Source: Rhizobium tumorigenes
GTDB lineage: Bacteria > Pseudomonadota > Alphaproteobacteria > Rhizobiales > Rhizobiaceae
Assembly: GCF_003240565.2 (NCBI RefSeq)
Contig: NZ_CP117255.1
Span: forward strand, 3,082,501 to 3,146,500
Length of the DNA stretch: 64,000 nt
Direction: 5' to 3'
Every line of letters begins with the position of its first letter. Positions within the stretch are counted from its first letter, which is position 1. This document shows, one piece after another, positions 1-64,000 of the stretch. Position numbers and translations under genes: made by a program. The notes under the pieces were generated by a model. That model was not told the origin of the DNA, made no database searches, and saw only the letters and a list, made by a program, of their open reading frames with translations.

Positions 1-2624
1 TCGCAGAGCGGGCCAAGCACCGCATCATGGTCCGTCTCGTCAAGGGTGCCTACTGGGATGCTGAAATCAAGCGCGCGCAGGTCGACGGCCTTGCTGATTT
101 CCCGGTCTATACTCGCAAGATCTACACAGACGTCTCCTATATCGCCTGCGCGAAAAAGCTGCTGGCATCGCAGGAACGCGTGTTCCCCCAGTTCGCCACC
201 CACAATGCCCAGACGCTGGCAACGATCCACGCCATGGCCGGCCCCGCCTTCAAGGTCGGCGACTATGAATTCCAGTGCCTGCACGGCATGGGCGAGCCGC
301 TCTATGACGAGGTCGTCGGCAGCAGCAATCTCGACCGACCGTGCCGCATCTACGCTCCTGTAGGCACTCATGAAACGCTGCTCGCCTACCTCGTCCGACG
401 GCTGCTCGAAAACGGAGCCAATTCCTCCTTCGTCAACCGAATCGCCGATCCGGCCATCTCCGTCGACGAACTGACGGCCGATCCCGTCGAAATCGTCCGC
501 GCAATGCCAACAGTCGGCGCCCGTCATGAGCAGATCAAGCGCCCTGCCGATCTCTACGGCGAACGTCGCAACTCCGCTGGACTCGATCTCTCAGACGAAA
601 CCACGTTGTCCGAATTGTCGAGCGTGCTGCGCGAAGGCACGAAAGTCGAATGGACCGCAGCCCCTGCGCACGGCAGCGGCAACCCTGCCCAGCCTGTCCG
701 CAACCCCGCAGACAACAGCGACATCGTTGGCACCGTCAAGGAGGCCACCGACTCCGAGGTGCAGCAGGCCGTGACCCTCGCCACTGCCGCCACCGCATCC
801 TGGAGCGCCACGCCAACGGCCGAACGTGCCGCGTGCCTGTTACGCGCCGCCGACCTGCTGCAGCAGCGGATGCCGGACCTTTTGGGACTGATCATGCGCG
901 AGGCCGGCAAATCCCTGCCGAACGCCATCGGTGAAGTGCGGGAAGCAATCGATTTCCTGCGCTACTACGCCGAGCAGGCCAACCGTACAATAGGCCTGGC
1001 GCACCACGCTCTCGGTCCAATCGTCTGCATCAGCCCCTGGAATTTTCCATTGGCCATTTTTGCCGGTCAGATTGCGGCGGCTCTGGTCGCAGGCAATCCG
1101 GTGCTGGCAAAACCTGCCGAAGAGACGCCGCTCATTGCCGCCGAAGCGGTGCGTATCCTGCATCAGGCAGGCATTCCGGGAGATGCCCTGCAGTTGCTGC
1201 CCGGCGACGGCCGGGTCGGTGCCGCATTGGTCGGAAACGAGGCCATTGCCGGCGTCATGTTCACCGGCTCGACAGATGTAGCCCGGCTGATCCAGGCACA
1301 GCTCGCAAACCGCCTCTCGGAGAATGGCAAGCCAATTCCCTTCATCGCCGAAACAGGCGGCCAGAACGCCATGATCGTCGACAGTTCGGCCCTTGCCGAA
1401 CAGGTGGTCGCCGACGTCATCGCCTCGGCTTTCGACAGCGCCGGTCAGCGCTGCTCGGCATTGCGCGTCCTCTGCCTGCAGGATGAGGTGGCTGACCGTG
1501 TGCTCGACATGCTGAAGGGCGCCCTCAACGAGCTCGTCATCGGCCGCACCGATAGCCTGGCTGTCGACATCGGCCCGGTGATCACGGCTGAAGCGAAAAG
1601 CAACATCGAAACGCATATCGACGCCATGCGCGGCATCGGCGCCGAAGTCGAGCAGCTCGCCCTGACAGCCGCCACCGCAAACGGCACGTTCGTTCCGCCG
1701 ACGATCATCGAACTCCGCCAGCTGTCGGACCTGAAGCAGGAAGTCTTCGGCCCCGTACTGCACGTGCTGCGCTATCGGCGCGACGATCTCGACCGGCTGA
1801 TCGACGATATCAACGCCACCGGCTACGGCCTGACTTTTGGTCTGCATACCCGACTGGACGAAACCATTGCCCATGTGACAAACCGCGTCAAAGCCGGCAA
1901 TCTCTACGTCAACCGCAACATCATCGGCGCTGTCGTCGGCGTGCAGCCGTTTGGCGGCAGAGGGCTATCCGGCACCGGCCCCAAGGCAGGCGGTCCGCTC
2001 TATCTCGGCCGCCTGGTGTCGACACCGCCAGTGCCCCCGCAGCACAGCTCTGTCCACACCGATCCGGCGCTGCTCGATTTCGCCAAATGGCTGGATGGAA
2101 AAGACGCCAAGGCCATCGGTAGCGCTGCCCGCGAGAGCGGCCTGTGGTCAGCCCTTGGCCTGATATCGGAGCTTGCCGGCCCGGTCGGCGAGCGTAACCT
2201 CTACGCCCTCCATCCACGCGGAACGATCCTGTTGATGCCGGAGACAGTGGACGGACTTTACCGGCAGCTCTCCGCTGTGCTCTCAACCGGTAACAACGCC
2301 ATCATCGACGCATCGACCGGGTTGGAAGCAGCACTGGAGGGCTTGCCAGCCAGCGTTTCGTCCAGGTTTTCCTTCAGTCCTGACTGGACAGCATCGGGGC
2401 CGTTTGCAGGTGCGCTGATCGAAGGCGAGGCGGAGCGTATCCGGGCTATTAATACCGCGATCGCCCAGCTACCGGGGCCGCTGATCATTGTCCAGGCCGC
2501 ATCGAGCCTGGAGCTGTCAGACAAACCCGACAGCTATTGCCTGCACTGGCTGCTGGAAGAGGTCTCGACCAGCATCAACACTACAGCCGCCGGCGGTAAT
2601 GCCAGCCTGATGTCGATCGGCTAA
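1..2624 (+). CDS. putA: Bifunctional proline dehydrogenase / P5C dehydrogenase, 5' end outside the window
   Basis: Oxidises proline to glutamate in two steps: FAD-dependent proline dehydrogenase, then NAD-dependent delta-1-pyrroline-5-carboxylate dehydrogenase. The reading frame is open from base 3, so the gene enters from the left, and 873 codons are visible. The first ~170 residues are the end of the PRODH barrel (RLVKGAYWDAEIKRAQ is a family signature). An aldehyde dehydrogenase domain follows, with the NAD-site stretch SPWNFPLAIF and the catalytic Cys in SAGQRCSA (TGC at 1452). The remaining ~200 residues match the degenerate C-terminal domain of long PutA proteins. Rhizobial PutA is about 1,200 aa, so roughly the first 350 residues are missing, including any N-terminal DNA-binding region. 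The gene converges on the next minus-strand gene across a hairpin at 2648-2668. It is usually regulated by an Lrp-type PutR, which would lie outside the window. Confidence 0.96.
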   Translation, partial: AERAKHRIMVRLVKGAYWDAEIKRAQVDGLADFPVYTRKIYTDVSYIACAKKLLASQERVFPQFATHNAQTLATIHAMAGPAFKVGDYEFQCLHGMGEPLYDEVVGSSNLDRPCRIYAPVGTHETLLAYLVRRLLENGANSSFVNRIADPAISVDELTADPVEIVRAMPTVGARHEQIKRPADLYGERRNSAGLDLSDETTLSELSSVLREGTKVEWTAAPAHGSGNPAQPVRNPADNSDIVGTVKEATDSEVQQAVTLATAATASWSATPTAERAACLLRAADLLQQRMPDLLGLIMREAGKSLPNAIGEVREAIDFLRYYAEQANRTIGLAHHALGPIVCISPWNFPLAIFAGQIAAALVAGNPVLAKPAEETPLIAAEAVRILHQAGIPGDALQLLPGDGRVGAALVGNEAIAGVMFTGSTDVARLIQAQLANRLSENGKPIPFIAETGGQNAMIVDSSALAEQVVADVIASAFDSAGQRCSALRVLCLQDEVADRVLDMLKGALNELVIGRTDSLAVDIGPVITAEAKSNIETHIDAMRGIGAEVEQLALTAATANGTFVPPTIIELRQLSDLKQEVFGPVLHVLRYRRDDLDRLIDDINATGYGLTFGLHTRLDETIAHVTNRVKAGNLYVNRNIIGAVVGVQPFGGRGLSGTGPKAGGPLYLGRLVSTPPVPPQHSSVHTDPALLDFAKWLDGKDAKAIGSAARESGLWSALGLISELAGPVGERNLYALHPRGTILLMPETVDGLYRQLSAVLSTGNNAIIDASTGLEAALEGLPASVSSRFSFSPDWTASGPFAGALIEGEAERIRAINTAIAQLPGPLIIVQAASSLELSDKPDSYCLHWLLEEVSTSINTTAAGGNASLMSIG

Positions 2625-2643
2625 TCGGCTAGACACCGGTTTG

Positions 2644-2668
2644 AAAAGTGGCCGCTCGAGGCGGCCAC
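2644..2668 (-). terminator. Stem-loop terminator between convergent putA and the secreted-protein gene
   Basis: A perfect 8-bp stem, GTGGCCGC / GCGGCCAC (2648-2655 and 2661-2668), encloses a 5-nt loop. On the minus strand it is followed by TTTT, so it suits the gene ending at 2698. It may also stop putA transcripts, but the plus side lacks a T run. Confidence 0.6.
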
Positions 2669-2697
2669 CGATAGCCGTCTTGGAGGATAGGCCGGAA

Positions 2698-3156
2698 TTA
2701 CTCAGGCGCCTTCTGGGTCTGCGTGCACTCGGTCAGGCCTGTGAACGCCTTCTCGACACCCTCGAGCGGAAACTCGACGCTGTTAGTATTGGCCTTGACC
2801 GCGAGCGTCTTGCCCGTCGTGAACGCCGTGACGGCCTCGGTGGTGTTCGGCACGTCGATGGTGGCGGTGGCGTCGGTATCCGCGGTCGAGGAGAAGTCGG
2901 TCGGAACCCCACCATCCACAGACCACGTACCTTTCACCTCATCGCCCTTGGCAATGGTGAACTTCGGCGAATTGGCAAACAGCACAACCTTGTCGCCGAC
3001 GGCGAGCAGGCCTACCCCGGCATCGATGTTCTGCGCCAGGCAGCCGGTAAAACTATCGCCATCCTTCAACGGCATGACCGCAAAATCGGCGGCATCGGCA
3101 GCACCGGAAAGCAACAGGGCGACGAGCGCCATGCTGAAGAATTTGAACCTGTTCAC
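2698..3156 (-). CDS. Small secreted protein of unknown function
   Basis: A 152-aa protein with a clear Sec signal peptide: a basic start (VNRFKFF), a hydrophobic core (SMALVALLLSG) and an AADA/ADF-like cleavage site near residue 20. I start it at GTG 3156 because AAAGGAAAC sits 5 nt upstream and the signal peptide then begins at residue 1; the longer frame to 3264 adds an Arg-rich tail that looks non-coding. The mature part is about 130 residues, Thr/Val/Ala-rich, with one Cys near the N-terminus (FTGCLAQ) and one near the C-terminus (LTECTQT) that could form a disulfide in the periplasm. I recognise no domain. It is a single gene between convergent putA and the dehydratase gene behind it. 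Confidence 0.75.
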   Translation of the reverse strand: MNRFKFFSMALVALLLSGAADAADFAVMPLKDGDSFTGCLAQNIDAGVGLLAVGDKVVLFANSPKFTIAKGDEVKGTWSVDGGVPTDFSSTADTDATATIDVPNTTEAVTAFTTGKTLAVKANTNSVEFPLEGVEKAFTGLTECTQTQKAPE

Positions 3157-3267
3157 GAATGTTTCCTTTGTGGGAGAGGTTTGGGAATTCGGTACGACAC
3201 GGCATCCACGAGCCAAGAAAGCCTGTGCGAATGAGTGCCGGACAGCGGTGGCCACCCGCTGCAATGC

Positions 3268-5094
3268 TTAGTGATTATCGCGCGGAATGCCCTTGGTCTG
3301 GGCGATACGCTGGTAGTTGACTGCCGGCTCGAGCACCGCACCGGTTTCCAGCTGGCCGACATAGGCGCGCTGTATTTCCTGCCACGGCGTCTGGCTTTCG
3401 GGATAGGCATAGCCACCGGCAGCCTCAAGCGCCCGACGCCTTGATGCCAGTTCCTCATCGTCGACAAGGATATTGGCCGATCCCTTGTTGAGATCGATAC
3501 GCACAATGTCGCCGGTGCGCAGCAGCGCCAGTGTACCGCCGGCTGCGGCTTCCGGTGACGCATTGAGAATCGACGGCGAGCCTGACGTGCCGGACTGGCG
3601 TCCATCACCGATACAGGGCAATGAGTTGATACCCTGCTTCAGCAGATAATCGGGCGCCCGCATGTTGACGACCTCGGCGGCGCCGGGATAGCCGATGGGA
3701 CCGGCACCGCGCATGAACAGGATGCTCTTGAGGTCGATCGCGAGCGCCGGATCGTCGATCCGCGCATGATAATCCTCAGGCCCGTCAAAGACGATCGCCC
3801 GGCCGGTAAACGCATTCGGGTCTTCGGGATTGGAGAGATAGTGCGCCCGGAATTCCGGCGAGATGACGCTGGTCTTCATGATCGCCGATGAGAAAAGATT
3901 GCCTCGCAACACCCGGAAACCGGCTCGCTCCTTCAAGGGACGCTCGAATGGGCGGATGACCTTTTCGTCTTCTGTCCTGGAATTCGAATAGTTCTCGCCG
4001 ACAGTGCGGCCATTCACGGTCATCGCATGGGTGTCGAGCAGGCCGTGCTTGATAAGCTCGCCCATCACGGCCGGCACGCCGCCGGCGTGATAATAATCCT
4101 CGCCCAGATATTCGCCGGCCGGCTGCAGGTTGACCAGCAGGGGAACATCCTCGCCGTGGGTCTGCCAGTCGTCGATATCGAGCGCCACGCCGATATGCCG
4201 GGCAAGCGCATTCAGATGGATCGGCGCATTCGTCGAGCCGCCGATGGCGGAGTTCACCTTGATCGCATTGATGAAGGCTTCGCGGGTAAGGATGTCCGAC
4301 GGTTTCAGATCCTCGCGAACCATCTCGACGATCCTGAGGCCCGTTTCGTAGGAGATCTCCTGGCGGTCGCGATAGGGAGCCGGGATCGCGGCGGCACCGG
4401 GCAGCTGCATGCCGAGCGCTTCGGCCAGCGAATTCATCGTCGTCGCTGTGCCCATGGTGTTGCAATAGCCGGTCGACGGCGCCGAGGAAGCAACGAGCTT
4501 CAGAAACCCCTTCTGATCGATTTCACCCTTGGCCAGAAGCTCGCGTGCCTTCCAGATAATGGTGCCGGAGCCCGTGCGCTCGCCGCGAAACCAACCGTTC
4601 AGCATCGGACCGACGGAGAGCGCGATGGCCGGAATGTTGACCGTGGCCGCCGCCATCAGACAGGCCGGCGTCGTCTTGTCGCAACCGATTGTCAGCACCA
4701 CGCCGTCCAGCGGGTAGCCATAGAGCACTTCGACCAGACCGAGATAGGAGAGGTTGCGGTCGAGCCCCGCCGTTGGTCGTTTGCCGGTCTCCTGGATCGG
4801 ATGGACCGGAAATTCGATGGCGATGCCGCCGGCGTCGCGGATGCCCTCGCGGACGCGCTTGGCGAGCTCGATATGGTGGCGGTTGCAGGGTGACAGGTCC
4901 GAGCCAGTCTGCGCAATACCGATAATCGGCCGCCCCGACTGCAGCTCGTCGAGGCTGAGGCCGAAGTTCATGTAGCGCTCGAGATAGAGGGCCGTCATGT
5001 CCGGATTTTGCGGATTGTCGAACCAGGCGCGCGAGCGCAGAGGCACGTCGTCCGGCAGCGGGGTCGGAACGGAAGGGGGTGTTTTCTTGTCCAT
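3268..5094 (-). CDS. IlvD/Edd-family sugar-acid dehydratase, D-xylonate dehydratase-like
   Basis: Fe-S and Mg-dependent dehydratase that converts an aldonate into its 2-keto-3-deoxy acid. The protein is 608 aa from ATG 5094 (MDKKTPPSV); the frame runs to 5214, but that extension is Arg/Ser-rich and has no ribosome site. Three cluster-ligand cysteines of the family are visible at about residues 70 (SPCNR), 138 (GCDKTT) and 211 (YCNTMG). The opening [20 protein letters not shown] and the end of the protein resemble Caulobacter XylD and related aldonate dehydratases more than IlvD or Edd. L-arabinonate or another C5/C6 aldonate remains possible. It lies tail-out from uxuA, with an IS element now between its upstream region and the end of uxuA, and is probably part of the same sugar-acid regulon. 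Confidence 0.85.
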
Positions 5095-5100
5095 GACGGT

Positions 5101-5150
5101 ATCCACGATTGGCGATGAATCAACCACCAGATTACTGGATCGTGGTGGAT
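5101..5150. promoter_or_regulatory. Dyad symmetry upstream of the dehydratase, possible operator
   Basis: Just upstream of the dehydratase start there is CCACCA (5124-5129) facing TGGTGG (5143-5148), and ATCCACGAT (5101-5109) is nearly mirrored by ATCGTGGTGGAT (5139-5150). The position fits a repressor site. The bound protein is unknown; the nearby GntR regulator is one candidate, although this sequence does not match the dyad upstream of gntR. Confidence 0.3.
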
Positions 5151-5254
5151 TGTATAAGCCAATTCGTGCGGCGATGCGGAGTGCAGATCGCCGATTGCAC
5201 CAATCTTGAGCCATCCTGTTTCAGGAACGACATCGGGGCGTTGACCAGCCGCAA

Positions 5255-5285
5255 ACGGCACCGCATGTCAGGCAAGCGGTGCCGT
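5255..5285 (-). terminator. 10-bp stem-loop, former uxuA terminator cut off by the IS
   Basis: ACGGCACCGC (5255-5264) and GCGGTGCCGT (5276-5285) pair perfectly across an 11-nt loop. It lies on the far side of the insertion sequence from uxuA. Without the IS it would sit only ~15 bp behind the uxuA stop, so I read it as the original end of the uxuA transcript. It has no strong T run. Confidence 0.5.
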
Positions 5286-5300
5286 CCGGTCTCTCTATTA

Positions 5301-6141
5301 GGCAGTGTCCCCATAAACGGGGTTCATCTTATTGACGGTGTGTGATTCAATCTCCTTGAAAGGAGATTGCCATGCGCCGTCATGAATTGAGCGACGAAGA
5401 ATGGGCTATCATTGCACCTCTTTTGCCGAACAATAGCCGTGGAATTGAACGTGTCGATGACCGCCGGGTGATCAACGGCATCCTGTGGCGTTTCAGGACT
5501 GGTTCGTCTTGGCGAGATGTGCCGGAGCGTTATGGCCCGCGCACGACGCTTTACAATCGGTTCTCCCGATGGCGCAAGGCGGGCGTCTGGGATCGTCTTC
5601 TGGACGCCGTTTCAAAGCGTTACGATGGAGACATCGTGATGATCGACAGTTCTTGTGTTCGCGTTCACCAGCATGGTGCCAACGCTAAAAAGGGGGATCT
5701 GCCGATCCTTGCATGGGACGTTCGCGCGGCGGCCTGACGACAAAGATCCACGCTCTTGTCGATGCAGATGGCAGACCGGTTCGGCTTGAACTCACCGCCG
5801 GCCAAGCCGCCGATGCACCGATGGCTGAAAAGCTGTTGAGCGACCTGCGGCCCGGCGCGACGATCCTCGCCGACAAGGCATATGACACCGACGCAATTCG
5901 TAACTTTGCCAAGCAACGCAAGTGCTGGGCGAATATCCCTGCAAAGGCCAATCGAAAGCAGACATTCAGCTTCAACCGCTGGGTCTACCGTCAGCGCAAT
6001 CTCGTGGAACGGTTCTTCAACCGTATCAAGCAGATGCGAGGCCTCGCGACGCGATACGACCGGCGCGCTGATAATTACATGGCCGCCCTCAAGCTTGTCG
6101 CGACGAGGATATGGATCGCCTCAACTAATGAGTCCGTGGCC
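5301..6141 (+). mobile_element. IS5-family (IS427 group) insertion sequence, apparently intact, 841 bp
   Basis: The ends were inferred from weakly matching inverted termini: GGCAGTGTCCCCAT on the left, and GGCCACGGACTCAT reading inward from the right. Both are flanked by TA (5299-5300 and 6142-6143), the small target duplication usual for this group. It encodes one transposase in two overlapping frames. Length, end sequence and transposase all fit IS427-type elements. It landed exactly at the stop codon of the convergent uxuA gene without changing its last codons. No internal stop or deletion was seen, so it may still be mobile. Confidence 0.85.
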
Positions 6142-6144
6142 TAG
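5372..6144 (+). CDS. IS5/IS427 transposase made by -1 frameshifting (orfA 5372-5737, orfB frame to 6144)
   Basis: DDE transposase for the surrounding element. OrfA (121 codons) carries the N-terminal helix-turn-helix region (DUF4096 type, beginning MRRHELSDEEWAIIAPLLP) and the first catalytic Asp (MIDSS). The second frame carries GRSRGGLTTKIHA, the second Asp (ADKAYD) and the YRQRNLVERFFNRIK box with the Y-2-R-3-E-6-K spacing of the family. A slippery heptamer A_AAG_GGG lies at 5689-5695 in the orfA frame; a -1 slip there joins 107 codons to 150 codons for a 257-aa protein, the normal size. Without the slip, orfA ends in an unrelated tail at 5737. The TAG stop at 6142-6144 lies just outside the element and uses the duplicated TA of the target. 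Confidence 0.88.
5689..5695 (+). promoter_or_regulatory. -1 ribosomal frameshift site A_AAG_GGG
   Basis: In the orfA frame the codons AAG and GGG can re-pair with AAA and GGG after a one-base backward slip. A TAA immediately before it in the new frame (5686-5688) means the shift cannot occur earlier. This is the expected way to make full-length transposase in the IS427 group. Confidence 0.7.
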
Positions 6145-6151
6145 GCCACGG
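6134..6151. repeat. 18-bp perfect palindrome at the IS/uxuA junction
   Basis: CCGTGGCC-TA-GGCCACGG. The left half is the IS right end, the centre TA is the target duplication, and the right half is the end of uxuA. Both genes therefore finish with Val-Ala-stop read from opposite strands. It could act as a weak two-way transcription barrier, but has no T runs. Confidence 0.8.
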
Positions 6152-7337
6152 GAGACGGTGCGCCTTGCAATTGGTCGACCGCTGCAATCACGCCCCGAAG
6201 CTCCGCCAGTCCCTTCAGCCGACCGATGCAGGAATAGCCGGGATTGACGGTTTTCTCCTGGTCGTCGATCAGCAGATGGCCATGGTCGGGACGCATTGGA
6301 ATGACGCAGTCGCTGCGGCCGGTGGCCAGACGCCGACGCTCCTCGCCGCGCAGCACGGAAATCAGCGACACCATGTTGACGTCGCCGCCGAGATGTTCGG
6401 ATTCGACGAAGGACCCGTCCGCTTCCTTGCTGACGTTTCGCAAGTGGGCGAAATGAATATGCTCGGCGAAACGGGATGCGAGGCCGACCACATCGTTGCC
6501 GGCGCGCGAGCCGTAGGAGCCGGCGCATAGCGTGATGCCGTTTGCGGGTTCATCGACGGCATCGAGAAGGGTCTGGATATCCTCGGTCTGCGAGACGACG
6601 CGCGGCAGCCCGAACAGTGAAAACGGCGGATCGTCGGGATGGATCGCGAGCCTGACGCCATTTTCCGCCGCGACCGGCACCACCTCCCGCAGGAACTCGA
6701 CCAGATTGGCGCGCATGTCACCCGAGGAAAGGTCGTCATAGGACGCGATCTGGCCGCGAATGGTTTCGCGGGTGTGGCTGTCCTCCCCACCCGGCAGACC
6801 GGCAATGATGTTCTTCTCGAGCGTCAGGATGTCAGTATCCGTCATCGCCTGGTGACGGAGGCGGGCAGCCTCGATGATATCGACCGCATAGCTGTCTTCT
6901 GCCCCGCGCCGCCTCAGCACGAACAGATCGTAAGCGGCAAAATCCACCATGTCGAAGCGTAGCGCAAAGCCGCCCGCTTCAGTCGGAAAGAGCAGGTTCG
7001 TGCGCGTCCAGTCGACGACCGGCATGAAATTGTAGCAGACAACGGGAACGCCGCCCTTGCCGAGATTGGCCAGGCTCTCTTTCCAGGCATCGACATAACG
7101 TCGCCAGTTCTGATTGCGCAGCTTGATGGCGGAGTTAACCGGAATGGATTCGCAGACCGACCAGACCATCCCGGCCTTTTTCACCAGCGCCATCCGCTCC
7201 GCGATATCGTCCGGCGTCCAGACGCGACCGTCATAGATGTGGTGCAAGGCCGTCACGACGCCGTGGGCGCCCGCCTGCCGTGCGTGAGATAGGCTCACGG
7301 GATCTTCCGGCCCGAACCAGCGCCAACTTTCCAGCAT
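6141..7337 (-). CDS. uxuA: Mannonate dehydratase
   Basis: Converts D-mannonate to 2-keto-3-deoxy-D-gluconate in hexuronate breakdown; a cytoplasmic, metal-dependent TIM barrel. The 398 aa match the usual family length. Family stretches are MLESWRWFGPEDPVSL at the start, RLAIHPDDPP, ITLCAGSYGSR and MRPDHGHLL, which supply the His, Cys and Asp metal ligands. The ATG at 7337 has GGAGG 7 nt upstream. The stop codon spans the edge of an IS element, but the reconstructed pre-insertion sequence also ends ...SPVA-stop (TAA), so the protein is intact. It is transcribed away from the gntR-SDR-lyxose isomerase operon and shares a 124-bp control region with it. The original terminator (5255-5285) is now separated from the gene by the IS. 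Confidence 0.95.
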   Translation of the reverse strand: MLESWRWFGPEDPVSLSHARQAGAHGVVTALHHIYDGRVWTPDDIAERMALVKKAGMVWSVCESIPVNSAIKLRNQNWRRYVDAWKESLANLGKGGVPVVCYNFMPVVDWTRTNLLFPTEAGGFALRFDMVDFAAYDLFVLRRRGAEDSYAVDIIEAARLRHQAMTDTDILTLEKNIIAGLPGGEDSHTRETIRGQIASYDDLSSGDMRANLVEFLREVVPVAAENGVRLAIHPDDPPFSLFGLPRVVSQTEDIQTLLDAVDEPANGITLCAGSYGSRAGNDVVGLASRFAEHIHFAHLRNVSKEADGSFVESEHLGGDVNMVSLISVLRGEERRRLATGRSDCVIPMRPDHGHLLIDDQEKTVNPGYSCIGRLKGLAELRGVIAAVDQLQGAPSPVA

Positions 7338-7353
7338 GTCGTCCTCCGCGTAA

Positions 7354-7424
7354 TGTTGGGCAATTAAAGCAAGAATATTTCAAATGACAAGTCGAGATCG
7401 CATATTGCGACTTTAAGCCCAACA
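7354..7424. promoter_or_regulatory. Divergent control region with a pair of inverted TGTTGGGC sites
   Basis: TGTTGGGC (7354-7361) and GCCCAACA (7417-7424) are perfect inverted copies 55 bp apart; the match continues imperfectly as ATTAAAG / CTTTAA. They bracket the AT-rich promoter zone between uxuA and gntR. Two separated sites of one regulator, most simply the adjacent GntR protein, would give autoregulation and joint control. The binding protein is inferred from position only. Confidence 0.5.
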
Positions 7425-7461
7425 TAATAATCTTGTTAACGGCGAGGAGTGAGGGACAAGC

Positions 7462-8193
7462 ATGGAGGACGGCAGCAGGGCTTCGGCCGTCGACGACGTG
7501 GTCCGCCAGATCCGCGAGATGATCCGCGAGCGCGGCATGGGCGTCGGCGACATCTTGCCGGGAGAAGCGGAACTGGCCGTGCAGTTCGCCTCCAGCCGCA
7601 ATACCGTGCGCGAAGCATTCCGGACGCTGAAAGCCTATGGCGTCGCCGAATCGCGACAGAAGATCGGCGCCGTTCTCACCGACCAACACCAGCACGCCAT
7701 GCAGCGGCTGTTCGCATTCGCGATGGATGTGTCAGTCGATGCCTTTCGCGATATCCAGGGCTATCGCCGGCTGACCGAAATGAACCTGTTCGACCCGCTC
7801 ATGCAACGCCTGACGCCCGGAATGCTGGATGAAATGGACGCGCTCAACCAGACCATCCTTACATCCGAAAACGCCGAGCAGGCCTCCGAGCGCGATTTCC
7901 AGTTTCACACCCTGTTGGTCGATGCCGCCGGCAACCGAACGCTGTCGGAAACCTACGGCATGTTGCGACCGGTCATCCAGCGCCTGATGATGGCCGGCAA
8001 ATCGCAACGGCTGACGCTGGAAGCCGTCGTCAGCGAGCATGCGGACATTGTTGCCGCCCTGCGCCATCGCAACCGTATCGCCTTTTCCTACCATATGGAC
8101 CGGCATCTCGACGCCGGTCTCCAATTCATTCCCGAGGCGCCGCGAGCGACGCCGACCGCCAATCGCAGCATGCCGCGTAAAGGACGCCGATAA
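7462..8193 (+). CDS. GntR-family regulator, FadR/FCD subfamily
   Basis: A 243-aa repressor-like protein. Residues ~10-75 form the winged helix-turn-helix (LPGEAELAVQFASSRNTVREAFRTL is the recognition part). Residues ~95-225 are the all-helical FCD ligand domain, which in this subfamily binds small carboxylates through His/Asp metal ligands (HTLLVDAAGN, SEHADIVAAL). It starts at ATG 7462 behind a purine-rich AGGGACAAGC. Its stop overlaps the SDR start (TAATG), so the two are translationally coupled. The divergent uxuA suggests an aldonate or a 2-keto-3-deoxy acid as effector; this is inference. GntR proteins of this type usually bind short inverted repeats, and a candidate pair lies just upstream. 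Confidence 0.9.
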   Translation: MEDGSRASAVDDVVRQIREMIRERGMGVGDILPGEAELAVQFASSRNTVREAFRTLKAYGVAESRQKIGAVLTDQHQHAMQRLFAFAMDVSVDAFRDIQGYRRLTEMNLFDPLMQRLTPGMLDEMDALNQTILTSENAEQASERDFQFHTLLVDAAGNRTLSETYGMLRPVIQRLMMAGKSQRLTLEAVVSEHADIVAALRHRNRIAFSYHMDRHLDAGLQFIPEAPRATPTANRSMPRKGRR

Positions 8194-8978
8194 TGCCAGA
8201 ATTTACTAACAAGGTAGCGCTGGTCACAGGAACCACCGGCATTGGCCGCGCCGTGGCGCTGCATCTCGCCCGCGAGGGGGCAGCGGTCGCAACCATCGGG
8301 ATCGACGCGGCGGCAAATACGGAACTGCAAGGCTTGGCAGACGCCGAAAAGCTGCGGCTCATCGTCCTCACCGCAGATGCCTCCATCCCGGAAATGGTAA
8401 GCACCGCCGTGACGGAAACGGTATCCCGCTTCGGCGGCCTCGATATCATCGTCAACGCGGCAGCCGTTCACCCCTATGGCGATGCGACGGAGACATCCTT
8501 CGAGACCTTCATGCGCTGCATGGCGGTGAATGTCGGCTCGATCCACCTCACCGCGCAGTTTGGCGTGCCGGAGATGCGCAAACGCGGCGGCGGGGTGATT
8601 GTAAACCTGTCCAGCGTCCAGGGTCACGCCTGTCAACAGGGTGTCTCCGCCTATGTGGCGTCCAAGGGTGCAATCCACGCGATGACACGCGCCATGGCAC
8701 TGGATTTTGCCGCTGACCGGATCCGCGTCGTCTCGATCAGTCCGGGGTCGGTGCGAACGCCTATTCTCGAACTCGCAGCCCGGACGTTCGGCGGGCCGGA
8801 TGCCGATATCGACGATGCGTTCCGTCGCTTCGGCGAAGCCCATCCCCTCGGTCGTATCGGCGAACCGGAGGAGGTGGCAGCCTTGGCGGCCTTCCTCGCC
8901 TCCGACAAGGCGGCGTTCATCACCGGCTCCGACCACCGCATCGACGGCGGCCTGACGGCCGGCATCGGCGTCAAGTAA
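8193..8978 (+). CDS. Short-chain dehydrogenase/reductase, probably acting on a sugar acid or sugar
   Basis: A 261-aa classical SDR. The Rossmann glycine motif TGTTGIGRA is at residues ~12-20, NAAA in the middle, the catalytic Ser in VNLSSVQG, the YVASK active site, and SPGSVRTPI after it. The end ITGSDHRIDGG is typical. It probably oxidises or reduces a hydroxyl using NAD(P). Within a uxuA cluster it could replace UxuB as D-mannonate/fructuronate oxidoreductase, because no long-chain UxuB is present; this is inferred from context and not visible in the sequence. Translation starts inside the gntR stop (TAATG), and the lyxose isomerase gene follows after 24 bp, so gntR, this gene and the isomerase form one operon. 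Confidence 0.88.
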   Translation: MPEFTNKVALVTGTTGIGRAVALHLAREGAAVATIGIDAAANTELQGLADAEKLRLIVLTADASIPEMVSTAVTETVSRFGGLDIIVNAAAVHPYGDATETSFETFMRCMAVNVGSIHLTAQFGVPEMRKRGGGVIVNLSSVQGHACQQGVSAYVASKGAIHAMTRAMALDFAADRIRVVSISPGSVRTPILELAARTFGGPDADIDDAFRRFGEAHPLGRIGEPEEVAALAAFLASDKAAFITGSDHRIDGGLTAGIGVK

Positions 8979-9002
8979 TCACCACGCAGGCGGAGACACA
9001 CC

Positions 9003-9701
9003 ATGACAGCATCGATGAAACGCAGCGAAATAAACAGGATCATCCGCGATGCCGAGGCCTTCATGCGCTCGTTCGGCTACATCCTGCCGCCTTTTGCCAA
9101 GTGGTCACCGAGCGAGATGCAGGCGCGCAAGGCCGAGATCAGCAATATCGTCGATGCGAACCTCGGTTGGGATATCACCGACTTCGGGCTCGGGGATTTC
9201 TCCAGATCCGGTCTCTTCCTGTTCACCGCCCGCAATGGCAGGTTTGCAGATCTGCAAAAGGGACGCGGGATGCTCTATGCCGAGAAGGCGATGATTTCCC
9301 GCAACGGCCAGGTGACACCGAGCCACACCCATGTGCTGAAAGCCGAGGACATCATCAATCGTGGCGGCGGCACGCTGGTCATCGAACTGTTCGGCGATAC
9401 CGACGGCCGCTGCGACCGCACCAAAGGCACGCAGGTTTTCTGCGACGGCCTGTTGCGCAGGCTTACGCCCGGCGAAAAGCTGAGGCTTGCGCCCGGCGAG
9501 AGCGTGACGCTGATGCCTGGCGACTGGCATGCCTTCTGGGCAGAAGACGGCGATGTGTTCGTCGCCGAAGTCTCGACTGTCAACGACGATGCCACGGACA
9601 ACATCTTCGACGATCCCGCCGTGTCGCGCTTTTCCGGGATAGAAGAGGACGAGGCGCCGCTCCATCTGCTTGTTTCGGACTATGCGACCTGGCTGCGCTG
9701 A
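9003..9701 (+). CDS. D-lyxose isomerase family protein (cupin fold)
   Basis: A 232-aa protein matching the D-lyxose ketol-isomerase family (Pfam Lyx_isomer). That family interconverts D-lyxose with D-xylulose and, in several members, D-mannose with D-fructose, using a Mn ion in a cupin barrel. Metal ligands are visible as THTHVLKAED plus a later Glu in TLVIELFGD and the His in GDWHAFW. It starts at ATG 9003 behind GGAGACACACC and is the last gene of the gntR operon. The combination with uxuA and an aldonate dehydratase suggests use of plant cell-wall sugars. The true substrate is uncertain. Confidence 0.85.
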   Translation: MTASMKRSEINRIIRDAEAFMRSFGYILPPFAKWSPSEMQARKAEISNIVDANLGWDITDFGLGDFSRSGLFLFTARNGRFADLQKGRGMLYAEKAMISRNGQVTPSHTHVLKAEDIINRGGGTLVIELFGDTDGRCDRTKGTQVFCDGLLRRLTPGEKLRLAPGESVTLMPGDWHAFWAEDGDVFVAEVSTVNDDATDNIFDDPAVSRFSGIEEDEAPLHLLVSDYATWLR

Positions 9702-9773
9702 ACGACGAAATTGATTTCTACGATGGCTGACGCTATCGGTCGTTGAAGTCTAAGCTTAGGATGGAGGCGCTAC

Positions 9774-10451
9774 ATGTCCGAGAATTTACAAAACTGGCAG
9801 CCGCGCCCGCGTCCGGAGCGCAAGATCCTCCAGGGCCGCTACGTCCGCCTGGAACCCCTGAATGCCGTGCAGCATGGCGACGGGCTGTACGAGGCCTCCG
9901 CAGTATCAGACATCGATAGTCGATTTGCATGGTTACCGGATTATCCTCCAGAAAACCGGGCGGCCTTCCAGCCATGGCTCGACAATGCCGAAACAAGCAA
10001 TGATCCACTCTTTTTCACATTAATCGACGAGGCAAGCGGCAAGGTCGCAGGGCGCCAGGCTCTGATGCGGATCGAACCGGCACCCGGTGTGATCGAGATC
10101 GGCAATATCTACTGGGGGCCACTCGTTTCCCGCAAGCCGGCAGCCACCGAGGCGTTCTTCCTTTTTGCCAGCTACATCTTCGACGAACTCGGCTACCGCC
10201 GCTACGAGTGGAAGTGCAACAACCGCAACGATCCGTCAAAGCGGGCCGCAGAGCGATTTGGCTTCCAGTTCGAGGGCATTTTTCGCCAGCATCTCGTGGT
10301 GAAGGGCGAAAACAGAGACACGGCTTGGTTTTCGATCATCGACAAGGAATGGCCGGCATTGCGAGAAGCCTACATAGCCTGGCTCGATCCGGACAATTTC
10401 GACGCGGATGGAAGGCAAAAACGCCGGCTCGAGGAGTTTCGCGCCGGCTGA
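9774..10451 (+). CDS. GNAT N-acetyltransferase, RimJ/RimL-like
   Basis: A 225-aa acetyl-CoA-dependent transferase. The family pattern is a beta strand RYVRLEPL near residue 25, GNIYWGPLVSRKPAATEAFFL in the acetyl-CoA-binding region, and WKCNNRNDPSKRAAERFGFQFEG near residue 150, which is the conserved end of YdaF/RimJ-type proteins. A strong ribosome site GGAGGCGCTAC precedes ATG 9774. It stands alone on the plus strand and converges on opgC with only 5 bp between stop codons. Targets of such enzymes range from ribosomal protein N-termini to antibiotics or amino acids; nothing here decides between them. Confidence 0.88.
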   Translation: MSENLQNWQPRPRPERKILQGRYVRLEPLNAVQHGDGLYEASAVSDIDSRFAWLPDYPPENRAAFQPWLDNAETSNDPLFFTLIDEASGKVAGRQALMRIEPAPGVIEIGNIYWGPLVSRKPAATEAFFLFASYIFDELGYRRYEWKCNNRNDPSKRAAERFGFQFEGIFRQHLVVKGENRDTAWFSIIDKEWPALREAYIAWLDPDNFDADGRQKRRLEEFRAG

Positions 10452-10456
10452 TTTTA

Positions 10457-11668
10457 TCAACGCGGATCGCGTCGCGCGGGAAGAGCCATTGCCGCGGCGG
10501 GCGATATGCCCCTTGACCGGTTACGCTCCGCGATACGCTTGGTCTCCAGGTGGTCTGCATAATAGAACTGCACAACGATGCCGAACACCACGAACAGCGG
10601 GCCGACAACATGGTCGTTGTTGGTAACGTAGAGCAGTACCTGACCTGTCATTGCCAGGATGGTGCCGGCAGCAAAGATATTCAGTGAGTGGCGACCAAGC
10701 ACCGTCAGCGGATTGTCCGCTGACAACCGCAGCCAACGCGAGATCGCGGGAATGTTAATCACCAGATAGGCCAGGGCCAGCACGTGAAGAAGACGCGGCA
10801 GCGACAGGAACGTCTTGTCGAATCCGATGATGACCGGTGGCAGCCCAGTGGAGGCCAGGAATTCGCCCAAGACCCAGAGCTTGAAGGCTACCCAGACAAA
10901 AGAAAGCGCGACGTAAGCGGCGGCGAGTGCAAACAGCGCCGGGTTCTGCGGCAGCGTTCCGCCTCGACGAACATGCATCATGCAGACGATGCCTATGACA
11001 AACAGGAACTGCCATGACAACGGGTTAAGGAACCAGAAGCCCGGAAGCAGGAAATTGTGGGGAGCAATCTGATAGACACCGGCGGCCATCCATACCGTAG
11101 CCGAGACCATGAGAAGCAGCTTCGGACTGAGCGCCTCCAGCCAGAGGATCGCAGGTACCATCAGCAGCAAAGCGCCATACATCGGCAGTATGTTGTTATA
11201 TCCGATCTGGTGACCCAATAGCAAAAGCGATGGAATACCTGCGGTGAGGTTGGTCAGCACAGGCAGGATGTTGATCTCGCAGAGAAGACCTGGGCGGCTG
11301 AAGAGCCAGGCTCCGGTGATGAACAGGCCGATCGTCATGAACGTTGTGATCATGTGAGCCAAATACAGCGTGCCGGCGCGCCGGACGGCCTTGTAGGAAG
11401 CCGCCAGCCTGTTACCCACGACGAAGCGCCCGCCGTAGGCGAGCGCTATGGAGATACCCGAAATCAGAACAAAAGCCTCGGCCGAATCGGAGAAACCAAA
11501 ATTCTTGGTTGTCAGGTTCTCGAAGATCTGACCCGGTACGTGGTTGATGAAGATTGCGATCAACGCCAGTGCTCGCAGCACGTCGAGCCTTGTATCGCGC
11601 CCTGCGGCGCCCGCAACCGGGCCTGTTTTTCCCGTCGCCAACGGATTTGTCCTGAGATTGGGAGCCAT
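10457..11668 (-). CDS. opgC: OpgC-like membrane acyltransferase, probable succinyltransferase for periplasmic glucans
   Basis: A 403-aa multipass inner-membrane protein with about ten hydrophobic segments. The start RDTRLDVLRALALIAIFINHVPG holds the Arg-Asp and His of the OpgC/acyltransferase-3 type (OpgC_C family), and GISIALAYGG and GRHSLNIFAAG are further family-like stretches. OpgC adds succinyl groups to osmoregulated periplasmic glucans, giving them negative charge. It lies 97 bp downstream of ndvB on the same strand, which makes cyclic beta-1,2-glucan the likely acceptor. A long hairpin (11701-11733) lies in the gap. Assignment to glucan modification is from family plus context; the acyl group is not certain. 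Confidence 0.85.
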   Translation of the reverse strand: MAPNLRTNPLATGKTGPVAGAAGRDTRLDVLRALALIAIFINHVPGQIFENLTTKNFGFSDSAEAFVLISGISIALAYGGRFVVGNRLAASYKAVRRAGTLYLAHMITTFMTIGLFITGAWLFSRPGLLCEINILPVLTNLTAGIPSLLLLGHQIGYNNILPMYGALLLMVPAILWLEALSPKLLLMVSATVWMAAGVYQIAPHNFLLPGFWFLNPLSWQFLFVIGIVCMMHVRRGGTLPQNPALFALAAAYVALSFVWVAFKLWVLGEFLASTGLPPVIIGFDKTFLSLPRLLHVLALAYLVINIPAISRWLRLSADNPLTVLGRHSLNIFAAGTILAMTGQVLLYVTNNDHVVGPLFVVFGIVVQFYYADHLETKRIAERNRSRGISPAAAMALPARRDPR

Positions 11669-11700
11669 CAGGTTCTCTCCTGTTCGGGCTTGAAACGCGA

Positions 11701-11733
11701 AGGCGGCCTAAGGGTTCCCCCTTTTGGCCGCCT
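11701..11733 (-). terminator. Stem-loop between ndvB and opgC
   Basis: AGGCGGCC (11701-11708) pairs with GGCCGCCT (11726-11733), with a further AAGGG/CCCTT inside. Without a following T run it may be an attenuator or an mRNA end-protecting structure that sets a lower level of opgC than ndvB, instead of a full terminator. Confidence 0.45.
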
Positions 11734-11765
11734 GCGTCAATTCGAGTCGGTTCAAAAAAGAGTGA

Positions 11766-14700
11766 CTATTGGCCGATCGCGAATCCTTCGTCGGGATTGG
11801 CGATCTCCTTACCGTTGATAGTGACAAGGTAGCCTGCCGCATTGGACAGTTTTGAGACCGAAATGCGATATTCTGTGTCTGAAAGATCAAGTTCAGCCGT
11901 AAAGCCGTCCCATGCCGAGGGTAAGGCGGGCTTCACGTAAAGGTGACCATTGGCGACACGGATCCCCAGCAAACCTTCGATGGCGACACGGTACATCCAG
12001 CCCGCAGAGCCGGTGTACCAGCTCCAGCCGCCACGTCCGGCCAGCTGTCCTTCGCCGTAGATATCGGCAGCAACCACGTAGGGTTCGACCCGGTATTGGT
12101 CGCTCGCAGCTTTGTCCAGAGCGTGGTTGACGGGATTGAGCAGGTTGAAGCAACGCCACGCATCGTCACCACGACCCATTTCAGCCAGCGCCAGTACAAC
12201 CCAGGTCGCGGCATGGGTATACTGCCCACCATTTTCGCGAACTCCCGGCGGATAGGACCTGATGTAGCCGGGATCGCGCGGCGACTTGGCGAATGCCGGT
12301 GTAAACAGCCGGATAATGCCCTTGTCGTCATCCACCAGCCGCTCGAGAACGGCATCCATGGCTTTTTCACCACGAGCCCGGTCGCCTTCGCCTGACAGAA
12401 TGTTCCAGGATTGGGCAATCGAATCGATCTGGCATTCGAAGTTCTCGTTCGAACCGAGCGGTGTGCCGTCATCGAAATAGCCACGACGATAGTAACCGCC
12501 ATCCCAGCCTGCCGTTTCCAACGCCTTCTTCAGTTCCCTCAGATGGGCCGACCAGCGTGCAACGCGCTCGCTGTCGCCACGGGCTTCTGCATAAGGGATG
12601 AAGGATGTCAGCGTACCCGCCAGGAACCAGCCAAGCCATGTGCTTTCACCACGGCCGAGCATGCCGACGCGGTTCATGCCGTCGTTCCAGTCGCCCCCGA
12701 GGATCAGCGGCAAGCCGTTTCCGCCCTTGCGACGGATAGCAAGGTCGAGGGCCAGCGCTGCATGTTCGTAGAGGCTGACCTTGTCCGAAGAAATCTCCGG
12801 CTTGTAGAAGGCATCATGCATCCCCGATGTCAGGGAAGCGCCTTCGACGAAGGCAAGTTCCTCGTCGAGCAGTGCGCGGTCACCGGTCACGGTGCAGTAC
12901 TGGTTGATGGCGTAGGCGAGCCATACCACGTCGTCCGAGATATGGGTCCGGACGCCGGCGCCTGTTCCCGGCAGCCACCAATGCTGGACATCGCCTTCGT
13001 GGAACTGGCGCGAGGCAGCATTAAGGATCTGCTTGCGGGCAAGCTCCGGCGAGTGCGTCAGGAACGCCAGCGTATCCTGCAACTGGTCACGGAAGCCGAA
13101 GGCGCCGCTCGCCTGATAGAAGGCGGTGCGTGCCATGATGCGGCAACCGAGGCTCTGATAGGGGAGCCAGGCATTGACCATGTTGTTCATCGCCTTGTCG
13201 GGCGTTGAGATCTGCAGCCGACCTGTGAAGCCGTTCCAGAAAGTCTTGCTGGCCTCGAGCAGGTCGTCGAAGCTCTCCGACCGGATTGCCGACACGAGAG
13301 CGCGAGCCTCTTCAGTGGACGCAGTATCGCCCATGTAGAAGCAGATATCCCGCTGTTCGCCAGCCTCCAGCGTCACGTCGATGGCCATCGCGGCGCACGG
13401 GTCGCCCTCAAGATCGAGTGAGCCGGAGAGAACCGCACCAGAGACGACCGCCTGCGGCAGTTGGATAGAACCGGCCCGACCGATGAACTCACGGCGGCTG
13501 GAAGAGATGCTACCGGCAGTTTCGCTGGCCGCCATGAAGGCGACATGGCGCGAATAGTCGATGCTGTAGGGGTTGCTCGCAAACAGCGCTCCGGTCTCGG
13601 CATCCTGCGACGACAGGATGAAGGGCCCTGTCTTGCGCGGATTGTTGCCGAGAACCCATTCTGCATAATTGTAGAGACGCAGACGGCGGACCGCCGTGCC
13701 CTCGTTGCGCAGACGCAGGCGTGTCATCTTTACAGGACGTGTCCGGTCAACCGTCTGGGTGACCTCGAGCGAGATTTCGTCCTGCACGCTGGTGAAGACC
13801 GAATAGCCTAGGCCGTGACGGGCTTCGAACGTGATGGATGGACGGCGCGACAGGGCGGCATAGGGCGTCATGACAGCACCGCTGACTAGATCGGCAACAT
13901 AGAGTGCCTCGCCCGGACGATTGATGACCATGTCGTTGGACCATGAGGTCAGCTGGTAGTCACGGGAATTCGCGCTCCATGTGAAAGCAGCACCCTCAGC
14001 TGCAACATGGAAGCCGAAATTTTCGTTGGATATGACGTTGATCCACGGCTGCGGCGTCGATTGGCCGCCGAACAGGCGCACGACATATTCGCGGCCGTCG
14101 CTGGAGAAGCCGCCATAGCCGTTCCAGAAGTCCAGGTCACCCTTGTCTACCATCGAAGCCGGCGCCGAATCCGGCTGTGTCGCGGTGGCAACTACAGCGG
14201 TACGCCGCATTTCGGGTTCGCCGGTATGCGCTGATGTCGCAAGCGAGGGCGCACGGGTGATCTGGTCGACGATCGTACCGTTGCGGGCATGGAAGACGAC
14301 GCGCGATGCCGCCAGCACTGCCTGGTAGGTTTCAGGCTCCATCAGGTCCTTGCGCGCTGCAAAGATATGCGGCCGCAGGCCCTCGCCCTGGCTCGAATGG
14401 CGGACGGATTCGCAAAGCGCATCCAGATCATGCTGCATGTCCTGCGCATAGGACGCAGCCCGCTCGTTCATGATCACCAGATCGGCGGTGATGCCGCGCG
14501 AACGCAGATATTCCTGGGCGCTCAGCGCTTCCTTGGCGATTTCGAGATCGATATCGTCGTTGATGCGCAGCGTAAAGATCGGGTGATCACCGGAGATCGC
14601 CAGCGGCCACAGCGCCGACTGCGGCTGCAGCCCTGCGTGGACCACGGCTGCTTCAGCCCTCAGGTGCATATCCGGGTAAACCAGATAACGGGCCAAGTGC

Positions 14701-17700
14701 TGGAATATCTTCGCATGTTGCGAAGTCACGCCGATCTGGCGCATCTGAACCTGTGTCCGGGTCCAGGCATGAACCATTTCCTGACCGAATGCATCGGGAT
14801 TGCGGAAGCGCTCGACAGCCCTGTCGATATCTTCGCGGTTCGGGGCAGCGATCGTCCAGAAGATGACGCTGACCTTCTTGCCGGCCGGAACGCGGATGAC
14901 ACGGCGCAGCGAAAGGCAGGCGTCGAGCGTAAATCCATCGGTGCCGGAGAGGCTTGTGCCCGGATCGAAGGCGGCAGCTTCGCCGAGGCTGCGGCCGCGT
15001 CCTATGAAGCGACGGCGATCGGTTTCAAATTCAGTTGGTCGTTCCGAGCCGGCATTGTCGACGACCATGTGGGCCATCGTCATGTCCGGTTCGTTCGGAT
15101 CGCGCTTGTTACGCTCGACACGGATGACGTCGCCAAGTTCGCCGATTTCGGTCTTGACGAACATCCGCGCAAAGACCGGATGGGCTGCGTCGACATCCTC
15201 GTTGGCGATGACGGGCTCGAGATAGGACGTCACTTCGATGAAGCGGTCCTCGGAGCCGGCATTGTGCAGCGTGACGCGTCGACCTTCGGCATCGTGGTCG
15301 GTGGCTATAATGCACTCGACGTCGGAGGTCAGGTCGCCAACCGTCTTGCTGTACTCTGCCTTGTCGTCGCTGAAGATGACGCTGGCCTTCTCGCCCTCGA
15401 TGCTGCGCGGCTCAGATGTCGCCGACCACCACTGGTGGGAGACCGTATCGCGCAGGAAGATGAAAGTGCCCCAGCGATCCTCCGTCGGATCGGGCTTCCA
15501 GCGCGAAACGGCAAGACCGTTCCAGCGCGAGTAGCCTGAACCTGTCGCGGTCAGCATGACGGAATAGTGGCCGTTCGACAGAAGAGCAATTTCGCGGTCC
15601 TGGCGCGCAGGATTGCTGATCTTGCGGACTTCAGCCTTGAGCAGGTCTTCCTGGATGTTGGCCGGAGCATCGGTCTCGTGCTTGGCGGCCATGACAGGTA
15701 TGTCGCGCGGTGCCTTTTCCTGCAGCAGCAGTTCGGCGGCCTCGATCACCGGATCGGCGTGGAACAGCTCGCGAAGCCTGCCGTTGAATGCAACGTTGGC
15801 AACGGCTGCGATCGACATGCCATGATGGTGGGCATAGTAGTTGTAGACGATCGCGAACTTCTTGCCGTCGGGGACGCGGGTTGGCGTGAAATCGACGGCA
15901 TCGTGGAAGCCGTACATGCCGAGAGCGCCGACCTTGCGCAGTCGGTTGAGGTTTTCGAGCGCTGCCTCCGGATCGTACATGGCGGCCAGCAACGAGGCAT
16001 AGGGCGCGATAACGGCATTCTGTCCGAGACCACGCTTCAGGCCGAGCGAGGGCACGCCGAAGTTGGTGTACTGATAGTTCATCTGATGGTCGCGGGCGTT
16101 GAAGGCCGCTTCCGAGATCCCCCACGGCACGCCGAGGCGACGGCCGTAATTCATCTGCTCGATGACGATCAGGTTGTTCGTCTGGTTGAGAATACCCCCC
16201 TGGCGCTCTTGCATGACAAGCGGCGGCATCAGGTATTCGAACATCGAGCCCGACCACGACACCAGCGCACCACGCGAGCCGACTGGCACGACCTGACGGC
16301 CGAGACGATACCAGTGCTCCGTCGGCAGATCGCCCTTGGCGATGGCAAAGAGGCTGGTAAGGCGGGCTTCAGAAGCCAGCAGATCGTAGCAGGCAGCATC
16401 GAGCTCGCCGCTTTCGACGCGATAACCGATCGACAGCAGGCGTCGTTCCGGCCGGAACAGGAAGGCGAAGTCCATCGAGAAAGCGATATCGCGGGTACGA
16501 TCGCGCAGGTTGATCAGCCGCTGGCGAAGTGCCTCGACATTGGAGAGGTCGAAGACGCTGTCGGCGATGTGGCCTTCGCACACCTGGATCAGCGATTCCG
16601 ACCAACGGATGACTTCAGCGCTCTGCTGGGACTTAACCTCGTGGTCGAGATTGGCCGCAAGCTTCTTGATATCGCGGGCAAGCACGGCAAGGTTGATGAC
16701 GCGGATCGAGGCGAACTCGTGCTCACGCTTGACCGCAGCAAGTGCGTTCTGGAAACCGATGATGCGCTCTTCGAGACGGCGTCGCAACGGACGCACGGTC
16801 TTGCGGTCGTCGGGAAGGTCGGCAAGGATTTCCTGGAGAACACCGGAGACATCGCCGACGCCATCGAGGTTGCCCTGCATATGCGCCGACGGTGCCTCTG
16901 CCCAGATGCGGCATGCAGAGGAAACGGCAATCAGATGGCCGGCAAGGTTACCGCTGTCCACGGCCGAGACATAGCGCGGCCCGAGCGTCTTCAGCGTATC
17001 CGTATGATACCAGTTGAGCAGGTGACCGCGGTATTTTTCCATCCGATCAACGGTGGCGATCGTCTGCTCGAGACGGGTGATTGTCTCCTCGAACGACAGC
17101 CAGCCGAAATGACGGGCTGACACGACCGACAGGAGATAGACGCCGATATTGGTCGGCGACGTCCGTGGGGCGACCACGGCGTGCGGCGTCTGCTGGACGT
17201 TGTCCGGCGGCAGGAAGTTCTGCTGCTCGACGACGAAGGCTTCGAAATAGCGCCAGGTGCGGCGCGCAATCTTGCGCAACTCAGTCGACACATGCTCCGA
17301 GACATGCAGCTGGTCTTCGGTTTCCGCCGACTGGCTGACATAGTAGGCGACGGCCGGCGACAGGACCCAGAGGACGACAAAGGGGATGCCGACCAGATAG
17401 GCGTTGCTGCCGCTGAGTGCGGCAAGCCCGAGGGCGAGCACCGCCAGAACTGGCGCCTGCCACATGACCTTGTAGTGGCCAAGAATGGTCGTCTGGGCCG
17501 CAGCTTGGGCGCTTGCAGCCGTACGCCACTGCAGCATGAGCTTGCGGCTGACGAAGGTGCGGTAGATGGACCGGCCAATGGCGTCTGCCATGCCGCAGGC
17601 GGAATCCGCCAGGAACACGATACGCAACGCCACCTGGGCATTGGCATCGCGGATGTCTGTCCAGACAGTATAGAGGTGGGCGCGGGCGACGATATCGCTG

Positions 17701-20267
17701 GTGCGCGGGATGATGCCGTTGATAAGACCGAGCGTCGGAGCGACGAAGAGGCAGAAGATCAGCACGATCTGCCAGATCAGCGCCGAGAACGGTGCCATGA
17801 GATACCAGCCGAGCACGGACGCGAAGAACCATGCGATCGGCGTCAGCGAGCGGCGCAGGTTGTCGAACATCTTCCAGCGTCCGAGGCCGGTAATGCCGCG
17901 CGAGGGATTGAAGATGTATGGCAGCAGCTGCCAGTCGCCACGCGCCCAGCGGTGCTGACGCGAAACCTCGACCTCATAGCGGATCGGGAAGTCTTCGACG
18001 AGTTCGCAGTCGGTGACGAGCGCGCAGCGCGCCATCGAGCCTTCAAGCAGATCGTGGCTGAGAACGGAGTTCTCGTCGATCTTGCCGCGCAGGGCGTTTT
18101 CGAAGGCGTCGACGTGATAAAGGCCCTTGCCCGTAAACGTGCCTTCGCCGGCCAGATCCTGGTAGACGTCGGAAACGGTGAAGACGTAAGGGTCAAGGCC
18201 GCGATTGATCGAAAAGACGCGCTGGAAGACGGACGCGTCCTTACCTGTCGTCAGCGACGGCGTTACGCGCGGCTGGAGAACACCGTAGCCGCTGATGACG
18301 CGCTTGGTTTCCGGATCGACCACAGGCCGGTTGATCGGATGGTAGAGCTTGCCGACGAGCTTGGTCACGGTATCGCGCATCAGGCGTGTGTCGGAATCCA
18401 GCGTCATGACATACTGGATGTCCTTCGGAATGACGTTGGCGCCGGGCAGGAATGTCGTGTCGCGGTCGCCCCGCAACAGCAGGTTCAACTCGTGCAGCTT
18501 GCCGCGCTTGCGCTCCCAGCCCATCCACACATCTTCTGCAGGATTATAGAGCCGACGACGGTGCAGCAGGTAAAACCGTGTCTTGCCGTCGAAATTGTAG
18601 CGCTGCGACAGGTTGCCGATTTCGCGGCGCGCGTAATCCAGCACTTCCAGATCGGCCGGCGTCTCCTCGACCTTGTTGTCGGGCCAGTCGCTGAGCAGCG
18701 CAAAATAGATTTCTCCGCGCGGATTGGCGAGATAGTGGACCTCGAGATTGCGCACCAGTTCGTCGACGCTGTCGCGATTGGAGATCAGCGTCGGGACGAC
18801 GACCAGGGTGCGGGCGTCTTCGGGGATGCCCTCCTTGAATTCGTATCCAACAAGCCGGACCGGCGTCACGAAAAGGGTGATGAGGGTGTTGAAGAGCCCC
18901 GTGGCGCCTTCGGAGGCAGGCAGCGAGAACATCAGCAGCAGGACGATCGTCTCAGCCGCACCCATGCCGGCGCGCACCATGAAGGTGCCGACAATTGCCA
19001 TGGCAAGAATGGTCAGCAACACGACCGGACCGGCGATTGCAAACCAGCGAAGCCTGCGGACCTGGCGGACAAAATGCTGCACCGGCAATGGCCTGTAGCG
19101 GATCGCCTCTTCCAGCTTCATGCGCTGCGTGCCGACGAGGAAGCCGCCGACATTCGGTTCGTGAGACTGGGGCTCGGCAGACGCCTTGGCCGCAGCCGTC
19201 ATGTCGATGGCAATCTGGGCGATTTCGATTTCGGTCTTGTCGGACCGGCGCGCCAGCTTTTCGATCTGCTTGCGGTACTTGTTGCGCGACCCGGCATCGA
19301 GCGCACCATAGTCTGTCTCTGTCCAGAGCAGCTTGTCGACCTGGCTGACTTCCTCGACCCAGACGGACCATTCGGTGTCATCGATTTCGCGCAGGCTGCG
19401 AATGATATGGCCCATGGTGGCATTGCCGGCGGCGAGCCGCGTGTGCTCGGCCATCATGACTTCTTCGGAGCCGGTACCGGCTGCCGCCATCCGCTGCTCG
19501 AGCCAGTCGATGGCAAGGCTCGATGTCTGCGATCCGTCGCGCAGGCGGTAGAGGAACTGCGTCGCGAAGGTATTATCCCTCGTCAGCGGTTCCAGCGATT
19601 TCAGATATTCTGCGCATTTTGCGGGCTCGGCGAGGCGGATCATTTCGTCGGCCGCCTCGTTGGCCTTGCCGCGCATGCGGCGGCTGTGCTCGACCCGGAT
19701 CGAGATGCGACGCAGATTGTCGACCAGTACGTAACGCACCAGTGACGGCAGCGCCCAGAGCTCGCCGATCTTGAAGATCTCGTGCTCCTGGAAGCCATCG
19801 ACGATGGCCATCAAGCCTTTGTAGGAGATCTGGCTATGGGTATGGGCGACATAGAGCCAGGCCACAGCGAGCGCGCGCGGCATAACCATGCCCTGTATGG
19901 TTATCGTCGGCAGCTGGCGATAGAATTTCTTCGGAAAATCCCGTCGAACTTCCTGGATCGCTTCTTCGACGATGTAATGATTGTCCAGAAGCCATTCCGC
20001 CGCTGGCGTGATGGACTGGCCTGCCTCGACATCCGCAGCAGCAGCGCGATAGACGCGCAGGATTTCCGTTTCGTTTTCACGATGGCGGGCGAAGAACTCG
20101 AAGGGCTTGAAATTCGGCAGAGTATCTGCGCCGTCTCGCGCGAAGGCTTCCCCGCACTCCCTCAGTTGGTCGTTGGACAGGAAGCTTGCGCGTATCGAAT
20201 CGTTGAGATCGACAAGCTTGGCTTCAGGAGCGCGCGGCGAAGTAGTCGGGGAAATTTCAGCTGACAT
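11766..20267 (-). CDS. ndvB: Cyclic beta-1,2-glucan synthase
   Basis: A 2,833-aa inner-membrane enzyme that primes, elongates and cyclises beta-1,2-glucan from UDP-glucose; needed in rhizobia and agrobacteria for low-osmolarity growth and host infection. The N-terminal ~400 residues are soluble, followed by membrane segments near 405-470. The GT84 transferase domain spans ~480-830, with VMTLDSDTRL (DxD, ~625) and RQHRWARGDW (QxxRW, ~770). More membrane segments lie at ~800-860 and ~930-980. A glycoamylase-like region near 1300-1500 precedes the C-terminal GH94 phosphorylase-like part that controls ring size, with GGDWNDGMNRVG near 2520. I start at ATG 20267 (MSAEIS); a TTG 18 bases further out is possible, and neither has a good ribosome site. 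Size matches Sinorhizobium NdvB and Agrobacterium ChvB. The ndvA exporter is not in the window. Confidence 0.97.
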   Translation of the reverse strand: MSAEISPTTSPRAPEAKLVDLNDSIRASFLSNDQLRECGEAFARDGADTLPNFKPFEFFARHRENETEILRVYRAAAADVEAGQSITPAAEWLLDNHYIVEEAIQEVRRDFPKKFYRQLPTITIQGMVMPRALAVAWLYVAHTHSQISYKGLMAIVDGFQEHEIFKIGELWALPSLVRYVLVDNLRRISIRVEHSRRMRGKANEAADEMIRLAEPAKCAEYLKSLEPLTRDNTFATQFLYRLRDGSQTSSLAIDWLEQRMAAAGTGSEEVMMAEHTRLAAGNATMGHIIRSLREIDDTEWSVWVEEVSQVDKLLWTETDYGALDAGSRNKYRKQIEKLARRSDKTEIEIAQIAIDMTAAAKASAEPQSHEPNVGGFLVGTQRMKLEEAIRYRPLPVQHFVRQVRRLRWFAIAGPVVLLTILAMAIVGTFMVRAGMGAAETIVLLLMFSLPASEGATGLFNTLITLFVTPVRLVGYEFKEGIPEDARTLVVVPTLISNRDSVDELVRNLEVHYLANPRGEIYFALLSDWPDNKVEETPADLEVLDYARREIGNLSQRYNFDGKTRFYLLHRRRLYNPAEDVWMGWERKRGKLHELNLLLRGDRDTTFLPGANVIPKDIQYVMTLDSDTRLMRDTVTKLVGKLYHPINRPVVDPETKRVISGYGVLQPRVTPSLTTGKDASVFQRVFSINRGLDPYVFTVSDVYQDLAGEGTFTGKGLYHVDAFENALRGKIDENSVLSHDLLEGSMARCALVTDCELVEDFPIRYEVEVSRQHRWARGDWQLLPYIFNPSRGITGLGRWKMFDNLRRSLTPIAWFFASVLGWYLMAPFSALIWQIVLIFCLFVAPTLGLINGIIPRTSDIVARAHLYTVWTDIRDANAQVALRIVFLADSACGMADAIGRSIYRTFVSRKLMLQWRTAASAQAAAQTTILGHYKVMWQAPVLAVLALGLAALSGSNAYLVGIPFVVLWVLSPAVAYYVSQSAETEDQLHVSEHVSTELRKIARRTWRYFEAFVVEQQNFLPPDNVQQTPHAVVAPRTSPTNIGVYLLSVVSARHFGWLSFEETITRLEQTIATVDRMEKYRGHLLNWYHTDTLKTLGPRYVSAVDSGNLAGHLIAVSSACRIWAEAPSAHMQGNLDGVGDVSGVLQEILADLPDDRKTVRPLRRRLEERIIGFQNALAAVKREHEFASIRVINLAVLARDIKKLAANLDHEVKSQQSAEVIRWSESLIQVCEGHIADSVFDLSNVEALRQRLINLRDRTRDIAFSMDFAFLFRPERRLLSIGYRVESGELDAACYDLLASEARLTSLFAIAKGDLPTEHWYRLGRQVVPVGSRGALVSWSGSMFEYLMPPLVMQERQGGILNQTNNLIVIEQMNYGRRLGVPWGISEAAFNARDHQMNYQYTNFGVPSLGLKRGLGQNAVIAPYASLLAAMYDPEAALENLNRLRKVGALGMYGFHDAVDFTPTRVPDGKKFAIVYNYYAHHHGMSIAAVANVAFNGRLRELFHADPVIEAAELLLQEKAPRDIPVMAAKHETDAPANIQEDLLKAEVRKISNPARQDREIALLSNGHYSVMLTATGSGYSRWNGLAVSRWKPDPTEDRWGTFIFLRDTVSHQWWSATSEPRSIEGEKASVIFSDDKAEYSKTVGDLTSDVECIIATDHDAEGRRVTLHNAGSEDRFIEVTSYLEPVIANEDVDAAHPVFARMFVKTEIGELGDVIRVERNKRDPNEPDMTMAHMVVDNAGSERPTEFETDRRRFIGRGRSLGEAAAFDPGTSLSGTDGFTLDACLSLRRVIRVPAGKKVSVIFWTIAAPNREDIDRAVERFRNPDAFGQEMVHAWTRTQVQMRQIGVTSQHAKIFQHLARYLVYPDMHLRAEAAVVHAGLQPQSALWPLAISGDHPIFTLRINDDIDLEIAKEALSAQEYLRSRGITADLVIMNERAASYAQDMQHDLDALCESVRHSSQGEGLRPHIFAARKDLMEPETYQAVLAASRVVFHARNGTIVDQITRAPSLATSAHTGEPEMRRTAVVATATQPDSAPASMVDKGDLDFWNGYGGFSSDGREYVVRLFGGQSTPQPWINVISNENFGFHVAAEGAAFTWSANSRDYQLTSWSNDMVINRPGEALYVADLVSGAVMTPYAALSRRPSITFEARHGLGYSVFTSVQDEISLEVTQTVDRTRPVKMTRLRLRNEGTAVRRLRLYNYAEWVLGNNPRKTGPFILSSQDAETGALFASNPYSIDYSRHVAFMAASETAGSISSSRREFIGRAGSIQLPQAVVSGAVLSGSLDLEGDPCAAMAIDVTLEAGEQRDICFYMGDTASTEEARALVSAIRSESFDDLLEASKTFWNGFTGRLQISTPDKAMNNMVNAWLPYQSLGCRIMARTAFYQASGAFGFRDQLQDTLAFLTHSPELARKQILNAASRQFHEGDVQHWWLPGTGAGVRTHISDDVVWLAYAINQYCTVTGDRALLDEELAFVEGASLTSGMHDAFYKPEISSDKVSLYEHAALALDLAIRRKGGNGLPLILGGDWNDGMNRVGMLGRGESTWLGWFLAGTLTSFIPYAEARGDSERVARWSAHLRELKKALETAGWDGGYYRRGYFDDGTPLGSNENFECQIDSIAQSWNILSGEGDRARGEKAMDAVLERLVDDDKGIIRLFTPAFAKSPRDPGYIRSYPPGVRENGGQYTHAATWVVLALAEMGRGDDAWRCFNLLNPVNHALDKAASDQYRVEPYVVAADIYGEGQLAGRGGWSWYTGSAGWMYRVAIEGLLGIRVANGHLYVKPALPSAWDGFTAELDLSDTEYRISVSKLSNAAGYLVTINGKEIANPDEGFAIGQ

Positions 20268-20672
20268 GGGGCGGTCTGGATCCAAACGGGGTAAAGAGCA
20301 TTCGCCTGCAGAGCCATAGCGCGATCACCATTCTGAGTTCAAACCCCGGAGCCCACCAGGCGCCAGGTATTTGCAAATGGCAACTTTACCGCTGCATGAC
20401 CAAATTCGGCGGAGATTTTCACGGACCTCATGGACCGCGGCATCACGCCGTGGTTCACCCGCTCCATGAAATCTTGGAAGCACTCAATATAAATCAAGTG
20501 AGCGCGGCGGCAAGATTACATCAAGGCGATCAAATTCATCATACATTCCCCAAATTGCACCGCGAATCTCGCCGGCTGGAAGCCAGCGTGAGACGTGCCT
20601 ACTCACATAGGCCGGCAAAGATGAACTTAAACTGAACTGACGCACGAGATTGTGCAGGACGGCGGTCGGGCC
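20268..20672. other. 405-bp non-coding gap upstream of ndvB and downstream of the XRE-cupin gene
   Basis: It presumably holds the ndvB promoter. I see no convincing gene: the 79-codon frame at 20396-20635 has no ribosome site and ordinary shadow-like composition. There is a small imperfect hairpin (CCGCGGC / GCCGTGG near 20435) and AT-rich stretches, but no -35/-10 pair I would defend. Confidence 0.5.
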
Positions 20673-21371
20673 TTATACACCGACCCTTTCTGGATAGGAA
20701 ATAATTGACAGGAAGCGGATCGGCAGGGTGATCAGAACCTCTGGACCGTGCGGCGCGTCGGCATCGAAGAACAGGCTGTCTCCCGGCAGCATCGTATAGA
20801 GCTTGTCGCCATGGCGGTACTTCACCTCACCCTCCAGCATGTAGATGAGTTCCAGGCCGTCGTGCTGGAAGGCCGGAAAGACGTCTGAATCAGCGGTCAG
20901 GGTGATGAGGTACGGCTCGACCTGCAGACCGCTGGCACTGTTGCCGATATGGCCGAGCAGGTTGTACTGGTGCCCGGCACGCGTGCCCCGTCGCTCGATC
21001 TCCAGCCCCTCCCCTGCCTTGACGAAAACCGCGTTGCGCACCTCTTCAAACCGGCGGAAAAAGGCGGTGACGGGAACGCCCAATGCGGCGGCCAGCGACT
21101 GGAGTGTCGTCAGTGACGGCGAGGTGTTGCCGTTTTCGATCTTCGACAGCATACCGAGCGAGATGCCGGTGGCGGAAGCCAGATCGGCGCCGGTAATACC
21201 AAGGGTTTTGCGGAAAGCACGGACCTCGCGGCCAATGGCCACTTCGAGATTATTTTCCTTGGGGTCGCGCAGGGAATGCGGATCCTGCTTCAGGATCGGC
21301 TTGGCTGGGGTTGTTTTACTCGACGCTGCCGTCGCTTCGACGCTGTTGCGCGTCGCTTTGTTGTTTTCCAT
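20673..21371 (-). CDS. XRE-family regulator with C-terminal cupin domain
   Basis: A 232-aa protein with a disordered Ser/Thr/Ala/Lys-rich N-terminus (1-40). An XRE helix-turn-helix follows at ~45-100 (VRAFRKTLGITGADLASATG, then SLGMLSKIENGNTSPSLTTL), and then a cupin at ~155-220 (FQHDGLELIYMLEGEVKYRHG, MLPGDSLFFDADAPHGPE). Proteins of this layout (PuuR/SutR type) sense small metabolites such as polyamines, amino acids or sulfur compounds and repress nearby catabolic genes. It is a single gene. The peptide-uptake operon (22219-28560) is the nearest metabolic target on the same strand, but it is separated by two small genes and control of it is only a guess. Confidence 0.9.
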   Translation of the reverse strand: MENNKATRNSVEATAASSKTTPAKPILKQDPHSLRDPKENNLEVAIGREVRAFRKTLGITGADLASATGISLGMLSKIENGNTSPSLTTLQSLAAALGVPVTAFFRRFEEVRNAVFVKAGEGLEIERRGTRAGHQYNLLGHIGNSASGLQVEPYLITLTADSDVFPAFQHDGLELIYMLEGEVKYRHGDKLYTMLPGDSLFFDADAPHGPEVLITLPIRFLSIISYPERVGV

Positions 21372-21473
21372 CCGAATATCCCATGCTGCTCGACATCCAA
21401 GCTTACTTGTTTCGCCGAATGCTTGCTATCTGGACATTCAGAATTTCTGAGCTGCAGGGGGATTTAACGACGA

Positions 21474-21496
21474 ACGGCGGCCGATTTGGCCGCCGT
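21474..21496. repeat. 9-bp perfect stem-loop
   Basis: ACGGCGGCC and GGCCGCCGT flank a 5-nt loop, downstream of the small membrane-protein gene on the minus strand. Without a T run it may still mark the end of that transcript. Confidence 0.45.
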
Positions 21497-21561
21497 ATTG
21501 GATGTCTAAATCAAATCCGCATCGCGTAAGCCGCAGGATCGGGATCAGCGAGCAAACGACC

Positions 21562-21744
21562 TCAGGTCCCGATGCCGCACACCATGGCGGCAACGAACAC
21601 GAACGCGGCCGCAAAAAGCACCACGTGCAGGACCGCCTCCCACCGGCGCCGTTTGGAGATACCGGCCGTGACCGCAAGGCGACGACGCTCGGAAGACGGG
21701 ACAAGTTCGTCTACAGACGCGTTTGACAGACCAATATTTGCCAT
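21562..21744 (-). CDS. Small single-span membrane protein, unknown function
   Basis: A 60-aa protein: a polar, basic first half (SSERRRLAVTAGISKRRRWEA) and a hydrophobic second half (LHVVLFAAAFVFVAAMVCGIG) that would form one transmembrane helix with the N-terminus inside. A strong ribosome site, GGAGGCAGGAT, precedes ATG 21744, which is the main reason to accept such a short gene. I recognise no family. It stands alone downstream of another small gene. Confidence 0.6.
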   Translation of the reverse strand: MANIGLSNASVDELVPSSERRRLAVTAGISKRRRWEAVLHVVLFAAAFVFVAAMVCGIGT

Positions 21745-21881
21745 ATCCTGCCTCCGTTAGAATGTTGCGCGCGAGTGTGAGCCACTGTTATCGGGGATCG
21801 ACGGTCGCATTGGGAGAGATAGATTTCCGCCCTCTGCCCCGGAGTGAAAAAATTAATCTTCACGAGGGTCAAAACAGAGAA

Positions 21882-22067
21882 CTAGCAAAGAATGCGACGA
21901 GCCCAGAGCAGGGTCCGCTCAATGGCTCCGTCGACGACTGTCGGCGCCAACTGCTGGCGCTGTATGACAGCGGTTTCCTCGTCAGCCACGGAAGCACCGG
22001 CTTCGATGCGCTTTGCCCGGACGGGCGGGTGAAGGTAACCAAGGGTCATGCCGCCCATGAAAAACAT
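21882..22067 (-). CDS. Small hypothetical protein
   Basis: 61 aa from ATG 22067 (MFFMGGMTLGYLHPPVRAKR). The textbook Shine-Dalgarno GGAGGTGCAGT sits directly in front of this ATG, whereas the longer frame to 22094 has none. There are no Cys pairs, no clear transmembrane segment and no recognised domain. It is followed after 137 bp by the other small gene on the same strand. Confidence 0.45.
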   Translation of the reverse strand: MFFMGGMTLGYLHPPVRAKRIEAGASVADEETAVIQRQQLAPTVVDGAIERTLLWARRILC

Positions 22068-22218
22068 ACTGCACCTCCAGACCTTGGCGATCACGAAAGT
22101 TAACCGCCGTTAACGAGATCATGACAGAAATGCGGCAGCTGTCAATAGTCTATGGCGTTGGTCGTGTTTAAACCATCTGTTAACCATAATCAAAAAATAT
22201 AAAGGTAAAAACAGATAC

Positions 22219-22968
22219 TTAAGCCCGGGCAAAACCCTTGCTGGCGATCATGAGATTGCGTGTGTACTCTTCCGAGACGCGGCCGGCAGCAAGATCGACC
22301 GAGGCGAGCCGCTCGACCACGGAGCCGTTCTGCATGACGGCAAGCCGGTCGCACATGTGGGTGACGACGCCGAGATCATGGCTCACCATCACGAAGGTCA
22401 GATTGCGATCGCGACGGATCTGCTCGAGAAGATTGAGCACCTCCGCCTGCACGGAAGCATCGAGTGCCGAGGTCGGCTCATCCAGCAGCAAAATCGACGG
22501 CTCGACGATCAGGGCCCTGGCAATCGCCACCCGCTGGCGTTGACCGCCCGAGAGCTGGTGCGGATAGCGGAAGCGAAATCCGGCACCGAGGCCGACTTCG
22601 TCGAGCGCCCGGGTAATGCGCCGTTCGCCATCGTCTATCCCATGGATCAGCAAGGGTTCGAGAAGCAGCCGGTCGATCGTCTGGCGCGGATGCAGCGACC
22701 CGTAAGGGTCCTGAAACACCATCTGCACCTCGCGGTAGAAGCTCTTGCTACGCTTTGCGCCCTTCAGGGTTTCGCCTTCGATGCGGATCGTGCCTTCGCT
22801 GACCGGTGCCAGGCCCGCGACGGCGCGCAGAAGCGTCGATTTTCCGGAGCCGGATTCGCCCACCAGCCCGAAAGACTGGCCCTTGTCGACGGAGATGCTG
22901 ACGGCGTTCAGTGCGTAGTAGCCGTCATAGATGACGCTGAGATCGTTGATCGACAGGGTGGTGGTCAT
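22219..22968 (-). CDS. Peptide ABC transporter ATP-binding protein (OppF/DppF type)
   Basis: A 249-aa ATPase that powers a dipeptide/oligopeptide importer. It has Walker A GESGSGKST (~residue 38), the Q-loop in MVFQDPYGSLHP, the signature LSGGQRQR, Walker B ILLLDEPTSAL, and the switch His in MVSHDLGVV. YGSLHPRQT after the Q-loop is the OppF-type sequence. I use ATG 22968 because it overlaps the preceding stop as ATGA; a GTG three codons upstream is an alternative. It is the last gene of the six-gene operon. It is shorter than most OppF proteins (about 320 aa) because it lacks the C-terminal oligopeptide-transporter extension. Confidence 0.93.
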   Translation of the reverse strand: MTTTLSINDLSVIYDGYYALNAVSISVDKGQSFGLVGESGSGKSTLLRAVAGLAPVSEGTIRIEGETLKGAKRSKSFYREVQMVFQDPYGSLHPRQTIDRLLLEPLLIHGIDDGERRITRALDEVGLGAGFRFRYPHQLSGGQRQRVAIARALIVEPSILLLDEPTSALDASVQAEVLNLLEQIRRDRNLTFVMVSHDLGVVTHMCDRLAVMQNGSVVERLASVDLAAGRVSEEYTRNLMIASKGFARA

Positions 22969-23795
22969 AGCGCCCACTCCGGCTTGCGCTCGAGCACCGG
23001 CAGCGGATGGCGATCCTCGCCGATGACGGGCATGCAGTTCAGCAGGCCCCGCGTGTAGGGATGCTGGGCATTGCGCAGTTCGGACGCCGGCAATTCCTCG
23101 ACGATTTTGCCTGCATACATGACGATGACGCGATCACAGAACGAAGACACCAGCCGCAGGTCGTGCGATACGAAAATCAGCCCCATGCCGCGCTCGGATA
23201 CCAGCTTGTCCATGATGCGAAGGACATCGAGCTGCACCGTGACGTCGAGCGCGGAGGTCGGTTCGTCGGCGATCAGCAATTCCGGGCCGGCAATCAGCAT
23301 CATGGCGATCATCACCCGCTGCCCCATGCCGCCGGAAACCTCGTGCGGATGCAGGTCGAAAACCCGTTGCGGCTCACGGATCTGCACTGCTTCCAGCATG
23401 GCGAGCGCCCGGTCGCGGGCCTCCGCCTTGCTGACGCGCTCATGCGTTCGCAACGTTTCGCAAACCTGCTTGCCGATCGTCATGACGGGATCGAGCGAAT
23501 ATTTCGGGTCCTGCAGCACCATGGCGATCCGCTTGCCGCGCAGCGCACGTCGCTCTTTGGGCGAGGCTTTCAACAAGTCTATGCCGTTGAAACTCAACGT
23601 ATCGGCGGTGACGATCCCGTGTGACTGGGTGAGGCCCATGATGGCGCGGCCGGTCTGCGACTTGCCGGAGCCGCTTTCGCCGACAATGCCGAGCCGCTCG
23701 CGGCCGAGGGTGAAGGAAACACCGCGCACGGCCTCGATCACACCCGTGCGGGTCGGATAGCTGACCTTCAGATTGTCGACTGTCAGCATGGTCAT
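22965..23795 (-). CDS. Peptide ABC transporter ATP-binding protein (OppD/DppD type)
   Basis: A 276-aa partner ATPase of the importer. It shows Walker A GESGSGKSQ, Q-loop MVLQDPKYSLDPV, signature VSGGMGQRV, Walker B LLIADEPTSALD and switch His FVSHDLRLV. HPYTRGLLNCMP near residue 245 begins the oligo/dipeptide-transporter C-terminal motif that marks the OppD group. It overlaps both neighbours by ATGA, so permease, this gene and the second ATPase are translationally coupled. Confidence 0.93.
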   Translation of the reverse strand: MTMLTVDNLKVSYPTRTGVIEAVRGVSFTLGRERLGIVGESGSGKSQTGRAIMGLTQSHGIVTADTLSFNGIDLLKASPKERRALRGKRIAMVLQDPKYSLDPVMTIGKQVCETLRTHERVSKAEARDRALAMLEAVQIREPQRVFDLHPHEVSGGMGQRVMIAMMLIAGPELLIADEPTSALDVTVQLDVLRIMDKLVSERGMGLIFVSHDLRLVSSFCDRVIVMYAGKIVEELPASELRNAQHPYTRGLLNCMPVIGEDRHPLPVLERKPEWAL

Positions 23796-24727
23796 CGGCC
23801 GCTCTCCTGCGGATCGAGCGCATCGCGCAAACCGTCACCGAGCAGATTGAAGCCGAGACTGACGACCAGGATGGCAAAGCCAGGCATTGCCGCCACCCAC
23901 CACTGGTCGAGGATGAAGCGGCGGCCGGACGCAATCATCGCGCCCCATTCAGGCAGCGGCGGTTGAGCGCCGAGACCGAGGAAGCCTAGGCCGGCTGCGG
24001 TGAGGATGATGCCAGCCATATCGAGTGTCACCCGGACGATCAGCGACGAGATGCAGAGCGGCATGACATGGCGGAAAATGATCCGCAGCGGCGAGGCGCC
24101 CATCAGCCGGACGGCTGAAATATAGTCGGAGCGCCGCACCGTCATCGTCTCGGCCCGGGCAATACGGGCATAGGGTGGCCAGGAGGTGATGGCGATGGCG
24201 ATGATGGCGTTCTGGATGCCTGGGCCGAGGGCCGCGACAAAGGCGAGCGCCAGCACGAGCTTCGGAAAGGCGAGGAATATATCCGTGATGCGCATCAGCA
24301 CCGCATCCAGCCAGCCGCCGACATAACCGGACACCGTACCGATCAGCAGCCCGATCGGTGCCGAAATGATAGCGACAAGCACAATCACCAGCAGTGTCAG
24401 ACGCGAGCCGTGCATGATCCGCGAAAAGATATCGCGTCCCTGGTCGTCAGTGCCGAGCAGATAGCCCTGGGCGCCGGGCGGCAACAGCCGGGCATTGGCG
24501 AGATCGCCGATGACAGGCGACTTGGTGGCGATGACGTCGGCAAAGGCGGCGATGAACAACAGGGCAAGGATAATCACCAGGCCGAGCACGGCCAGATGGT
24601 TGGCGGAAAATTGGCGCCAGGTGATATAGGCGCGGCCAAGCCTCGCCTGCAGTCGCGATTGCGGCCGGTCGGAGAGCAGCCATTGGCGGCGGGTGAGTGG
24701 CGCTATTGGTGAGGTTGGACCCGTCAT
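23792..24727 (-). CDS. Peptide ABC transporter permease (DppC type)
   Basis: A 311-aa inner-membrane permease with six predicted spans. The DppC pattern is clear: an N-terminal polar tail and first helix (LAVLGLVIILALLFIAAFADV), the conserved LGTDDQGRDIFSRIMHGSRLTL before the second helix, and the cytoplasmic EAA loop EWGAMIASGRRFI near the C-terminus that contacts the ATPases. It overlaps the DppB gene before it and the ATPase after it by 4 nt each. Confidence 0.94.
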   Translation of the reverse strand: MTGPTSPIAPLTRRQWLLSDRPQSRLQARLGRAYITWRQFSANHLAVLGLVIILALLFIAAFADVIATKSPVIGDLANARLLPPGAQGYLLGTDDQGRDIFSRIMHGSRLTLLVIVLVAIISAPIGLLIGTVSGYVGGWLDAVLMRITDIFLAFPKLVLALAFVAALGPGIQNAIIAIAITSWPPYARIARAETMTVRRSDYISAVRLMGASPLRIIFRHVMPLCISSLIVRVTLDMAGIILTAAGLGFLGLGAQPPLPEWGAMIASGRRFILDQWWVAAMPGFAILVVSLGFNLLGDGLRDALDPQESGR

Positions 24728-25791
24728 TGGCGTCGTGTCCTTGGGTCTAGTGTTCGGTAGAGGATATCGGACAGGAGATTGATACCGATGAACACCGTGC
24801 CGATGACGATGGTGCCGCCAAGCACGGCGTTCATGTCGGCGTTCTGCAGCGAGTTTGTGATGTAGAAGCCGATGCCCGGCCAGGAGAACACGGTTTCGGT
24901 CAGCACCGACCCCTCAAGCAGGCCGGCATAGGACAGCGCGATGACAGTCACCAGCGGGACCGCCGCGTTGCGCAGCGCATGCGCCCAGATGACCCGGGTT
25001 TCGGAGAGGCCCTTGGCCCGCACTGCGACGATATATTCCTGGCCGAGCTCGTTCAGCATGAAGCTGCGCGTCATGCGGCTGATATAGGCCAGCGAGAAAT
25101 AGCCGAGCAGGGATGCCGGCAGGATGATGTGGCGGAAGACATCAGCGAAGACGTCCCATTCGCCCTGCAAGGCGGAATCGAGCAGGAACAGGCCTGTGAT
25201 CGGCGTGAACGTATATTCGTAGGTGATATCGATGCGGCCGGGAAAGGCTACCCATTTTAATTTGGCGTAGAAGATCACCAGCGAAATCAGCGCCATCCAG
25301 AAGATCGGCACAGAATAACCGACGAGCCCGATGACGCGCACCAGCTGGTCGATCAGGCTGCCACGGCGCACGGCGGCCAGCACGCCGAGCGGCACGCCGA
25401 TCACCGAACCGATCATCGTCCCGAGCGTCGCCAATTCGAGCGTGGCCGGAAAGGCGCGACGGATATCGGTCATGACGGGGTTCGTCGTCAGCACCGAGGT
25501 GCCGAAATCGCCGGACAGCACACCCTTCAGATAAATGTAGAACTGCTCGTAGAGCGGCAAATCGAGGCCAAGCTCACGCCGCACCCGCTCGATCACATGC
25601 GCCGGCGCCCGGTCGCCGAGGATAGCGAGAACCGGGTCGATCGGCACCACGCGGCCGATGAAGAAGGTGACGGCCAGAAGACCGAGATAGGTGGTGATGG
25701 CGATGCCGACGAAGCGTAGCACGGCCTTTACGATGGGCATGGTGCGGCCAGTCGCGGGCCGCACCTCCATCCTGCGTTCAACTGTACTCAA
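24724..25791 (-). CDS. Peptide ABC transporter permease (DppB type)
   Basis: A 355-aa permease with the DppB signature: a first helix followed by PIDPVLAILGDRAPAHVIERVRRELGL, then LPLYEQFYIYLKGVLSGDFGTS, and VLTETVFSWPGIGFYI close to the end. The frame opens with TTG 25791; an ATG at 25770 (MEVRPATG) is an alternative and the N-terminal helix begins well after either. It lies 18 bp behind the binding-protein gene. It forms the transmembrane channel with the DppC-type partner. Confidence 0.92.
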   Translation of the reverse strand: MSTVERRMEVRPATGRTMPIVKAVLRFVGIAITTYLGLLAVTFFIGRVVPIDPVLAILGDRAPAHVIERVRRELGLDLPLYEQFYIYLKGVLSGDFGTSVLTTNPVMTDIRRAFPATLELATLGTMIGSVIGVPLGVLAAVRRGSLIDQLVRVIGLVGYSVPIFWMALISLVIFYAKLKWVAFPGRIDITYEYTFTPITGLFLLDSALQGEWDVFADVFRHIILPASLLGYFSLAYISRMTRSFMLNELGQEYIVAVRAKGLSETRVIWAHALRNAAVPLVTVIALSYAGLLEGSVLTETVFSWPGIGFYITNSLQNADMNAVLGGTIVIGTVFIGINLLSDILYRTLDPRTRRQ

Positions 25792-25809
25792 GGGACCAAT
25801 CCTTCCGGA

Positions 25810-27456
25810 CTACTCCTTCGATATCGGCCAGACGAAGTTGGTGTCGAAGCTCGGACCGAGCGCAAAGCCCTTCAGGTCCTTCTTGTAGGCAGCGACTTCG
25901 ATCTGCTGGAAAATAATCGCAAACGGGCTGTTGTGCAGGAATTTCTTCTGCACGTCCTGGTACATCGCAGCGCGCTTGTTGGCATCCGGCTCGAACAGGG
26001 CAGCCCGGGTGATCTTGTCGAGCTCGGGAGTAACGAACGTGTTGCGCCAGGCCAGCGTCTTGGTCTTGCCGTCGTCGGAATTGTCCGGATTGGTGGTGAA
26101 GGTTTCCGCGTTGGAATTCGGATCCCAGTAATCCATGCCCCAGTTGCCGATATAGATATCGTGGTTGCGGGCACGATATTTGGTCAGGGTCTGCTTGCCG
26201 TCGCCCGGAATGATCTCGAGCTTGATGCCGGCCTGTCCCAGCGTCTGCTGGATCGACTGGGCAACGCCGGTGATCGGCTCGATATTGCGCACGTCCATGG
26301 TGACCGTGAAGCCGTCCTTGAGGCCAGCCTTGGCCAGTAGTTCCTTGGCCTTGGCGACGTCCAGCGTGAACGGCTTTTCCTCGAGCGCGCCAAGCACGCC
26401 CTTCGGCTCGAACGTCTGGCGGATTTCGCCCACACCCTTGATCAGCGTCTTGCCGATGGCATCGTAGTCGATCAGGTAACGGAACGCCTCCTGGACTTCT
26501 GGCTTGGCAAGGTTCGGGTTCTTCTGGTTGAGGCTGATGTAATAGACCGTGCCCTTAGGAGCGTTGGTCACGGACACCTTGCCTTCCTTGATAAGCTGAT
26601 CAAGATCGCCCGGTTCGAGGTTGCGGGCAACATCGATGTCGCCGTTCTCGAGTGCCAGCCGCTGGCCGGAGCTTTCCTTCATGAAGCGATAGATGACGCG
26701 GGCAAGCTTCGGCTTTTCACCGTAGTAATTGTCGTTGCGTTCCAGCACGATCGCTTCGTTGGCGCGCCATTCACGCAGCTTGAAGGGGCCGGAGCCCGCA
26801 TAGCCGGTCTTCAGCCACTCGTTGCCGAAATCATTGTCGTACTTGTAGTCGGCCGACGGCGTGACGGCCTTGACGTGGTCGAGCACGAGCTTCTTGTCGA
26901 CGACATTGGCGACTGTGGAGGTCAGGCAATTGAGGACGAAGGACGGCGCATAGGCCTTGTCGACCGTGAGGGTGAAGGTTGTCGCATCCACAGCCTTCGC
27001 CTTGGTCGCAACGTTGTCGCCGGTCAGGCCAAACTGGGTGAGGATAAAGGCGGGGCTCTTGTCGAGCTTGACTGCGCGCTCGAACGACCATGCGACGTCG
27101 TCGGCAGTGATCGGATTGCCCGAGGCAAATTTCAAGCCCGGCTTCAGCTTGAATGTGTAGGTCAAATGATCGTCGGACACTGTCCAGCTCTCGGCTAGAT
27201 CGCCCTTGACCTTCGTGGTGTCGGCGACGTCTAGGCGGACCAGGAGGCTATAGGTATTCCCGGTGATTTCGGCGGTCGAAAGTTCGTAGGCCTCGCCTGG
27301 GTCCATGCTGATGATGTCGTCGAACGCGAAGCCCTCGACCAGCGTGTCCTTCGGCGTCGCAGCAAACGAAGTTGCCGGGGCTGCTGCCATAAGGATTGAA
27401 ATCGAGGCGCTTGCCGCAAGGAGACGGACGTTGCGGTGGATGGTGCTGATGATCAT
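25810..27456 (-). CDS. Periplasmic peptide-binding protein (SBP family 5)
   Basis: A 548-aa receptor for the importer. The signal peptide covers ~1-32 (hydrophobic core LLAASASISILMAAAPATSFA). The mature protein follows the DppA/OppA pattern: AESWTVSDDHLTYTFKLKPGLKF, then DDVAWSFERAV, and YGEKPKLARVIYRFMKES. No lipobox Cys is present, so it is soluble in the periplasm. Binding proteins of this family take di- to oligopeptides, but also glutathione, heme or opines. Here the coupled dipeptidase favours a peptide or cyclic dipeptide. The ribosome site GGGGAA lies before ATG 27456, and the dipeptidase gene ends 42 bp upstream. Confidence 0.93.
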   Translation of the reverse strand: MIISTIHRNVRLLAASASISILMAAAPATSFAATPKDTLVEGFAFDDIISMDPGEAYELSTAEITGNTYSLLVRLDVADTTKVKGDLAESWTVSDDHLTYTFKLKPGLKFASGNPITADDVAWSFERAVKLDKSPAFILTQFGLTGDNVATKAKAVDATTFTLTVDKAYAPSFVLNCLTSTVANVVDKKLVLDHVKAVTPSADYKYDNDFGNEWLKTGYAGSGPFKLREWRANEAIVLERNDNYYGEKPKLARVIYRFMKESSGQRLALENGDIDVARNLEPGDLDQLIKEGKVSVTNAPKGTVYYISLNQKNPNLAKPEVQEAFRYLIDYDAIGKTLIKGVGEIRQTFEPKGVLGALEEKPFTLDVAKAKELLAKAGLKDGFTVTMDVRNIEPITGVAQSIQQTLGQAGIKLEIIPGDGKQTLTKYRARNHDIYIGNWGMDYWDPNSNAETFTTNPDNSDDGKTKTLAWRNTFVTPELDKITRAALFEPDANKRAAMYQDVQKKFLHNSPFAIIFQQIEVAAYKKDLKGFALGPSFDTNFVWPISKE

Positions 27457-27498
27457 TTTCTATTCCCCTGTTTTTTAAAGTCTTATTTCTGCGAAAAC

Positions 27499-28560
27499 TC
27501 AGTGACCGCTCGTCTCCCCCCAGGCGGACGCCAGCACCCGAAGCCAGTTTTCCCGGCATAATTTAACCAGATCGTCCTCACCATAACCAACGTTCCGAAG
27601 CGCAGCAATCAGCTTCTGGTTGCCGGCAGCATCGCCGATCTCGTCAGGGATGGTTGCCCCATCGAAGTCCGATCCGAGACCGACGCAGTCGATTCCCATG
27701 CGCTGCACGAGATGATCGATATGGCGCACCATATCCTCGAGCGGCGTATCGGCCTCGGAGCGTCCGTCGGCGCGCAACATGGCGGTTGCGTAGTTCAATC
27801 CTACGATGCCGCGGCTTTCCTTGATGGCGTCGAGTTGCCGGTCGGTGAGGTTGCGCGCTACCGGCGTCAGTGCGTGTGAATTGGAATGGCTGGCGACCAG
27901 CGGCTGGTCGGTGGTCTTTGCCACGTCCCAGAAGCCCTTCTCGGTAATGTGCGCGAGATCGATCAAAATTCCGAGCTCGTTGCAGCGCCGGACGAGAGCG
28001 AAGCCTGCCTGTGTCAGCCCGGGCCCGGTATCCGGCGACATGGGGAAGGCGAAAGGTACGCCGTGGGCAAAGACATTGTTGCGGCTCCAGACCGGACCGA
28101 GCGAGCGCAGGCCGGCGGCATGGAATGTTTCCAGCGCGACCAGATCCGCATCGATCGCCTCGCAGCCCTCCATGTGCAGCACCGCGGCAAAGACGCCTTT
28201 TACCATGCACTCGCGGATATCGCCGATCGACCTGCAAAGCTTCCACGCGCCATCACGATCTAGGCGCAGCGCAATCGCGGCCATCTCATGGGCAATGTCC
28301 AGCGACGGAGAGCGCTCGAGCGGAGCTGCCATCGGCGTCACGTAATTACCGTTGCGATCCGGCTCGGCAAAGACGAGATCGCCGGAGGGAATGTAGATGG
28401 CGCAAAGTCCACCGGCGAGGCCGCCGGCTTTTGCCCGCGCTGCGTCGATGTGCCCGCTGGTCGTTCCGTCCCGGAATTCGGCGACCGGATCGCTCCCCTT
28501 TTTCTGATGCGACCATAGTCGCAGGAGAACATCGTTATGGCCGTCGAACACGAGTTGCAT
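27499..28560 (-). CDS. M19-family (renal-type) dipeptidase
   Basis: A 353-aa zinc dipeptidase with a TIM-barrel amidohydrolase fold, cleaving dipeptides and often those with a C-terminal D-residue. Ligand positions are visible: FDGHNDVLLR (His-x-Asp) at residues 5-14, the bridging Glu in LHMEGCEAI, His in LIDLAHITEKG and ASHSNSHAL, and Asp in GLGSDFDGA. No signal peptide is seen, so it acts in the cytoplasm on imported substrate. It is the first gene of the transporter operon, with AGGATAGCAT before ATG 28560. In alphaproteobacteria M19 enzymes beside Dpp-type transporters are common, but natural substrates are mostly unknown. Confidence 0.92.
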   Translation of the reverse strand: MQLVFDGHNDVLLRLWSHQKKGSDPVAEFRDGTTSGHIDAARAKAGGLAGGLCAIYIPSGDLVFAEPDRNGNYVTPMAAPLERSPSLDIAHEMAAIALRLDRDGAWKLCRSIGDIRECMVKGVFAAVLHMEGCEAIDADLVALETFHAAGLRSLGPVWSRNNVFAHGVPFAFPMSPDTGPGLTQAGFALVRRCNELGILIDLAHITEKGFWDVAKTTDQPLVASHSNSHALTPVARNLTDRQLDAIKESRGIVGLNYATAMLRADGRSEADTPLEDMVRHIDHLVQRMGIDCVGLGSDFDGATIPDEIGDAAGNQKLIAALRNVGYGEDDLVKLCRENWLRVLASAWGETSGH

Positions 28561-28734
28561 ATGCTATCCTGGGCAGGCTGCCGATCCATCGGAAGCGGCC
28601 AGCATAAAAAGGCTGACAGGATTCGCCATCCCCCGGAGAAAATAAAAATAGCGGTGGCATCCTGCGTCGAACGCACCACCTAAGGGCGGCAACGACGGCG
28701 ACCCATCGCCCGCTGCACTACAAGGGAGATTTCC

Positions 28735-29244
28735 ATGGCGCTTTCGATGTACCGCATGAGCATTCCGGTGTTTCAGCGTGGCCTGGCCACGCTCACGACC
28801 TATCTCGACAAAGCAGATTCCTACGCGACGGAAACAGGCAAGGATCCCGCGACATTGGTCGAGGCCCGCCTGGCACCCGACATGCTGACGCTGTCAGGCC
28901 AGATCCAGCGCGCTTCTGACACGGCCAAGCTGACCGTATCGCGCCTCTCCGGCATCGAAGCGCCGCGCTTCGAAGACACCGAAACGACCATCGCCGAACT
29001 GCGCGCCCGTGTGGAAAAGACGACAGCATTCCTGTCCTCGGTTGCTGCCGACGCGCTCGAAGGCAGCGAGACCCGCGAGGTGACGATATCGCCTGGTGGA
29101 GTCGCTACGACGTTCCGGGGCGACGACTATCTCGCAAGCTTCGCATTGCCGAATTTCTATTTCCACGTCGCCATGGCTCACGCCATCCTGCGAAACCAGG
29201 GCCTCACCATCGGCAAGAGGGACTATCTCGGCCCGCAAGGCTGA
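28735..29244 (+). CDS. DUF1993 family protein
   Basis: A 169-aa cytoplasmic protein of the DUF1993 family, a DinB-like four-helix bundle of unknown function. The start MYRMSIPVFQRGLATLTTYLDKA and the end NFYFHVAMAHAILRNQGLTIGKRDYLG are typical for the family, with a conserved His in the last helix. It stands alone behind AAGGGAGATTTCC and is divergent from the dipeptidase operon (174 bp shared upstream region). It converges on the sulfatase gene with 24 bp between stops. Confidence 0.88.
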   Translation: MALSMYRMSIPVFQRGLATLTTYLDKADSYATETGKDPATLVEARLAPDMLTLSGQIQRASDTAKLTVSRLSGIEAPRFEDTETTIAELRARVEKTTAFLSSVAADALEGSETREVTISPGGVATTFRGDDYLASFALPNFYFHVAMAHAILRNQGLTIGKRDYLGPQG

Positions 29245-29268
29245 CGTCCCGATCTCGCCGATTGCGGA

Positions 29269-30819
29269 TCAGGGTCGGTATGTCACCGGCCCGTCTTCCG
29301 TCAACTCCGTATAAGCCAGCGTCTGGTCGAGATGCCGGGCCCGGACAGATAGAAGCCGCTCGGCATAGCGCAGCCGGGTAGCAAGGTAGGCAGGCTCTTC
29401 CGCCAGATTGTAGAGCTCAGCCGGATCGGCCTGCAGGTCGAACAGCAGCGGCGGCAGGCCGGCGAAATGGACATATTTGAAGGCCGCATCGCGGATGACC
29501 GACAGATTGCATTCGTTGGGCCGCAGACCGAAATGCTGCTCCGGCAGAGAGTGGCGAATATCGCGGAAATCAAACTCCCAGAATGCCGCATCCCTCCAGC
29601 CGGCGGGCGCCTCGCCGTTCAGGAACGGCACCAGTGTCTCGCCATCGAGGTGATTGTCCGCATCGAGGCCAAGCCTGTCGCAGAGCGTCGGAAAGATATC
29701 CACCGAGCTGGTGAACTGCTCGATGACGGTGCCGTTGCCGGTTGCCTTGGGATCGCGGACCACCAGCGGGATATGATAGCTGCCGTCGAAGAAGCCACCC
29801 TTGCCCAGCGTCCAGTGGTCTCCGGCCATTTCCGCATGGTCGGAGGTGAAAATGATGACGGTCTTGTCCCAGACGCCGGCATCCTTCAGCGCCTGACAAG
29901 CACGTCCGATCTGCGCGTCGACCTCGGCAATCATGCCGTAATAGATGGCCCGGATGGCGCGAAAATCCTCTGACGACCAGTCGCTGAGCGGACCGTCGCC
30001 ACGATGGATATAGTAGCCCTGGTTATTTTGCGGCATCGCATAGGCGAGATAGGGATGCAGAGCATGCTCGTCTGCCACCGTCTCGGCACGCGCAAACTCG
30101 GGACCGTCCTCGGGCGTAAACATCGTGTTGTAGGGCGCAGGTACGGAAAACGGCGGATGCGGCCGCAGCAGCGACACATGCGCAAACCAAGGCGCCTCCT
30201 GCTCGCCGAGCCAGCGCTCGAACTCGCCGATCAGAAAGGCCGTCTGGGTCTCATCCTTCGAATAGGACGGCGCGCCGTTCGAGATTTCGCCGGGGCTGGC
30301 GCCGACAGGGATATGGATGTCCCGACTGGTCGCCTCGTCATGACCGCGCGCCCTCAGCCAGGACAGCCACTGCTTCTCGTGCTCCGGCAGCAGCTGGCGG
30401 GCGGTAAAGCCGGGCAGGACGCCCTCATAGGTCGTCATATGCGGATCGGCACCTTGGAGGCTGCGCGGGTCGGGCGCCGTATCGGTATAGCCGAAAAGGG
30501 TCGGCTCGTAGCCGCCGCGCCGGGCGGCAAGCGCCAGGTTATCGAAGCGAGCATCCAATGGCGACCCATTACGGCAGACACGCGTGTTCATCTGGTAGAG
30601 ACCGGTATAGAGCGTTGCCCGCGCCGGCGAACAGGGTGCGGTGCCGGCAAAATGGCGCTTGAAGAGAACGCCTTCCGCAGCCAGTGCATCGATGTTCGGC
30701 GTCCGCACGGCGGGATGGCCGACAGCCGAAAGGCAATCGCCGCGCCACTGGTCGGCGGTGATCAACAGCACATTTGGCCGTTCCGAAGGGTTCTGGTCAG
30801 TGATGATTGGATTTTGCAT
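29269..30819 (-). CDS. Alkaline phosphatase-superfamily hydrolase, phosphonate monoester hydrolase/arylsulfatase type
   Basis: 516 aa from ATG 30819 (MQNPIITD); the frame extends to 30942 inside galE but that part is shadow sequence. The formylglycine motif PCSPARATLYTG is intact, with Cys as the residue to be oxidised. Metal ligands appear in ITADQWRGD (Asp-x2-Arg variant), FTSDHAEMAGDH and FGYTDTAPDPR. Over its length it resembles Rhizobium/Burkholderia phosphonate monoester hydrolases (PMH), promiscuous enzymes that cleave phosphonate monoesters, phosphodiesters and sulfate esters; the C-terminal FEFDFRDIRHSLPEQHFGLRP-like part is shared with them. It overlaps the end of galE by 23 bp on the same strand, so expression is coupled. 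No signal peptide is visible, so it is probably cytoplasmic. Confidence 0.88.
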   Translation of the reverse strand: MQNPIITDQNPSERPNVLLITADQWRGDCLSAVGHPAVRTPNIDALAAEGVLFKRHFAGTAPCSPARATLYTGLYQMNTRVCRNGSPLDARFDNLALAARRGGYEPTLFGYTDTAPDPRSLQGADPHMTTYEGVLPGFTARQLLPEHEKQWLSWLRARGHDEATSRDIHIPVGASPGEISNGAPSYSKDETQTAFLIGEFERWLGEQEAPWFAHVSLLRPHPPFSVPAPYNTMFTPEDGPEFARAETVADEHALHPYLAYAMPQNNQGYYIHRGDGPLSDWSSEDFRAIRAIYYGMIAEVDAQIGRACQALKDAGVWDKTVIIFTSDHAEMAGDHWTLGKGGFFDGSYHIPLVVRDPKATGNGTVIEQFTSSVDIFPTLCDRLGLDADNHLDGETLVPFLNGEAPAGWRDAAFWEFDFRDIRHSLPEQHFGLRPNECNLSVIRDAAFKYVHFAGLPPLLFDLQADPAELYNLAEEPAYLATRLRYAERLLSVRARHLDQTLAYTELTEDGPVTYRP

Positions 30820-31780
30820 GCCAGTTCCAAGCCGATTGAATGATCTGCGACAGGTCGTATTGCGGTGCCCAGCCGAGCACGGCCTTGGCATGGTCGTTGT
30901 TTGCGACGAGCGTCGTGGAATCACCCTCGCGGCGATCGACATACTCTACCGGGAACGGCTTGCCGGTGACGTCCTCGATGGCCGACAGCAGTTCCTTGAC
31001 CGTCGTTCCCGTACCCGTCCCAAGGTTGAGCGCCACGGAATCACCGCCATCGAGCAGGTACTGGACGGCGCGAACATGGGCATCGGCGAGATCGAGAACG
31101 TGGATATAGTCGCGAACACAGGTGCCGTCGCGGGTTTCGTAATCGCTGCCGAACACCTTGAAGCCGGCCCGGCGACCGAGGGCCGCGTCGATTGCCAACG
31201 GGATTGCGTGGGTTTCCGGCTTGTGCCATTCGCCGACGCGACCCTCGAAATCAGCACCGGCGGCATTGAAATAGCGCAGGATCACCGAGCGGAAGCCGGT
31301 GTAGCGGTCATAGTCGGATAGCGCCTGCTCGACGATATACTTGGTCTGGCCGTAGGGATTGATCGGCACCTGCCGGTGGGTCTCGTCGAGAGGTACGCTC
31401 TGCGGCAGACCATAGGTGGCGCAGGTGGAGGAGAAAACGAAAGCTTTGATGCCCGCGGCTTGCGCTGCGGAGAGAAGGGTCAGCGTGCCGACCACGTTGT
31501 TTTCATAAAACGCGACGGGATCCTTGACGGATTCACCCACTTCGATCAGCGCTGCAAAATGCAGGATGGCTGCCGGCTTGTGCCGGGCGATCACCTCGTC
31601 AAGGCGGGCGCGGTCACGAATATCGCCTTCCTCGACCGGCCCCCATCTGACGAACTCGCGATGACCATTCGAGAAATTATCGTAGACGACGGGCACGAAA
31701 CCCTTGTTTGCGAGATCGAGGCAGGTGTGCGAGCCGATATAGCCGGCACCCCCCACAACGAGAATTGTTTCCCCGGCCAT
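30797..31780 (-). CDS. galE: UDP-glucose 4-epimerase
   Basis: A 327-aa extended SDR that interconverts UDP-glucose and UDP-galactose for galactose use and exopolysaccharide/LPS synthesis (called exoB in rhizobia). It has the NAD motif GGAGYIGSH at residues 9-17, FSSTCATYG with the catalytic Ser/Thr, YGQTKY (YxxxK) near 150, RYFNAAGAD and YIHVLDLADAH. The ribosome site GGGAGACTGTTGC precedes ATG 31780. Its 3' end overlaps the following PMH/sulfatase gene by 23 bp. Confidence 0.95.
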   Translation of the reverse strand: MAGETILVVGGAGYIGSHTCLDLANKGFVPVVYDNFSNGHREFVRWGPVEEGDIRDRARLDEVIARHKPAAILHFAALIEVGESVKDPVAFYENNVVGTLTLLSAAQAAGIKAFVFSSTCATYGLPQSVPLDETHRQVPINPYGQTKYIVEQALSDYDRYTGFRSVILRYFNAAGADFEGRVGEWHKPETHAIPLAIDAALGRRAGFKVFGSDYETRDGTCVRDYIHVLDLADAHVRAVQYLLDGGDSVALNLGTGTGTTVKELLSAIEDVTGKPFPVEYVDRREGDSTTLVANNDHAKAVLGWAPQYDLSQIIQSAWNWHAKSNHH

Positions 31781-32119
31781 GCAACAGTCTCCCTCTATCT
31801 AAGCTGTCAAAGACTTAGACGAGTTGGGAGACAAGAAAAAGGCATCGGCGGTCGAAAATCAGAGTCTGGCCGTCGCGCGTCCATGCGTGGAGGATCTGCG
31901 CAGAAAAACCGAGCTTTTTTGGGCCTATCTGGTTGCGACATTGGCGAAGCGGCTCAACGCTCTTTCCGAGGAGAGCAAATGGGCCGATCGCACGCTGAGA
32001 TGGACGGAGTTGCCATCTCTGCTGGACACGGCGAAGCCGCCGATGCCGGCGACATGACTTCTCTTGATTTGAAATACCGCTTGCCTGACAAGGCGTGGCT
32101 ATGAGCCCTGCGGGGATGC
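31781..32119. other. 339-bp gap upstream of galE with one doubtful small ORF
   Basis: It contains the galE promoter region. A plus-strand frame of 77 codons from TTG 31824 to 32057 has a protein-like middle (LFWAYLVATLAKRLNALSEESKWADRTLRW), but only a weak start and no recognised family. It may be a small gene or a remnant. Nothing else was seen. Confidence 0.35.
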
Positions 32120-32407
32120 CTACTTGTTGCGCATCAGCCAGATCTTACCCGCCATGGTGATTTCATGGCAGTCCAGTTCCGGCGATTCTTCCTGGTTGCA
32201 ACGCTCGATGAGACCCATTTCGCGCAGTTCTTCCAGGGTGGTGTTGGTGAGGAATTTAACCTTCTGCGGCCGCTCCTTGAAGCGGTCGGTCTTGGCATAG
32301 GTCACCACGGCATTCAGGTGAGTCCACTTCTTCGGTGGCAGCGGAAAAAGCTTCCCGTCCTTGGCAAGCTTCAACCCTCTGATCTGAGTCGGTGTGAGCG
32401 TAATCAT
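32120..32407 (-). CDS. Hypothetical protein, 95 aa
   Basis: A small, soluble, Lys/Leu-rich protein with no signal peptide or membrane segment; beginning MITLTPTQIRGLKLAKDG. The alternation of charged and hydrophobic residues and LTNTTLEELREMGLIERC resemble a winged-helix-like small protein (LTPTQIRGLKLAKDG.. LEELREMGLIE, as in restriction or phage helper proteins), but I cannot name a family. AAGGA sits 8 nt before ATG 32407. It lies in a cluster of small orphan genes between galE and bfr. Confidence 0.65.
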   Translation of the reverse strand: MITLTPTQIRGLKLAKDGKLFPLPPKKWTHLNAVVTYAKTDRFKERPQKVKFLTNTTLEELREMGLIERCNQEESPELDCHEITMAGKIWLMRNK

Positions 32408-32448
32408 CGTGTGTCCTTGGATGCTAAAAGTTGTGCCTGACGGCCAAA

Positions 32449-32477
32449 AAGAGGGCTTGATCGACCCTCTTGTTTTT
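32449..32477. terminator. Two-way rho-independent terminator
   Basis: AAGAGGG (32449-32455) and CCCTCTT (32465-32471) form a stem with a 9-nt loop. It is followed by GTTTTT on plus and by TTT on minus (preceded by AAAAA). It would end the minus-strand gene at 32646 before the next small gene starts. Confidence 0.65.
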
Positions 32478-32645
32478 CTCTTGAAGCTCTCCCTAGCAGA
32501 TCAATCGGCAAAAAGATAAGGATCTGTGCACGCCGACGGCGTTTCAGCGTGATCAAGGCTAACGCGACCCCACTATTGGCCGGGGCTGACGTCACCGTGA
32601 CGCTTGTTGCGTGCGTCCTTGGAAGGAACAAATGCCAAAGTCTGG

Positions 32646-32882
32646 CTAGGCCACTGGCAAGGGTTCACCCCATGTCAAAGTCCACAACGGCTCGCCGGCC
32701 GGCATATGCGTATATGTAAAGCGCTCGGTCACATCAGTGCCAACTACGTCGACGATCCACTCCGTCGGTGACCGACGACAAAGCGCCTTCTGCTTTAACC
32801 ATGAACTGAATTGCTGTCTGCTCCCGCAGGCAGTTTCCATTTGTCCGTTCGGCAGCTCAAAAGCCCAGTGTATCATCGCCAT
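32646..32882 (-). CDS. Hypothetical protein, 78 aa
   Basis: A soluble small protein, Trp-rich (IHWAFELPNG, SSWLKQ, TEWIVDVVG, LWTLTWG), beginning MAMIHWAFELPNGQMETACG. No ribosome site better than GTTAGAGC is present before ATG 32882; a second ATG two codons later is possible. The composition is protein-like and unlike the surrounding shadows. No family recognised. Confidence 0.5.
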   Translation of the reverse strand: MAMIHWAFELPNGQMETACGSRQQFSSWLKQKALCRRSPTEWIVDVVGTDVTERFTYTHMPAGEPLWTLTWGEPLPVA

Positions 32883-33008
32883 GCTCTAACTTTAAAAAAG
32901 TTGGATAGCAGGCAATTCTTACGGCTGCCTGAGGCAGACCGTTCAATAGGACACATTTTTTGACGTTACATTTCTGCACCGCGCCAAGCGAAACCGGCAG
33001 GCCAAGGC

Positions 33009-33040
33009 AAAAAAAAGCGGCAGCCTTTGCAGGCTGCCGC
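33009..33040 (-). terminator. Rho-independent terminator of bfd-bfr
   Basis: GCGGCAGCC / GGCTGCCGC, a perfect 9-bp stem with a 6-nt loop, is followed on the minus strand by eight T. It begins 10 bp behind the bfr stop. Confidence 0.92.
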
Positions 33041-33050
33041 GTCTATGAAA

Positions 33051-33536
33051 CTACTCGGCTGCGTCGGCCGAATCGGCATTGAGCTGCCCGTATTTCTCGG
33101 CGCCGATCTTGGCGAAAAGTTCGAGTTGGGTTTCGAGGAAGTCGATATGACCCTCCTCATCGGCAAGCAGCGTTTCGAAAAGCTTCATCGAAACATAGTC
33201 GCCGGCATCATGACAGATATCGCGCGAAATCTTGTAGGCGGCACGCGCGTCGTATTCGCCGGCGAGATCTGCCTCCAGCACTTCCTTGACGGTCTGGCCG
33301 ATACGCAACGGTGCAAGCGTCTGCAGATTGGGATGGCCTTCGAGGAAAATGATGCGGGCGACGAGCTTGTCGGCATGCTGCATCTCTTCGATCGATTCGG
33401 CGCGTTCTTTCTTGGCAAGCTTGGTGTAGCCCCAGTCTTCGAGCAGCCGGTAATGCACCCAGTACTGGTTTACGGCACCGAGCTCGAGGAACAGTGCCTC
33501 GTTAAGCCGCTCGATGACTCTTATGTCGCCTTTCAA
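33051..33536 (-). CDS. bfr: Bacterioferritin
   Basis: A 161-aa subunit of the 24-mer heme-containing iron store. It starts at TTG 33536: this gives the family start (M)[31 protein letters not shown] and has GGAGAGCGG in front, whereas the longer frame to 33590 lies inside bfd. Ferroxidase ligands are visible: Glu in [11 protein letters not shown]-x2-H in EEMQHADKL, Glu in [11 protein letters not shown] and E-x2-H in [10 protein letters not shown]. The heme-ligand Met is the one in IEEMQHADK near residue 52. It overlaps the end of bfd by 35 bp, so the two are coupled. In rhizobia such genes are iron-controlled through Irr/RirA; I could not identify a definite box. Confidence 0.95.
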
Positions 33537-33813
33537 TGTCCGCTCTCCTTTGGTCTTCGTGGAACTTTTTAAGACGGGACATGAAATCAACTATTTCGAC
33601 ATCCGTCGAGTGGCGACGGGCATGATAGTCTTCGGTTGTCTGTATGATCAGGTCGACCACGCCGGGAAAACAGCCGCAGCAGCGTCCGCGCTTCGACATC
33701 GCATGATAGACCTTCGACGGCACGATCAGCTGCCAACAGTCTTCGTCGAGCAGCTCGTTGATGACTGCCCGGATATCGTGATCGGTGATGTAATTACAGC
33801 TGCAGACCAGCAT
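33502..33813 (-). CDS. bfd: Bacterioferritin-associated ferredoxin (Bfd-like), long form
   Basis: A 103-aa small [2Fe-2S] protein that feeds electrons to bacterioferritin to release iron. The cluster ligands are C4-S-C6 and C45-C-G-C48, the Bfd C-x-C...C-x2-C pattern, with about six extra residues between the pairs. [17 protein letters not shown] and GVVDLI are the family helix stretches. E. coli Bfd is 64 aa; here a charged ~40-residue tail ([22 protein letters not shown]) is added and its last codons overlap the bfr start. The gene lies directly upstream of bfr, which supports the role. Confidence 0.9.
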
Positions 33814-33949
33814 GGTTCTTCAGTCCGTCAAACATGACACTTGCTATCCTGTTTTTGATAAAGAAGAGACTGGATGTCAAGAAAGATTCTGATGCCGGCT
33901 TCCACAGGATGTCGCGAGTGTGTCACATCGCCGTGAATGGCGAGTGTTT

Positions 33950-36900
33950 TCAATGAAAATTCCGCCCCTTGGGCATGACACTGGCAGTCCCGGAGATATC
34001 CGCAAGATCCGGGACATCCCTTTTCACCGCCCTTTCACGCGCTAGGCGCTCGAGTTGCAAGGCCAGTTTCTTCTGCCGATGGTCGGCCGTTGGACGCAAC
34101 GCTTCGTCCGCTCTCTCGCTCGCGCCGAAACGCCTTGCTTCACGCTGCAGGATGCCGAGTGCAGGGGTCAGGTCCTCGAGGTGATCGGCAACCACGTGAA
34201 TGACGCCATTGGCACTTTGCAGCCGCCCATGGATCTTCACCAGCCGCGCGCCCATCGCAATCGATCGGTATTTCTCGAAGATTTTCGGCCAGACAATGGC
34301 GTTGGAAACGCCCGTCTCGTCCTCGAGCGTCAAGAAAACGACCCCCTTTGCAGACCCCGGCCTCTGGCGCACCAGCACCAGACCGGCAATGATCAACTTG
34401 CGGCCGGATGGAACGGTAAGCAGATCGACATTGCGAACAATGCCCATCCCGGTGAACTCGGTGCGCAGGAATGCTACCGGATGCGCCTTCAGCGAGAGCG
34501 ACAGGGCACGATAATCCTCTATCACCTCTTCGCCCGGCAACATGGTGGGGAGGGTAACCTCCGGCTCGACCTGCAGATCGGCCCTGTCGGCGAGATCGAA
34601 CAGCGGCAGGTTCTCAGCCGCATTTTTGGCATCCAGCGCCCGCACGGCCCAGAGAGCCTCCCGCCTGTTGAGACCGATTGACCGGAAGCCATCGGCATCG
34701 GCCAGCTTCTCGATATCGCTTCTCGTCAGCCCGGACCGCAGCCAGAGATCGCGCACGGAAACATATCCGGCGCCGCGCCGTCCCACGAGGAGGTCCCTCA
34801 TGTCGCCCTCCGATACTCCACGCACCTGTCGAAAGCCCAGCCGGACGGCCTTCTGCGTCCGGATCACACCCTGCATCGATGCATGCCTAGGGTCGATGGC
34901 GTTGGGAGAAGGTGCATCTTCAAGGATCGAATCCCACTCCGACAGATTGATATCGACCGGGCGAACGTCGACACCGTGCTCACGCGCATCGCGAACCAGC
35001 TGCGCCGGCGCGTAAAAACCCATCGGTTGCGAATTCAGCAGCGCCGCACAGAAGACGTCCGGATAATAGGTCTTGAACCAGCAGGATGCATAGACCAGCA
35101 AGGCGAAGGAGGCGGCATGGCTTTCCGGAAAACCGTATTCGGCAAAGCCTTCGATCTGGCTGAAGCAGCGCTCGGCAAACTCCTGCGAATAGTTGTTGGC
35201 CAGCATGCCGGCGATCATGTCGTCCCTGAATTCGTTGACCTTTCCAGATCGCTTGAAGGTGGCCATCGAGCGTCGCAGCCGGTCGGCCTTGGCGGGAAGG
35301 AAGCCGGCTGCAGTGATGGCGATCTGCATCGCCTGCTCCTGGAACAACGGCACGCCGAGGGTGCGCTTCAGCACTGCCTCCAGCGCCGGGCTCGGATACT
35401 CGATCTCCAGGCCGCGGCGCTTGTCTTCCCGACGCTTCAAGTAGGGATGCACCATGTCGCCCTGGATCGGCCCTGGCCGGACGATTGCCACCTCGATCAC
35501 CAGATCGTAGAACTCCCGTGGCCTCAGGCGCGGCAGCATGCTCATCTGCGCCCGGCTTTCGATCTGGAAGACGCCGATCGTATCCGCCCGGCAGATCATA
35601 TCGTAGACGGGCTCGCCGTCCTGGTGATCGTCGTTACCGAGATCGGCGAGCGTCTTCTTCACCTCGTAGTGCAGCGCCAGCATGTCGAAGGCCTTGGCAA
35701 GGCAGGTCAGCATGCCAAGCGCTAGGATATCGACCTTCAGGATGTCGAGTACATCGAGATCGGTCTTGTCCCACTCGATCATATAGCGATCGGGCATGGC
35801 GGTGTTCATGATCGGCACGATCTCGTCGAGCCGGTCGCGGGTAATGACGAAGCCGCCGACATGCTGCGTGAGATGGCGGGGAAATCCCATCAGTTCGGAG
35901 GCATAGGACAGCACCCGCTGCGTCGTTTGATCCGAAAGATCGAGCCCTGCGGCGCGCGCCTCGCGCTCCGACAGATCGTCGGACGACCAGCCCCAGACGG
36001 TGCTTGCCAGCGCCGACTGTACGTCCTCGGAGAGCCCGAATGCCTTGGCGACCTCGCGGCCGGCGGAGCGGGCGCGATAACTGGTCACCGCCGCCGTCAG
36101 GCCGGCATGGGCGATGCCGTAGGTCCTGTAGATATACTGGATGACTTCCTCGCGGCGGGCATGCTCGAAATCGACATCGATATCCGGGGGCTCGTCGCGG
36201 TCCATGGAGATGAAGCGCTCGAACAGCAGCGTGCTCTTCTCCGGATTGACCTCGGTAATCTCGAGGCAATAGCAAAGCGTCGAATTGGCCGCCGAGCCCC
36301 GCCCCTGACAAAGGATATTCAGTTCGTAACGAGCGTGCTGGATGATCTTGTGAACCGTCAGGAAGTAGGATTCGTAGTTCTTTTGCCGGATGAGATCGAG
36401 CTCATAGGCGATCTGCGTGGAGATTTTCTCCGGCACGCCACTGGGATAACGGCGCGCGGCGCCGAGCCATGTGAGCCGCTCCAGGGTTTGCGCCGCCGTT
36501 TCCCCCGGTGCACTTTCATCCGGATAATTATGCTTCAGTTCGTCCAGCGAAAACCTCAAGCGGGCAAAAAAGGCCTGCGTGTTGGCGACCGCCTTGGGAT
36601 AGGCCTCGAAAAGCCGCGCCATTTCACGCGGTTGCTTGAGGTGGCGCTCTGCGTTGGGCGCCAAAAGAAATCCGGCATCGGCAATCGTCACATGCTCGCG
36701 GATCGCCGTGACGATATCGGCAAGCGGGCGCCTCTGAGCGCCATGATAGAGAGGCTGGTTGGTGGCAATCAACGGCAACCGCGTCTTTGCAGCCAGCATT
36801 GCAAAGGCTTCGAAGACGAAGCGGTCTCGGCCGTCATAGGATGGCGACAGGGCCAGATGCATCTGCTGCGGAAAGCGACCGCGCAACCGCTCGAGACAGG

Positions 36901-37339
36901 TCGTCAGCGATTTCCAGCCGGCAGCATCGGAAACGAGGGCAGGGTCGGGGACAACGGCCAGCATCATGGCGTCCCCCCAGGCACACAGATCCTCTTCATG
37001 CAGGATACAGCAGCCCTTTTCCGTTCTGAGGTTGCCGGCACTGAGCAGCCGGCAAAGATGGCCCCATCCGGCCCGGTTCTCCGGGTACGCAAGAATATCC
37101 GGCGTACCGTCGGCAAACACCAGCCGCGCACCGGGCTGGAATCGATAGCCGTTCTGCCGGGCGATCGCATGGGCGCGCACCACCCCCGAAACGCTGTTGC
37201 GATCGGCAATGCCAAGGCCGGTCAGGCCGCAGGATTCGGCCGCCACGACCATTTCCTCCGGACTTGAGGCGCCTTCAAGGAACGAGAAATTCGTTCTCGC
37301 CCCGATCTCGAAGAACATAGGCGCCGGGCGCGGGCTCAT
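33950..37339 (-). CDS. dnaE2: Error-prone DNA polymerase III alpha-type (DnaE2/ImuC)
   Basis: A 1,129-aa SOS-induced translesion polymerase. A PHP domain covers the first ~250 residues ([22 protein letters not shown]). The polymerase active site includes PDIDVDFEH (Asp pair) and [10 protein letters not shown], and an OB fold lies near the C-terminus ([18 protein letters not shown]). It lacks the C-terminal beta-clamp/tau region of replicative DnaE1, as expected. ATG 37339 overlaps the imuB stop as ATGA. It is the last gene of imuA-imuB-dnaE2, the mutagenesis cassette used in place of UmuDC in many alphaproteobacteria. It is followed by 135 bp before bfd. Confidence 0.95.
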
Positions 37340-38946
37340 GCGAAAACCCCGTGCATCAGCCAGCGCGGCGACGCGCCTTGCCCATAGAGCCCCTCGCGAA
37401 ACATCCAGAAGCGGTGGCCGCTCTGTACTTCCAGCCTGAAATAGTCGCGTGGCGGGGCCGCCTCGCCATCCAGCCACCATTCGCGTGCCAGCCTCTCCGG
37501 CCCCTCGGCGCGCAGCACCTCGTGCATCGTTCGCCGCCATCGAAATCTCTGTGGCGGTCCCTCCGGCACCTCCGCCATGAACGTCTCGACAGGCTCCGGC
37601 GTCCGGAACAGCCGCAGCGGTCGCTCGGACCGGCCGGCCCCGACCGTCGGGCCGGTCGTCTGTCGCGGCTTGTCGGACAGCACGTCCGCTGCGGGCACGA
37701 ACAGCGCCGCCCGCTCCGGCACGTGACTTTCCGCCAGTTCCAGCGCCTGCAGACAGGCGCGCCCGAGCCGGGCTGCGACCTGGTCGACAAAAGCGGAAAG
37801 CGACTGCTCCGTTGGTCCATCAGCAGTGAAGTCCGCCTGCAACGCATCGAAGATCTCATGCTGCAGCACGTTAAGGCGGACGATCTCGTAGCCGAAGCCG
37901 GCATCGAGATCGTCATGCACGGCCTTGATACGCTCTGAAAACAGAGAAGCGATACGTTTTGGCTCGCGCAGCGGCTTCGACGCACCGGCCGAAATCCGGA
38001 ATACGGCGCCGTCGACCCTGAACAGCAGCAGTTCGAACAGCCGACCGCCGATACCGCGGGCTTCCAGCCCTGGCTTCAGGGCAGCCCCGAGCTGGCCCGC
38101 GAGCATAAGAATATCCTCCTCGGCCTGAACAGGCTCGATGAGGCGTCGTTCGGCAGAAAGGCTGGCCACTGGCCGTCGCGGCGAAATCGGCTCCTCGTCA
38201 AGGCCGAGCGCCTGGTCGAGGCGCAAAAGCAGATGCGCGCCGAACCGTCGTGCCAATGGCGCCCGGGCGGCAGCGATGATATCGCCGACCTGCTTCAGGC
38301 CTAGCTTCTGCAGGGCGGCGACGGTCGGTCCGTCGAGCCTGAGCGACGCCACGGGCAATGGCGCCAGCACAGTCTCCATCTCATCCGCTTCGACAATGCC
38401 GCTGCGGCCAAAGCGTGCGACGGCCCAGGAGAGGCCCGGAGAAGATGAAATGGCGCCCCGCACCTCGAGACCCAGATGGAACAACCGGTGCAGCACATCC
38501 TTCAGCAGTGCCCGCTCACCCCCGAAAAGGTGGGCGCAGCCGGTAATATCGAGGAACAGGCCGTCACGACCATCCAGCGATACCAGCGGCGTATAGCGGT
38601 CACACCAGTCGGCCATCGCCTCCAGCAGTCGCCGGTCGGCCGCATCATCTTCCTCGACCACATCAAGGTCTGGACAGATGGCCCGTGCCTCGGCCACGCC
38701 TTGCCCCGGCTTCAGACCGATGCCCTCGGCCGCCGCTTCCAGGGCTATCAGCCGCATGGCATTTTTCACCCGCCCGGCGCAGACCAGCGGCGGCGTCTCA
38801 GGACGCCCGGTGGTACGCCACGACAGACCCCAGCGCTTGCGGGCGATCCGGTCGGTCGACAGCCGGGGAAATGTGAGGGCCAGAATGCGCTGCTGGCCGT
38901 TCGACAGCGGCAGGCTGCCGGTTGACAGGGGAAAATTGGCGGTCAT
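37336..38946 (-). CDS. imuB: ImuB, inactive Y-family polymerase homologue
   Basis: 536 aa from ATG 38946 (MTANFPLST); an ATG two codons earlier (38952) is equally possible. It links ImuA and DnaE2 to the beta clamp. The Y-family body is visible from [20 protein letters not shown] through [15 protein letters not shown] to the helix-hairpin region [22 protein letters not shown]. The acidic catalytic residues of active Pol IV/V are not conserved, as is known for ImuB. The C-terminal RWLMHGVFA and WMFREGLYG stretch is the typical family end. The first ~50 codons lie inside the imuA reading frame. The gene is coupled to dnaE2 by ATGA. Confidence 0.94.
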
Positions 38947-39742
38947 GGGCATTCCATTCGAGGACAAATGATAAGGGAGCCGGGTTGCGGCTCTTTTCCA
39001 GGGTGAGACGGAAGGACGGGTTACCGATACTGCCGCCCAGCATCGATCCGTCCGGCAAAGGCCGCGCCGAGGCCGGCGCGGGTTCGATATGAAGGCGCAG
39101 AAGGGCGCTGCTGGCCTCTTCCTGCCCGGCTTGCCTGAGGACAAACAGCGGTCGCCCGGCAGCCTTGGCCCGCAGGCTCAGCCGGCGACTTTCCGTCAGG
39201 CCGAAATGGGCGGGATTGCCGCGCACCTCGAGCACGACGAGGGTAAAGACGGCACTGGCAAGCGCCTCCTCCGCCAGCCACAGCGCCTCTTCGAGTTTTC
39301 GCGGCGCCGCGTGCAGGAAGCCGCGTGGCATGACGCCGAAATCCTGTAGGCCCAGGGCATAGGGCAGGCCTGCTTCCAGCATTACCATCGTCTCGCCGAT
39401 CCAGAGGACCGGCGAGACGCCGGCATGGTTGTCGCGCGCCCTGAGCCTTGCGGCTAAAGCCAGCACGAAGCCGGTCGCAGCCCCTGCATCACGCAGGCTG
39501 GAAGAGCGTATCTCGGTCAGCGCATCGAGGGGAAAGCCCCCCTTGAGCGCCACATCGAGATCCGCAACACCGCTCGAGAGCAGCGCCTTCCCCACGGAAC
39601 GAGCCTTGCCCGAGGCAGCACTTTCGTTGCCCAGGCGATCGTGCTCGGTCGCCAAAATGGCCGTCACGGGCTTGCCTTCCAGACGGGCGATGGTTTCGCG
39701 CAGGGCAAAAAGCGTCTCCCGCGCCACGGCATTGCTAGCCAT
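38798..39742 (-). CDS. imuA: ImuA, RecA/SulA-like mutagenesis protein
   Basis: A 314-aa first gene of the SOS cassette. The RecA-like fold is visible in GVADLDVALKGGFPLDALTEIRSSS and VLWIGETMVMLEAGLPYALGL. Homologous sequence seems to end near [12 protein letters not shown]; the last ~45 residues are Pro/Arg/Ala-rich and lie over the imuB start in another frame. AGGAG stands 9 nt before ATG 39742, and a LexA box follows at 39766-39780. ImuA binds ImuB and DnaE2 and is required for DNA-damage mutagenesis in Caulobacter and other alphaproteobacteria. Confidence 0.92.
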   Translation of the reverse strand: MASNAVARETLFALRETIARLEGKPVTAILATEHDRLGNESAASGKARSVGKALLSSGVADLDVALKGGFPLDALTEIRSSSLRDAGAATGFVLALAARLRARDNHAGVSPVLWIGETMVMLEAGLPYALGLQDFGVMPRGFLHAAPRKLEEALWLAEEALASAVFTLVVLEVRGNPAHFGLTESRRLSLRAKAAGRPLFVLRQAGQEEASSALLRLHIEPAPASARPLPDGSMLGGSIGNPSFRLTLEKSRNPAPLSFVLEWNAHDRQFSPVNRQPAAVERPAAHSGPHISPAVDRPDRPQALGSVVAYHRAS

Positions 39743-39765
39743 GGACGTTAGCTCCTGAGTAGATT

Positions 39766-39780
39766 GTTCCTGTTATGTTC
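39766..39780. promoter_or_regulatory. LexA operator (alphaproteobacterial SOS box)
   Basis: GTTC-N7-GTTC with the sequence GTTCCTGTTATGTTC, an exact match to the direct-repeat LexA site of alphaproteobacteria. It lies 24 bp outside the imuA start and so predicts SOS control of imuA-imuB-dnaE2. The plus-strand metallopeptidase gene starts 125 bp on the other side and could also feel it. Confidence 0.9.
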
Positions 39781-39905
39781 TTATAGATTCCAGAGCGCTA
39801 AAGAAGAGTCAACAGGGATTCTCTGTGAATTTATTCCTGCCTTGAATTGGCTCTCGAAAAATTTCCCCAAAGCCTCTATATGGGCCGAAAGAAGGGAATG
39901 AGATC

Positions 39906-40343
39906 ATGGCCCGCATTGACCAGAGCGACGATTGGCGGGACCGCCACGCGCCGACAATCAGCGCATTCGAGTCGCTCGCTGCCGAAGCCTACGGCCATCT
40001 GCCGGAGGAATTCCGTGCTCTGACCGGCAACCTGTCGATCGAGGTCGAGGATTTCCCGGATGATGAGATCTTCGATGACATGGCGCTGGAAACGCCTTTC
40101 GACCTGCTCGGCCTGTTCGAAGGCCGCGGCATTTCCGAGCGCTTTACGGTAGAGACCGGCGAGATGCCCAACCGCATCCGCCTCTATCGCCGGCCTATCA
40201 TCGATTACTGGGCCGAGAACGACGAGACGCTGGGCGATATCATCACCCACGTCCTGATCCACGAAATCGGCCACCATTTTGGCCTCAGCGATGACGATAT
40301 GGAACGCATCGAGGCCAGCGCCGAGGAAGCCACGGATCGCTGA
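39906..40343 (+). CDS. Minimal zinc metallopeptidase (MMP, zincin-like family)
   Basis: A 145-aa cytoplasmic protein of the metallopeptidase family found next to SOS or cell-wall genes in many proteobacteria (PF06262). The zinc site HEIGHHFGLSDDD lies near residue 120 (HExxH with a downstream Asp). The fold otherwise is small and acidic. No signal peptide. Physiological substrate unknown. It has an AGGGAATGAGATC leader before ATG 39906. Confidence 0.88.
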   Translation: MARIDQSDDWRDRHAPTISAFESLAAEAYGHLPEEFRALTGNLSIEVEDFPDDEIFDDMALETPFDLLGLFEGRGISERFTVETGEMPNRIRLYRRPIIDYWAENDETLGDIITHVLIHEIGHHFGLSDDDMERIEASAEEATDR

Positions 40344-40351
40344 CGCCCGCT

Positions 40352-40558
40352 CTACTGCTCCGACAGCTTCATGTCGGGATAGTAGTCCTTGCCCGGAACG
40401 TCCTTCACGACGGCCTGGCCGCACTGCATGACGCCGGTTGCGGCATTGAAGGCATAGGTCGGCGAACCCGACAGCACCCAGCCCTTGGAAAGGGCCGCCG
40501 ATACCTTGTGACAGAAGGCGGAATCGTCCGGGCCGGTGAGGAAGCGATAGAGTTTCAT
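40352..40558 (-). CDS. DUF1737 family small protein
   Basis: A 68-aa soluble protein starting MKLYRFLTGPDDSAFCHKVSAALSKGWVLSGSP, which is the DUF1737 pattern (short alpha/beta protein with a GW-L-GSP turn). Function unknown. ATG 40558 overlaps the lyase stop by 4 bp (ATGA), so it is translated from the same mRNA as the preceding lyase. It converges on the metallopeptidase gene. Confidence 0.88.
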   Translation of the reverse strand: MKLYRFLTGPDDSAFCHKVSAALSKGWVLSGSPTYAFNAATGVMQCGQAVVKDVPGKDYYPDMKLSEQ

Positions 40559-41463
40559 GACGACGTCTTTCGGTCTGCAATGAGATCGGCTTTATGGACC
40601 AGTCCCTCCGCCTCGACAAGATGCAGCCGCTCGACCATCTGCCCGTCGAGATCAATGACGTTGAGCCCGGCGGCGGCGGGCTCGGCGAAGGCAGCAATGA
40701 TTTTCCGCGCCTGCGCGACGGCGGCCTCGTTGGGGCCGAAGTGGCGGTTGGCGGCGTCGATCTGGGCCGGATGGATCAGCATCTTGCCGCCAAACCCCAT
40801 GGCCCGACCTTGGGCGCACTCATCGGCAAATGCGGAAAGATCCCTGAAATCGTTGAAAACGCTATCGATCGCGTCGAGCCCGTAGGCGCGGACTGCCAGC
40901 ACCACCTGCATCAGCCAAGGCACCAGATAGGTCCGTCCTGGCAGTGCCGGAACGCCGGTTTCCTTGCGCAGGTCGTTCAGGCCGACGACGAAGCAGTCCA
41001 GCCTGGAACCGCCTGTCCGGCCGAATTCGGCAAGGGCGGCAACATTGAGAATGCCCCTTGGCGTCTCGATCATCGCCCAGATGCGCAGCTCCTCCGGCGC
41101 GTCCGCATCGGCCAGCCGGTCGCCGACTGTCATGATGTCCTGAGGTTCGTCGACCTTGGGCAGCAACACCGCATCCGGCCGCAGCGCCAGCACGAGGTCC
41201 AAGTCGGCCTTGCCGAACATGGAATCGAGCCCGTTGATCCGGATGATCAGTTCCTTGCCGGGAGGTTTCGGCCCGGCAAAGAAGGCACGCACATTGTCCC
41301 GCGCTTCTTCTTTACGCTCCGAGGCAACGGAATCTTCCAGATCGAAGATCACCGCATCGCAATCGAGATCGTGGATTTTCTCGAGCGCCCGGCGGTTGAT
41401 CGCCGGCACGCTGAGGACGGAACGGCGCAGGCGCGCGGAACGGGTGTGCGGAAAACGGCTCAT
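40555..41463 (-). CDS. HpcH/HpaI-type CoA-ester lyase (CitE-like)
   Basis: 302 aa from ATG 41463 (MSRFPHTRSARLRRSVLSVPA); the frame to 41547 adds a Cys-rich tail without a start signal. It is a Mg-dependent TIM barrel that cleaves or forms C-C bonds in acyl-CoA or keto-acid substrates. Family marks are VLSVPAINRRALEKIHDLDCDAVIFDLEDSV, IRINGLDS (Arg), MIETPRGI with the metal Glu, and GKMLIHPAQID. Citramalyl-CoA, L-malyl-CoA or methylmalyl-CoA lyase are possible; sequence alone does not decide. It is coupled to a DUF1737 gene. Confidence 0.88.
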   Translation of the reverse strand: MSRFPHTRSARLRRSVLSVPAINRRALEKIHDLDCDAVIFDLEDSVASERKEEARDNVRAFFAGPKPPGKELIIRINGLDSMFGKADLDLVLALRPDAVLLPKVDEPQDIMTVGDRLADADAPEELRIWAMIETPRGILNVAALAEFGRTGGSRLDCFVVGLNDLRKETGVPALPGRTYLVPWLMQVVLAVRAYGLDAIDSVFNDFRDLSAFADECAQGRAMGFGGKMLIHPAQIDAANRHFGPNEAAVAQARKIIAAFAEPAAAGLNVIDLDGQMVERLHLVEAEGLVHKADLIADRKTSS

Positions 41464-41576
41464 AGACGACTTCTGCCAATCTTTGCTGCAGCAGGCAAGA
41501 CAACAAAAAGCCACTCTCCTCTTGCATAGCAGCGGGTCTGGGGCCACATTGGCTGCAGAGAAAGGGTCCCAAAGCC

Positions 41577-41807
41577 ATGAAGAATATCCGTTCGCTGTTT
41601 CTCGCCTTCACAGGCGTCGCAATCTTTGCAGGCTTGGCCTTACTCACAGTTTCCCTGACGCTGGTCTTTGCCGCCATTCTGACCGTCTTCCTCGCCGTTC
41701 GCGTGCTATCGACCCGCGCCAAGCCGGTGCCCGTTCGCGCCACCGCAAATGGAACAAAGCCGATGCGTATCTGGAACGACGGCCGCGGCACCATCATCGA
41801 TCTGTGA
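41577..41807 (+). CDS. Small membrane protein, unknown function
   Basis: 76 aa. Residues 5-45 are hydrophobic (LFLAFTGVAIFAGLALLTVSLTLVFAAILTVFLAVRVL) and probably form a two-helix hairpin, followed by a basic tail and an unusual end, KPMRIWNDGRGTIIDL. Similar small proteins occur next to leuD in rhizobia as far as I recall. AAAGGGTCCC precedes ATG 41577. It is transcribed toward leuD, 149 bp away. Confidence 0.75.
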   Translation: MKNIRSLFLAFTGVAIFAGLALLTVSLTLVFAAILTVFLAVRVLSTRAKPVPVRATANGTKPMRIWNDGRGTIIDL

Positions 41808-41956
41808 TCGCTGCCGCTCCCCGTCGTCCACTCTCGCCATCACCCTTTTGTCATACCGTGGCGAAATCTTCACGATATTTTTCTTCATTTCCTGCCCAAT
41901 TTGCTCTATTAGCTGGAAAATTCGTTGATGCGGCGAAATCGTAGGCAGGAATTTCC

Positions 41957-42562
41957 ATGGACAAGTTCGTGAAGCTGACGGGTGTCGCGGCACCTCTCCC
42001 GGTCGTCAATGTCGATACCGACATGATCATCCCGAAGGATTATCTGAAGACTATCAAACGCACCGGCCTCGGCGTCGGCCTGTTTGCCGAGGCTCGCTAC
42101 CGGGATGACGGTACGCCGAATCCGGATTTCGTGCTCAATAAGCCAGCCTATCAGAACGCCAAGATCCTGGTTGCCGGCGACAATTTCGGTTGCGGTTCGT
42201 CGCGCGAGCATGCCCCTTGGGCCCTGCTCGATTTCGGCATCCGCTGCGTCATATCGACAAGCTTTGCCGACATCTTCTACAACAACTGTTTCAAGAACGG
42301 CATTCTGCCGATCACGGTTTCGCCGGAAGACCTGGAGAAGCTGATGGACGACGCTTCGCGTGGCTCCAATGCCGTTCTGACGATCGATCTCGAAAACATG
42401 GCAATCACCGGTCCTGACGGCGGCTCGATCACCTTCGATCTCGACCCCTTCAAGCGCCATTGCCTGCTGAACGGCCTGGACGACATCGGCCTGACGCTGG
42501 AAAAGGGAGCGGCCATCGACCGCTTTGAAAAGTCCAACGCCGTAGTCCATCCCTGGGCCTGA
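41957..42562 (+). CDS. leuD: 3-isopropylmalate dehydratase small subunit
   Basis: 201-aa swivel-domain subunit of LeuCD, which isomerises 2- to 3-isopropylmalate in leucine synthesis. [23 protein letters not shown] at the start, [17 protein letters not shown] near residue 75 and [17 protein letters not shown] are diagnostic. GGCAGGAATTTCC precedes ATG 41957. leuC is not in the window, which is usual for rhizobia where the two genes are separated. A strong terminator follows. Confidence 0.97.
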
Positions 42563-42586
42563 TTTTTAGAACCATCTAGCATCCAG

Positions 42587-42611
42587 GCCGGGCCCGTTGC
42601 CCGGCTTTTTT
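42587..42611 (+). terminator. Rho-independent terminator of leuD
   Basis: GCCGGGC-CCGTT-GCCCGGC followed by six T; begins 24 bp behind the leuD stop. Confidence 0.95.
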
Positions 42612-42780
42612 GTGCCTTTTCCGGGCACCGACCGCTGCCCTTCTCCAGCATCCGCGCGTGGGTCTTTCTGGCACAAGGGGCGCGGACCAGCCGCTTGGCG
42701 GCTTAACGGTTTCTTTGCTCGAATCCCTTACCGCTCGCTGCGCTGCGCTGCGGATAGCTGTGTGTTATCGGGAATAAAGA

Positions 42781-42999
42781 ATGAATAGTTCCAAGAATTT
42801 TACCGGCTGGGCACTTGATCGGGCCGAAGCAATCGTTGCCGACCAGGGATTCGACATCATCGAATCGACCAGCGACCATCCGCGCTGGACGAAGGAGCAG
42901 AAGGTTGTCCGACTGACCCTCGCGATCATCGAAGCTCTTGTCGATGCTCACAATTTCGGCCGCGAAGACGAGAAGCCGAACCGCGGGCTCCACTCCTGA
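42781..42999 (+). CDS. Hypothetical protein, 72 aa
   Basis: A short, acidic, soluble protein beginning MNSSKNFTGWALDRAEAIVADQGFDIIESTSDHPRW. The composition is protein-like, with a helical middle (KEQKVVRLTLAIIEALVDAHNF). The ribosome site GGGAATAAAGA is weak. No family recognised. It is isolated between the leuD terminator and the diguanylate cyclase gene. Confidence 0.55.
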   Translation: MNSSKNFTGWALDRAEAIVADQGFDIIESTSDHPRWTKEQKVVRLTLAIIEALVDAHNFGREDEKPNRGLHS

Positions 43000-43190
43000 A
43001 AACGTTAAACCGTAACCGAGGCAGTGTGCGGCCAGGATGGTGATCCCGCCGCATAGTCTGTCCGTTCACTCTCATAGCCCCGCCCAGTGAGACAAGCTCA
43101 TTGCTGTCGATAACTATCACGTGTATTTTAGCCATGCCTTAAGGCTTTCAAAATAGGGTCGCCGCATCCACGAAAATTCCGGGGCTGGCC

Positions 43191-44153
43191 ATGGACGAGG
43201 ACGAAGTAATTCCACCAGACGTGCTGGCTTCGATGCTGGTGCGGATGTTCGAATTGGCGCCCATAGCCATGGCGATTACCACCAGCGACACACGGACCTC
43301 CAGCTATGCGAAGGTCAACGACGCCTATCTTCGCCTGACGGGTCTCAACTGGAACAAGATCCGGGGGAAGAAGCTCATTTCCGAAGGATCGGCGATCGAT
43401 AGCCCGGCGCGCGACCGTCGCCATCGCCTCTTGGCAGAAGAAGGTAGCTATGTGCTTGAGGAGGTCGATATCGTTCATGTCGATGGCACCACTATACCGA
43501 CGCTGATTTCCGCCCAGCGCACTGTCGTCAACGGCGTCTCCTTCGATGTCGAGGTCATCGTAGACGTCTCGTCTCGCGTCCGGCAGCAACGCGAGATCGA
43601 GAACGCCCTGAAGGCCTCGGCCATGACAGACGCTCTTTCGGGACTGCCGAACAGGGCCAGCTTCGACGCCGTGATCGCCGAACACCTCAACGAAAACAGG
43701 CCGACCAGGAATATCCTGGCTCTCGCCTTCATCGACCTGAACGGTTTCAAGGCAGTCAATGACAGGCTGGGCCATGGCGCCGGCGACGAGGTCTTGCGGA
43801 TAATAGCCGCCCGTCTGCGCGAGCACTCGCGCGCCAACGACTTTATCGCCCGGATCGGCGGCGATGAGTTCGCAATACTGATAGAGACCGATCCGGTCAC
43901 CGCATCGACATTGCCGCAGACAATCCGCGAGACCATGGAGCGCGTCTTCAAGCCTATCGCCATTGAAGGGCATGTTACCGATACCGGCGCTGCTGTCGGC
44001 GTCGCATTTCTCGGTGCCGACGACGACCCAGCATCGTTCGTCAGGCGGGCAGATGAGTTCATGTATCTTGCCAAGACGACGGAGCAACGCGTTGCGGTCG
44101 TCTGCTCCGGTCAGATCCTGACGCCGGTGTCACCAATCTTCCGCGCGCGATAA
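43191..44153 (+). CDS. PAS-GGDEF diguanylate cyclase
   Basis: A 320-aa cytoplasmic c-di-GMP synthase. A PAS domain covers ~15-130 (MFELAPIAMAITTSDTRTS, VNDAYLRLTGLNWNKIRGKK). The GGDEF domain follows at ~140-300, with DALSGLPNRASFD, the active-site loop ARIGGDEFAI, and an RAND (RxxD) inhibitory site exactly five residues before GGDEF. Catalytic and feedback residues are therefore both intact, so it should be active and product-inhibited. No transmembrane segment, so the PAS domain senses an internal signal. No EAL partner nearby. It converges on emrB with 20 bp between stops. Confidence 0.92.
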   Translation: MDEDEVIPPDVLASMLVRMFELAPIAMAITTSDTRTSSYAKVNDAYLRLTGLNWNKIRGKKLISEGSAIDSPARDRRHRLLAEEGSYVLEEVDIVHVDGTTIPTLISAQRTVVNGVSFDVEVIVDVSSRVRQQREIENALKASAMTDALSGLPNRASFDAVIAEHLNENRPTRNILALAFIDLNGFKAVNDRLGHGAGDEVLRIIAARLREHSRANDFIARIGGDEFAILIETDPVTASTLPQTIRETMERVFKPIAIEGHVTDTGAAVGVAFLGADDDPASFVRRADEFMYLAKTTEQRVAVVCSGQILTPVSPIFRAR

Positions 44154-44173
44154 GCGGCGCCAACCCTCGATAA

Positions 44174-45781
44174 TCAATGGCCGCCGGCAGGCGCCCCGCC
44201 CGTCAGGTCGATCTTGCGCAGGATCAGCGCCAGCGGAATGACACCGAGTGAAATCACCATCAGCGTATGGAAGACGTCGATATAGGCGAGATAACTCGCC
44301 TGGTTCTGAACCTGCGCGCTGATCCAGGCCAGCGCCCGCGATTGCGCATCCACCATACTGGAGCCCCTGTCGACAAAATACTGGGTGACCGACTGCAGCG
44401 TGCTGATATAGCCGGGATCCGAGGGAACCACCCCCTCGATCAGCCGGCTCTGATGGAATTGCTCCCGATGCGCAAGCACGTTGGAGGCGATCGATACGCC
44501 GATGGAACCGCCGGTATTGCGGGCCGCATTGATGAGCGCAGACGCCTGGTCCGTCTGGTCTGGTCGCAATCCGTCGTATGAGGCCGATGTGATCGGGATA
44601 AAGATCAGCGGTAACCCAAGCCCGAGATACATCCGCGACCAGACGAAAAAACCGAAGTTGAGATCGGCATAGAGCCGCGTCATGTACCACATGGCGAAAG
44701 CGATGATGCCCCCGCCGATGGCGATCAGGTATCGCGGCTGGACCTTTGTCGCCAGACGGCCGCAGACGAACATCATGATCATTGTCACGACACCGCCGGG
44801 CGACAAGGCAAGTCCGGCCCACGTGGCCGTATAGCCGAAGTTCTCCTGCAGCACCTGCGGGATGAACTGTGTCGTGGCAATCAGGATGGCGCCGGTCGCC
44901 AGCATGACGATGAAGCAGGAGCCGAATTGCCGGCTAACCAGTAGTCCGACGTCGATCACCGGATTACGCTTGGTCAACAGCCATGGGATGGCCGCCAGAA
45001 GCGCGATCGCACAGAGCGACGTGGTGACGACGATAAAGTTCGAATCGAACCAGTCTTCCGTCTGCCCACGGTCGAGCACCATTTCGAGGGCGCCGAGGAA
45101 GGTGGCCACCAGAAGGAAGCCGACAATATCGAAACGGATACCTTTCTTTCGCATCTCGGCCCGCTCCTTGCGAAGCTTTTCAGGCTCCTGCACCAGCATA
45201 TAGACCAAGGCAAAGGCCAGCACGCCGACGGGCCCGTTGATCAGGAAGCACCAGTGCCAGGAAAAATTATCCGACAGGTACCCACCCAGCGTCGGGCCGA
45301 CGACAGGGGCAACGACGACAGCCACGCCGAACAGTGCAAAGGCTTGCCCGCGCTTGGCCGGCGGAAAGGAATCCGCGAGGATAGACTGCGAAATCGGCAC
45401 CATGCCGCCGCCTGCAAAACCCTGGATCATGCGGAAGAGCAGCAGCGATTCGAGGTTCCATGCCAACCCGCACAGAATGGAGGAAATGGTGAAGACAGCG
45501 AGGCATGCGAGGTAGAAGCGCCGGCGTCCGTAGCGCTTGGCGATAAAGCTGCTGGCCACCAGCACGATGGCATTCGATACCAGATAGGTCGTCACCACCC
45601 AGGACGCTTGGTCGGAACTGACTGCGAGGCCGCCAGAGATGTAGCGTAGTGCCACATTGGCGATTGTCGTATCCAGCACTTCCATGAAGGTGGCGAGCGA
45701 CACCACCATCGCAATCAGCCAGGGATTAACGACCGGTGACGACTTCTCAGCCGCCCCGCCGGAAGTAGCAGCGGCGCTCAC
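44174..45781 (-). CDS. emrB: EmrB/QacA-type multidrug exporter (MFS, DHA2)
   Basis: A 535-aa inner-membrane proton-driven pump with 14 predicted spans. Motifs of the DHA2 group are EVLDTTIANVALRYISGGL near residue 35, WVVTTYLVSNAIVL, the loop RYGRRRFYLA, and GPTLGGYLSDNFSWHWCFLINGPVG (motif C). With EmrA it moves drugs, fatty acids or plant phenolics across both membranes with an outer-membrane channel coded elsewhere. It starts 2 bp behind emrA. No adjacent TetR/MarR regulator is present. Confidence 0.93.
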   Translation of the reverse strand: MSAAATSGGAAEKSSPVVNPWLIAMVVSLATFMEVLDTTIANVALRYISGGLAVSSDQASWVVTTYLVSNAIVLVASSFIAKRYGRRRFYLACLAVFTISSILCGLAWNLESLLLFRMIQGFAGGGMVPISQSILADSFPPAKRGQAFALFGVAVVVAPVVGPTLGGYLSDNFSWHWCFLINGPVGVLAFALVYMLVQEPEKLRKERAEMRKKGIRFDIVGFLLVATFLGALEMVLDRGQTEDWFDSNFIVVTTSLCAIALLAAIPWLLTKRNPVIDVGLLVSRQFGSCFIVMLATGAILIATTQFIPQVLQENFGYTATWAGLALSPGGVVTMIMMFVCGRLATKVQPRYLIAIGGGIIAFAMWYMTRLYADLNFGFFVWSRMYLGLGLPLIFIPITSASYDGLRPDQTDQASALINAARNTGGSIGVSIASNVLAHREQFHQSRLIEGVVPSDPGYISTLQSVTQYFVDRGSSMVDAQSRALAWISAQVQNQASYLAYIDVFHTLMVISLGVIPLALILRKIDLTGGAPAGGH

Positions 45782-45783
45782 CG

Positions 45784-46974
45784 TCAGCGCCTCGGCCGGA
45801 CGGTAACGATGGGAATGACCGACATCCCGGGCCCAATCGAAACATCGGCCGGCCAGCTGTCGACGAGGATCTTCACCGGTACGCGCTGGGTCACCTTGAC
45901 ATAGTTTCCGGTGGCGTTTTCAGCCGGCAGCAACGAGAAGGCCGTGCCCGAGCCGGGCTGCACGGAGGCAACCTTGCCTTTGAGCACGTGGTCCGGATAG
46001 GCATCGATCGTGACAGCCACCGGCTGGCCCGGACGCATGTCGGTAAGTTGCGTCTCCTTGAAATTGGCCGTGACCCAGATTTCGTCCGGCACAAACATCG
46101 CGACGGCCTGTGCCGCCTGGACATATTGGCCTTTTGAGCCGCTGAGACGGACGACGCGGCCGGGCTGGGCAGCCGAGATCGTCGTATATTTGAGGTTCTG
46201 CTCGGCCGTCTCGACCTGAGCCTCGGCCTGATGGAGGTCGGCGACGGCGCTGGCGCGCTGTGCCTCGGATGCGACCTTGTTCTTGACCGCAGAGGTGACG
46301 CTCGCCTGCGCCTGGGCAAGGTTGGCCTCGTTCTGGCGCAGGGTCGATGTTGCCTGCTGCTGTGTCTGCTGCGAGCCGGCGCCTGATTTCAGCAGCTGGT
46401 CCTGCCGGCTGGCCTCGTCCCTCGCAAACTGCAGGGCTGCCGCTGCCGAAGCCAGCTGAGCCTTCTGCTGGTCGATCGATGCCGCGCTGGCGGCAATCTG
46501 CGCATCGGCGCTTGCAATCGCGGCATTGGACACGTCGATCTGGCTTTTCGCCTGGTCGAGAGCAATCTGGTAGTCTCGCGGGTCGATCTTCAGGATGACA
46601 TCGCCGGCGTTGACGTGCTGGTTATCGGTGACCGGCACTTCTGAGACATAGCCCGAGACTTTGGCGGCAACAGAAAAGCTGCGCGCGTCTACAAAGGCGT
46701 CGTCCGTCGTCTCGTAGGGATGGACGTATATGAGCCAATAAACATAACTGCCGATGGCCAAGAGGATGATGGCGACGATCGCCAGCAGCACGATGAATGG
46801 ATGGCGGCGGAAGACGGAAGGCTTTTTCTCCTCACCGTCATGTCCTGTGTCTTCTGAAGCCTTCGTCTCGGCGCCGTCCTCGACTGCGTCTTCAGGCCTC
46901 GCGGCGCGGCTGGTCGGAGCGTGCGGGTTGTTGTCCAACGTGACATTCCTGAGATTGTGAAGAATGGGCTTCAA
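45784..46974 (-). CDS. emrA: EmrA/HlyD-type membrane fusion protein
   Basis: A 396-aa periplasmic adaptor. A charged cytoplasmic tail of ~55 residues is followed by one transmembrane helix (FIVLLAIVAIILLAIGSYVYWLIY). A barrel-sandwich lipoyl domain (YETTDDAFVDARSFSVAAKVSGYVSEVPV, typical EmrA) and a long Ala/Gln-rich coiled-coil hairpin at ~125-240 come next, then the beta barrel. The frame starts at ATG 46974; a TTG at 46938 (LDNNPHAP) has AGGA upstream and could be the real start. It is 47 bp behind the CPA2 antiporter gene on the same strand and forms a unit with emrB. Confidence 0.92.
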   Translation of the reverse strand: MKPILHNLRNVTLDNNPHAPTSRAARPEDAVEDGAETKASEDTGHDGEEKKPSVFRRHPFIVLLAIVAIILLAIGSYVYWLIYVHPYETTDDAFVDARSFSVAAKVSGYVSEVPVTDNQHVNAGDVILKIDPRDYQIALDQAKSQIDVSNAAIASADAQIAASAASIDQQKAQLASAAAALQFARDEASRQDQLLKSGAGSQQTQQQATSTLRQNEANLAQAQASVTSAVKNKVASEAQRASAVADLHQAEAQVETAEQNLKYTTISAAQPGRVVRLSGSKGQYVQAAQAVAMFVPDEIWVTANFKETQLTDMRPGQPVAVTIDAYPDHVLKGKVASVQPGSGTAFSLLPAENATGNYVKVTQRVPVKILVDSWPADVSIGPGMSVIPIVTVRPRR

Positions 46975-47021
46975 ACGTCGACGAAATCATTAGGTTCCCA
47001 ATCGAATCCAGGAGCCGGCCT

Positions 47022-49316
47022 TTACTCGGTTTCGAAAAACACGAAGGACCGGTCGGCAGCTTCCAGCAGGGTATCGGCAATTGCGCCGTAGGAGAGCCGC
47101 TCCCCTGCCCTGCGGCTGACACCGAGCACGATGAGGTTGTAATCGCCCTTGCGCGCATGCCGCAGGATAGACAGCTCGGGCGCTGCCCCCTCCTGGACGA
47201 TCTTGCGGACCTTGACCCCGTTGTAGAGAGCGATCTCGTCGATCTTCTTGAACGCGGCGACATGGGCGTTGCTGGCGTCGCTGACGCGCGGCAGCGAGCG
47301 GATCTGCTGCGGTTCGCGGATATAGAGCACCGAAATCTGGCACTCCGTCGCCTTGGCAATGACGAAGGCAAGCTCGGCGGCGCGCGTCGAACGTTCCGTG
47401 CCGCTGATCGGCACCAGGATGCGCAAATTCTTGTCGACCGGCAGTTCGCCCCGCGAAGACACGATCGCCGTCGTTCCCCTGAAGGCAGACGTCATGACAG
47501 ACAGCTGTTCGTGGAAACCACCGGCAGGATCGACCGTCGGCTCGACGCCGATGAACAACAGGTCGTGGCCCTTCTCCGCACCCTCGCCGAGGATCTTGCG
47601 CAGGTTGGCGTCCTTGATTTTTGTGGTGATATGAATGTCTGTTGTTTCCGGCTGGTGCGGATCTGTGGTCGTTGCCACCGCGTCGTCGGCCGCAGCCTTG
47701 ACGCGCTCTGCACCCTCCTCGGCCCGGGCGACGGCTGCCTTCGGATCGCTATCGCCAGCGGCTTCCGGCTTTGCCGACGGCGCATCCTCGCCGATGATGT
47801 CGAGCACGGTCACGGGTGTCTTGCGCACCGCGGCGAAATGGCCGGCAATGCGCGCGGCCAGATGGCTGCTTGCGGAGACGTCGATCGCGAGCAGGATCCG
47901 TTCGAATTTTTGCAGGAAGCTGCGCTCCTCGAACTCTTCCTGCTTCAGCCGCTCTCGCTCCTCGTCGCGCATCGGCAGACGCGCCAGTGCCCAGCGCAGC
48001 GTCGGCGGCATTGCCATGGTCGTCACCACGGCCATGGCGACGATGACCGAGAACAGCCGCTCGTCGAGGACGCCGACGGAGAGACCGATAGTGGCGACGA
48101 TCACTTCCGTCGACCCGCGCGCGTTCATGCCGCAGCCGAGTGCCAGCGCTTCGGCATTCGAAAATTTGCCGATCTTGGCGCCGGCAAAGGCACCACCGAA
48201 CTTGCCGACGCTGGCAATGACGATCAGTCCGACGGCGAGCATCAGCGTCGAGGGATCGCCGAGCACGCTGAGGTCGGTATGCAGGCCGGTAAGCCCGAAA
48301 AACACAGGCATGAACAACGCCGTCGTCAGCGCTCGCAACTGCTCGTCGATCTGGCGCGTCAGGATCGGCGATTCGCCGACCAGGATACCGGCAACGAATG
48401 CGCCCAGCACCGTGTGGACCCCGATGGCATTGGTGATGATCGCCATGCCGCCCATGATGGCAATGATCGCACTCAGCACAGGCAGGTCGCTGCGGAACCG
48501 GTCGTTGGTGAAGCGGATGATCTCGAACACCAGTTTTCGGCCGATGGTAAAGCTGAAGGCCATGAAGGCCAGCGTGCCGATGACCGCCCTGGCAAGCGTC
48601 GGCAGGTCGACGGCGCCCTTTTCCGCCAGGCTGAAGGTCACGGCGATGATCACCCAGCCGACCGTATCGTCGATGATAGCCGAGGCGACGATCAGCTGGC
48701 CGATGTTGCGGCGCATGAAGTCCATCTCGCGAACGACGGAGGCGACGATCTTCACCGACGAGATCGACAGCGCAGTGCCGAGAAACAGCGACGTCACCAG
48801 CCGCTTGCTGGCATCCGGCAGGAACTCTACCGGGATAAGCTGCCCCAGCGCAAAACCGGCGGCAAACGGCACGGCGATACCGGTCAGCGACACGCCAAGG
48901 GCTGCCCGCCGCAGCCGCTTGGCGAGCCCGAGATCGGTTTCCATGCCGGCCAGCAGCAGCAGGAACAGGATGCCGAGCTGCGCCACGGCATCCGTCATGC
49001 TCTTCTGCTCGGGAGACATCGGAAAGATATGCGCCTGGGCACCCGGCCAGATCTGGCCGAGGATCGAAGGTCCGAGAATGATGCCGCCGATGATCTGCCC
49101 CATGATCGACGGCTGGCCGATCCTCACCATGGCCTCGCCGAGCAGGCGGCCGACGACCACCAGGATGACGATCTGGATCAGAAAAAGACTTTCCGACGCG
49201 CCCCCCTTGGCGCCTTCTTCAGCAAACGCGGTTGCCGGCGCCAGGAAAAAACAGGCCGCCGCCGCCATCTGCAGAATGCGATTTCGGGAAAGGTCGGATA
49301 ATCTGGGGAAACGCAT
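47022..49316 (-). CDS. CPA2-family cation/proton antiporter with signal peptide and C-terminal universal-stress domains
   Basis: A 764-aa inner-membrane protein. An apparent N-terminal signal sequence (MAAAACFFLAPATAFAEEG, to ~residue 33) is followed by a Na/H exchanger domain of about 12 spans (~40-440: GQPSIMGQIIGGIILGPSILG, then LFLLLLAGMETDL, then SAIIDDTVGWVI carrying the paired Asp of the ion site). A ~300-residue cytoplasmic tail has two universal-stress (USP-like) halves: FERILLAIDVSASSHLAARI at ~475 and LRILVPISGTERSTRAAELA at ~625, the second ending NLIVLGVSRRAGERLSYG. The USP part may bind nucleotide and gate transport. It lies directly upstream of emrA-emrB, possibly in one transcript. 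Confidence 0.9.
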   Translation of the reverse strand: MRFPRLSDLSRNRILQMAAAACFFLAPATAFAEEGAKGGASESLFLIQIVILVVVGRLLGEAMVRIGQPSIMGQIIGGIILGPSILGQIWPGAQAHIFPMSPEQKSMTDAVAQLGILFLLLLAGMETDLGLAKRLRRAALGVSLTGIAVPFAAGFALGQLIPVEFLPDASKRLVTSLFLGTALSISSVKIVASVVREMDFMRRNIGQLIVASAIIDDTVGWVIIAVTFSLAEKGAVDLPTLARAVIGTLAFMAFSFTIGRKLVFEIIRFTNDRFRSDLPVLSAIIAIMGGMAIITNAIGVHTVLGAFVAGILVGESPILTRQIDEQLRALTTALFMPVFFGLTGLHTDLSVLGDPSTLMLAVGLIVIASVGKFGGAFAGAKIGKFSNAEALALGCGMNARGSTEVIVATIGLSVGVLDERLFSVIVAMAVVTTMAMPPTLRWALARLPMRDEERERLKQEEFEERSFLQKFERILLAIDVSASSHLAARIAGHFAAVRKTPVTVLDIIGEDAPSAKPEAAGDSDPKAAVARAEEGAERVKAAADDAVATTTDPHQPETTDIHITTKIKDANLRKILGEGAEKGHDLLFIGVEPTVDPAGGFHEQLSVMTSAFRGTTAIVSSRGELPVDKNLRILVPISGTERSTRAAELAFVIAKATECQISVLYIREPQQIRSLPRVSDASNAHVAAFKKIDEIALYNGVKVRKIVQEGAAPELSILRHARKGDYNLIVLGVSRRAGERLSYGAIADTLLEAADRSFVFFETE

Positions 49317-49561
49317 CGATAGGTAAGCCTCGTTATGTCTGCCAGCAACGTCGGATGTAACGCGGCGTTCCCTCGCATTAGCCTTGCAGATGGGTCCTAT
49401 CCAGAAAAATCAACCCGGTAATCTTCCGCTGGCGTAGATGACTGCCGTCGCCGGCCCGCCGACCGGAACCGCTCATCAAAGCCTCAGCCGCGAGAGATAC
49501 CCTTGCATAGAGGCCGCCCGAAGCCTAAATCGGCGCTTGCACAGACAGGATCGGAGACCAG

Positions 49562-49837
49562 ATGAACCCTCTCGCAAAGCCGCAACGCGAAGGAAAATAT
49601 CGCGACAGGGATATCGACTGCCAGGAGGCTTTGGAAAAGGCGTTCATGGAGATTGCCGGCGTCCAGTCCAACACGGTCGTTGCCGCTGCAGGCGGCACCA
49701 TGTCTCCGGCATTGGCAGCCCTGGCGAAACGCGCCGAGGCCGTCGGCTGGTCGCTGGAGGAGGCCGAAGTCGCCATCAGCGAACTGGCGCAAAATCTGCT
49801 GGATGAAGACGCTGCCGGTGCCGGTGAAGACGAATAA
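49562..49837 (+). CDS. Hypothetical protein, 91 aa
   Basis: Soluble, acidic C-terminus (LLDEDAAGAGEDE), helical middle (LAALAKRAEAVGWSLEEAEVAISELAQNL), beginning MNPLAKPQREGKYRDRDIDCQEALEKAFMEIAG. GGAGACCAG directly before ATG 49562 supports it. No family recognised. It is divergent from the antiporter gene and converges on recX with 22 bp between stops. Confidence 0.65.
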   Translation: MNPLAKPQREGKYRDRDIDCQEALEKAFMEIAGVQSNTVVAAAGGTMSPALAALAKRAEAVGWSLEEAEVAISELAQNLLDEDAAGAGEDE

Positions 49838-49859
49838 GCAGATGCCAGAAGCGGCGCCG

Positions 49860-50456
49860 TCAGCCTGCCAGGATGGCGTCCGCTTCGTCGGCACTCATCT
49901 CGAAGACCGCATTGCCGATCGTGAAGCCGAACCCGTTGCGGGCGAACGCCGATAGCTCCTTGGCCCTGCGCTTGTCATCGACCTCCCCCCGCCGATACGG
50001 GCCGAAGGCGCGCTTCCGGGCAAACACCACCGCCGCGTAGAGATCGTCGGTATCCTTGAGTGCCGAAGCAGCGACGTCGGTATCAACACCCTTTGCCGAG
50101 AGCGTCTGTGCAATAAACCGCTTCGACTTGCCGTTGCGCACGGCGGCGTCCGTCTTCTGGCGGGCATAGGCGCCGTCATCCAGCGCCTTCTGCTCATAAG
50201 CCAGAGCGACTGCCGCAGCGGAAATCGCCCGCAGCTGGTCGCCTGTAATGTCTTCGAATTTCGCCTTGGCTTTTTTGACGATCGCTTCAGAAAGCTCTTT
50301 TTCCGTCATCATCCGTCGCTCGAGACGGGATAGCGTCGCATTGCGCGTCCAGGCCAACATCCGTGGCGTGGGGACGGAACCCTGGTCCTCTTCGGGGACT
50401 TCGGATGGACGCGCCCTGGCCTTCGGAAATTCGATCAGAATCGCCGCAGACCCCAT
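49860..50456 (-). CDS. recX: RecX-like regulatory protein
   Basis: 198 aa in the long form. The last ~150 residues are RecX three-helix repeats (ALAYEQKALDDGAYARQKTDAAVRNGKSKRFIAQTLSAKGVDTDVAASAL, AVVFARKRAFGPYRR), which bind the RecA filament and limit its activity. I keep ATG 50456 because PTPRMLAWTRNATLSRLERRMM upstream of the repeats also looks conserved among rhizobial RecX proteins; shorter starts at 50360 or 50315 are possible. No ribosome site precedes 50456, but it lies inside the end of the cold-shock gene (22-bp overlap), so translation is probably coupled. recA is not nearby. Confidence 0.85.
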   Translation of the reverse strand: MGSAAILIEFPKARARPSEVPEEDQGSVPTPRMLAWTRNATLSRLERRMMTEKELSEAIVKKAKAKFEDITGDQLRAISAAAVALAYEQKALDDGAYARQKTDAAVRNGKSKRFIAQTLSAKGVDTDVAASALKDTDDLYAAVVFARKRAFGPYRRGEVDDKRRAKELSAFARNGFGFTIGNAVFEMSADEADAILAG

Positions 50457-50761
50457 TCACGCTCGAATTCGGCGTCGGCATCGACTTCCTGGACAACAGG
50501 GTTCGGACTGCGTTTCTGCTGCACGGGAGCCTCGACCTTGGCAACAGGAGCAGGCGGCGCGATCATCACAAGGTTCTCGGCGAAGACCTTGCCGTTCTTG
50601 TCACCCAGTGTGTATTCCAGGGATGTGCCGGGTTCGAGCGGCGGCAACTTCGCTTCCTCGATTTTCCGCAAATGCAGGAAGACATCAGCGCTGCCATCGT
50701 CCGGCGTGATAAAACCATAGCCCTTGGTTACGTTGAACCATTTCACCTTGCCCGTGGCCAA
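50435..50761 (-). CDS. Cold-shock domain protein with C-terminal tail
   Basis: 108 aa. Residues 1-68 are a full cold-shock fold with both RNP motifs (KGYGFITPD and VFLHL), binding single-stranded RNA or DNA as a chaperone. An extra ~40-residue Pro/Glu-rich tail (APPAPVAKVEAPVQQKRSPNP...) ends EFEREWGLRRF and overlaps the recX start. The start codon is TTG (50761), with GGAAAG before it; the protein then begins MATGKVKWFNVTKGYGF as in the family. Standard CspA proteins are ~70 aa, so the tail is an addition seen in some rhizobial members. Confidence 0.9.
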   Translation of the reverse strand: MATGKVKWFNVTKGYGFITPDDGSADVFLHLRKIEEAKLPPLEPGTSLEYTLGDKNGKVFAENLVMIAPPAPVAKVEAPVQQKRSPNPVVQEVDADAEFEREWGLRRF

Positions 50762-50946
50762 ATCCGGCTTTCCTCATTCGCTGCAAATCATTTAACCCAT
50801 AGTGGCACTACGGCCGGCAAAATTCAACGCCATGACCGTTTGAAGCCCCGAGTAACCGCGATTATTGTTACTATCCGGCACAAGAAATACGTCGGTAGCG
50901 GATGCGCGGTCGCCGCTTCGTGACTGGTCCTTCGTCAGAGCTCAAC

Positions 50947-50952
50947 TATAAT
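50947..50952 (+). promoter_or_regulatory. Possible -10 box upstream of the molybdopterin oxidoreductase
   Basis: TATAAT at 50947-50952, without a good -35. Transcription would begin near 50959, next to the ATG of the 16-codon frame at 50962-51012. Confidence 0.3.
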
Positions 50953-51008
50953 GCTTCGGATATGGCGGAGATCGCCTTTGAAACCATCGACGAGGAAGAG
51001 GAAGCACC

Positions 51009-53309
<2,301 letters not shown>

Positions 53310-53472
53310 CTACACCGGCAAGGATTTCAATCCCCATTGGCCCGCAGCACGGGACAGTGGGATGGGAAGTCACAAAAAGTCCCCGCAAGGAGAATCGTTG
53401 GGAGAGCTTAAAACTGTGATCTGCAGTCCCTATATGCGGAGCGTCACAGTTCCGTGCCCCATAGGAGAAGCA

Positions 53473-54477
53473 ATGCCCGCTGCCTCGCGTTTCGCCAAAT
53501 TCGCTCTCATTGCCGTCGTTTCAGCGGCCAGCGTCTTTGCTACCATCGGTGATGCGGATGCCCGGCGCGCCGGCGGCGGCATGAGCTTCGGCAGCCGAGG
53601 CACCCGCACCTATACGGCACCTCCCGCCACCAGCACGGCCCCGACCACAGCCGCTCCGATCGAGCGCTCGATGACACCCCAGACCTCGCCGCAATTTCAG
53701 CCGCAGCCTGGCGTCAACGCACCCCGCACCGGCGGGATGTTCGGTGGCTTCGGCCGCTCGCTGCTCGGCGGCCTCGCCATCGGCGGCCTGCTCGGCATGT
53801 TCCTCGGCAACGGCTTTGGCGGTGCTGCCGGCTTCCTCGGCATGCTCCTGCAGATCGCCATCGTGGGCGGCCTGATCATGCTCGCTATGCGCTTCTTCGC
53901 CAACCGCCGGCAGGGTGCCGCCTCACCGTCGGCGAGCAACGCCTATGCCGGCCCGTCGCCGATGACGCCGTCCTTCCGCATTCCGACCTTGGGCGGCTCA
54001 TCTTCAGGCTACGGTTCCGGCAGCGCCGCGCCGAAGACCTCGGCCAAGCCAAGTGACGAAATCGGCCTGTCGCCAACCGACTACAGCCGCTTCGAGGCAC
54101 TGCTGACCAGAATCCAGACCGCCTACGGCGCCGAGGATTATAGTGCCATCCGCGCCCTGACGACGCCTGAAGCCATGTCTTACCTGGCCGAAGAGCTCGG
54201 CGAAAACGCCACCAATGGCGTCCGCAACACCGTATCGCAGGTGAAATTGCTGCAGGGCGACGTATCCGAAGCATGGCGCGAAAATGGTGTCGACTACGCG
54301 ACCCTCGCCATGCGCTATTCCAGCATCGATGCCATGGTCGACCGCAACAGCGGCAAGCTCGTCGACGGCGACGATCGCAACCCGAGCGAATCCACCGAAC
54401 TCTGGACCTTCACCCGCAAACCCGGCACGGAATGGATCCTCTCCGCCATCCAGGGAACCGAGCCTGCGAGGCACTAA
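53473..54477 (+). CDS. Tim44-domain membrane protein
   Basis: 334 aa from ATG 53473, chosen for AGGAGAAGCA in front and a signal peptide at residue 1 (FAKFALIAVVSAASVFATIGDADA). Then a Gly/Pro/Thr-rich stretch, a Gly-rich hydrophobic hairpin (LLGGLAIGGLLGMFLGNGFGGAAGFLGMLLQIAIVGGLIMLAMRFF, ~100-145) and a Tim44-like domain at ~205-330 (FEALLTRIQTAYGAEDYSAIRALTTPEAMSYL), which in mitochondria binds the import channel. Bacterial relatives of this layout have no settled role. It is a single gene 163 bp behind the oxidoreductase; a possible hairpin follows at 54493-54514. Confidence 0.88.
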   Translation: MPAASRFAKFALIAVVSAASVFATIGDADARRAGGGMSFGSRGTRTYTAPPATSTAPTTAAPIERSMTPQTSPQFQPQPGVNAPRTGGMFGGFGRSLLGGLAIGGLLGMFLGNGFGGAAGFLGMLLQIAIVGGLIMLAMRFFANRRQGAASPSASNAYAGPSPMTPSFRIPTLGGSSSGYGSGSAAPKTSAKPSDEIGLSPTDYSRFEALLTRIQTAYGAEDYSAIRALTTPEAMSYLAEELGENATNGVRNTVSQVKLLQGDVSEAWRENGVDYATLAMRYSSIDAMVDRNSGKLVDGDDRNPSESTELWTFTRKPGTEWILSAIQGTEPARH

Positions 54478-54492
54478 GGCGAACTGCGAGCG

Positions 54493-54514
54493 CGGCCGGG
54501 GATTAATCCGGCCG
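54493..54514 (+). terminator. Stem-loop behind the Tim44-domain gene
   Basis: CGGCCGG / CCGGCCG, a 7-bp stem with an 8-nt loop, 15 bp after the stop. Without a T run it is a weak terminator candidate. Confidence 0.45.
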
Positions 54515-54667
54515 TATGAGCATCGGCAGAAAATTGCGATAACGTGCCGTGGCCTGAGAGTGGCACACGCCAATCTTTTTAGTGAGCACATCTGCAAAAA
54601 ATTGGAAAATAATCAAAGCCATCGCAGATAGTCACTACAGATGGCGGAAATCCAAATCAGGGAAGAA

Positions 54668-54757
54668 TGGCGGAGAGGGTGGGATTTGAACCCACGGTGC
54701 CCTTGCAGGCACGCCGCATTTCGAGTGCGGTACATTCAACCACTCTGCCACCTCTCC
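54668..54757 (-). tRNA. tRNA-Ser, anticodon CGA (UCG codons)
   Basis: A 90-nt class II tRNA read from 54757 to 54668. The acceptor arm GGAGAGG pairs with CCTCTCC, followed by discriminator G and an encoded CCA. The D arm is GCAGAGTGGTTGAATG, and the anticodon loop reads CTCGAAA with anticodon CGA. The long serine-type variable arm is GTGCCTGCAAGGGCAC, and the T arm is GTGGGTTCAAATCCCAC. All stems pair as expected. A promoter candidate lies at 54791-54819. Confidence 0.98.
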
Positions 54758-54790
54758 GCGGAACCGGTTGACGCTGTGAAGCGCGCCGTC

Positions 54791-54819
54791 CTCATACCGA
54801 TAGAAAGTCCGGATGGCAA
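54791..54819 (-). promoter_or_regulatory. Promoter for tRNA-Ser
   Basis: On the minus strand TTGCCA and TATGAG are 17 bp apart; transcription would start about 25 nt before the tRNA. Good spacing and position. Confidence 0.6.
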
Positions 54820-54846
54820 GGGTGAAAGTCGAAGCTTTTCACCCTT
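54818..54846. repeat. Stem-loop between the divergent tRNA-Ser and rplU promoters
   Basis: AAGGGTGAAA (54818-54827) pairs with TTTCACCCTT (54837-54846), extendable by GGC/GCC, with an 8-9-nt loop. It sits between two back-to-back promoters and may be a binding site or insulate them. No protein can be named. Confidence 0.55.
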
Positions 54847-54851
54847 TTGCC

Positions 54852-54880
54852 TTGACACAATTTGACCCCTCGCGTATGTG
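54852..54880 (+). promoter_or_regulatory. Promoter for rplU-rpmA
   Basis: TTGACA-N17-TATGTG, a near-consensus sigma-70 promoter, 169 bp upstream of the rplU start. It implies a leader of about 160 nt, which may carry autogenous control. Confidence 0.7.
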
Positions 54881-55048
54881 CCCGATCCAATAGGTGCGGA
54901 GAAGTCCGCTCCCTTTGCGCTTCCGCGTTCCGCGCAAGCATCACCGGCAGGCCGGTTCGGGCACAAGGCCCGCCTCGCCTGCTCAATGTCGACTGATAAA
55001 AAGACGGCCCCCTCAGGGAGAGCCGGAACGAACATGAAAGGATAACCA

Positions 55049-55366
55049 ATGTTCGCAGTCATCAAGACCGGCGGTAAGCAGTACCGTGTGGCAGCAAACG
55101 ACGTGCTGACCATCGAGAAGCTCGACGTCATCGCCGGCGATATCGTAGAATTCAATGAAGTCCTGATGATCGGCGTCGGCGCCGACGCTTCCATCGGCGC
55201 TCCCTTTGTGGTCGGCGCAACCGTCAAGGCCGAGGTTGTCGAACACAACCGCGCCCGCAAGGTCATCGCATTCAAGAAGCGTCGTCGTCAGAATTCCAAG
55301 CGTTCGCGCGGTCATCGTCAGCACCACACGGTTGTCCGCATCACCGACATCGTCGCTGCCGTTTAA
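55049..55366 (+). CDS. rplU: 50S ribosomal protein L21
   Basis: 105-aa ribosomal protein. [25 protein letters not shown] and [24 protein letters not shown] are diagnostic. It binds 23S rRNA domain near L20. AAAGGATAACC precedes ATG 55049. It forms an operon with rpmA, which begins 30 bp later. Confidence 0.98.
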
Positions 55367-55396
55367 GATCACGGACAGATTTAAAGGAGAAATCCC

Positions 55397-55666
55397 ATGG
55401 CACATAAAAAAGCAGGCGGTTCGTCGCGCAACGGTCGTGATTCCGAATCCAAGCGTCTCGGCGTGAAGAAGTTCGGCGGCGAAGCTGTCATTTCAGGCAA
55501 CATCATTCTGCGCCAGCGTGGCACGCAGTGGCATCCGGGCGCCAATGTTGGCCTCGGCAAGGACCACACGATCTTTGCGCTTACTCCAGGTAACGTCGCC
55601 TATCGCACCAAGGCCAATGGCCGCGTGTACGTATCGGTAATGCCGAAAGCAGAAGCAGCGGAATAA
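55397..55666 (+). CDS. rpmA: 50S ribosomal protein L27
   Basis: 89-aa ribosomal protein whose N-terminus ([20 protein letters not shown]) reaches the peptidyl transferase centre. [24 protein letters not shown] is the family core. AAAGGAGAAATCCC precedes ATG 55397. A strong terminator stands 70 bp behind it. Confidence 0.98.
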
Positions 55667-55734
55667 AGCCGGAAGCGTTCAAGCAGCCGGCGTCTCATCG
55701 ACCCGGCTGACCGCATCAGGTTCAGTCTTAGAAA

Positions 55735-55767
55735 AAGGGGAGATGGGGCGCCATCTCCCCTTTTTTC
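55735..55767 (+). terminator. Rho-independent terminator of rplU-rpmA
   Basis: AAGGGGAGATGG / CCATCTCCCCTT, a perfect 12-bp stem with a 4-nt loop, followed by TTTTTT-rich sequence. The A run on the other side makes it usable in both directions. Confidence 0.95.
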
Positions 55768-55792
55768 TTTACCCCCACAGGAGGACTGAACA

Positions 55793-56428
55793 ATGCAAAG
55801 CGAATTGTTAAGGGAGGACCAGTCGCGGTCGCCCGAAGACCGGTTGAGGCCGGAGAGGTTAAGACCCGATTGCCCCGTCTTGTTATCGGAGCGGCTCGTT
55901 CTGCGCGCGCCCCACAAAGACGACATCGAAGCTCTTGCCCATCTCGCCAACAACGCCAATGTCGCCACCATGGTCTCGCGCATGCCGCACCCGTATACGA
56001 CCCGGGACGCCGCCGATTTTGTGCGCCGCACGACGTCTGGCGAGATTGGCAAGTGCCTCTATGCGATCACCAAAATGGAAAACGGCGCCTTTCTCGGCTG
56101 CTGCGGCATAGAACCGGGCCAGGATCCGACGACTGTCGAAATCGGCTACTGGCTGGGCGAGCCCTACTGGAACCAGGGCTTCATGACGGAAGCGGCTCAC
56201 GCGCTGATCGACATGGTGTTTCGCACGCGGCCTGAGGTCGACCAGATCGATGCTCGCTGCCGGGTGACCAACGTCGCCTCGCGCCGGGTGATCCACAAAT
56301 GTGGCTTCCAGTTCCAGGGCGCCGGGCTTGCTGCGTCCCTGGCGCTTGGCAGCACGGTCTCTGTCGAATGGTTCCGGCTAGATCGCCGCACTTGGATGTC
56401 GTTGCGCAGCTGGGGGGCACTGAGATGA
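55793..56428 (+). CDS. GNAT N-acetyltransferase (first of a pair)
   Basis: 211 aa. After a charged 28-residue leader comes the RimJ-like domain: LLSERLVLRAPHKDDIEALAHLANN, VEIGYWLGEPYWNQGFMTEAAHALI (acetyl-CoA binding) and RVTNVASRRVIHKCGFQFQGAG. Substrate unknown. AGGAGGACTGAACA precedes ATG 55793. Its stop overlaps the start of the second GNAT gene as ATGA. In rhizobia this pair usually lies between rpmA and obgE. Confidence 0.92.
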   Translation: MQSELLREDQSRSPEDRLRPERLRPDCPVLLSERLVLRAPHKDDIEALAHLANNANVATMVSRMPHPYTTRDAADFVRRTTSGEIGKCLYAITKMENGAFLGCCGIEPGQDPTTVEIGYWLGEPYWNQGFMTEAAHALIDMVFRTRPEVDQIDARCRVTNVASRRVIHKCGFQFQGAGLAASLALGSTVSVEWFRLDRRTWMSLRSWGALR

Positions 56429-57015
56429 ACGCCGCTGTCCTTTCGCGCCGGTCGCAGCAGATCGCGGCACCCGGCCCGGAACCGGTTATCCGGACCGCCC
56501 GGCTGACACTGCGTCCGCATCGCCTTGGCGACGCGGACGCGATCACGGGATCCCTGTCGGATTTCGCGGTTACCCGCATGTTGGCGCGCGTCCCGGTTCC
56601 CTACCACCGGCAGGACGCGCTCGACTGGCTGGTGCCACGGGCCTCAGGCCTGCTTGGTGACTGGGCGCTCGCCATCACCGAGGGCGATGACGATGTCCAT
56701 ATCGGCACGGTCGGCATCGAGCTGCGCCACGATCGCTGGCACGTCGGCTACTGGCTGAACCGCTACTACTGGCGGCGTGGGTTCATGGGCGAGGCGGTGG
56801 CAGCAGCGCTGGAACGCTTCAGCCGGCGGATGCCAGGCGAAAACATCCATTCCGGTGTTTTCGTTGACAATCCGGCGTCGCTGAAGCTGCAGGAGAAACT
56901 CGGCTTCCGCATCACAGGTTGCGCGGAAGTCTTCAGCTTTGCCCGCAGCACCATGGTTCCGCATGTCGAAACCCTGCTGTCGCCGGGCGATCTGCGCGCG
57001 AGCGCTAGTGCCTGA
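56425..57015 (+). CDS. GNAT N-acetyltransferase (second of a pair)
   Basis: 196 aa from ATG 56425, which overlaps the upstream stop; the frame further upstream is shadow sequence. RTARLTLRPHRLGDADAI, HVGYWLNRYYWRRGFMGEAVAAAL and VFVDNPASLKLQEKLGFRITG are the family stretches. It is clearly a diverged relative of the preceding gene, suggesting a tandem duplication. A hairpin follows. Confidence 0.92.
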   Translation: MNAAVLSRRSQQIAAPGPEPVIRTARLTLRPHRLGDADAITGSLSDFAVTRMLARVPVPYHRQDALDWLVPRASGLLGDWALAITEGDDDVHIGTVGIELRHDRWHVGYWLNRYYWRRGFMGEAVAAALERFSRRMPGENIHSGVFVDNPASLKLQEKLGFRITGCAEVFSFARSTMVPHVETLLSPGDLRASASA

Positions 57016-57026
57016 CACTGACAAAA

Positions 57027-57059
57027 CCGTCGCCGGTTTGCCGGCGGCGGCTTCTTATT
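57027..57059 (+). terminator. Terminator behind the GNAT pair
   Basis: CCGTCGCCGG / CCGGCGGCGG (one wobble) with a TTTG loop, followed by CTTCTTATT. It separates the acetyltransferases from the obgE operon. Confidence 0.65.
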
Positions 57060-57160
57060 GACCACACAGCAAGACCCCCGCAGGCGGCTATGCTATAGCT
57101 GCTGCAGATGACGATAATCTTTGACCTCCGGCAGAACCGCCTATATCGAAGGCGGCATGA

Positions 57161-59443
<2,283 letters not shown>

Positions 59444-59451
<8 letters not shown>

Positions 59452-60727
59452 TCACGTTGCAGCCAGCCCTGATATCGACCGGCTGATGGGTGAAATCGGT
59501 CTCCGGGCCCGCGCTGCGGCGCGCCCGCTATCGTTTGCCTCTGCCCAATCGAAAACCCGCGCCCTCAATGCCATGGCCGATACCATTCTTTCAAAGCAGG
59601 ACCATATATTGGCAGAGAATGCCAAGGACCTGCGCGACGTGGAAGGCACCGGCATGCTCGCATCGTCGATCGACAGGTTGACGCTGACCGAGGCGCGTAT
59701 CGAAGCCATGGCCGACGGCATCCGCACGATTGCCGCACTGGCCGATCCTGTCGGCGAGGTCATTGCCGCTTGGGAGCGCCCAAACGGGCTGCATATCGAG
59801 CGGGTCCGCACGCCGCTCGGCGTCATCGGCGTCATTTTCGAAAGCCGCCCCAATGTTACGGCCGATGCCGGCGCACTCTGCCTGAAAGCCGGCAATGTCG
59901 CCATCCTGCGGTGCGGCAGCGATTCGCGCCATTCCTCACGGGTAATCCATGCCTGCCTCGTCGAGGGACTGAAGGCGGCAGGCTTGCCGGAGCACGCAAT
60001 CCAGCTTGTCCCGGTTACCGATCGCGCAGCCGTCGGCGCCATGCTGTCGGGGCTCGATGGAAATATCGACGTCATCGTCCCGCGTGGCGGCAAAAGCCTG
60101 GTGGCGCGGGTGCAAAGCGAGGCGCGCGTTCCGGTCTTTGCCCACCTCGAGGGTATCTGCCACATCTACATCGATGCGTCTGCGACACTGGAAATGGCAA
60201 AGCAGATTGTCGTCAACGCCAAGATGCGCCGTACCGGCGTGTGTGGCGCAGCCGAGACGCTGCTTGTCGACCGGGCGGCAGCGGCAACCCACCTCAAGCC
60301 GCTCGTCGACGCTCTCACGGCGGCCGGCTGCGAAGTTCGCGGATCGGCCGACGTGCTTCATGCTATCCCTGCATTGAAGGCTGCCAACGAGGAGGATTGG
60401 TCGACGGAGTATCTCGATGCCATTATATCGATTGCTATGGTTGATGGCGTCTCGGGGGCTATCGAACACATAGCCCGCTATTCATCCAATCATACGGAGG
60501 CTGTCATTGCCGAAAACCCTGAAGTGGTGGGGCGCTTCTTCACGGAGGTCGACTCGGCAATCCTGCTGCACAACGCGTCGACGCAATTTGCCGATGGCGG
60601 CGAATTCGGCATGGGAGCGGAAATCGGCATTGCCACCGGAAAGATGCATGCGCGCGGACCTGTCGGCGTCGAACAACTGACGTCGTTCAAATACAGGGTG
60701 CGCGGCAGCGGACAGATACGGCCCTGA
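59444..60727 (+). CDS. proA: Gamma-glutamyl phosphate reductase
   Basis: 427-aa NADPH-dependent aldehyde-dehydrogenase-fold enzyme, second step of proline synthesis. Marks: [27 protein letters not shown], the catalytic Cys in [16 protein letters not shown] near residue 263, HIYIDASA, and the end [30 protein letters not shown]. It begins 8 bp inside the end of proB and is followed after 1 bp by nadD. Proline synthesis here contrasts with proline breakdown by putA at the left end of the window. Confidence 0.97.
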
Positions 60728-60728
60728 T

Positions 60729-61355
60729 GTGACAGCAGACCGTATCGACGCGCCCTATCTGCGCATGCCCCATGCCGAGCGTGGAATGGTCGTCGGCCTG
60801 TTCGGCGGATCCTTCAATCCGCCGCACCCGGGACATGTGCTGGTTGCCGAGATTGCCATCCGTCGGCTTGGCCTCGATCAGCTGTGGTGGATGGTGACGC
60901 CGGGCAACCCGCTAAAAAACACCAACCAGCTCGCCCCCTTGGCAGAACGCATCGCCCTCAGCGAAAAGATCGCCGTCGATCCGCGCATCAAGGTGACCGG
61001 CTTCGAGCAGGCGCTCAATATGCGCTACACGGCCGATACGCTGGCCCGCGTCAAGGCGCTGAACAGCCACGTGCATTTCATCTGGATCATGGGCGCCGAT
61101 AGCCTGAACACGTTCCACAAATGGCAGAAGTGGCAGACCATCGCCAAGACTTTCCCGATCGCCGTGATCGATCGTCCGGGTTCGACGCTGTCGCACCTCT
61201 CGGCAAAGATGGCGAAGACCTTTCACTACGCCCGCGTCGATGAAGACGACGCAAGGGTTCTGTGGAAGAAGCGAGCACCGGCCTGGACATTTATCCACGG
61301 CCCGCGCTCGACGCTGAGCTCGACCGCGCTCCGCGAAGAACAACAGAAAACCTGA
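60729..61355 (+). CDS. nadD: Nicotinate-nucleotide adenylyltransferase
   Basis: 208 aa with GTG start at 60729, one base behind the proA stop. Makes nicotinate adenine dinucleotide for NAD synthesis. MVVGLFGGSFNPPHPGHVLVAEIA is the nucleotidyltransferase site, MVTPGNPLK and MGADSLNTFHKWQKW are NadD-specific, and LSSTALRE near the end is the second (ISxxxxR-like) motif. Last gene of the obgE operon. The next ~500 bp have no coding gene on this strand. Confidence 0.95.
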   Translation: MTADRIDAPYLRMPHAERGMVVGLFGGSFNPPHPGHVLVAEIAIRRLGLDQLWWMVTPGNPLKNTNQLAPLAERIALSEKIAVDPRIKVTGFEQALNMRYTADTLARVKALNSHVHFIWIMGADSLNTFHKWQKWQTIAKTFPIAVIDRPGSTLSHLSAKMAKTFHYARVDEDDARVLWKKRAPAWTFIHGPRSTLSSTALREEQQKT

Positions 61356-61383
61356 ATTTCCGAAGTTTAAAACCCTCCAAAAT

Positions 61384-61502
61384 GAAAAGCCCGACGGGGG
61401 AGGAGATCCGTCGGGCCTATCAAAACTGATCGACAACCGGGAGGAGGAGTGTCATCGATCCAAAATCGAATGGCGCTGGGAGGAGGAGTGCGCCGTTCGA
61501 TG
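61384..61502 (-). ncRNA. alpha-r14 / NfeR1-like trans-acting sRNA with three anti-Shine-Dalgarno loops (cuckoo RNA family)
   Basis: Read on the minus strand this ~119-nt segment folds into three consecutive hairpins, each displaying a CUCCUCC-type loop. Hairpin 1 (61467-61499): CGAACGGCGC / GCGCCATTCG with loop ACTCCTCCTCCCA. Hairpin 2 (61428-61460): GATCGA / TCGATC with CACTCCTCCTCCC in the loop. Hairpin 3 (61389-61416): GCCCGACGG / CCGTCGGGC around ATCTCCTCCCC, followed by TTTT, is the rho-independent terminator. This layout is what is described for the alpha-r14 family (NfeR1/Smr14C2 in Sinorhizobium) and the CCUCCUCCC cuckoo RNAs, which pair with ribosome sites of many mRNAs, largely for transporters, with help from Hfq. 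A -10-like CTAGAT lies at 61509-61514; the exact 5' end is estimated. It converges on nadD, so its terminator may also serve that operon. Confidence 0.88.
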
Positions 61503-61870
61503 AGTTGAATCTAGCACAGCTGTCGAGAAGTAAAATCGTTGATATCGCAACGCAGCCATGCATTTTACACATGACAGAAAAGTGCAAATGCACAAAATTA
61601 AATCTTTCGTAAGCTTTCGCGCGAGATCACGCCGACCACCTACACTGTTGACGACGTCCTGCCGTCAAAAGACGCTGGCGGGGCATGTTGCAGCCTGATC
61701 GGTGTCACAAGGGCCTATAGAGCCATGCGCAATCGACCAAGTCAGTAGGGAATACCAATCGGCGAAATCTCTGAAATCATTATCGATTGATCGTGTTGAC
61801 GAAACCGACACTGGTCAAATCATGCGAAGCGATATATTCCTGCAAATACTTCGCCAATTTGGAGATTGCC
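61503..61870. other. Non-coding gap between the sRNA and modA
   Basis: About 370 bp, AT-richer than its surroundings. It holds the sRNA promoter (minus) and the modA promoter and operator (plus). No supported gene: the frames 61702-62076 and 61787 upstream of modA look like leader sequence. Confidence 0.5.
61824..61854 (+). promoter_or_regulatory. Dyad upstream of modA, candidate molybdate (ModE/Mop) operator
   Basis: GCGAAG (61824-61829) and CTTCGC (61849-61854) flank an AT-rich core containing CGATATATT. It ends 16 bp before the modA start. ModE-type regulators bind such dyads with an ATAT core to shut off modABC when molybdate is plentiful. Assignment rests on position and symmetry; no regulator gene is visible. 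Confidence 0.4.
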
Positions 61871-62662
61871 ATGCCGACCAGCCATTCCTGGATGAAATTT
61901 GCCGCCACAGCCGTTGTTGCAGGCTGGCTCGGACTGACCACCGGCGCTTCCCCCTCGGCAGCGGCGGACAAAATAACCGTGTTTGCTGCCGCCAGCATGA
62001 AGAACGCCCTCGACAGCGCAAACGCCGCTTACACCGCCCAGAGCGGCAAGCAGATCACCGTGTCCTATGCCGCTAGTTCGGCGCTCGCAAAGCAGATCGA
62101 GAGCGGCGCACCTGCCGATATCTTCATTTCGGCCGACACCGACTGGATGGCCTACCTCGGCAACAAGAACTTGCTGAAGCCGGATACGCAGGTAAACCTT
62201 TTAGGCAACCAGATCGTCCTCGTTGCTCCGCGCGACAAGGCAAAGCCGGTCGATATCAAGGCCGGCATGGATCTCGCCGCCCTCCTCGGCGACGGTCGCC
62301 TGGCGATGGGCCAAGTCGATTCCGTACCAGCCGGTAAATACGGCAAGGCAGCCCTCGAAAAGCTCGGGGTCTGGCCTTCCGTCGAAAGCAAGGTTGCCGG
62401 TGCTGAAAGCGTGCGCGCTGCGCTGGCGCTGGTGTCGCGTGGCGAGGCACCTTACGGAATTGTCTACCAGACGGATGCCGCGTCCGATCCGGGCGTCGCC
62501 ATCGTTGGCACGTTTCCGGCGGACAGCCACCCGCCGATCATCTATCCGCTGGCCATCACTGCCAGCAGCAGGAACAAGGACGTCGACGCTTATTACGACT
62601 TCCTCAAATCGTCCAAGGCGGAGCCTTTCTTCGAACACGAAGGTTTCACCATCCTGAACTGA
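61871..62662 (+). CDS. modA: Molybdate-binding periplasmic protein
   Basis: 263 aa from ATG 61871, chosen because GGAGATTGCC precedes it and the signal peptide (MKFAATAVVAGWLGLTTGASPSAAA) then starts near residue 8. Mature protein follows ModA: ITVFAAASMKNALDSANAAY, SYAASSALAKQIESGAPADIFISADTDWM, and AESVRAALALVSRGEAPYGIVYQTDAA near the end, containing the Ser, Val and Tyr oxyanion contacts. Receptor of the high-affinity molybdate importer, supplying enzymes such as the YdeP-like oxidoreductase upstream. First gene of modABC. Confidence 0.96.
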   Translation: MPTSHSWMKFAATAVVAGWLGLTTGASPSAAADKITVFAAASMKNALDSANAAYTAQSGKQITVSYAASSALAKQIESGAPADIFISADTDWMAYLGNKNLLKPDTQVNLLGNQIVLVAPRDKAKPVDIKAGMDLAALLGDGRLAMGQVDSVPAGKYGKAALEKLGVWPSVESKVAGAESVRAALALVSRGEAPYGIVYQTDAASDPGVAIVGTFPADSHPPIIYPLAITASSRNKDVDAYYDFLKSSKAEPFFEHEGFTILN

Positions 62663-62737
62663 TTGTCGCTTGCCTCAGGCAATGTATGACGCCTACCCGC
62701 TGACTTGCCGACGGGCCGATAGGGAAAGAGACCGGTT

Positions 62738-63436
62738 TTGGAGGGATGGCATTTAAGCAGTGACGAGTGGACGGCGATCTTGCTTAGCCTGCGCGTCGCT
62801 AGCGTGGCCATGCTGGTGAGCCTGCCATTCGGGGTCGCCGCAGCGCTGCTTCTGGCTCGCGGCCGGTTCTTTGGAAAATCGCTGCTGAACGGGATCATCC
62901 ACATGCCGCTGATCCTGCCGCCGGTCGTCACCGGTTTTCTGCTGCTGATCCTGTTCGGCCGCCGCGGCGTCATCGGCGCCTTCCTCGAAAGCCATTTCGG
63001 CATCGTCTTTTCTTTTAGATGGACCGGCGCTGCGCTTGCCTGCGGAATCATGGGGTTCCCGCTGATGGTACGCAGCATCCGGCTGTCGCTGGAAGCCGTC
63101 GACCGCAAGCTGGAGGAGGCTGCAGGAACGCTGGGTGCCAGTCCCGTGTGGATATTCCTCACCGTCACCCTGCCGCTTACGCTCCCCGGTATCATTGCCG
63201 GCATGATCCTCTCATTTGCCAAGGCGATGGGGGAATTCGGCGCCACTATCACCTTCGTCTCCAACATTCCCGGCGAAACACAGACGCTTTCGTCGGCAAT
63301 CTATACCTTCACCCAGGTCCCCGGCGGAGATGCCGGCGCGCTGAGGCTCACCGTCGTCGCGGTGCTGATTTCCATGACCGCGCTGCTGGCGTCCGAGTTT
63401 CTAGCCCGATGGGTCGGCCGCAGGGTGGACGCCTGA
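62738..63436 (+). CDS. modB: Molybdate ABC transporter permease
   Basis: 232-aa inner-membrane permease with five to six spans. [22 protein letters not shown] and [48 protein letters not shown] stretches (the EAA loop with GEFGAT) are typical ModB/CysT-type sequences. It starts at TTG 62738 ([21 protein letters not shown]) with AGGGAAAGAG upstream; no better ATG exists in the first 20 codons. 75 bp behind modA; its stop overlaps the modC start (TGATG). Confidence 0.94.
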
Positions 63437-64000
63437 TGACGCTGACGGTGAACATCCGCCACAGGCTGGGCGCTTTTGCGCTGGACGCGGCATTTACCGC
63501 AGAGGGCGGGGTTACGGCCCTGTTCGGCCGGTCCGGCTCCGGCAAGACCTCGCTCATCCGCAGCATTGCCGGGCTGATCCACCCCGACCACGGCCACGTT
63601 GCGCTCGATGGTACGGTGCTGACGGACACGGACCGAAACCTCTTGGTGCCACGCCATCGCCGCCGTTTCGGCTACGTCTTCCAGGAGGCACGGCTGTTTC
63701 CGCATCTCTCGGTCCGCCACAACCTCGGCTATGGCCGCTGGTTCGCGCCGAAAAAGACGGACCGCGATGATTTCGACAGCGTCGTCGACCTGCTCGGCAT
63801 CGGGCCGCTTCTGGAGCGTCGGCCGGGCAAGCTGTCGGGCGGCGAAAAGCAACGGGTGGCAATCGGCCGTGCCCTGCTCTCCAACCCGCGCCTGTTGCTG
63901 ATGGACGAGCCGCTGGCAGCTCTCGACGAGGAGCGTAAGGCAGAGATCCTGCCCTATCTTGAACGGCTGCGCGACGAGACGAAAATCCCGATCGTCTATG
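63436..64000 (+). CDS. modC: Molybdate ABC transporter ATP-binding protein, 3' end outside the window
   Basis: The first 188 codons are visible from ATG 63436, and the frame is open to the window end. [25 protein letters not shown] leads to Walker [11 protein letters not shown], the Q-loop [14 protein letters not shown] (typical of ModC), signature [16 protein letters not shown] and Walker [17 protein letters not shown]. The C-terminal molybdate-sensing (mop) domain lies outside. The start overlaps the modB stop by one base. Confidence 0.95.

Follow-up and report, generated by a model that had tools for sequence, protein, structure and literature searches.

A nadD-linked member of the αr14 small RNA family in Rhizobium tumorigenes, with three anti-Shine-Dalgarno hairpins and a putative LsrB/VtlR box

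Directly behind nadD of Rhizobium tumorigenes, the minus strand carries repeated anti-Shine-Dalgarno (anti-SD) motifs, which raises the question to which RNA they belong and what such an RNA might do. In the window, i.e. the whole stretch of 64,000 nucleotides that was analysed, the Rfam model ar14 (RF02344) matches the minus strand in full length (model positions 1-123) with 104.1 bits in Infernal, well over the gathering threshold of 58.8 (E = 3.9e-18 with both strands of the whole window searched), and a tRNA is the only other match at gathering level. An earlier note, made from the sequence alone, had postulated an αr14/NfeR1-like small RNA (sRNA) at 61384-61502, within a few bases of the Rfam match at 61382-61506, and had named the ar14 model as the appropriate check; the identity is supported by this score and by compensatory stem changes (see below), with "NfeR1-like" applying at the level of the family. 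The locus is thus a further, ordinary member of the already published αr14/NfeR1 family. With a probability of roughly 0.93, it encodes an LsrB/VtlR-activated αr14 sRNA of about 120 nt, the loops of which would block GGAGG ribosome sites of trans-encoded mRNAs. A permissive cmscan of 61000-62000 gave CcsR1 (31.6 bits) and ar7 (24.9 bits) as runners-up at the same place, and CCUCCUCCC is common to the loops here and those of CcsR1, which is what can be said for placing the RNA in the CcsR group or in ar7 instead of ar14. Both scores are far under the gathering values of these families (65.3 for CcsR1, RF02791; 60 for ar7, RF02342) and more than 70 bits below that of ar14, and such a membership is refuted by them for practical purposes. 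The CcsR1-4 RNAs of Rhodobacter sphaeroides share the CCUCCUCCC loops, but have two hairpins in the Rfam model and are described as processed from the ccaF1 operon transcript (PMC10253847). Membership in ar15 (RF02345) was rejected as well, with 18.3 bits at the sRNA and a cut-off of 40.

The sRNA gene (61382-61506, minus strand, about 120 nt, from cmscan and fold) follows the plus-strand genes obgE, a frame at the usual place of proB, proA, and nadD. It is convergent with nadD (60729-61355, plus; NF000845, 365.1 bits, cut-off 210; start codon from the list of open reading frames), with 26 nt from the nadD stop codon to the Rfam match and no overlap with the nadD coding sequence, and divergent from modA (61871-62662, plus; NF007958, 275.6 bits, cut-off 253; start assumed), after which modB begins at 62738 (plus; NF006939, 371.1 bits, cut-off 262). 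A protein-coding reading was judged spurious by eye: the 174-aa minus-strand frame in question (60912-61436) has a TTG start inside the sRNA and then runs antisense through nadD. The sole tRNA found in the window is a tRNA-Ser (cga) at 54668-54757 on the minus strand.

On the minus strand, CACTCCTCCTCCC occurs twice and TCTCCTCCCC once, every time in a hairpin loop, and the three hairpins with anti-SD loops that the earlier note had described are confirmed by sequence, Rfam alignment and fold. Hairpin 1 (61465-61501) exposes the first anti-SD copy in the loop ACTCCTCCTCCCA, hairpin 2 (61428-61460) the second in the loop ACTCCTCCTCCCG, and hairpin 3 (61387-61418), which is the terminator stem, the third in the loop ATCTCCTCCC, followed by a T-rich tail. 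The full motif CCUCCUCCC is found in loops 1 and 2; loop 3 reads AUCUCCUCCC, so that it contains CUCCUCCC, one base short. Folding of 61375-61510 results in these three hairpins with a minimum free energy of -51 kcal/mol (z -4.97), and none of 200 shuffled sequences was equally stable. In the predicted structure, stem 1 has one C-A mismatch, stems 2 and 3 contain some G-U pairs, and stem 3 runs into TTTTCATTTT, the initial two T of which close the stem. The intrinsic terminator that is typical of αr14 RNAs is thus present at hairpin 3, with an 11-pair stem and a T-rich tail. A consensus terminator scan of 61300-61900 did not return the sRNA terminator; the scanner has a loop limit of 8, and the loop of hairpin 3 comprises 10.

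The structure is maintained in relatives. This comparison is based on a sequence alignment of 65 distinct nadD-linked copies, and the pairs were those of the window's Rfam structure plus two from the window's fold. Pairing is found in 95.0% of 2063 cells, and the compensatory changes that the earlier note had expected in related genomes are seen in 12 of 33 pairs, which changed on both sides and kept the pairing (mean of shuffled alignments 6.3; reached by 0 of 500), in agreement with the αr14 trait that stems vary yet stay paired. Twelve of the 33 stem pairs are invariant. The covariation score is 0.159, compared with 0.096 in shuffles (reached by 0 of 500), and further pair types, 31 versus 27.3 in shuffles, are less striking (reached by 8 of 500). 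When the register is slid, no more than 47.4% of the cells pair, a comparison that favours the true register, with the structure being drawn from one of the aligned sequences. Among the single helices, helix 1 is paired in 85.2% of cells with double-sided changes in 5 of 12 pairs, its innermost pair forming in only 5 of the 65 sequences and its outermost pair having letters in one row only; helix 2 is paired in 99.8% (double-sided changes in 4 of 10 pairs) and helix 3 in 100% (3 of 11 pairs). All 65 relatives have the three TCCTCCC cores, and 62 of them have the longer CTCCTCCTCCC twice, 3 have it once. Mean column identity is 0.961 in the loops, 0.910 in the stems and 0.736 elsewhere. The claim that the stems differ while the loops agree holds for the three hairpins of the window copy. 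Among the orthologues, however, the terminator stem with 0.963 is conserved like the loops (stem 1, 0.873; stem 2, 0.898).

Hairpin 3 may also end nadD transcription. On the plus strand (61382-61420), T-rich bases follow this hairpin in many of the 65 relatives, and the tail in the window is CTATCA. If this were the main role of the locus, hairpin 3 would essentially terminate nadD, or the RNA would act in cis on the nadD 3' end, and the convergent arrangement with only 26 nt in between as well as the T-rich bases in the relatives fit such a function. It is nevertheless highly improbable: the plus-strand tail of the window, CTATCAAAA, has no T run, an antisense action on nadD would have to do without overlap with its coding sequence, and a purely terminating role would leave both the three conserved anti-SD loops and the box upstream of the sRNA unexplained.

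The place behind nadD is conserved in close relatives of this strain. A scan of genome contigs with NadD resulted in 475 confirmed loci, the best 80 of which were kept; these are the closest relatives by construction and are labelled as Rhizobium or as Rhizobiales/Rhizobiaceae bacterium. In all 80, five or more overlapping CTCC[CT]CC matches form a cluster on the opposite strand, 31-258 nt past the NadD match, and the ar14 model matched in 3 of 3 of these loci to which it was applied. In the search of the family, 148 of the 151 genomes had a NadD match, and the best 30 loci comprised three from the genus, the own locus among them, and 27 from other genera. Infernal detected ar14 in the other two loci of the genus and in none of the 27 best-scoring other-genus loci, two of which have lone loop-motif matches on the opposite strand without a cluster; 20 further downstream stretches of other genera, about 900 nt each, were likewise without ar14, so that the count is 0 of 47 examined nadD loci of other Rhizobiaceae genera. 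The family RNA itself is widespread: ar14 is present anywhere in the genome in 108 of 121 family genomes (E <= 1e-9) and in all 60 genomes that were sampled from the genus, with 3-9 matches each (E <= 0.001). Since nadD-linked copies are absent from the 47 other-genus loci although most genomes of the family contain ar14, the position seems to have been gained at the level of the genus, by a copy that changes its place. "Fragmented" and "local" microsynteny has been described for such RNAs in a 2011 survey (PMC3927594). In open-licence main texts, nothing was found on a nadD-linked sRNA, which may be listed in supplements or in the Rfam full alignment: the main text of PMC3927594 mentions neither nadD nor proA, that of PMC2881028 none of nadD, proA and modA, searches on "ar14" and on CUCCUCCUCCC together with sRNA gave nothing relevant, and on Smr14C2 there was one review.

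Another conserved element lies upstream of the sRNA. The orthologue alignment revealed the sequence GCATGGCTGCGTTGC at 61547-61561 (minus strand), 40 nt upstream of the Rfam match, a putative LsrB/VtlR box that fits the site consensus GCAT-N3-TG-N3-T given for VtlR/LsrB (PMC7486931, PMC8844928). The box was matched in 80 of 83 nadD-linked copies, in each of which the first loop follows 57-59 nt later, and the remaining three differ at one position. A putative -10 hexamer, CTAGAT (61509-61514, minus), was recognized by eye and is of a TAAAA type in many of the alignment rows listed; a clear -35 element was not seen by eye upstream of the sRNA, and a consensus scan of 61300-61900 gave no minus-strand promoter. 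Transcription of the minus strand would begin near 61501-61506 and end at the hairpin-3 terminator, which would result in an RNA of about 120 nt, and it is most likely that the LysR-type regulator LsrB/VtlR activates this transcription at the box.

In the 5.98-Mb genome, the degenerate box GCATNGCTGCNNTGC has nine exact matches, compared with one for the reversed control. As αr14 and AbcR upstream regions served to derive it, finding it there is in part circular, but its rarity elsewhere is not. Four matches precede all four above-cut-off αr14 copies, two precede AbcR copies (two of the three in this genome), and three lie elsewhere: judged by eye, one is some 150 nt ahead of a guaB-like frame, another falls between two genes, and the last is within a long frame. 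The box distribution points to LsrB/VtlR as a possible switch that the strong αr14 copies within one genome share. The box is nevertheless no general mark of the αr14 family, because outside the genus only 6 of 28 best-scoring αr14 loci carry it; in the genus it is found at 28 of 30, a set that overlaps the nadD copies. At least one strict box was found in 106 of 121 family genomes. A symmetrical form with up to 3 mismatches had 30 matches listed in the own genome (1 and 1 in the controls); the box of the window, further from the genus form, is absent among these listed matches. The box before the guaB-like frame (IMP dehydrogenase, by eye; G000:C1:335968-335982, L195) could belong to an mRNA of the same regulon or could be a chance match.

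In this genome, a LysR-family gene (Pfam HTH_1 and LysR_substrate) adjoins the AbcR pair. None of the 25 NCBIfam models listed for it (of 55) reaches its cut-off, and as lsrB is described to stand beside the AbcR pair in S. meliloti (PMC8844928), it is by its position named a putative LsrB. The tandem AbcR pair (L193/L196, G000:C1 about 2008574-2008900) lies between this gene and an ArsR-like frame (by eye). Only the second AbcR copy of the pair has an exact box, which resembles the difference between AbcR1 (LsrB) and AbcR2 (RpoH1) in S. meliloti. AbcR1/2 (αr15, RF02345) and NfeR1 have predicted targets in common, and the shared upstream box is a further likeness; AbcR1/2 have a separate family model, and they are described as interacting with Hfq, which NfeR1 does not (PMC8844928).

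As to the function, the three stems would each present CUCCUCC in a loop, for pairing with GGAGG at the ribosome sites of trans-encoded mRNAs, and this pairing would block translation; in S. meliloti, the targets are two ABC-transporter solute-binding proteins and ntrB. Functional marks of NfeR1, the studied member of the family, are an NtrC repressor site (TGC-N11-GCA) upstream and a transcript of about 115-123 nt that is induced by nitrogen stress and salt. The three loops of NfeR1 have been reported to be redundant at translation starts, ntrB to be silenced via the loops, and the gene to be activated by LsrB and repressed by NtrC (PMC10746234), and it is by analogy to this work that LsrB activation, redundancy of the three loops, and the same kind of targets can be expected here. 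Since NfeR1 is reported to be Hfq-independent (PMC10746234), co-immunoprecipitation with Hfq, which the earlier note had proposed, is a poor test for this sRNA. The Hfq-independence of this studied family member, the conserved position at nadD and the promoter box are additions beyond that note.

One of the published NfeR1 targets is ntrB. The genome has an ntrC (696.5 bits) with a histidine kinase frame just upstream as the ntrB candidate (193.5 bits, with a cut-off of 240 in the NR(II) model), and the assumed ATG of this candidate is preceded by AGGAGG, which is compatible with targeting, not evidence for it. The earlier note had also considered targets within the window, based on GGAGG sites near 9774, 7337, 21744 and 22067. 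These do lie 5-6 nt before an ATG each (start status assumed), but with 51 occurrences on the plus strand of the window and 57 on its minus strand, GGAGG is too common for this argument, which was rejected; beyond such sites, nothing points to local targets.

NfeR1 (Smr14C2, SmelC397) of S. meliloti shares with the nadD-linked copy the family model (αr14, RF02344), the three hairpins, the three anti-SD loops, and an LsrB-type box upstream. It differs in that its LsrB motif, described as TGCA-N6-GCAT, lies at -72 to -60 with the NtrC site further upstream (PMC10746234), whereas the box here is 40 nt before the Rfam match. The "cuckoo" RNAs of the 2011 Rhizobiales survey, SmelA075 with three and SmelA099 with four hairpins, also have repeated CCUCCUCCC hairpins and several copies per genome (PMC3927594), and with its three hairpins the nadD-linked copy differs from SmelA099 in their number. 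Related transcripts have been seen experimentally in A. tumefaciens (C1, L5) and S. meliloti (PMC3927594). In S. meliloti, Northern blots reliably showed only one of the six copies under the conditions tested (PMC7143759), and for this reason the nadD-linked copy could be silent.

This scattered occurrence of family copies is also what could make the nadD-linked locus a decaying, untranscribed "cuckoo" paralogue that kept its αr14 look only by recent duplication, and the own genome indeed has a weak copy with 54.2 bits in addition to four copies above the cut-off. Decay is very unlikely at nadD, because it would not maintain the same place in 80 of 80 named loci, the compensatory stem changes of the relatives, and the near-constant spacing of the upstream box in 80 of 83 copies; of the nine exact boxes, none is near the weak copy. 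An active αr14 sRNA is therefore the preferred reading, and the nadD locus is a well-supported addition, kept across close relatives, to a riboregulator family that affects rhizobial nodulation and nutrient uptake, while existing knowledge of the family is unchanged by it.

A more tentative idea, which we regard as possible but rather doubtful, is that the Rhizobium box GCATNGCTGCNNTGC marks mainly anti-SD sRNAs (6 of 9 exact matches before αr14 or AbcR, including all four above-cut-off αr14), and that the boxed copies, including the genus-fixed nadD copy, are turned on in concert and add up to a single, dose-controlled brake on GGAGG mRNAs, in contrast to S. meliloti with its one reliably detected copy out of six; nadD read-through transcripts with complementary GGAGGAG stretches could then act as a sponge.

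Among the other copies of this genome, the weak ar14-like one (L005 1501-1615; G000:C1:1652167-1652281) is perhaps decaying. The copies at C1:3375321 and C2:707236, for which Rfam scored three-hairpin matches, fold into four hairpins, like SmelA099. The fourth hairpin is a 5' anti-SD hairpin in both (L002 1460-1630, G000:C1:3375280-3375450; L004 1495-1672 minus, G000:C2:707230-707407), and as their terminator hairpins are nearly identical, it is suggested that one of the two copies derives from the other.
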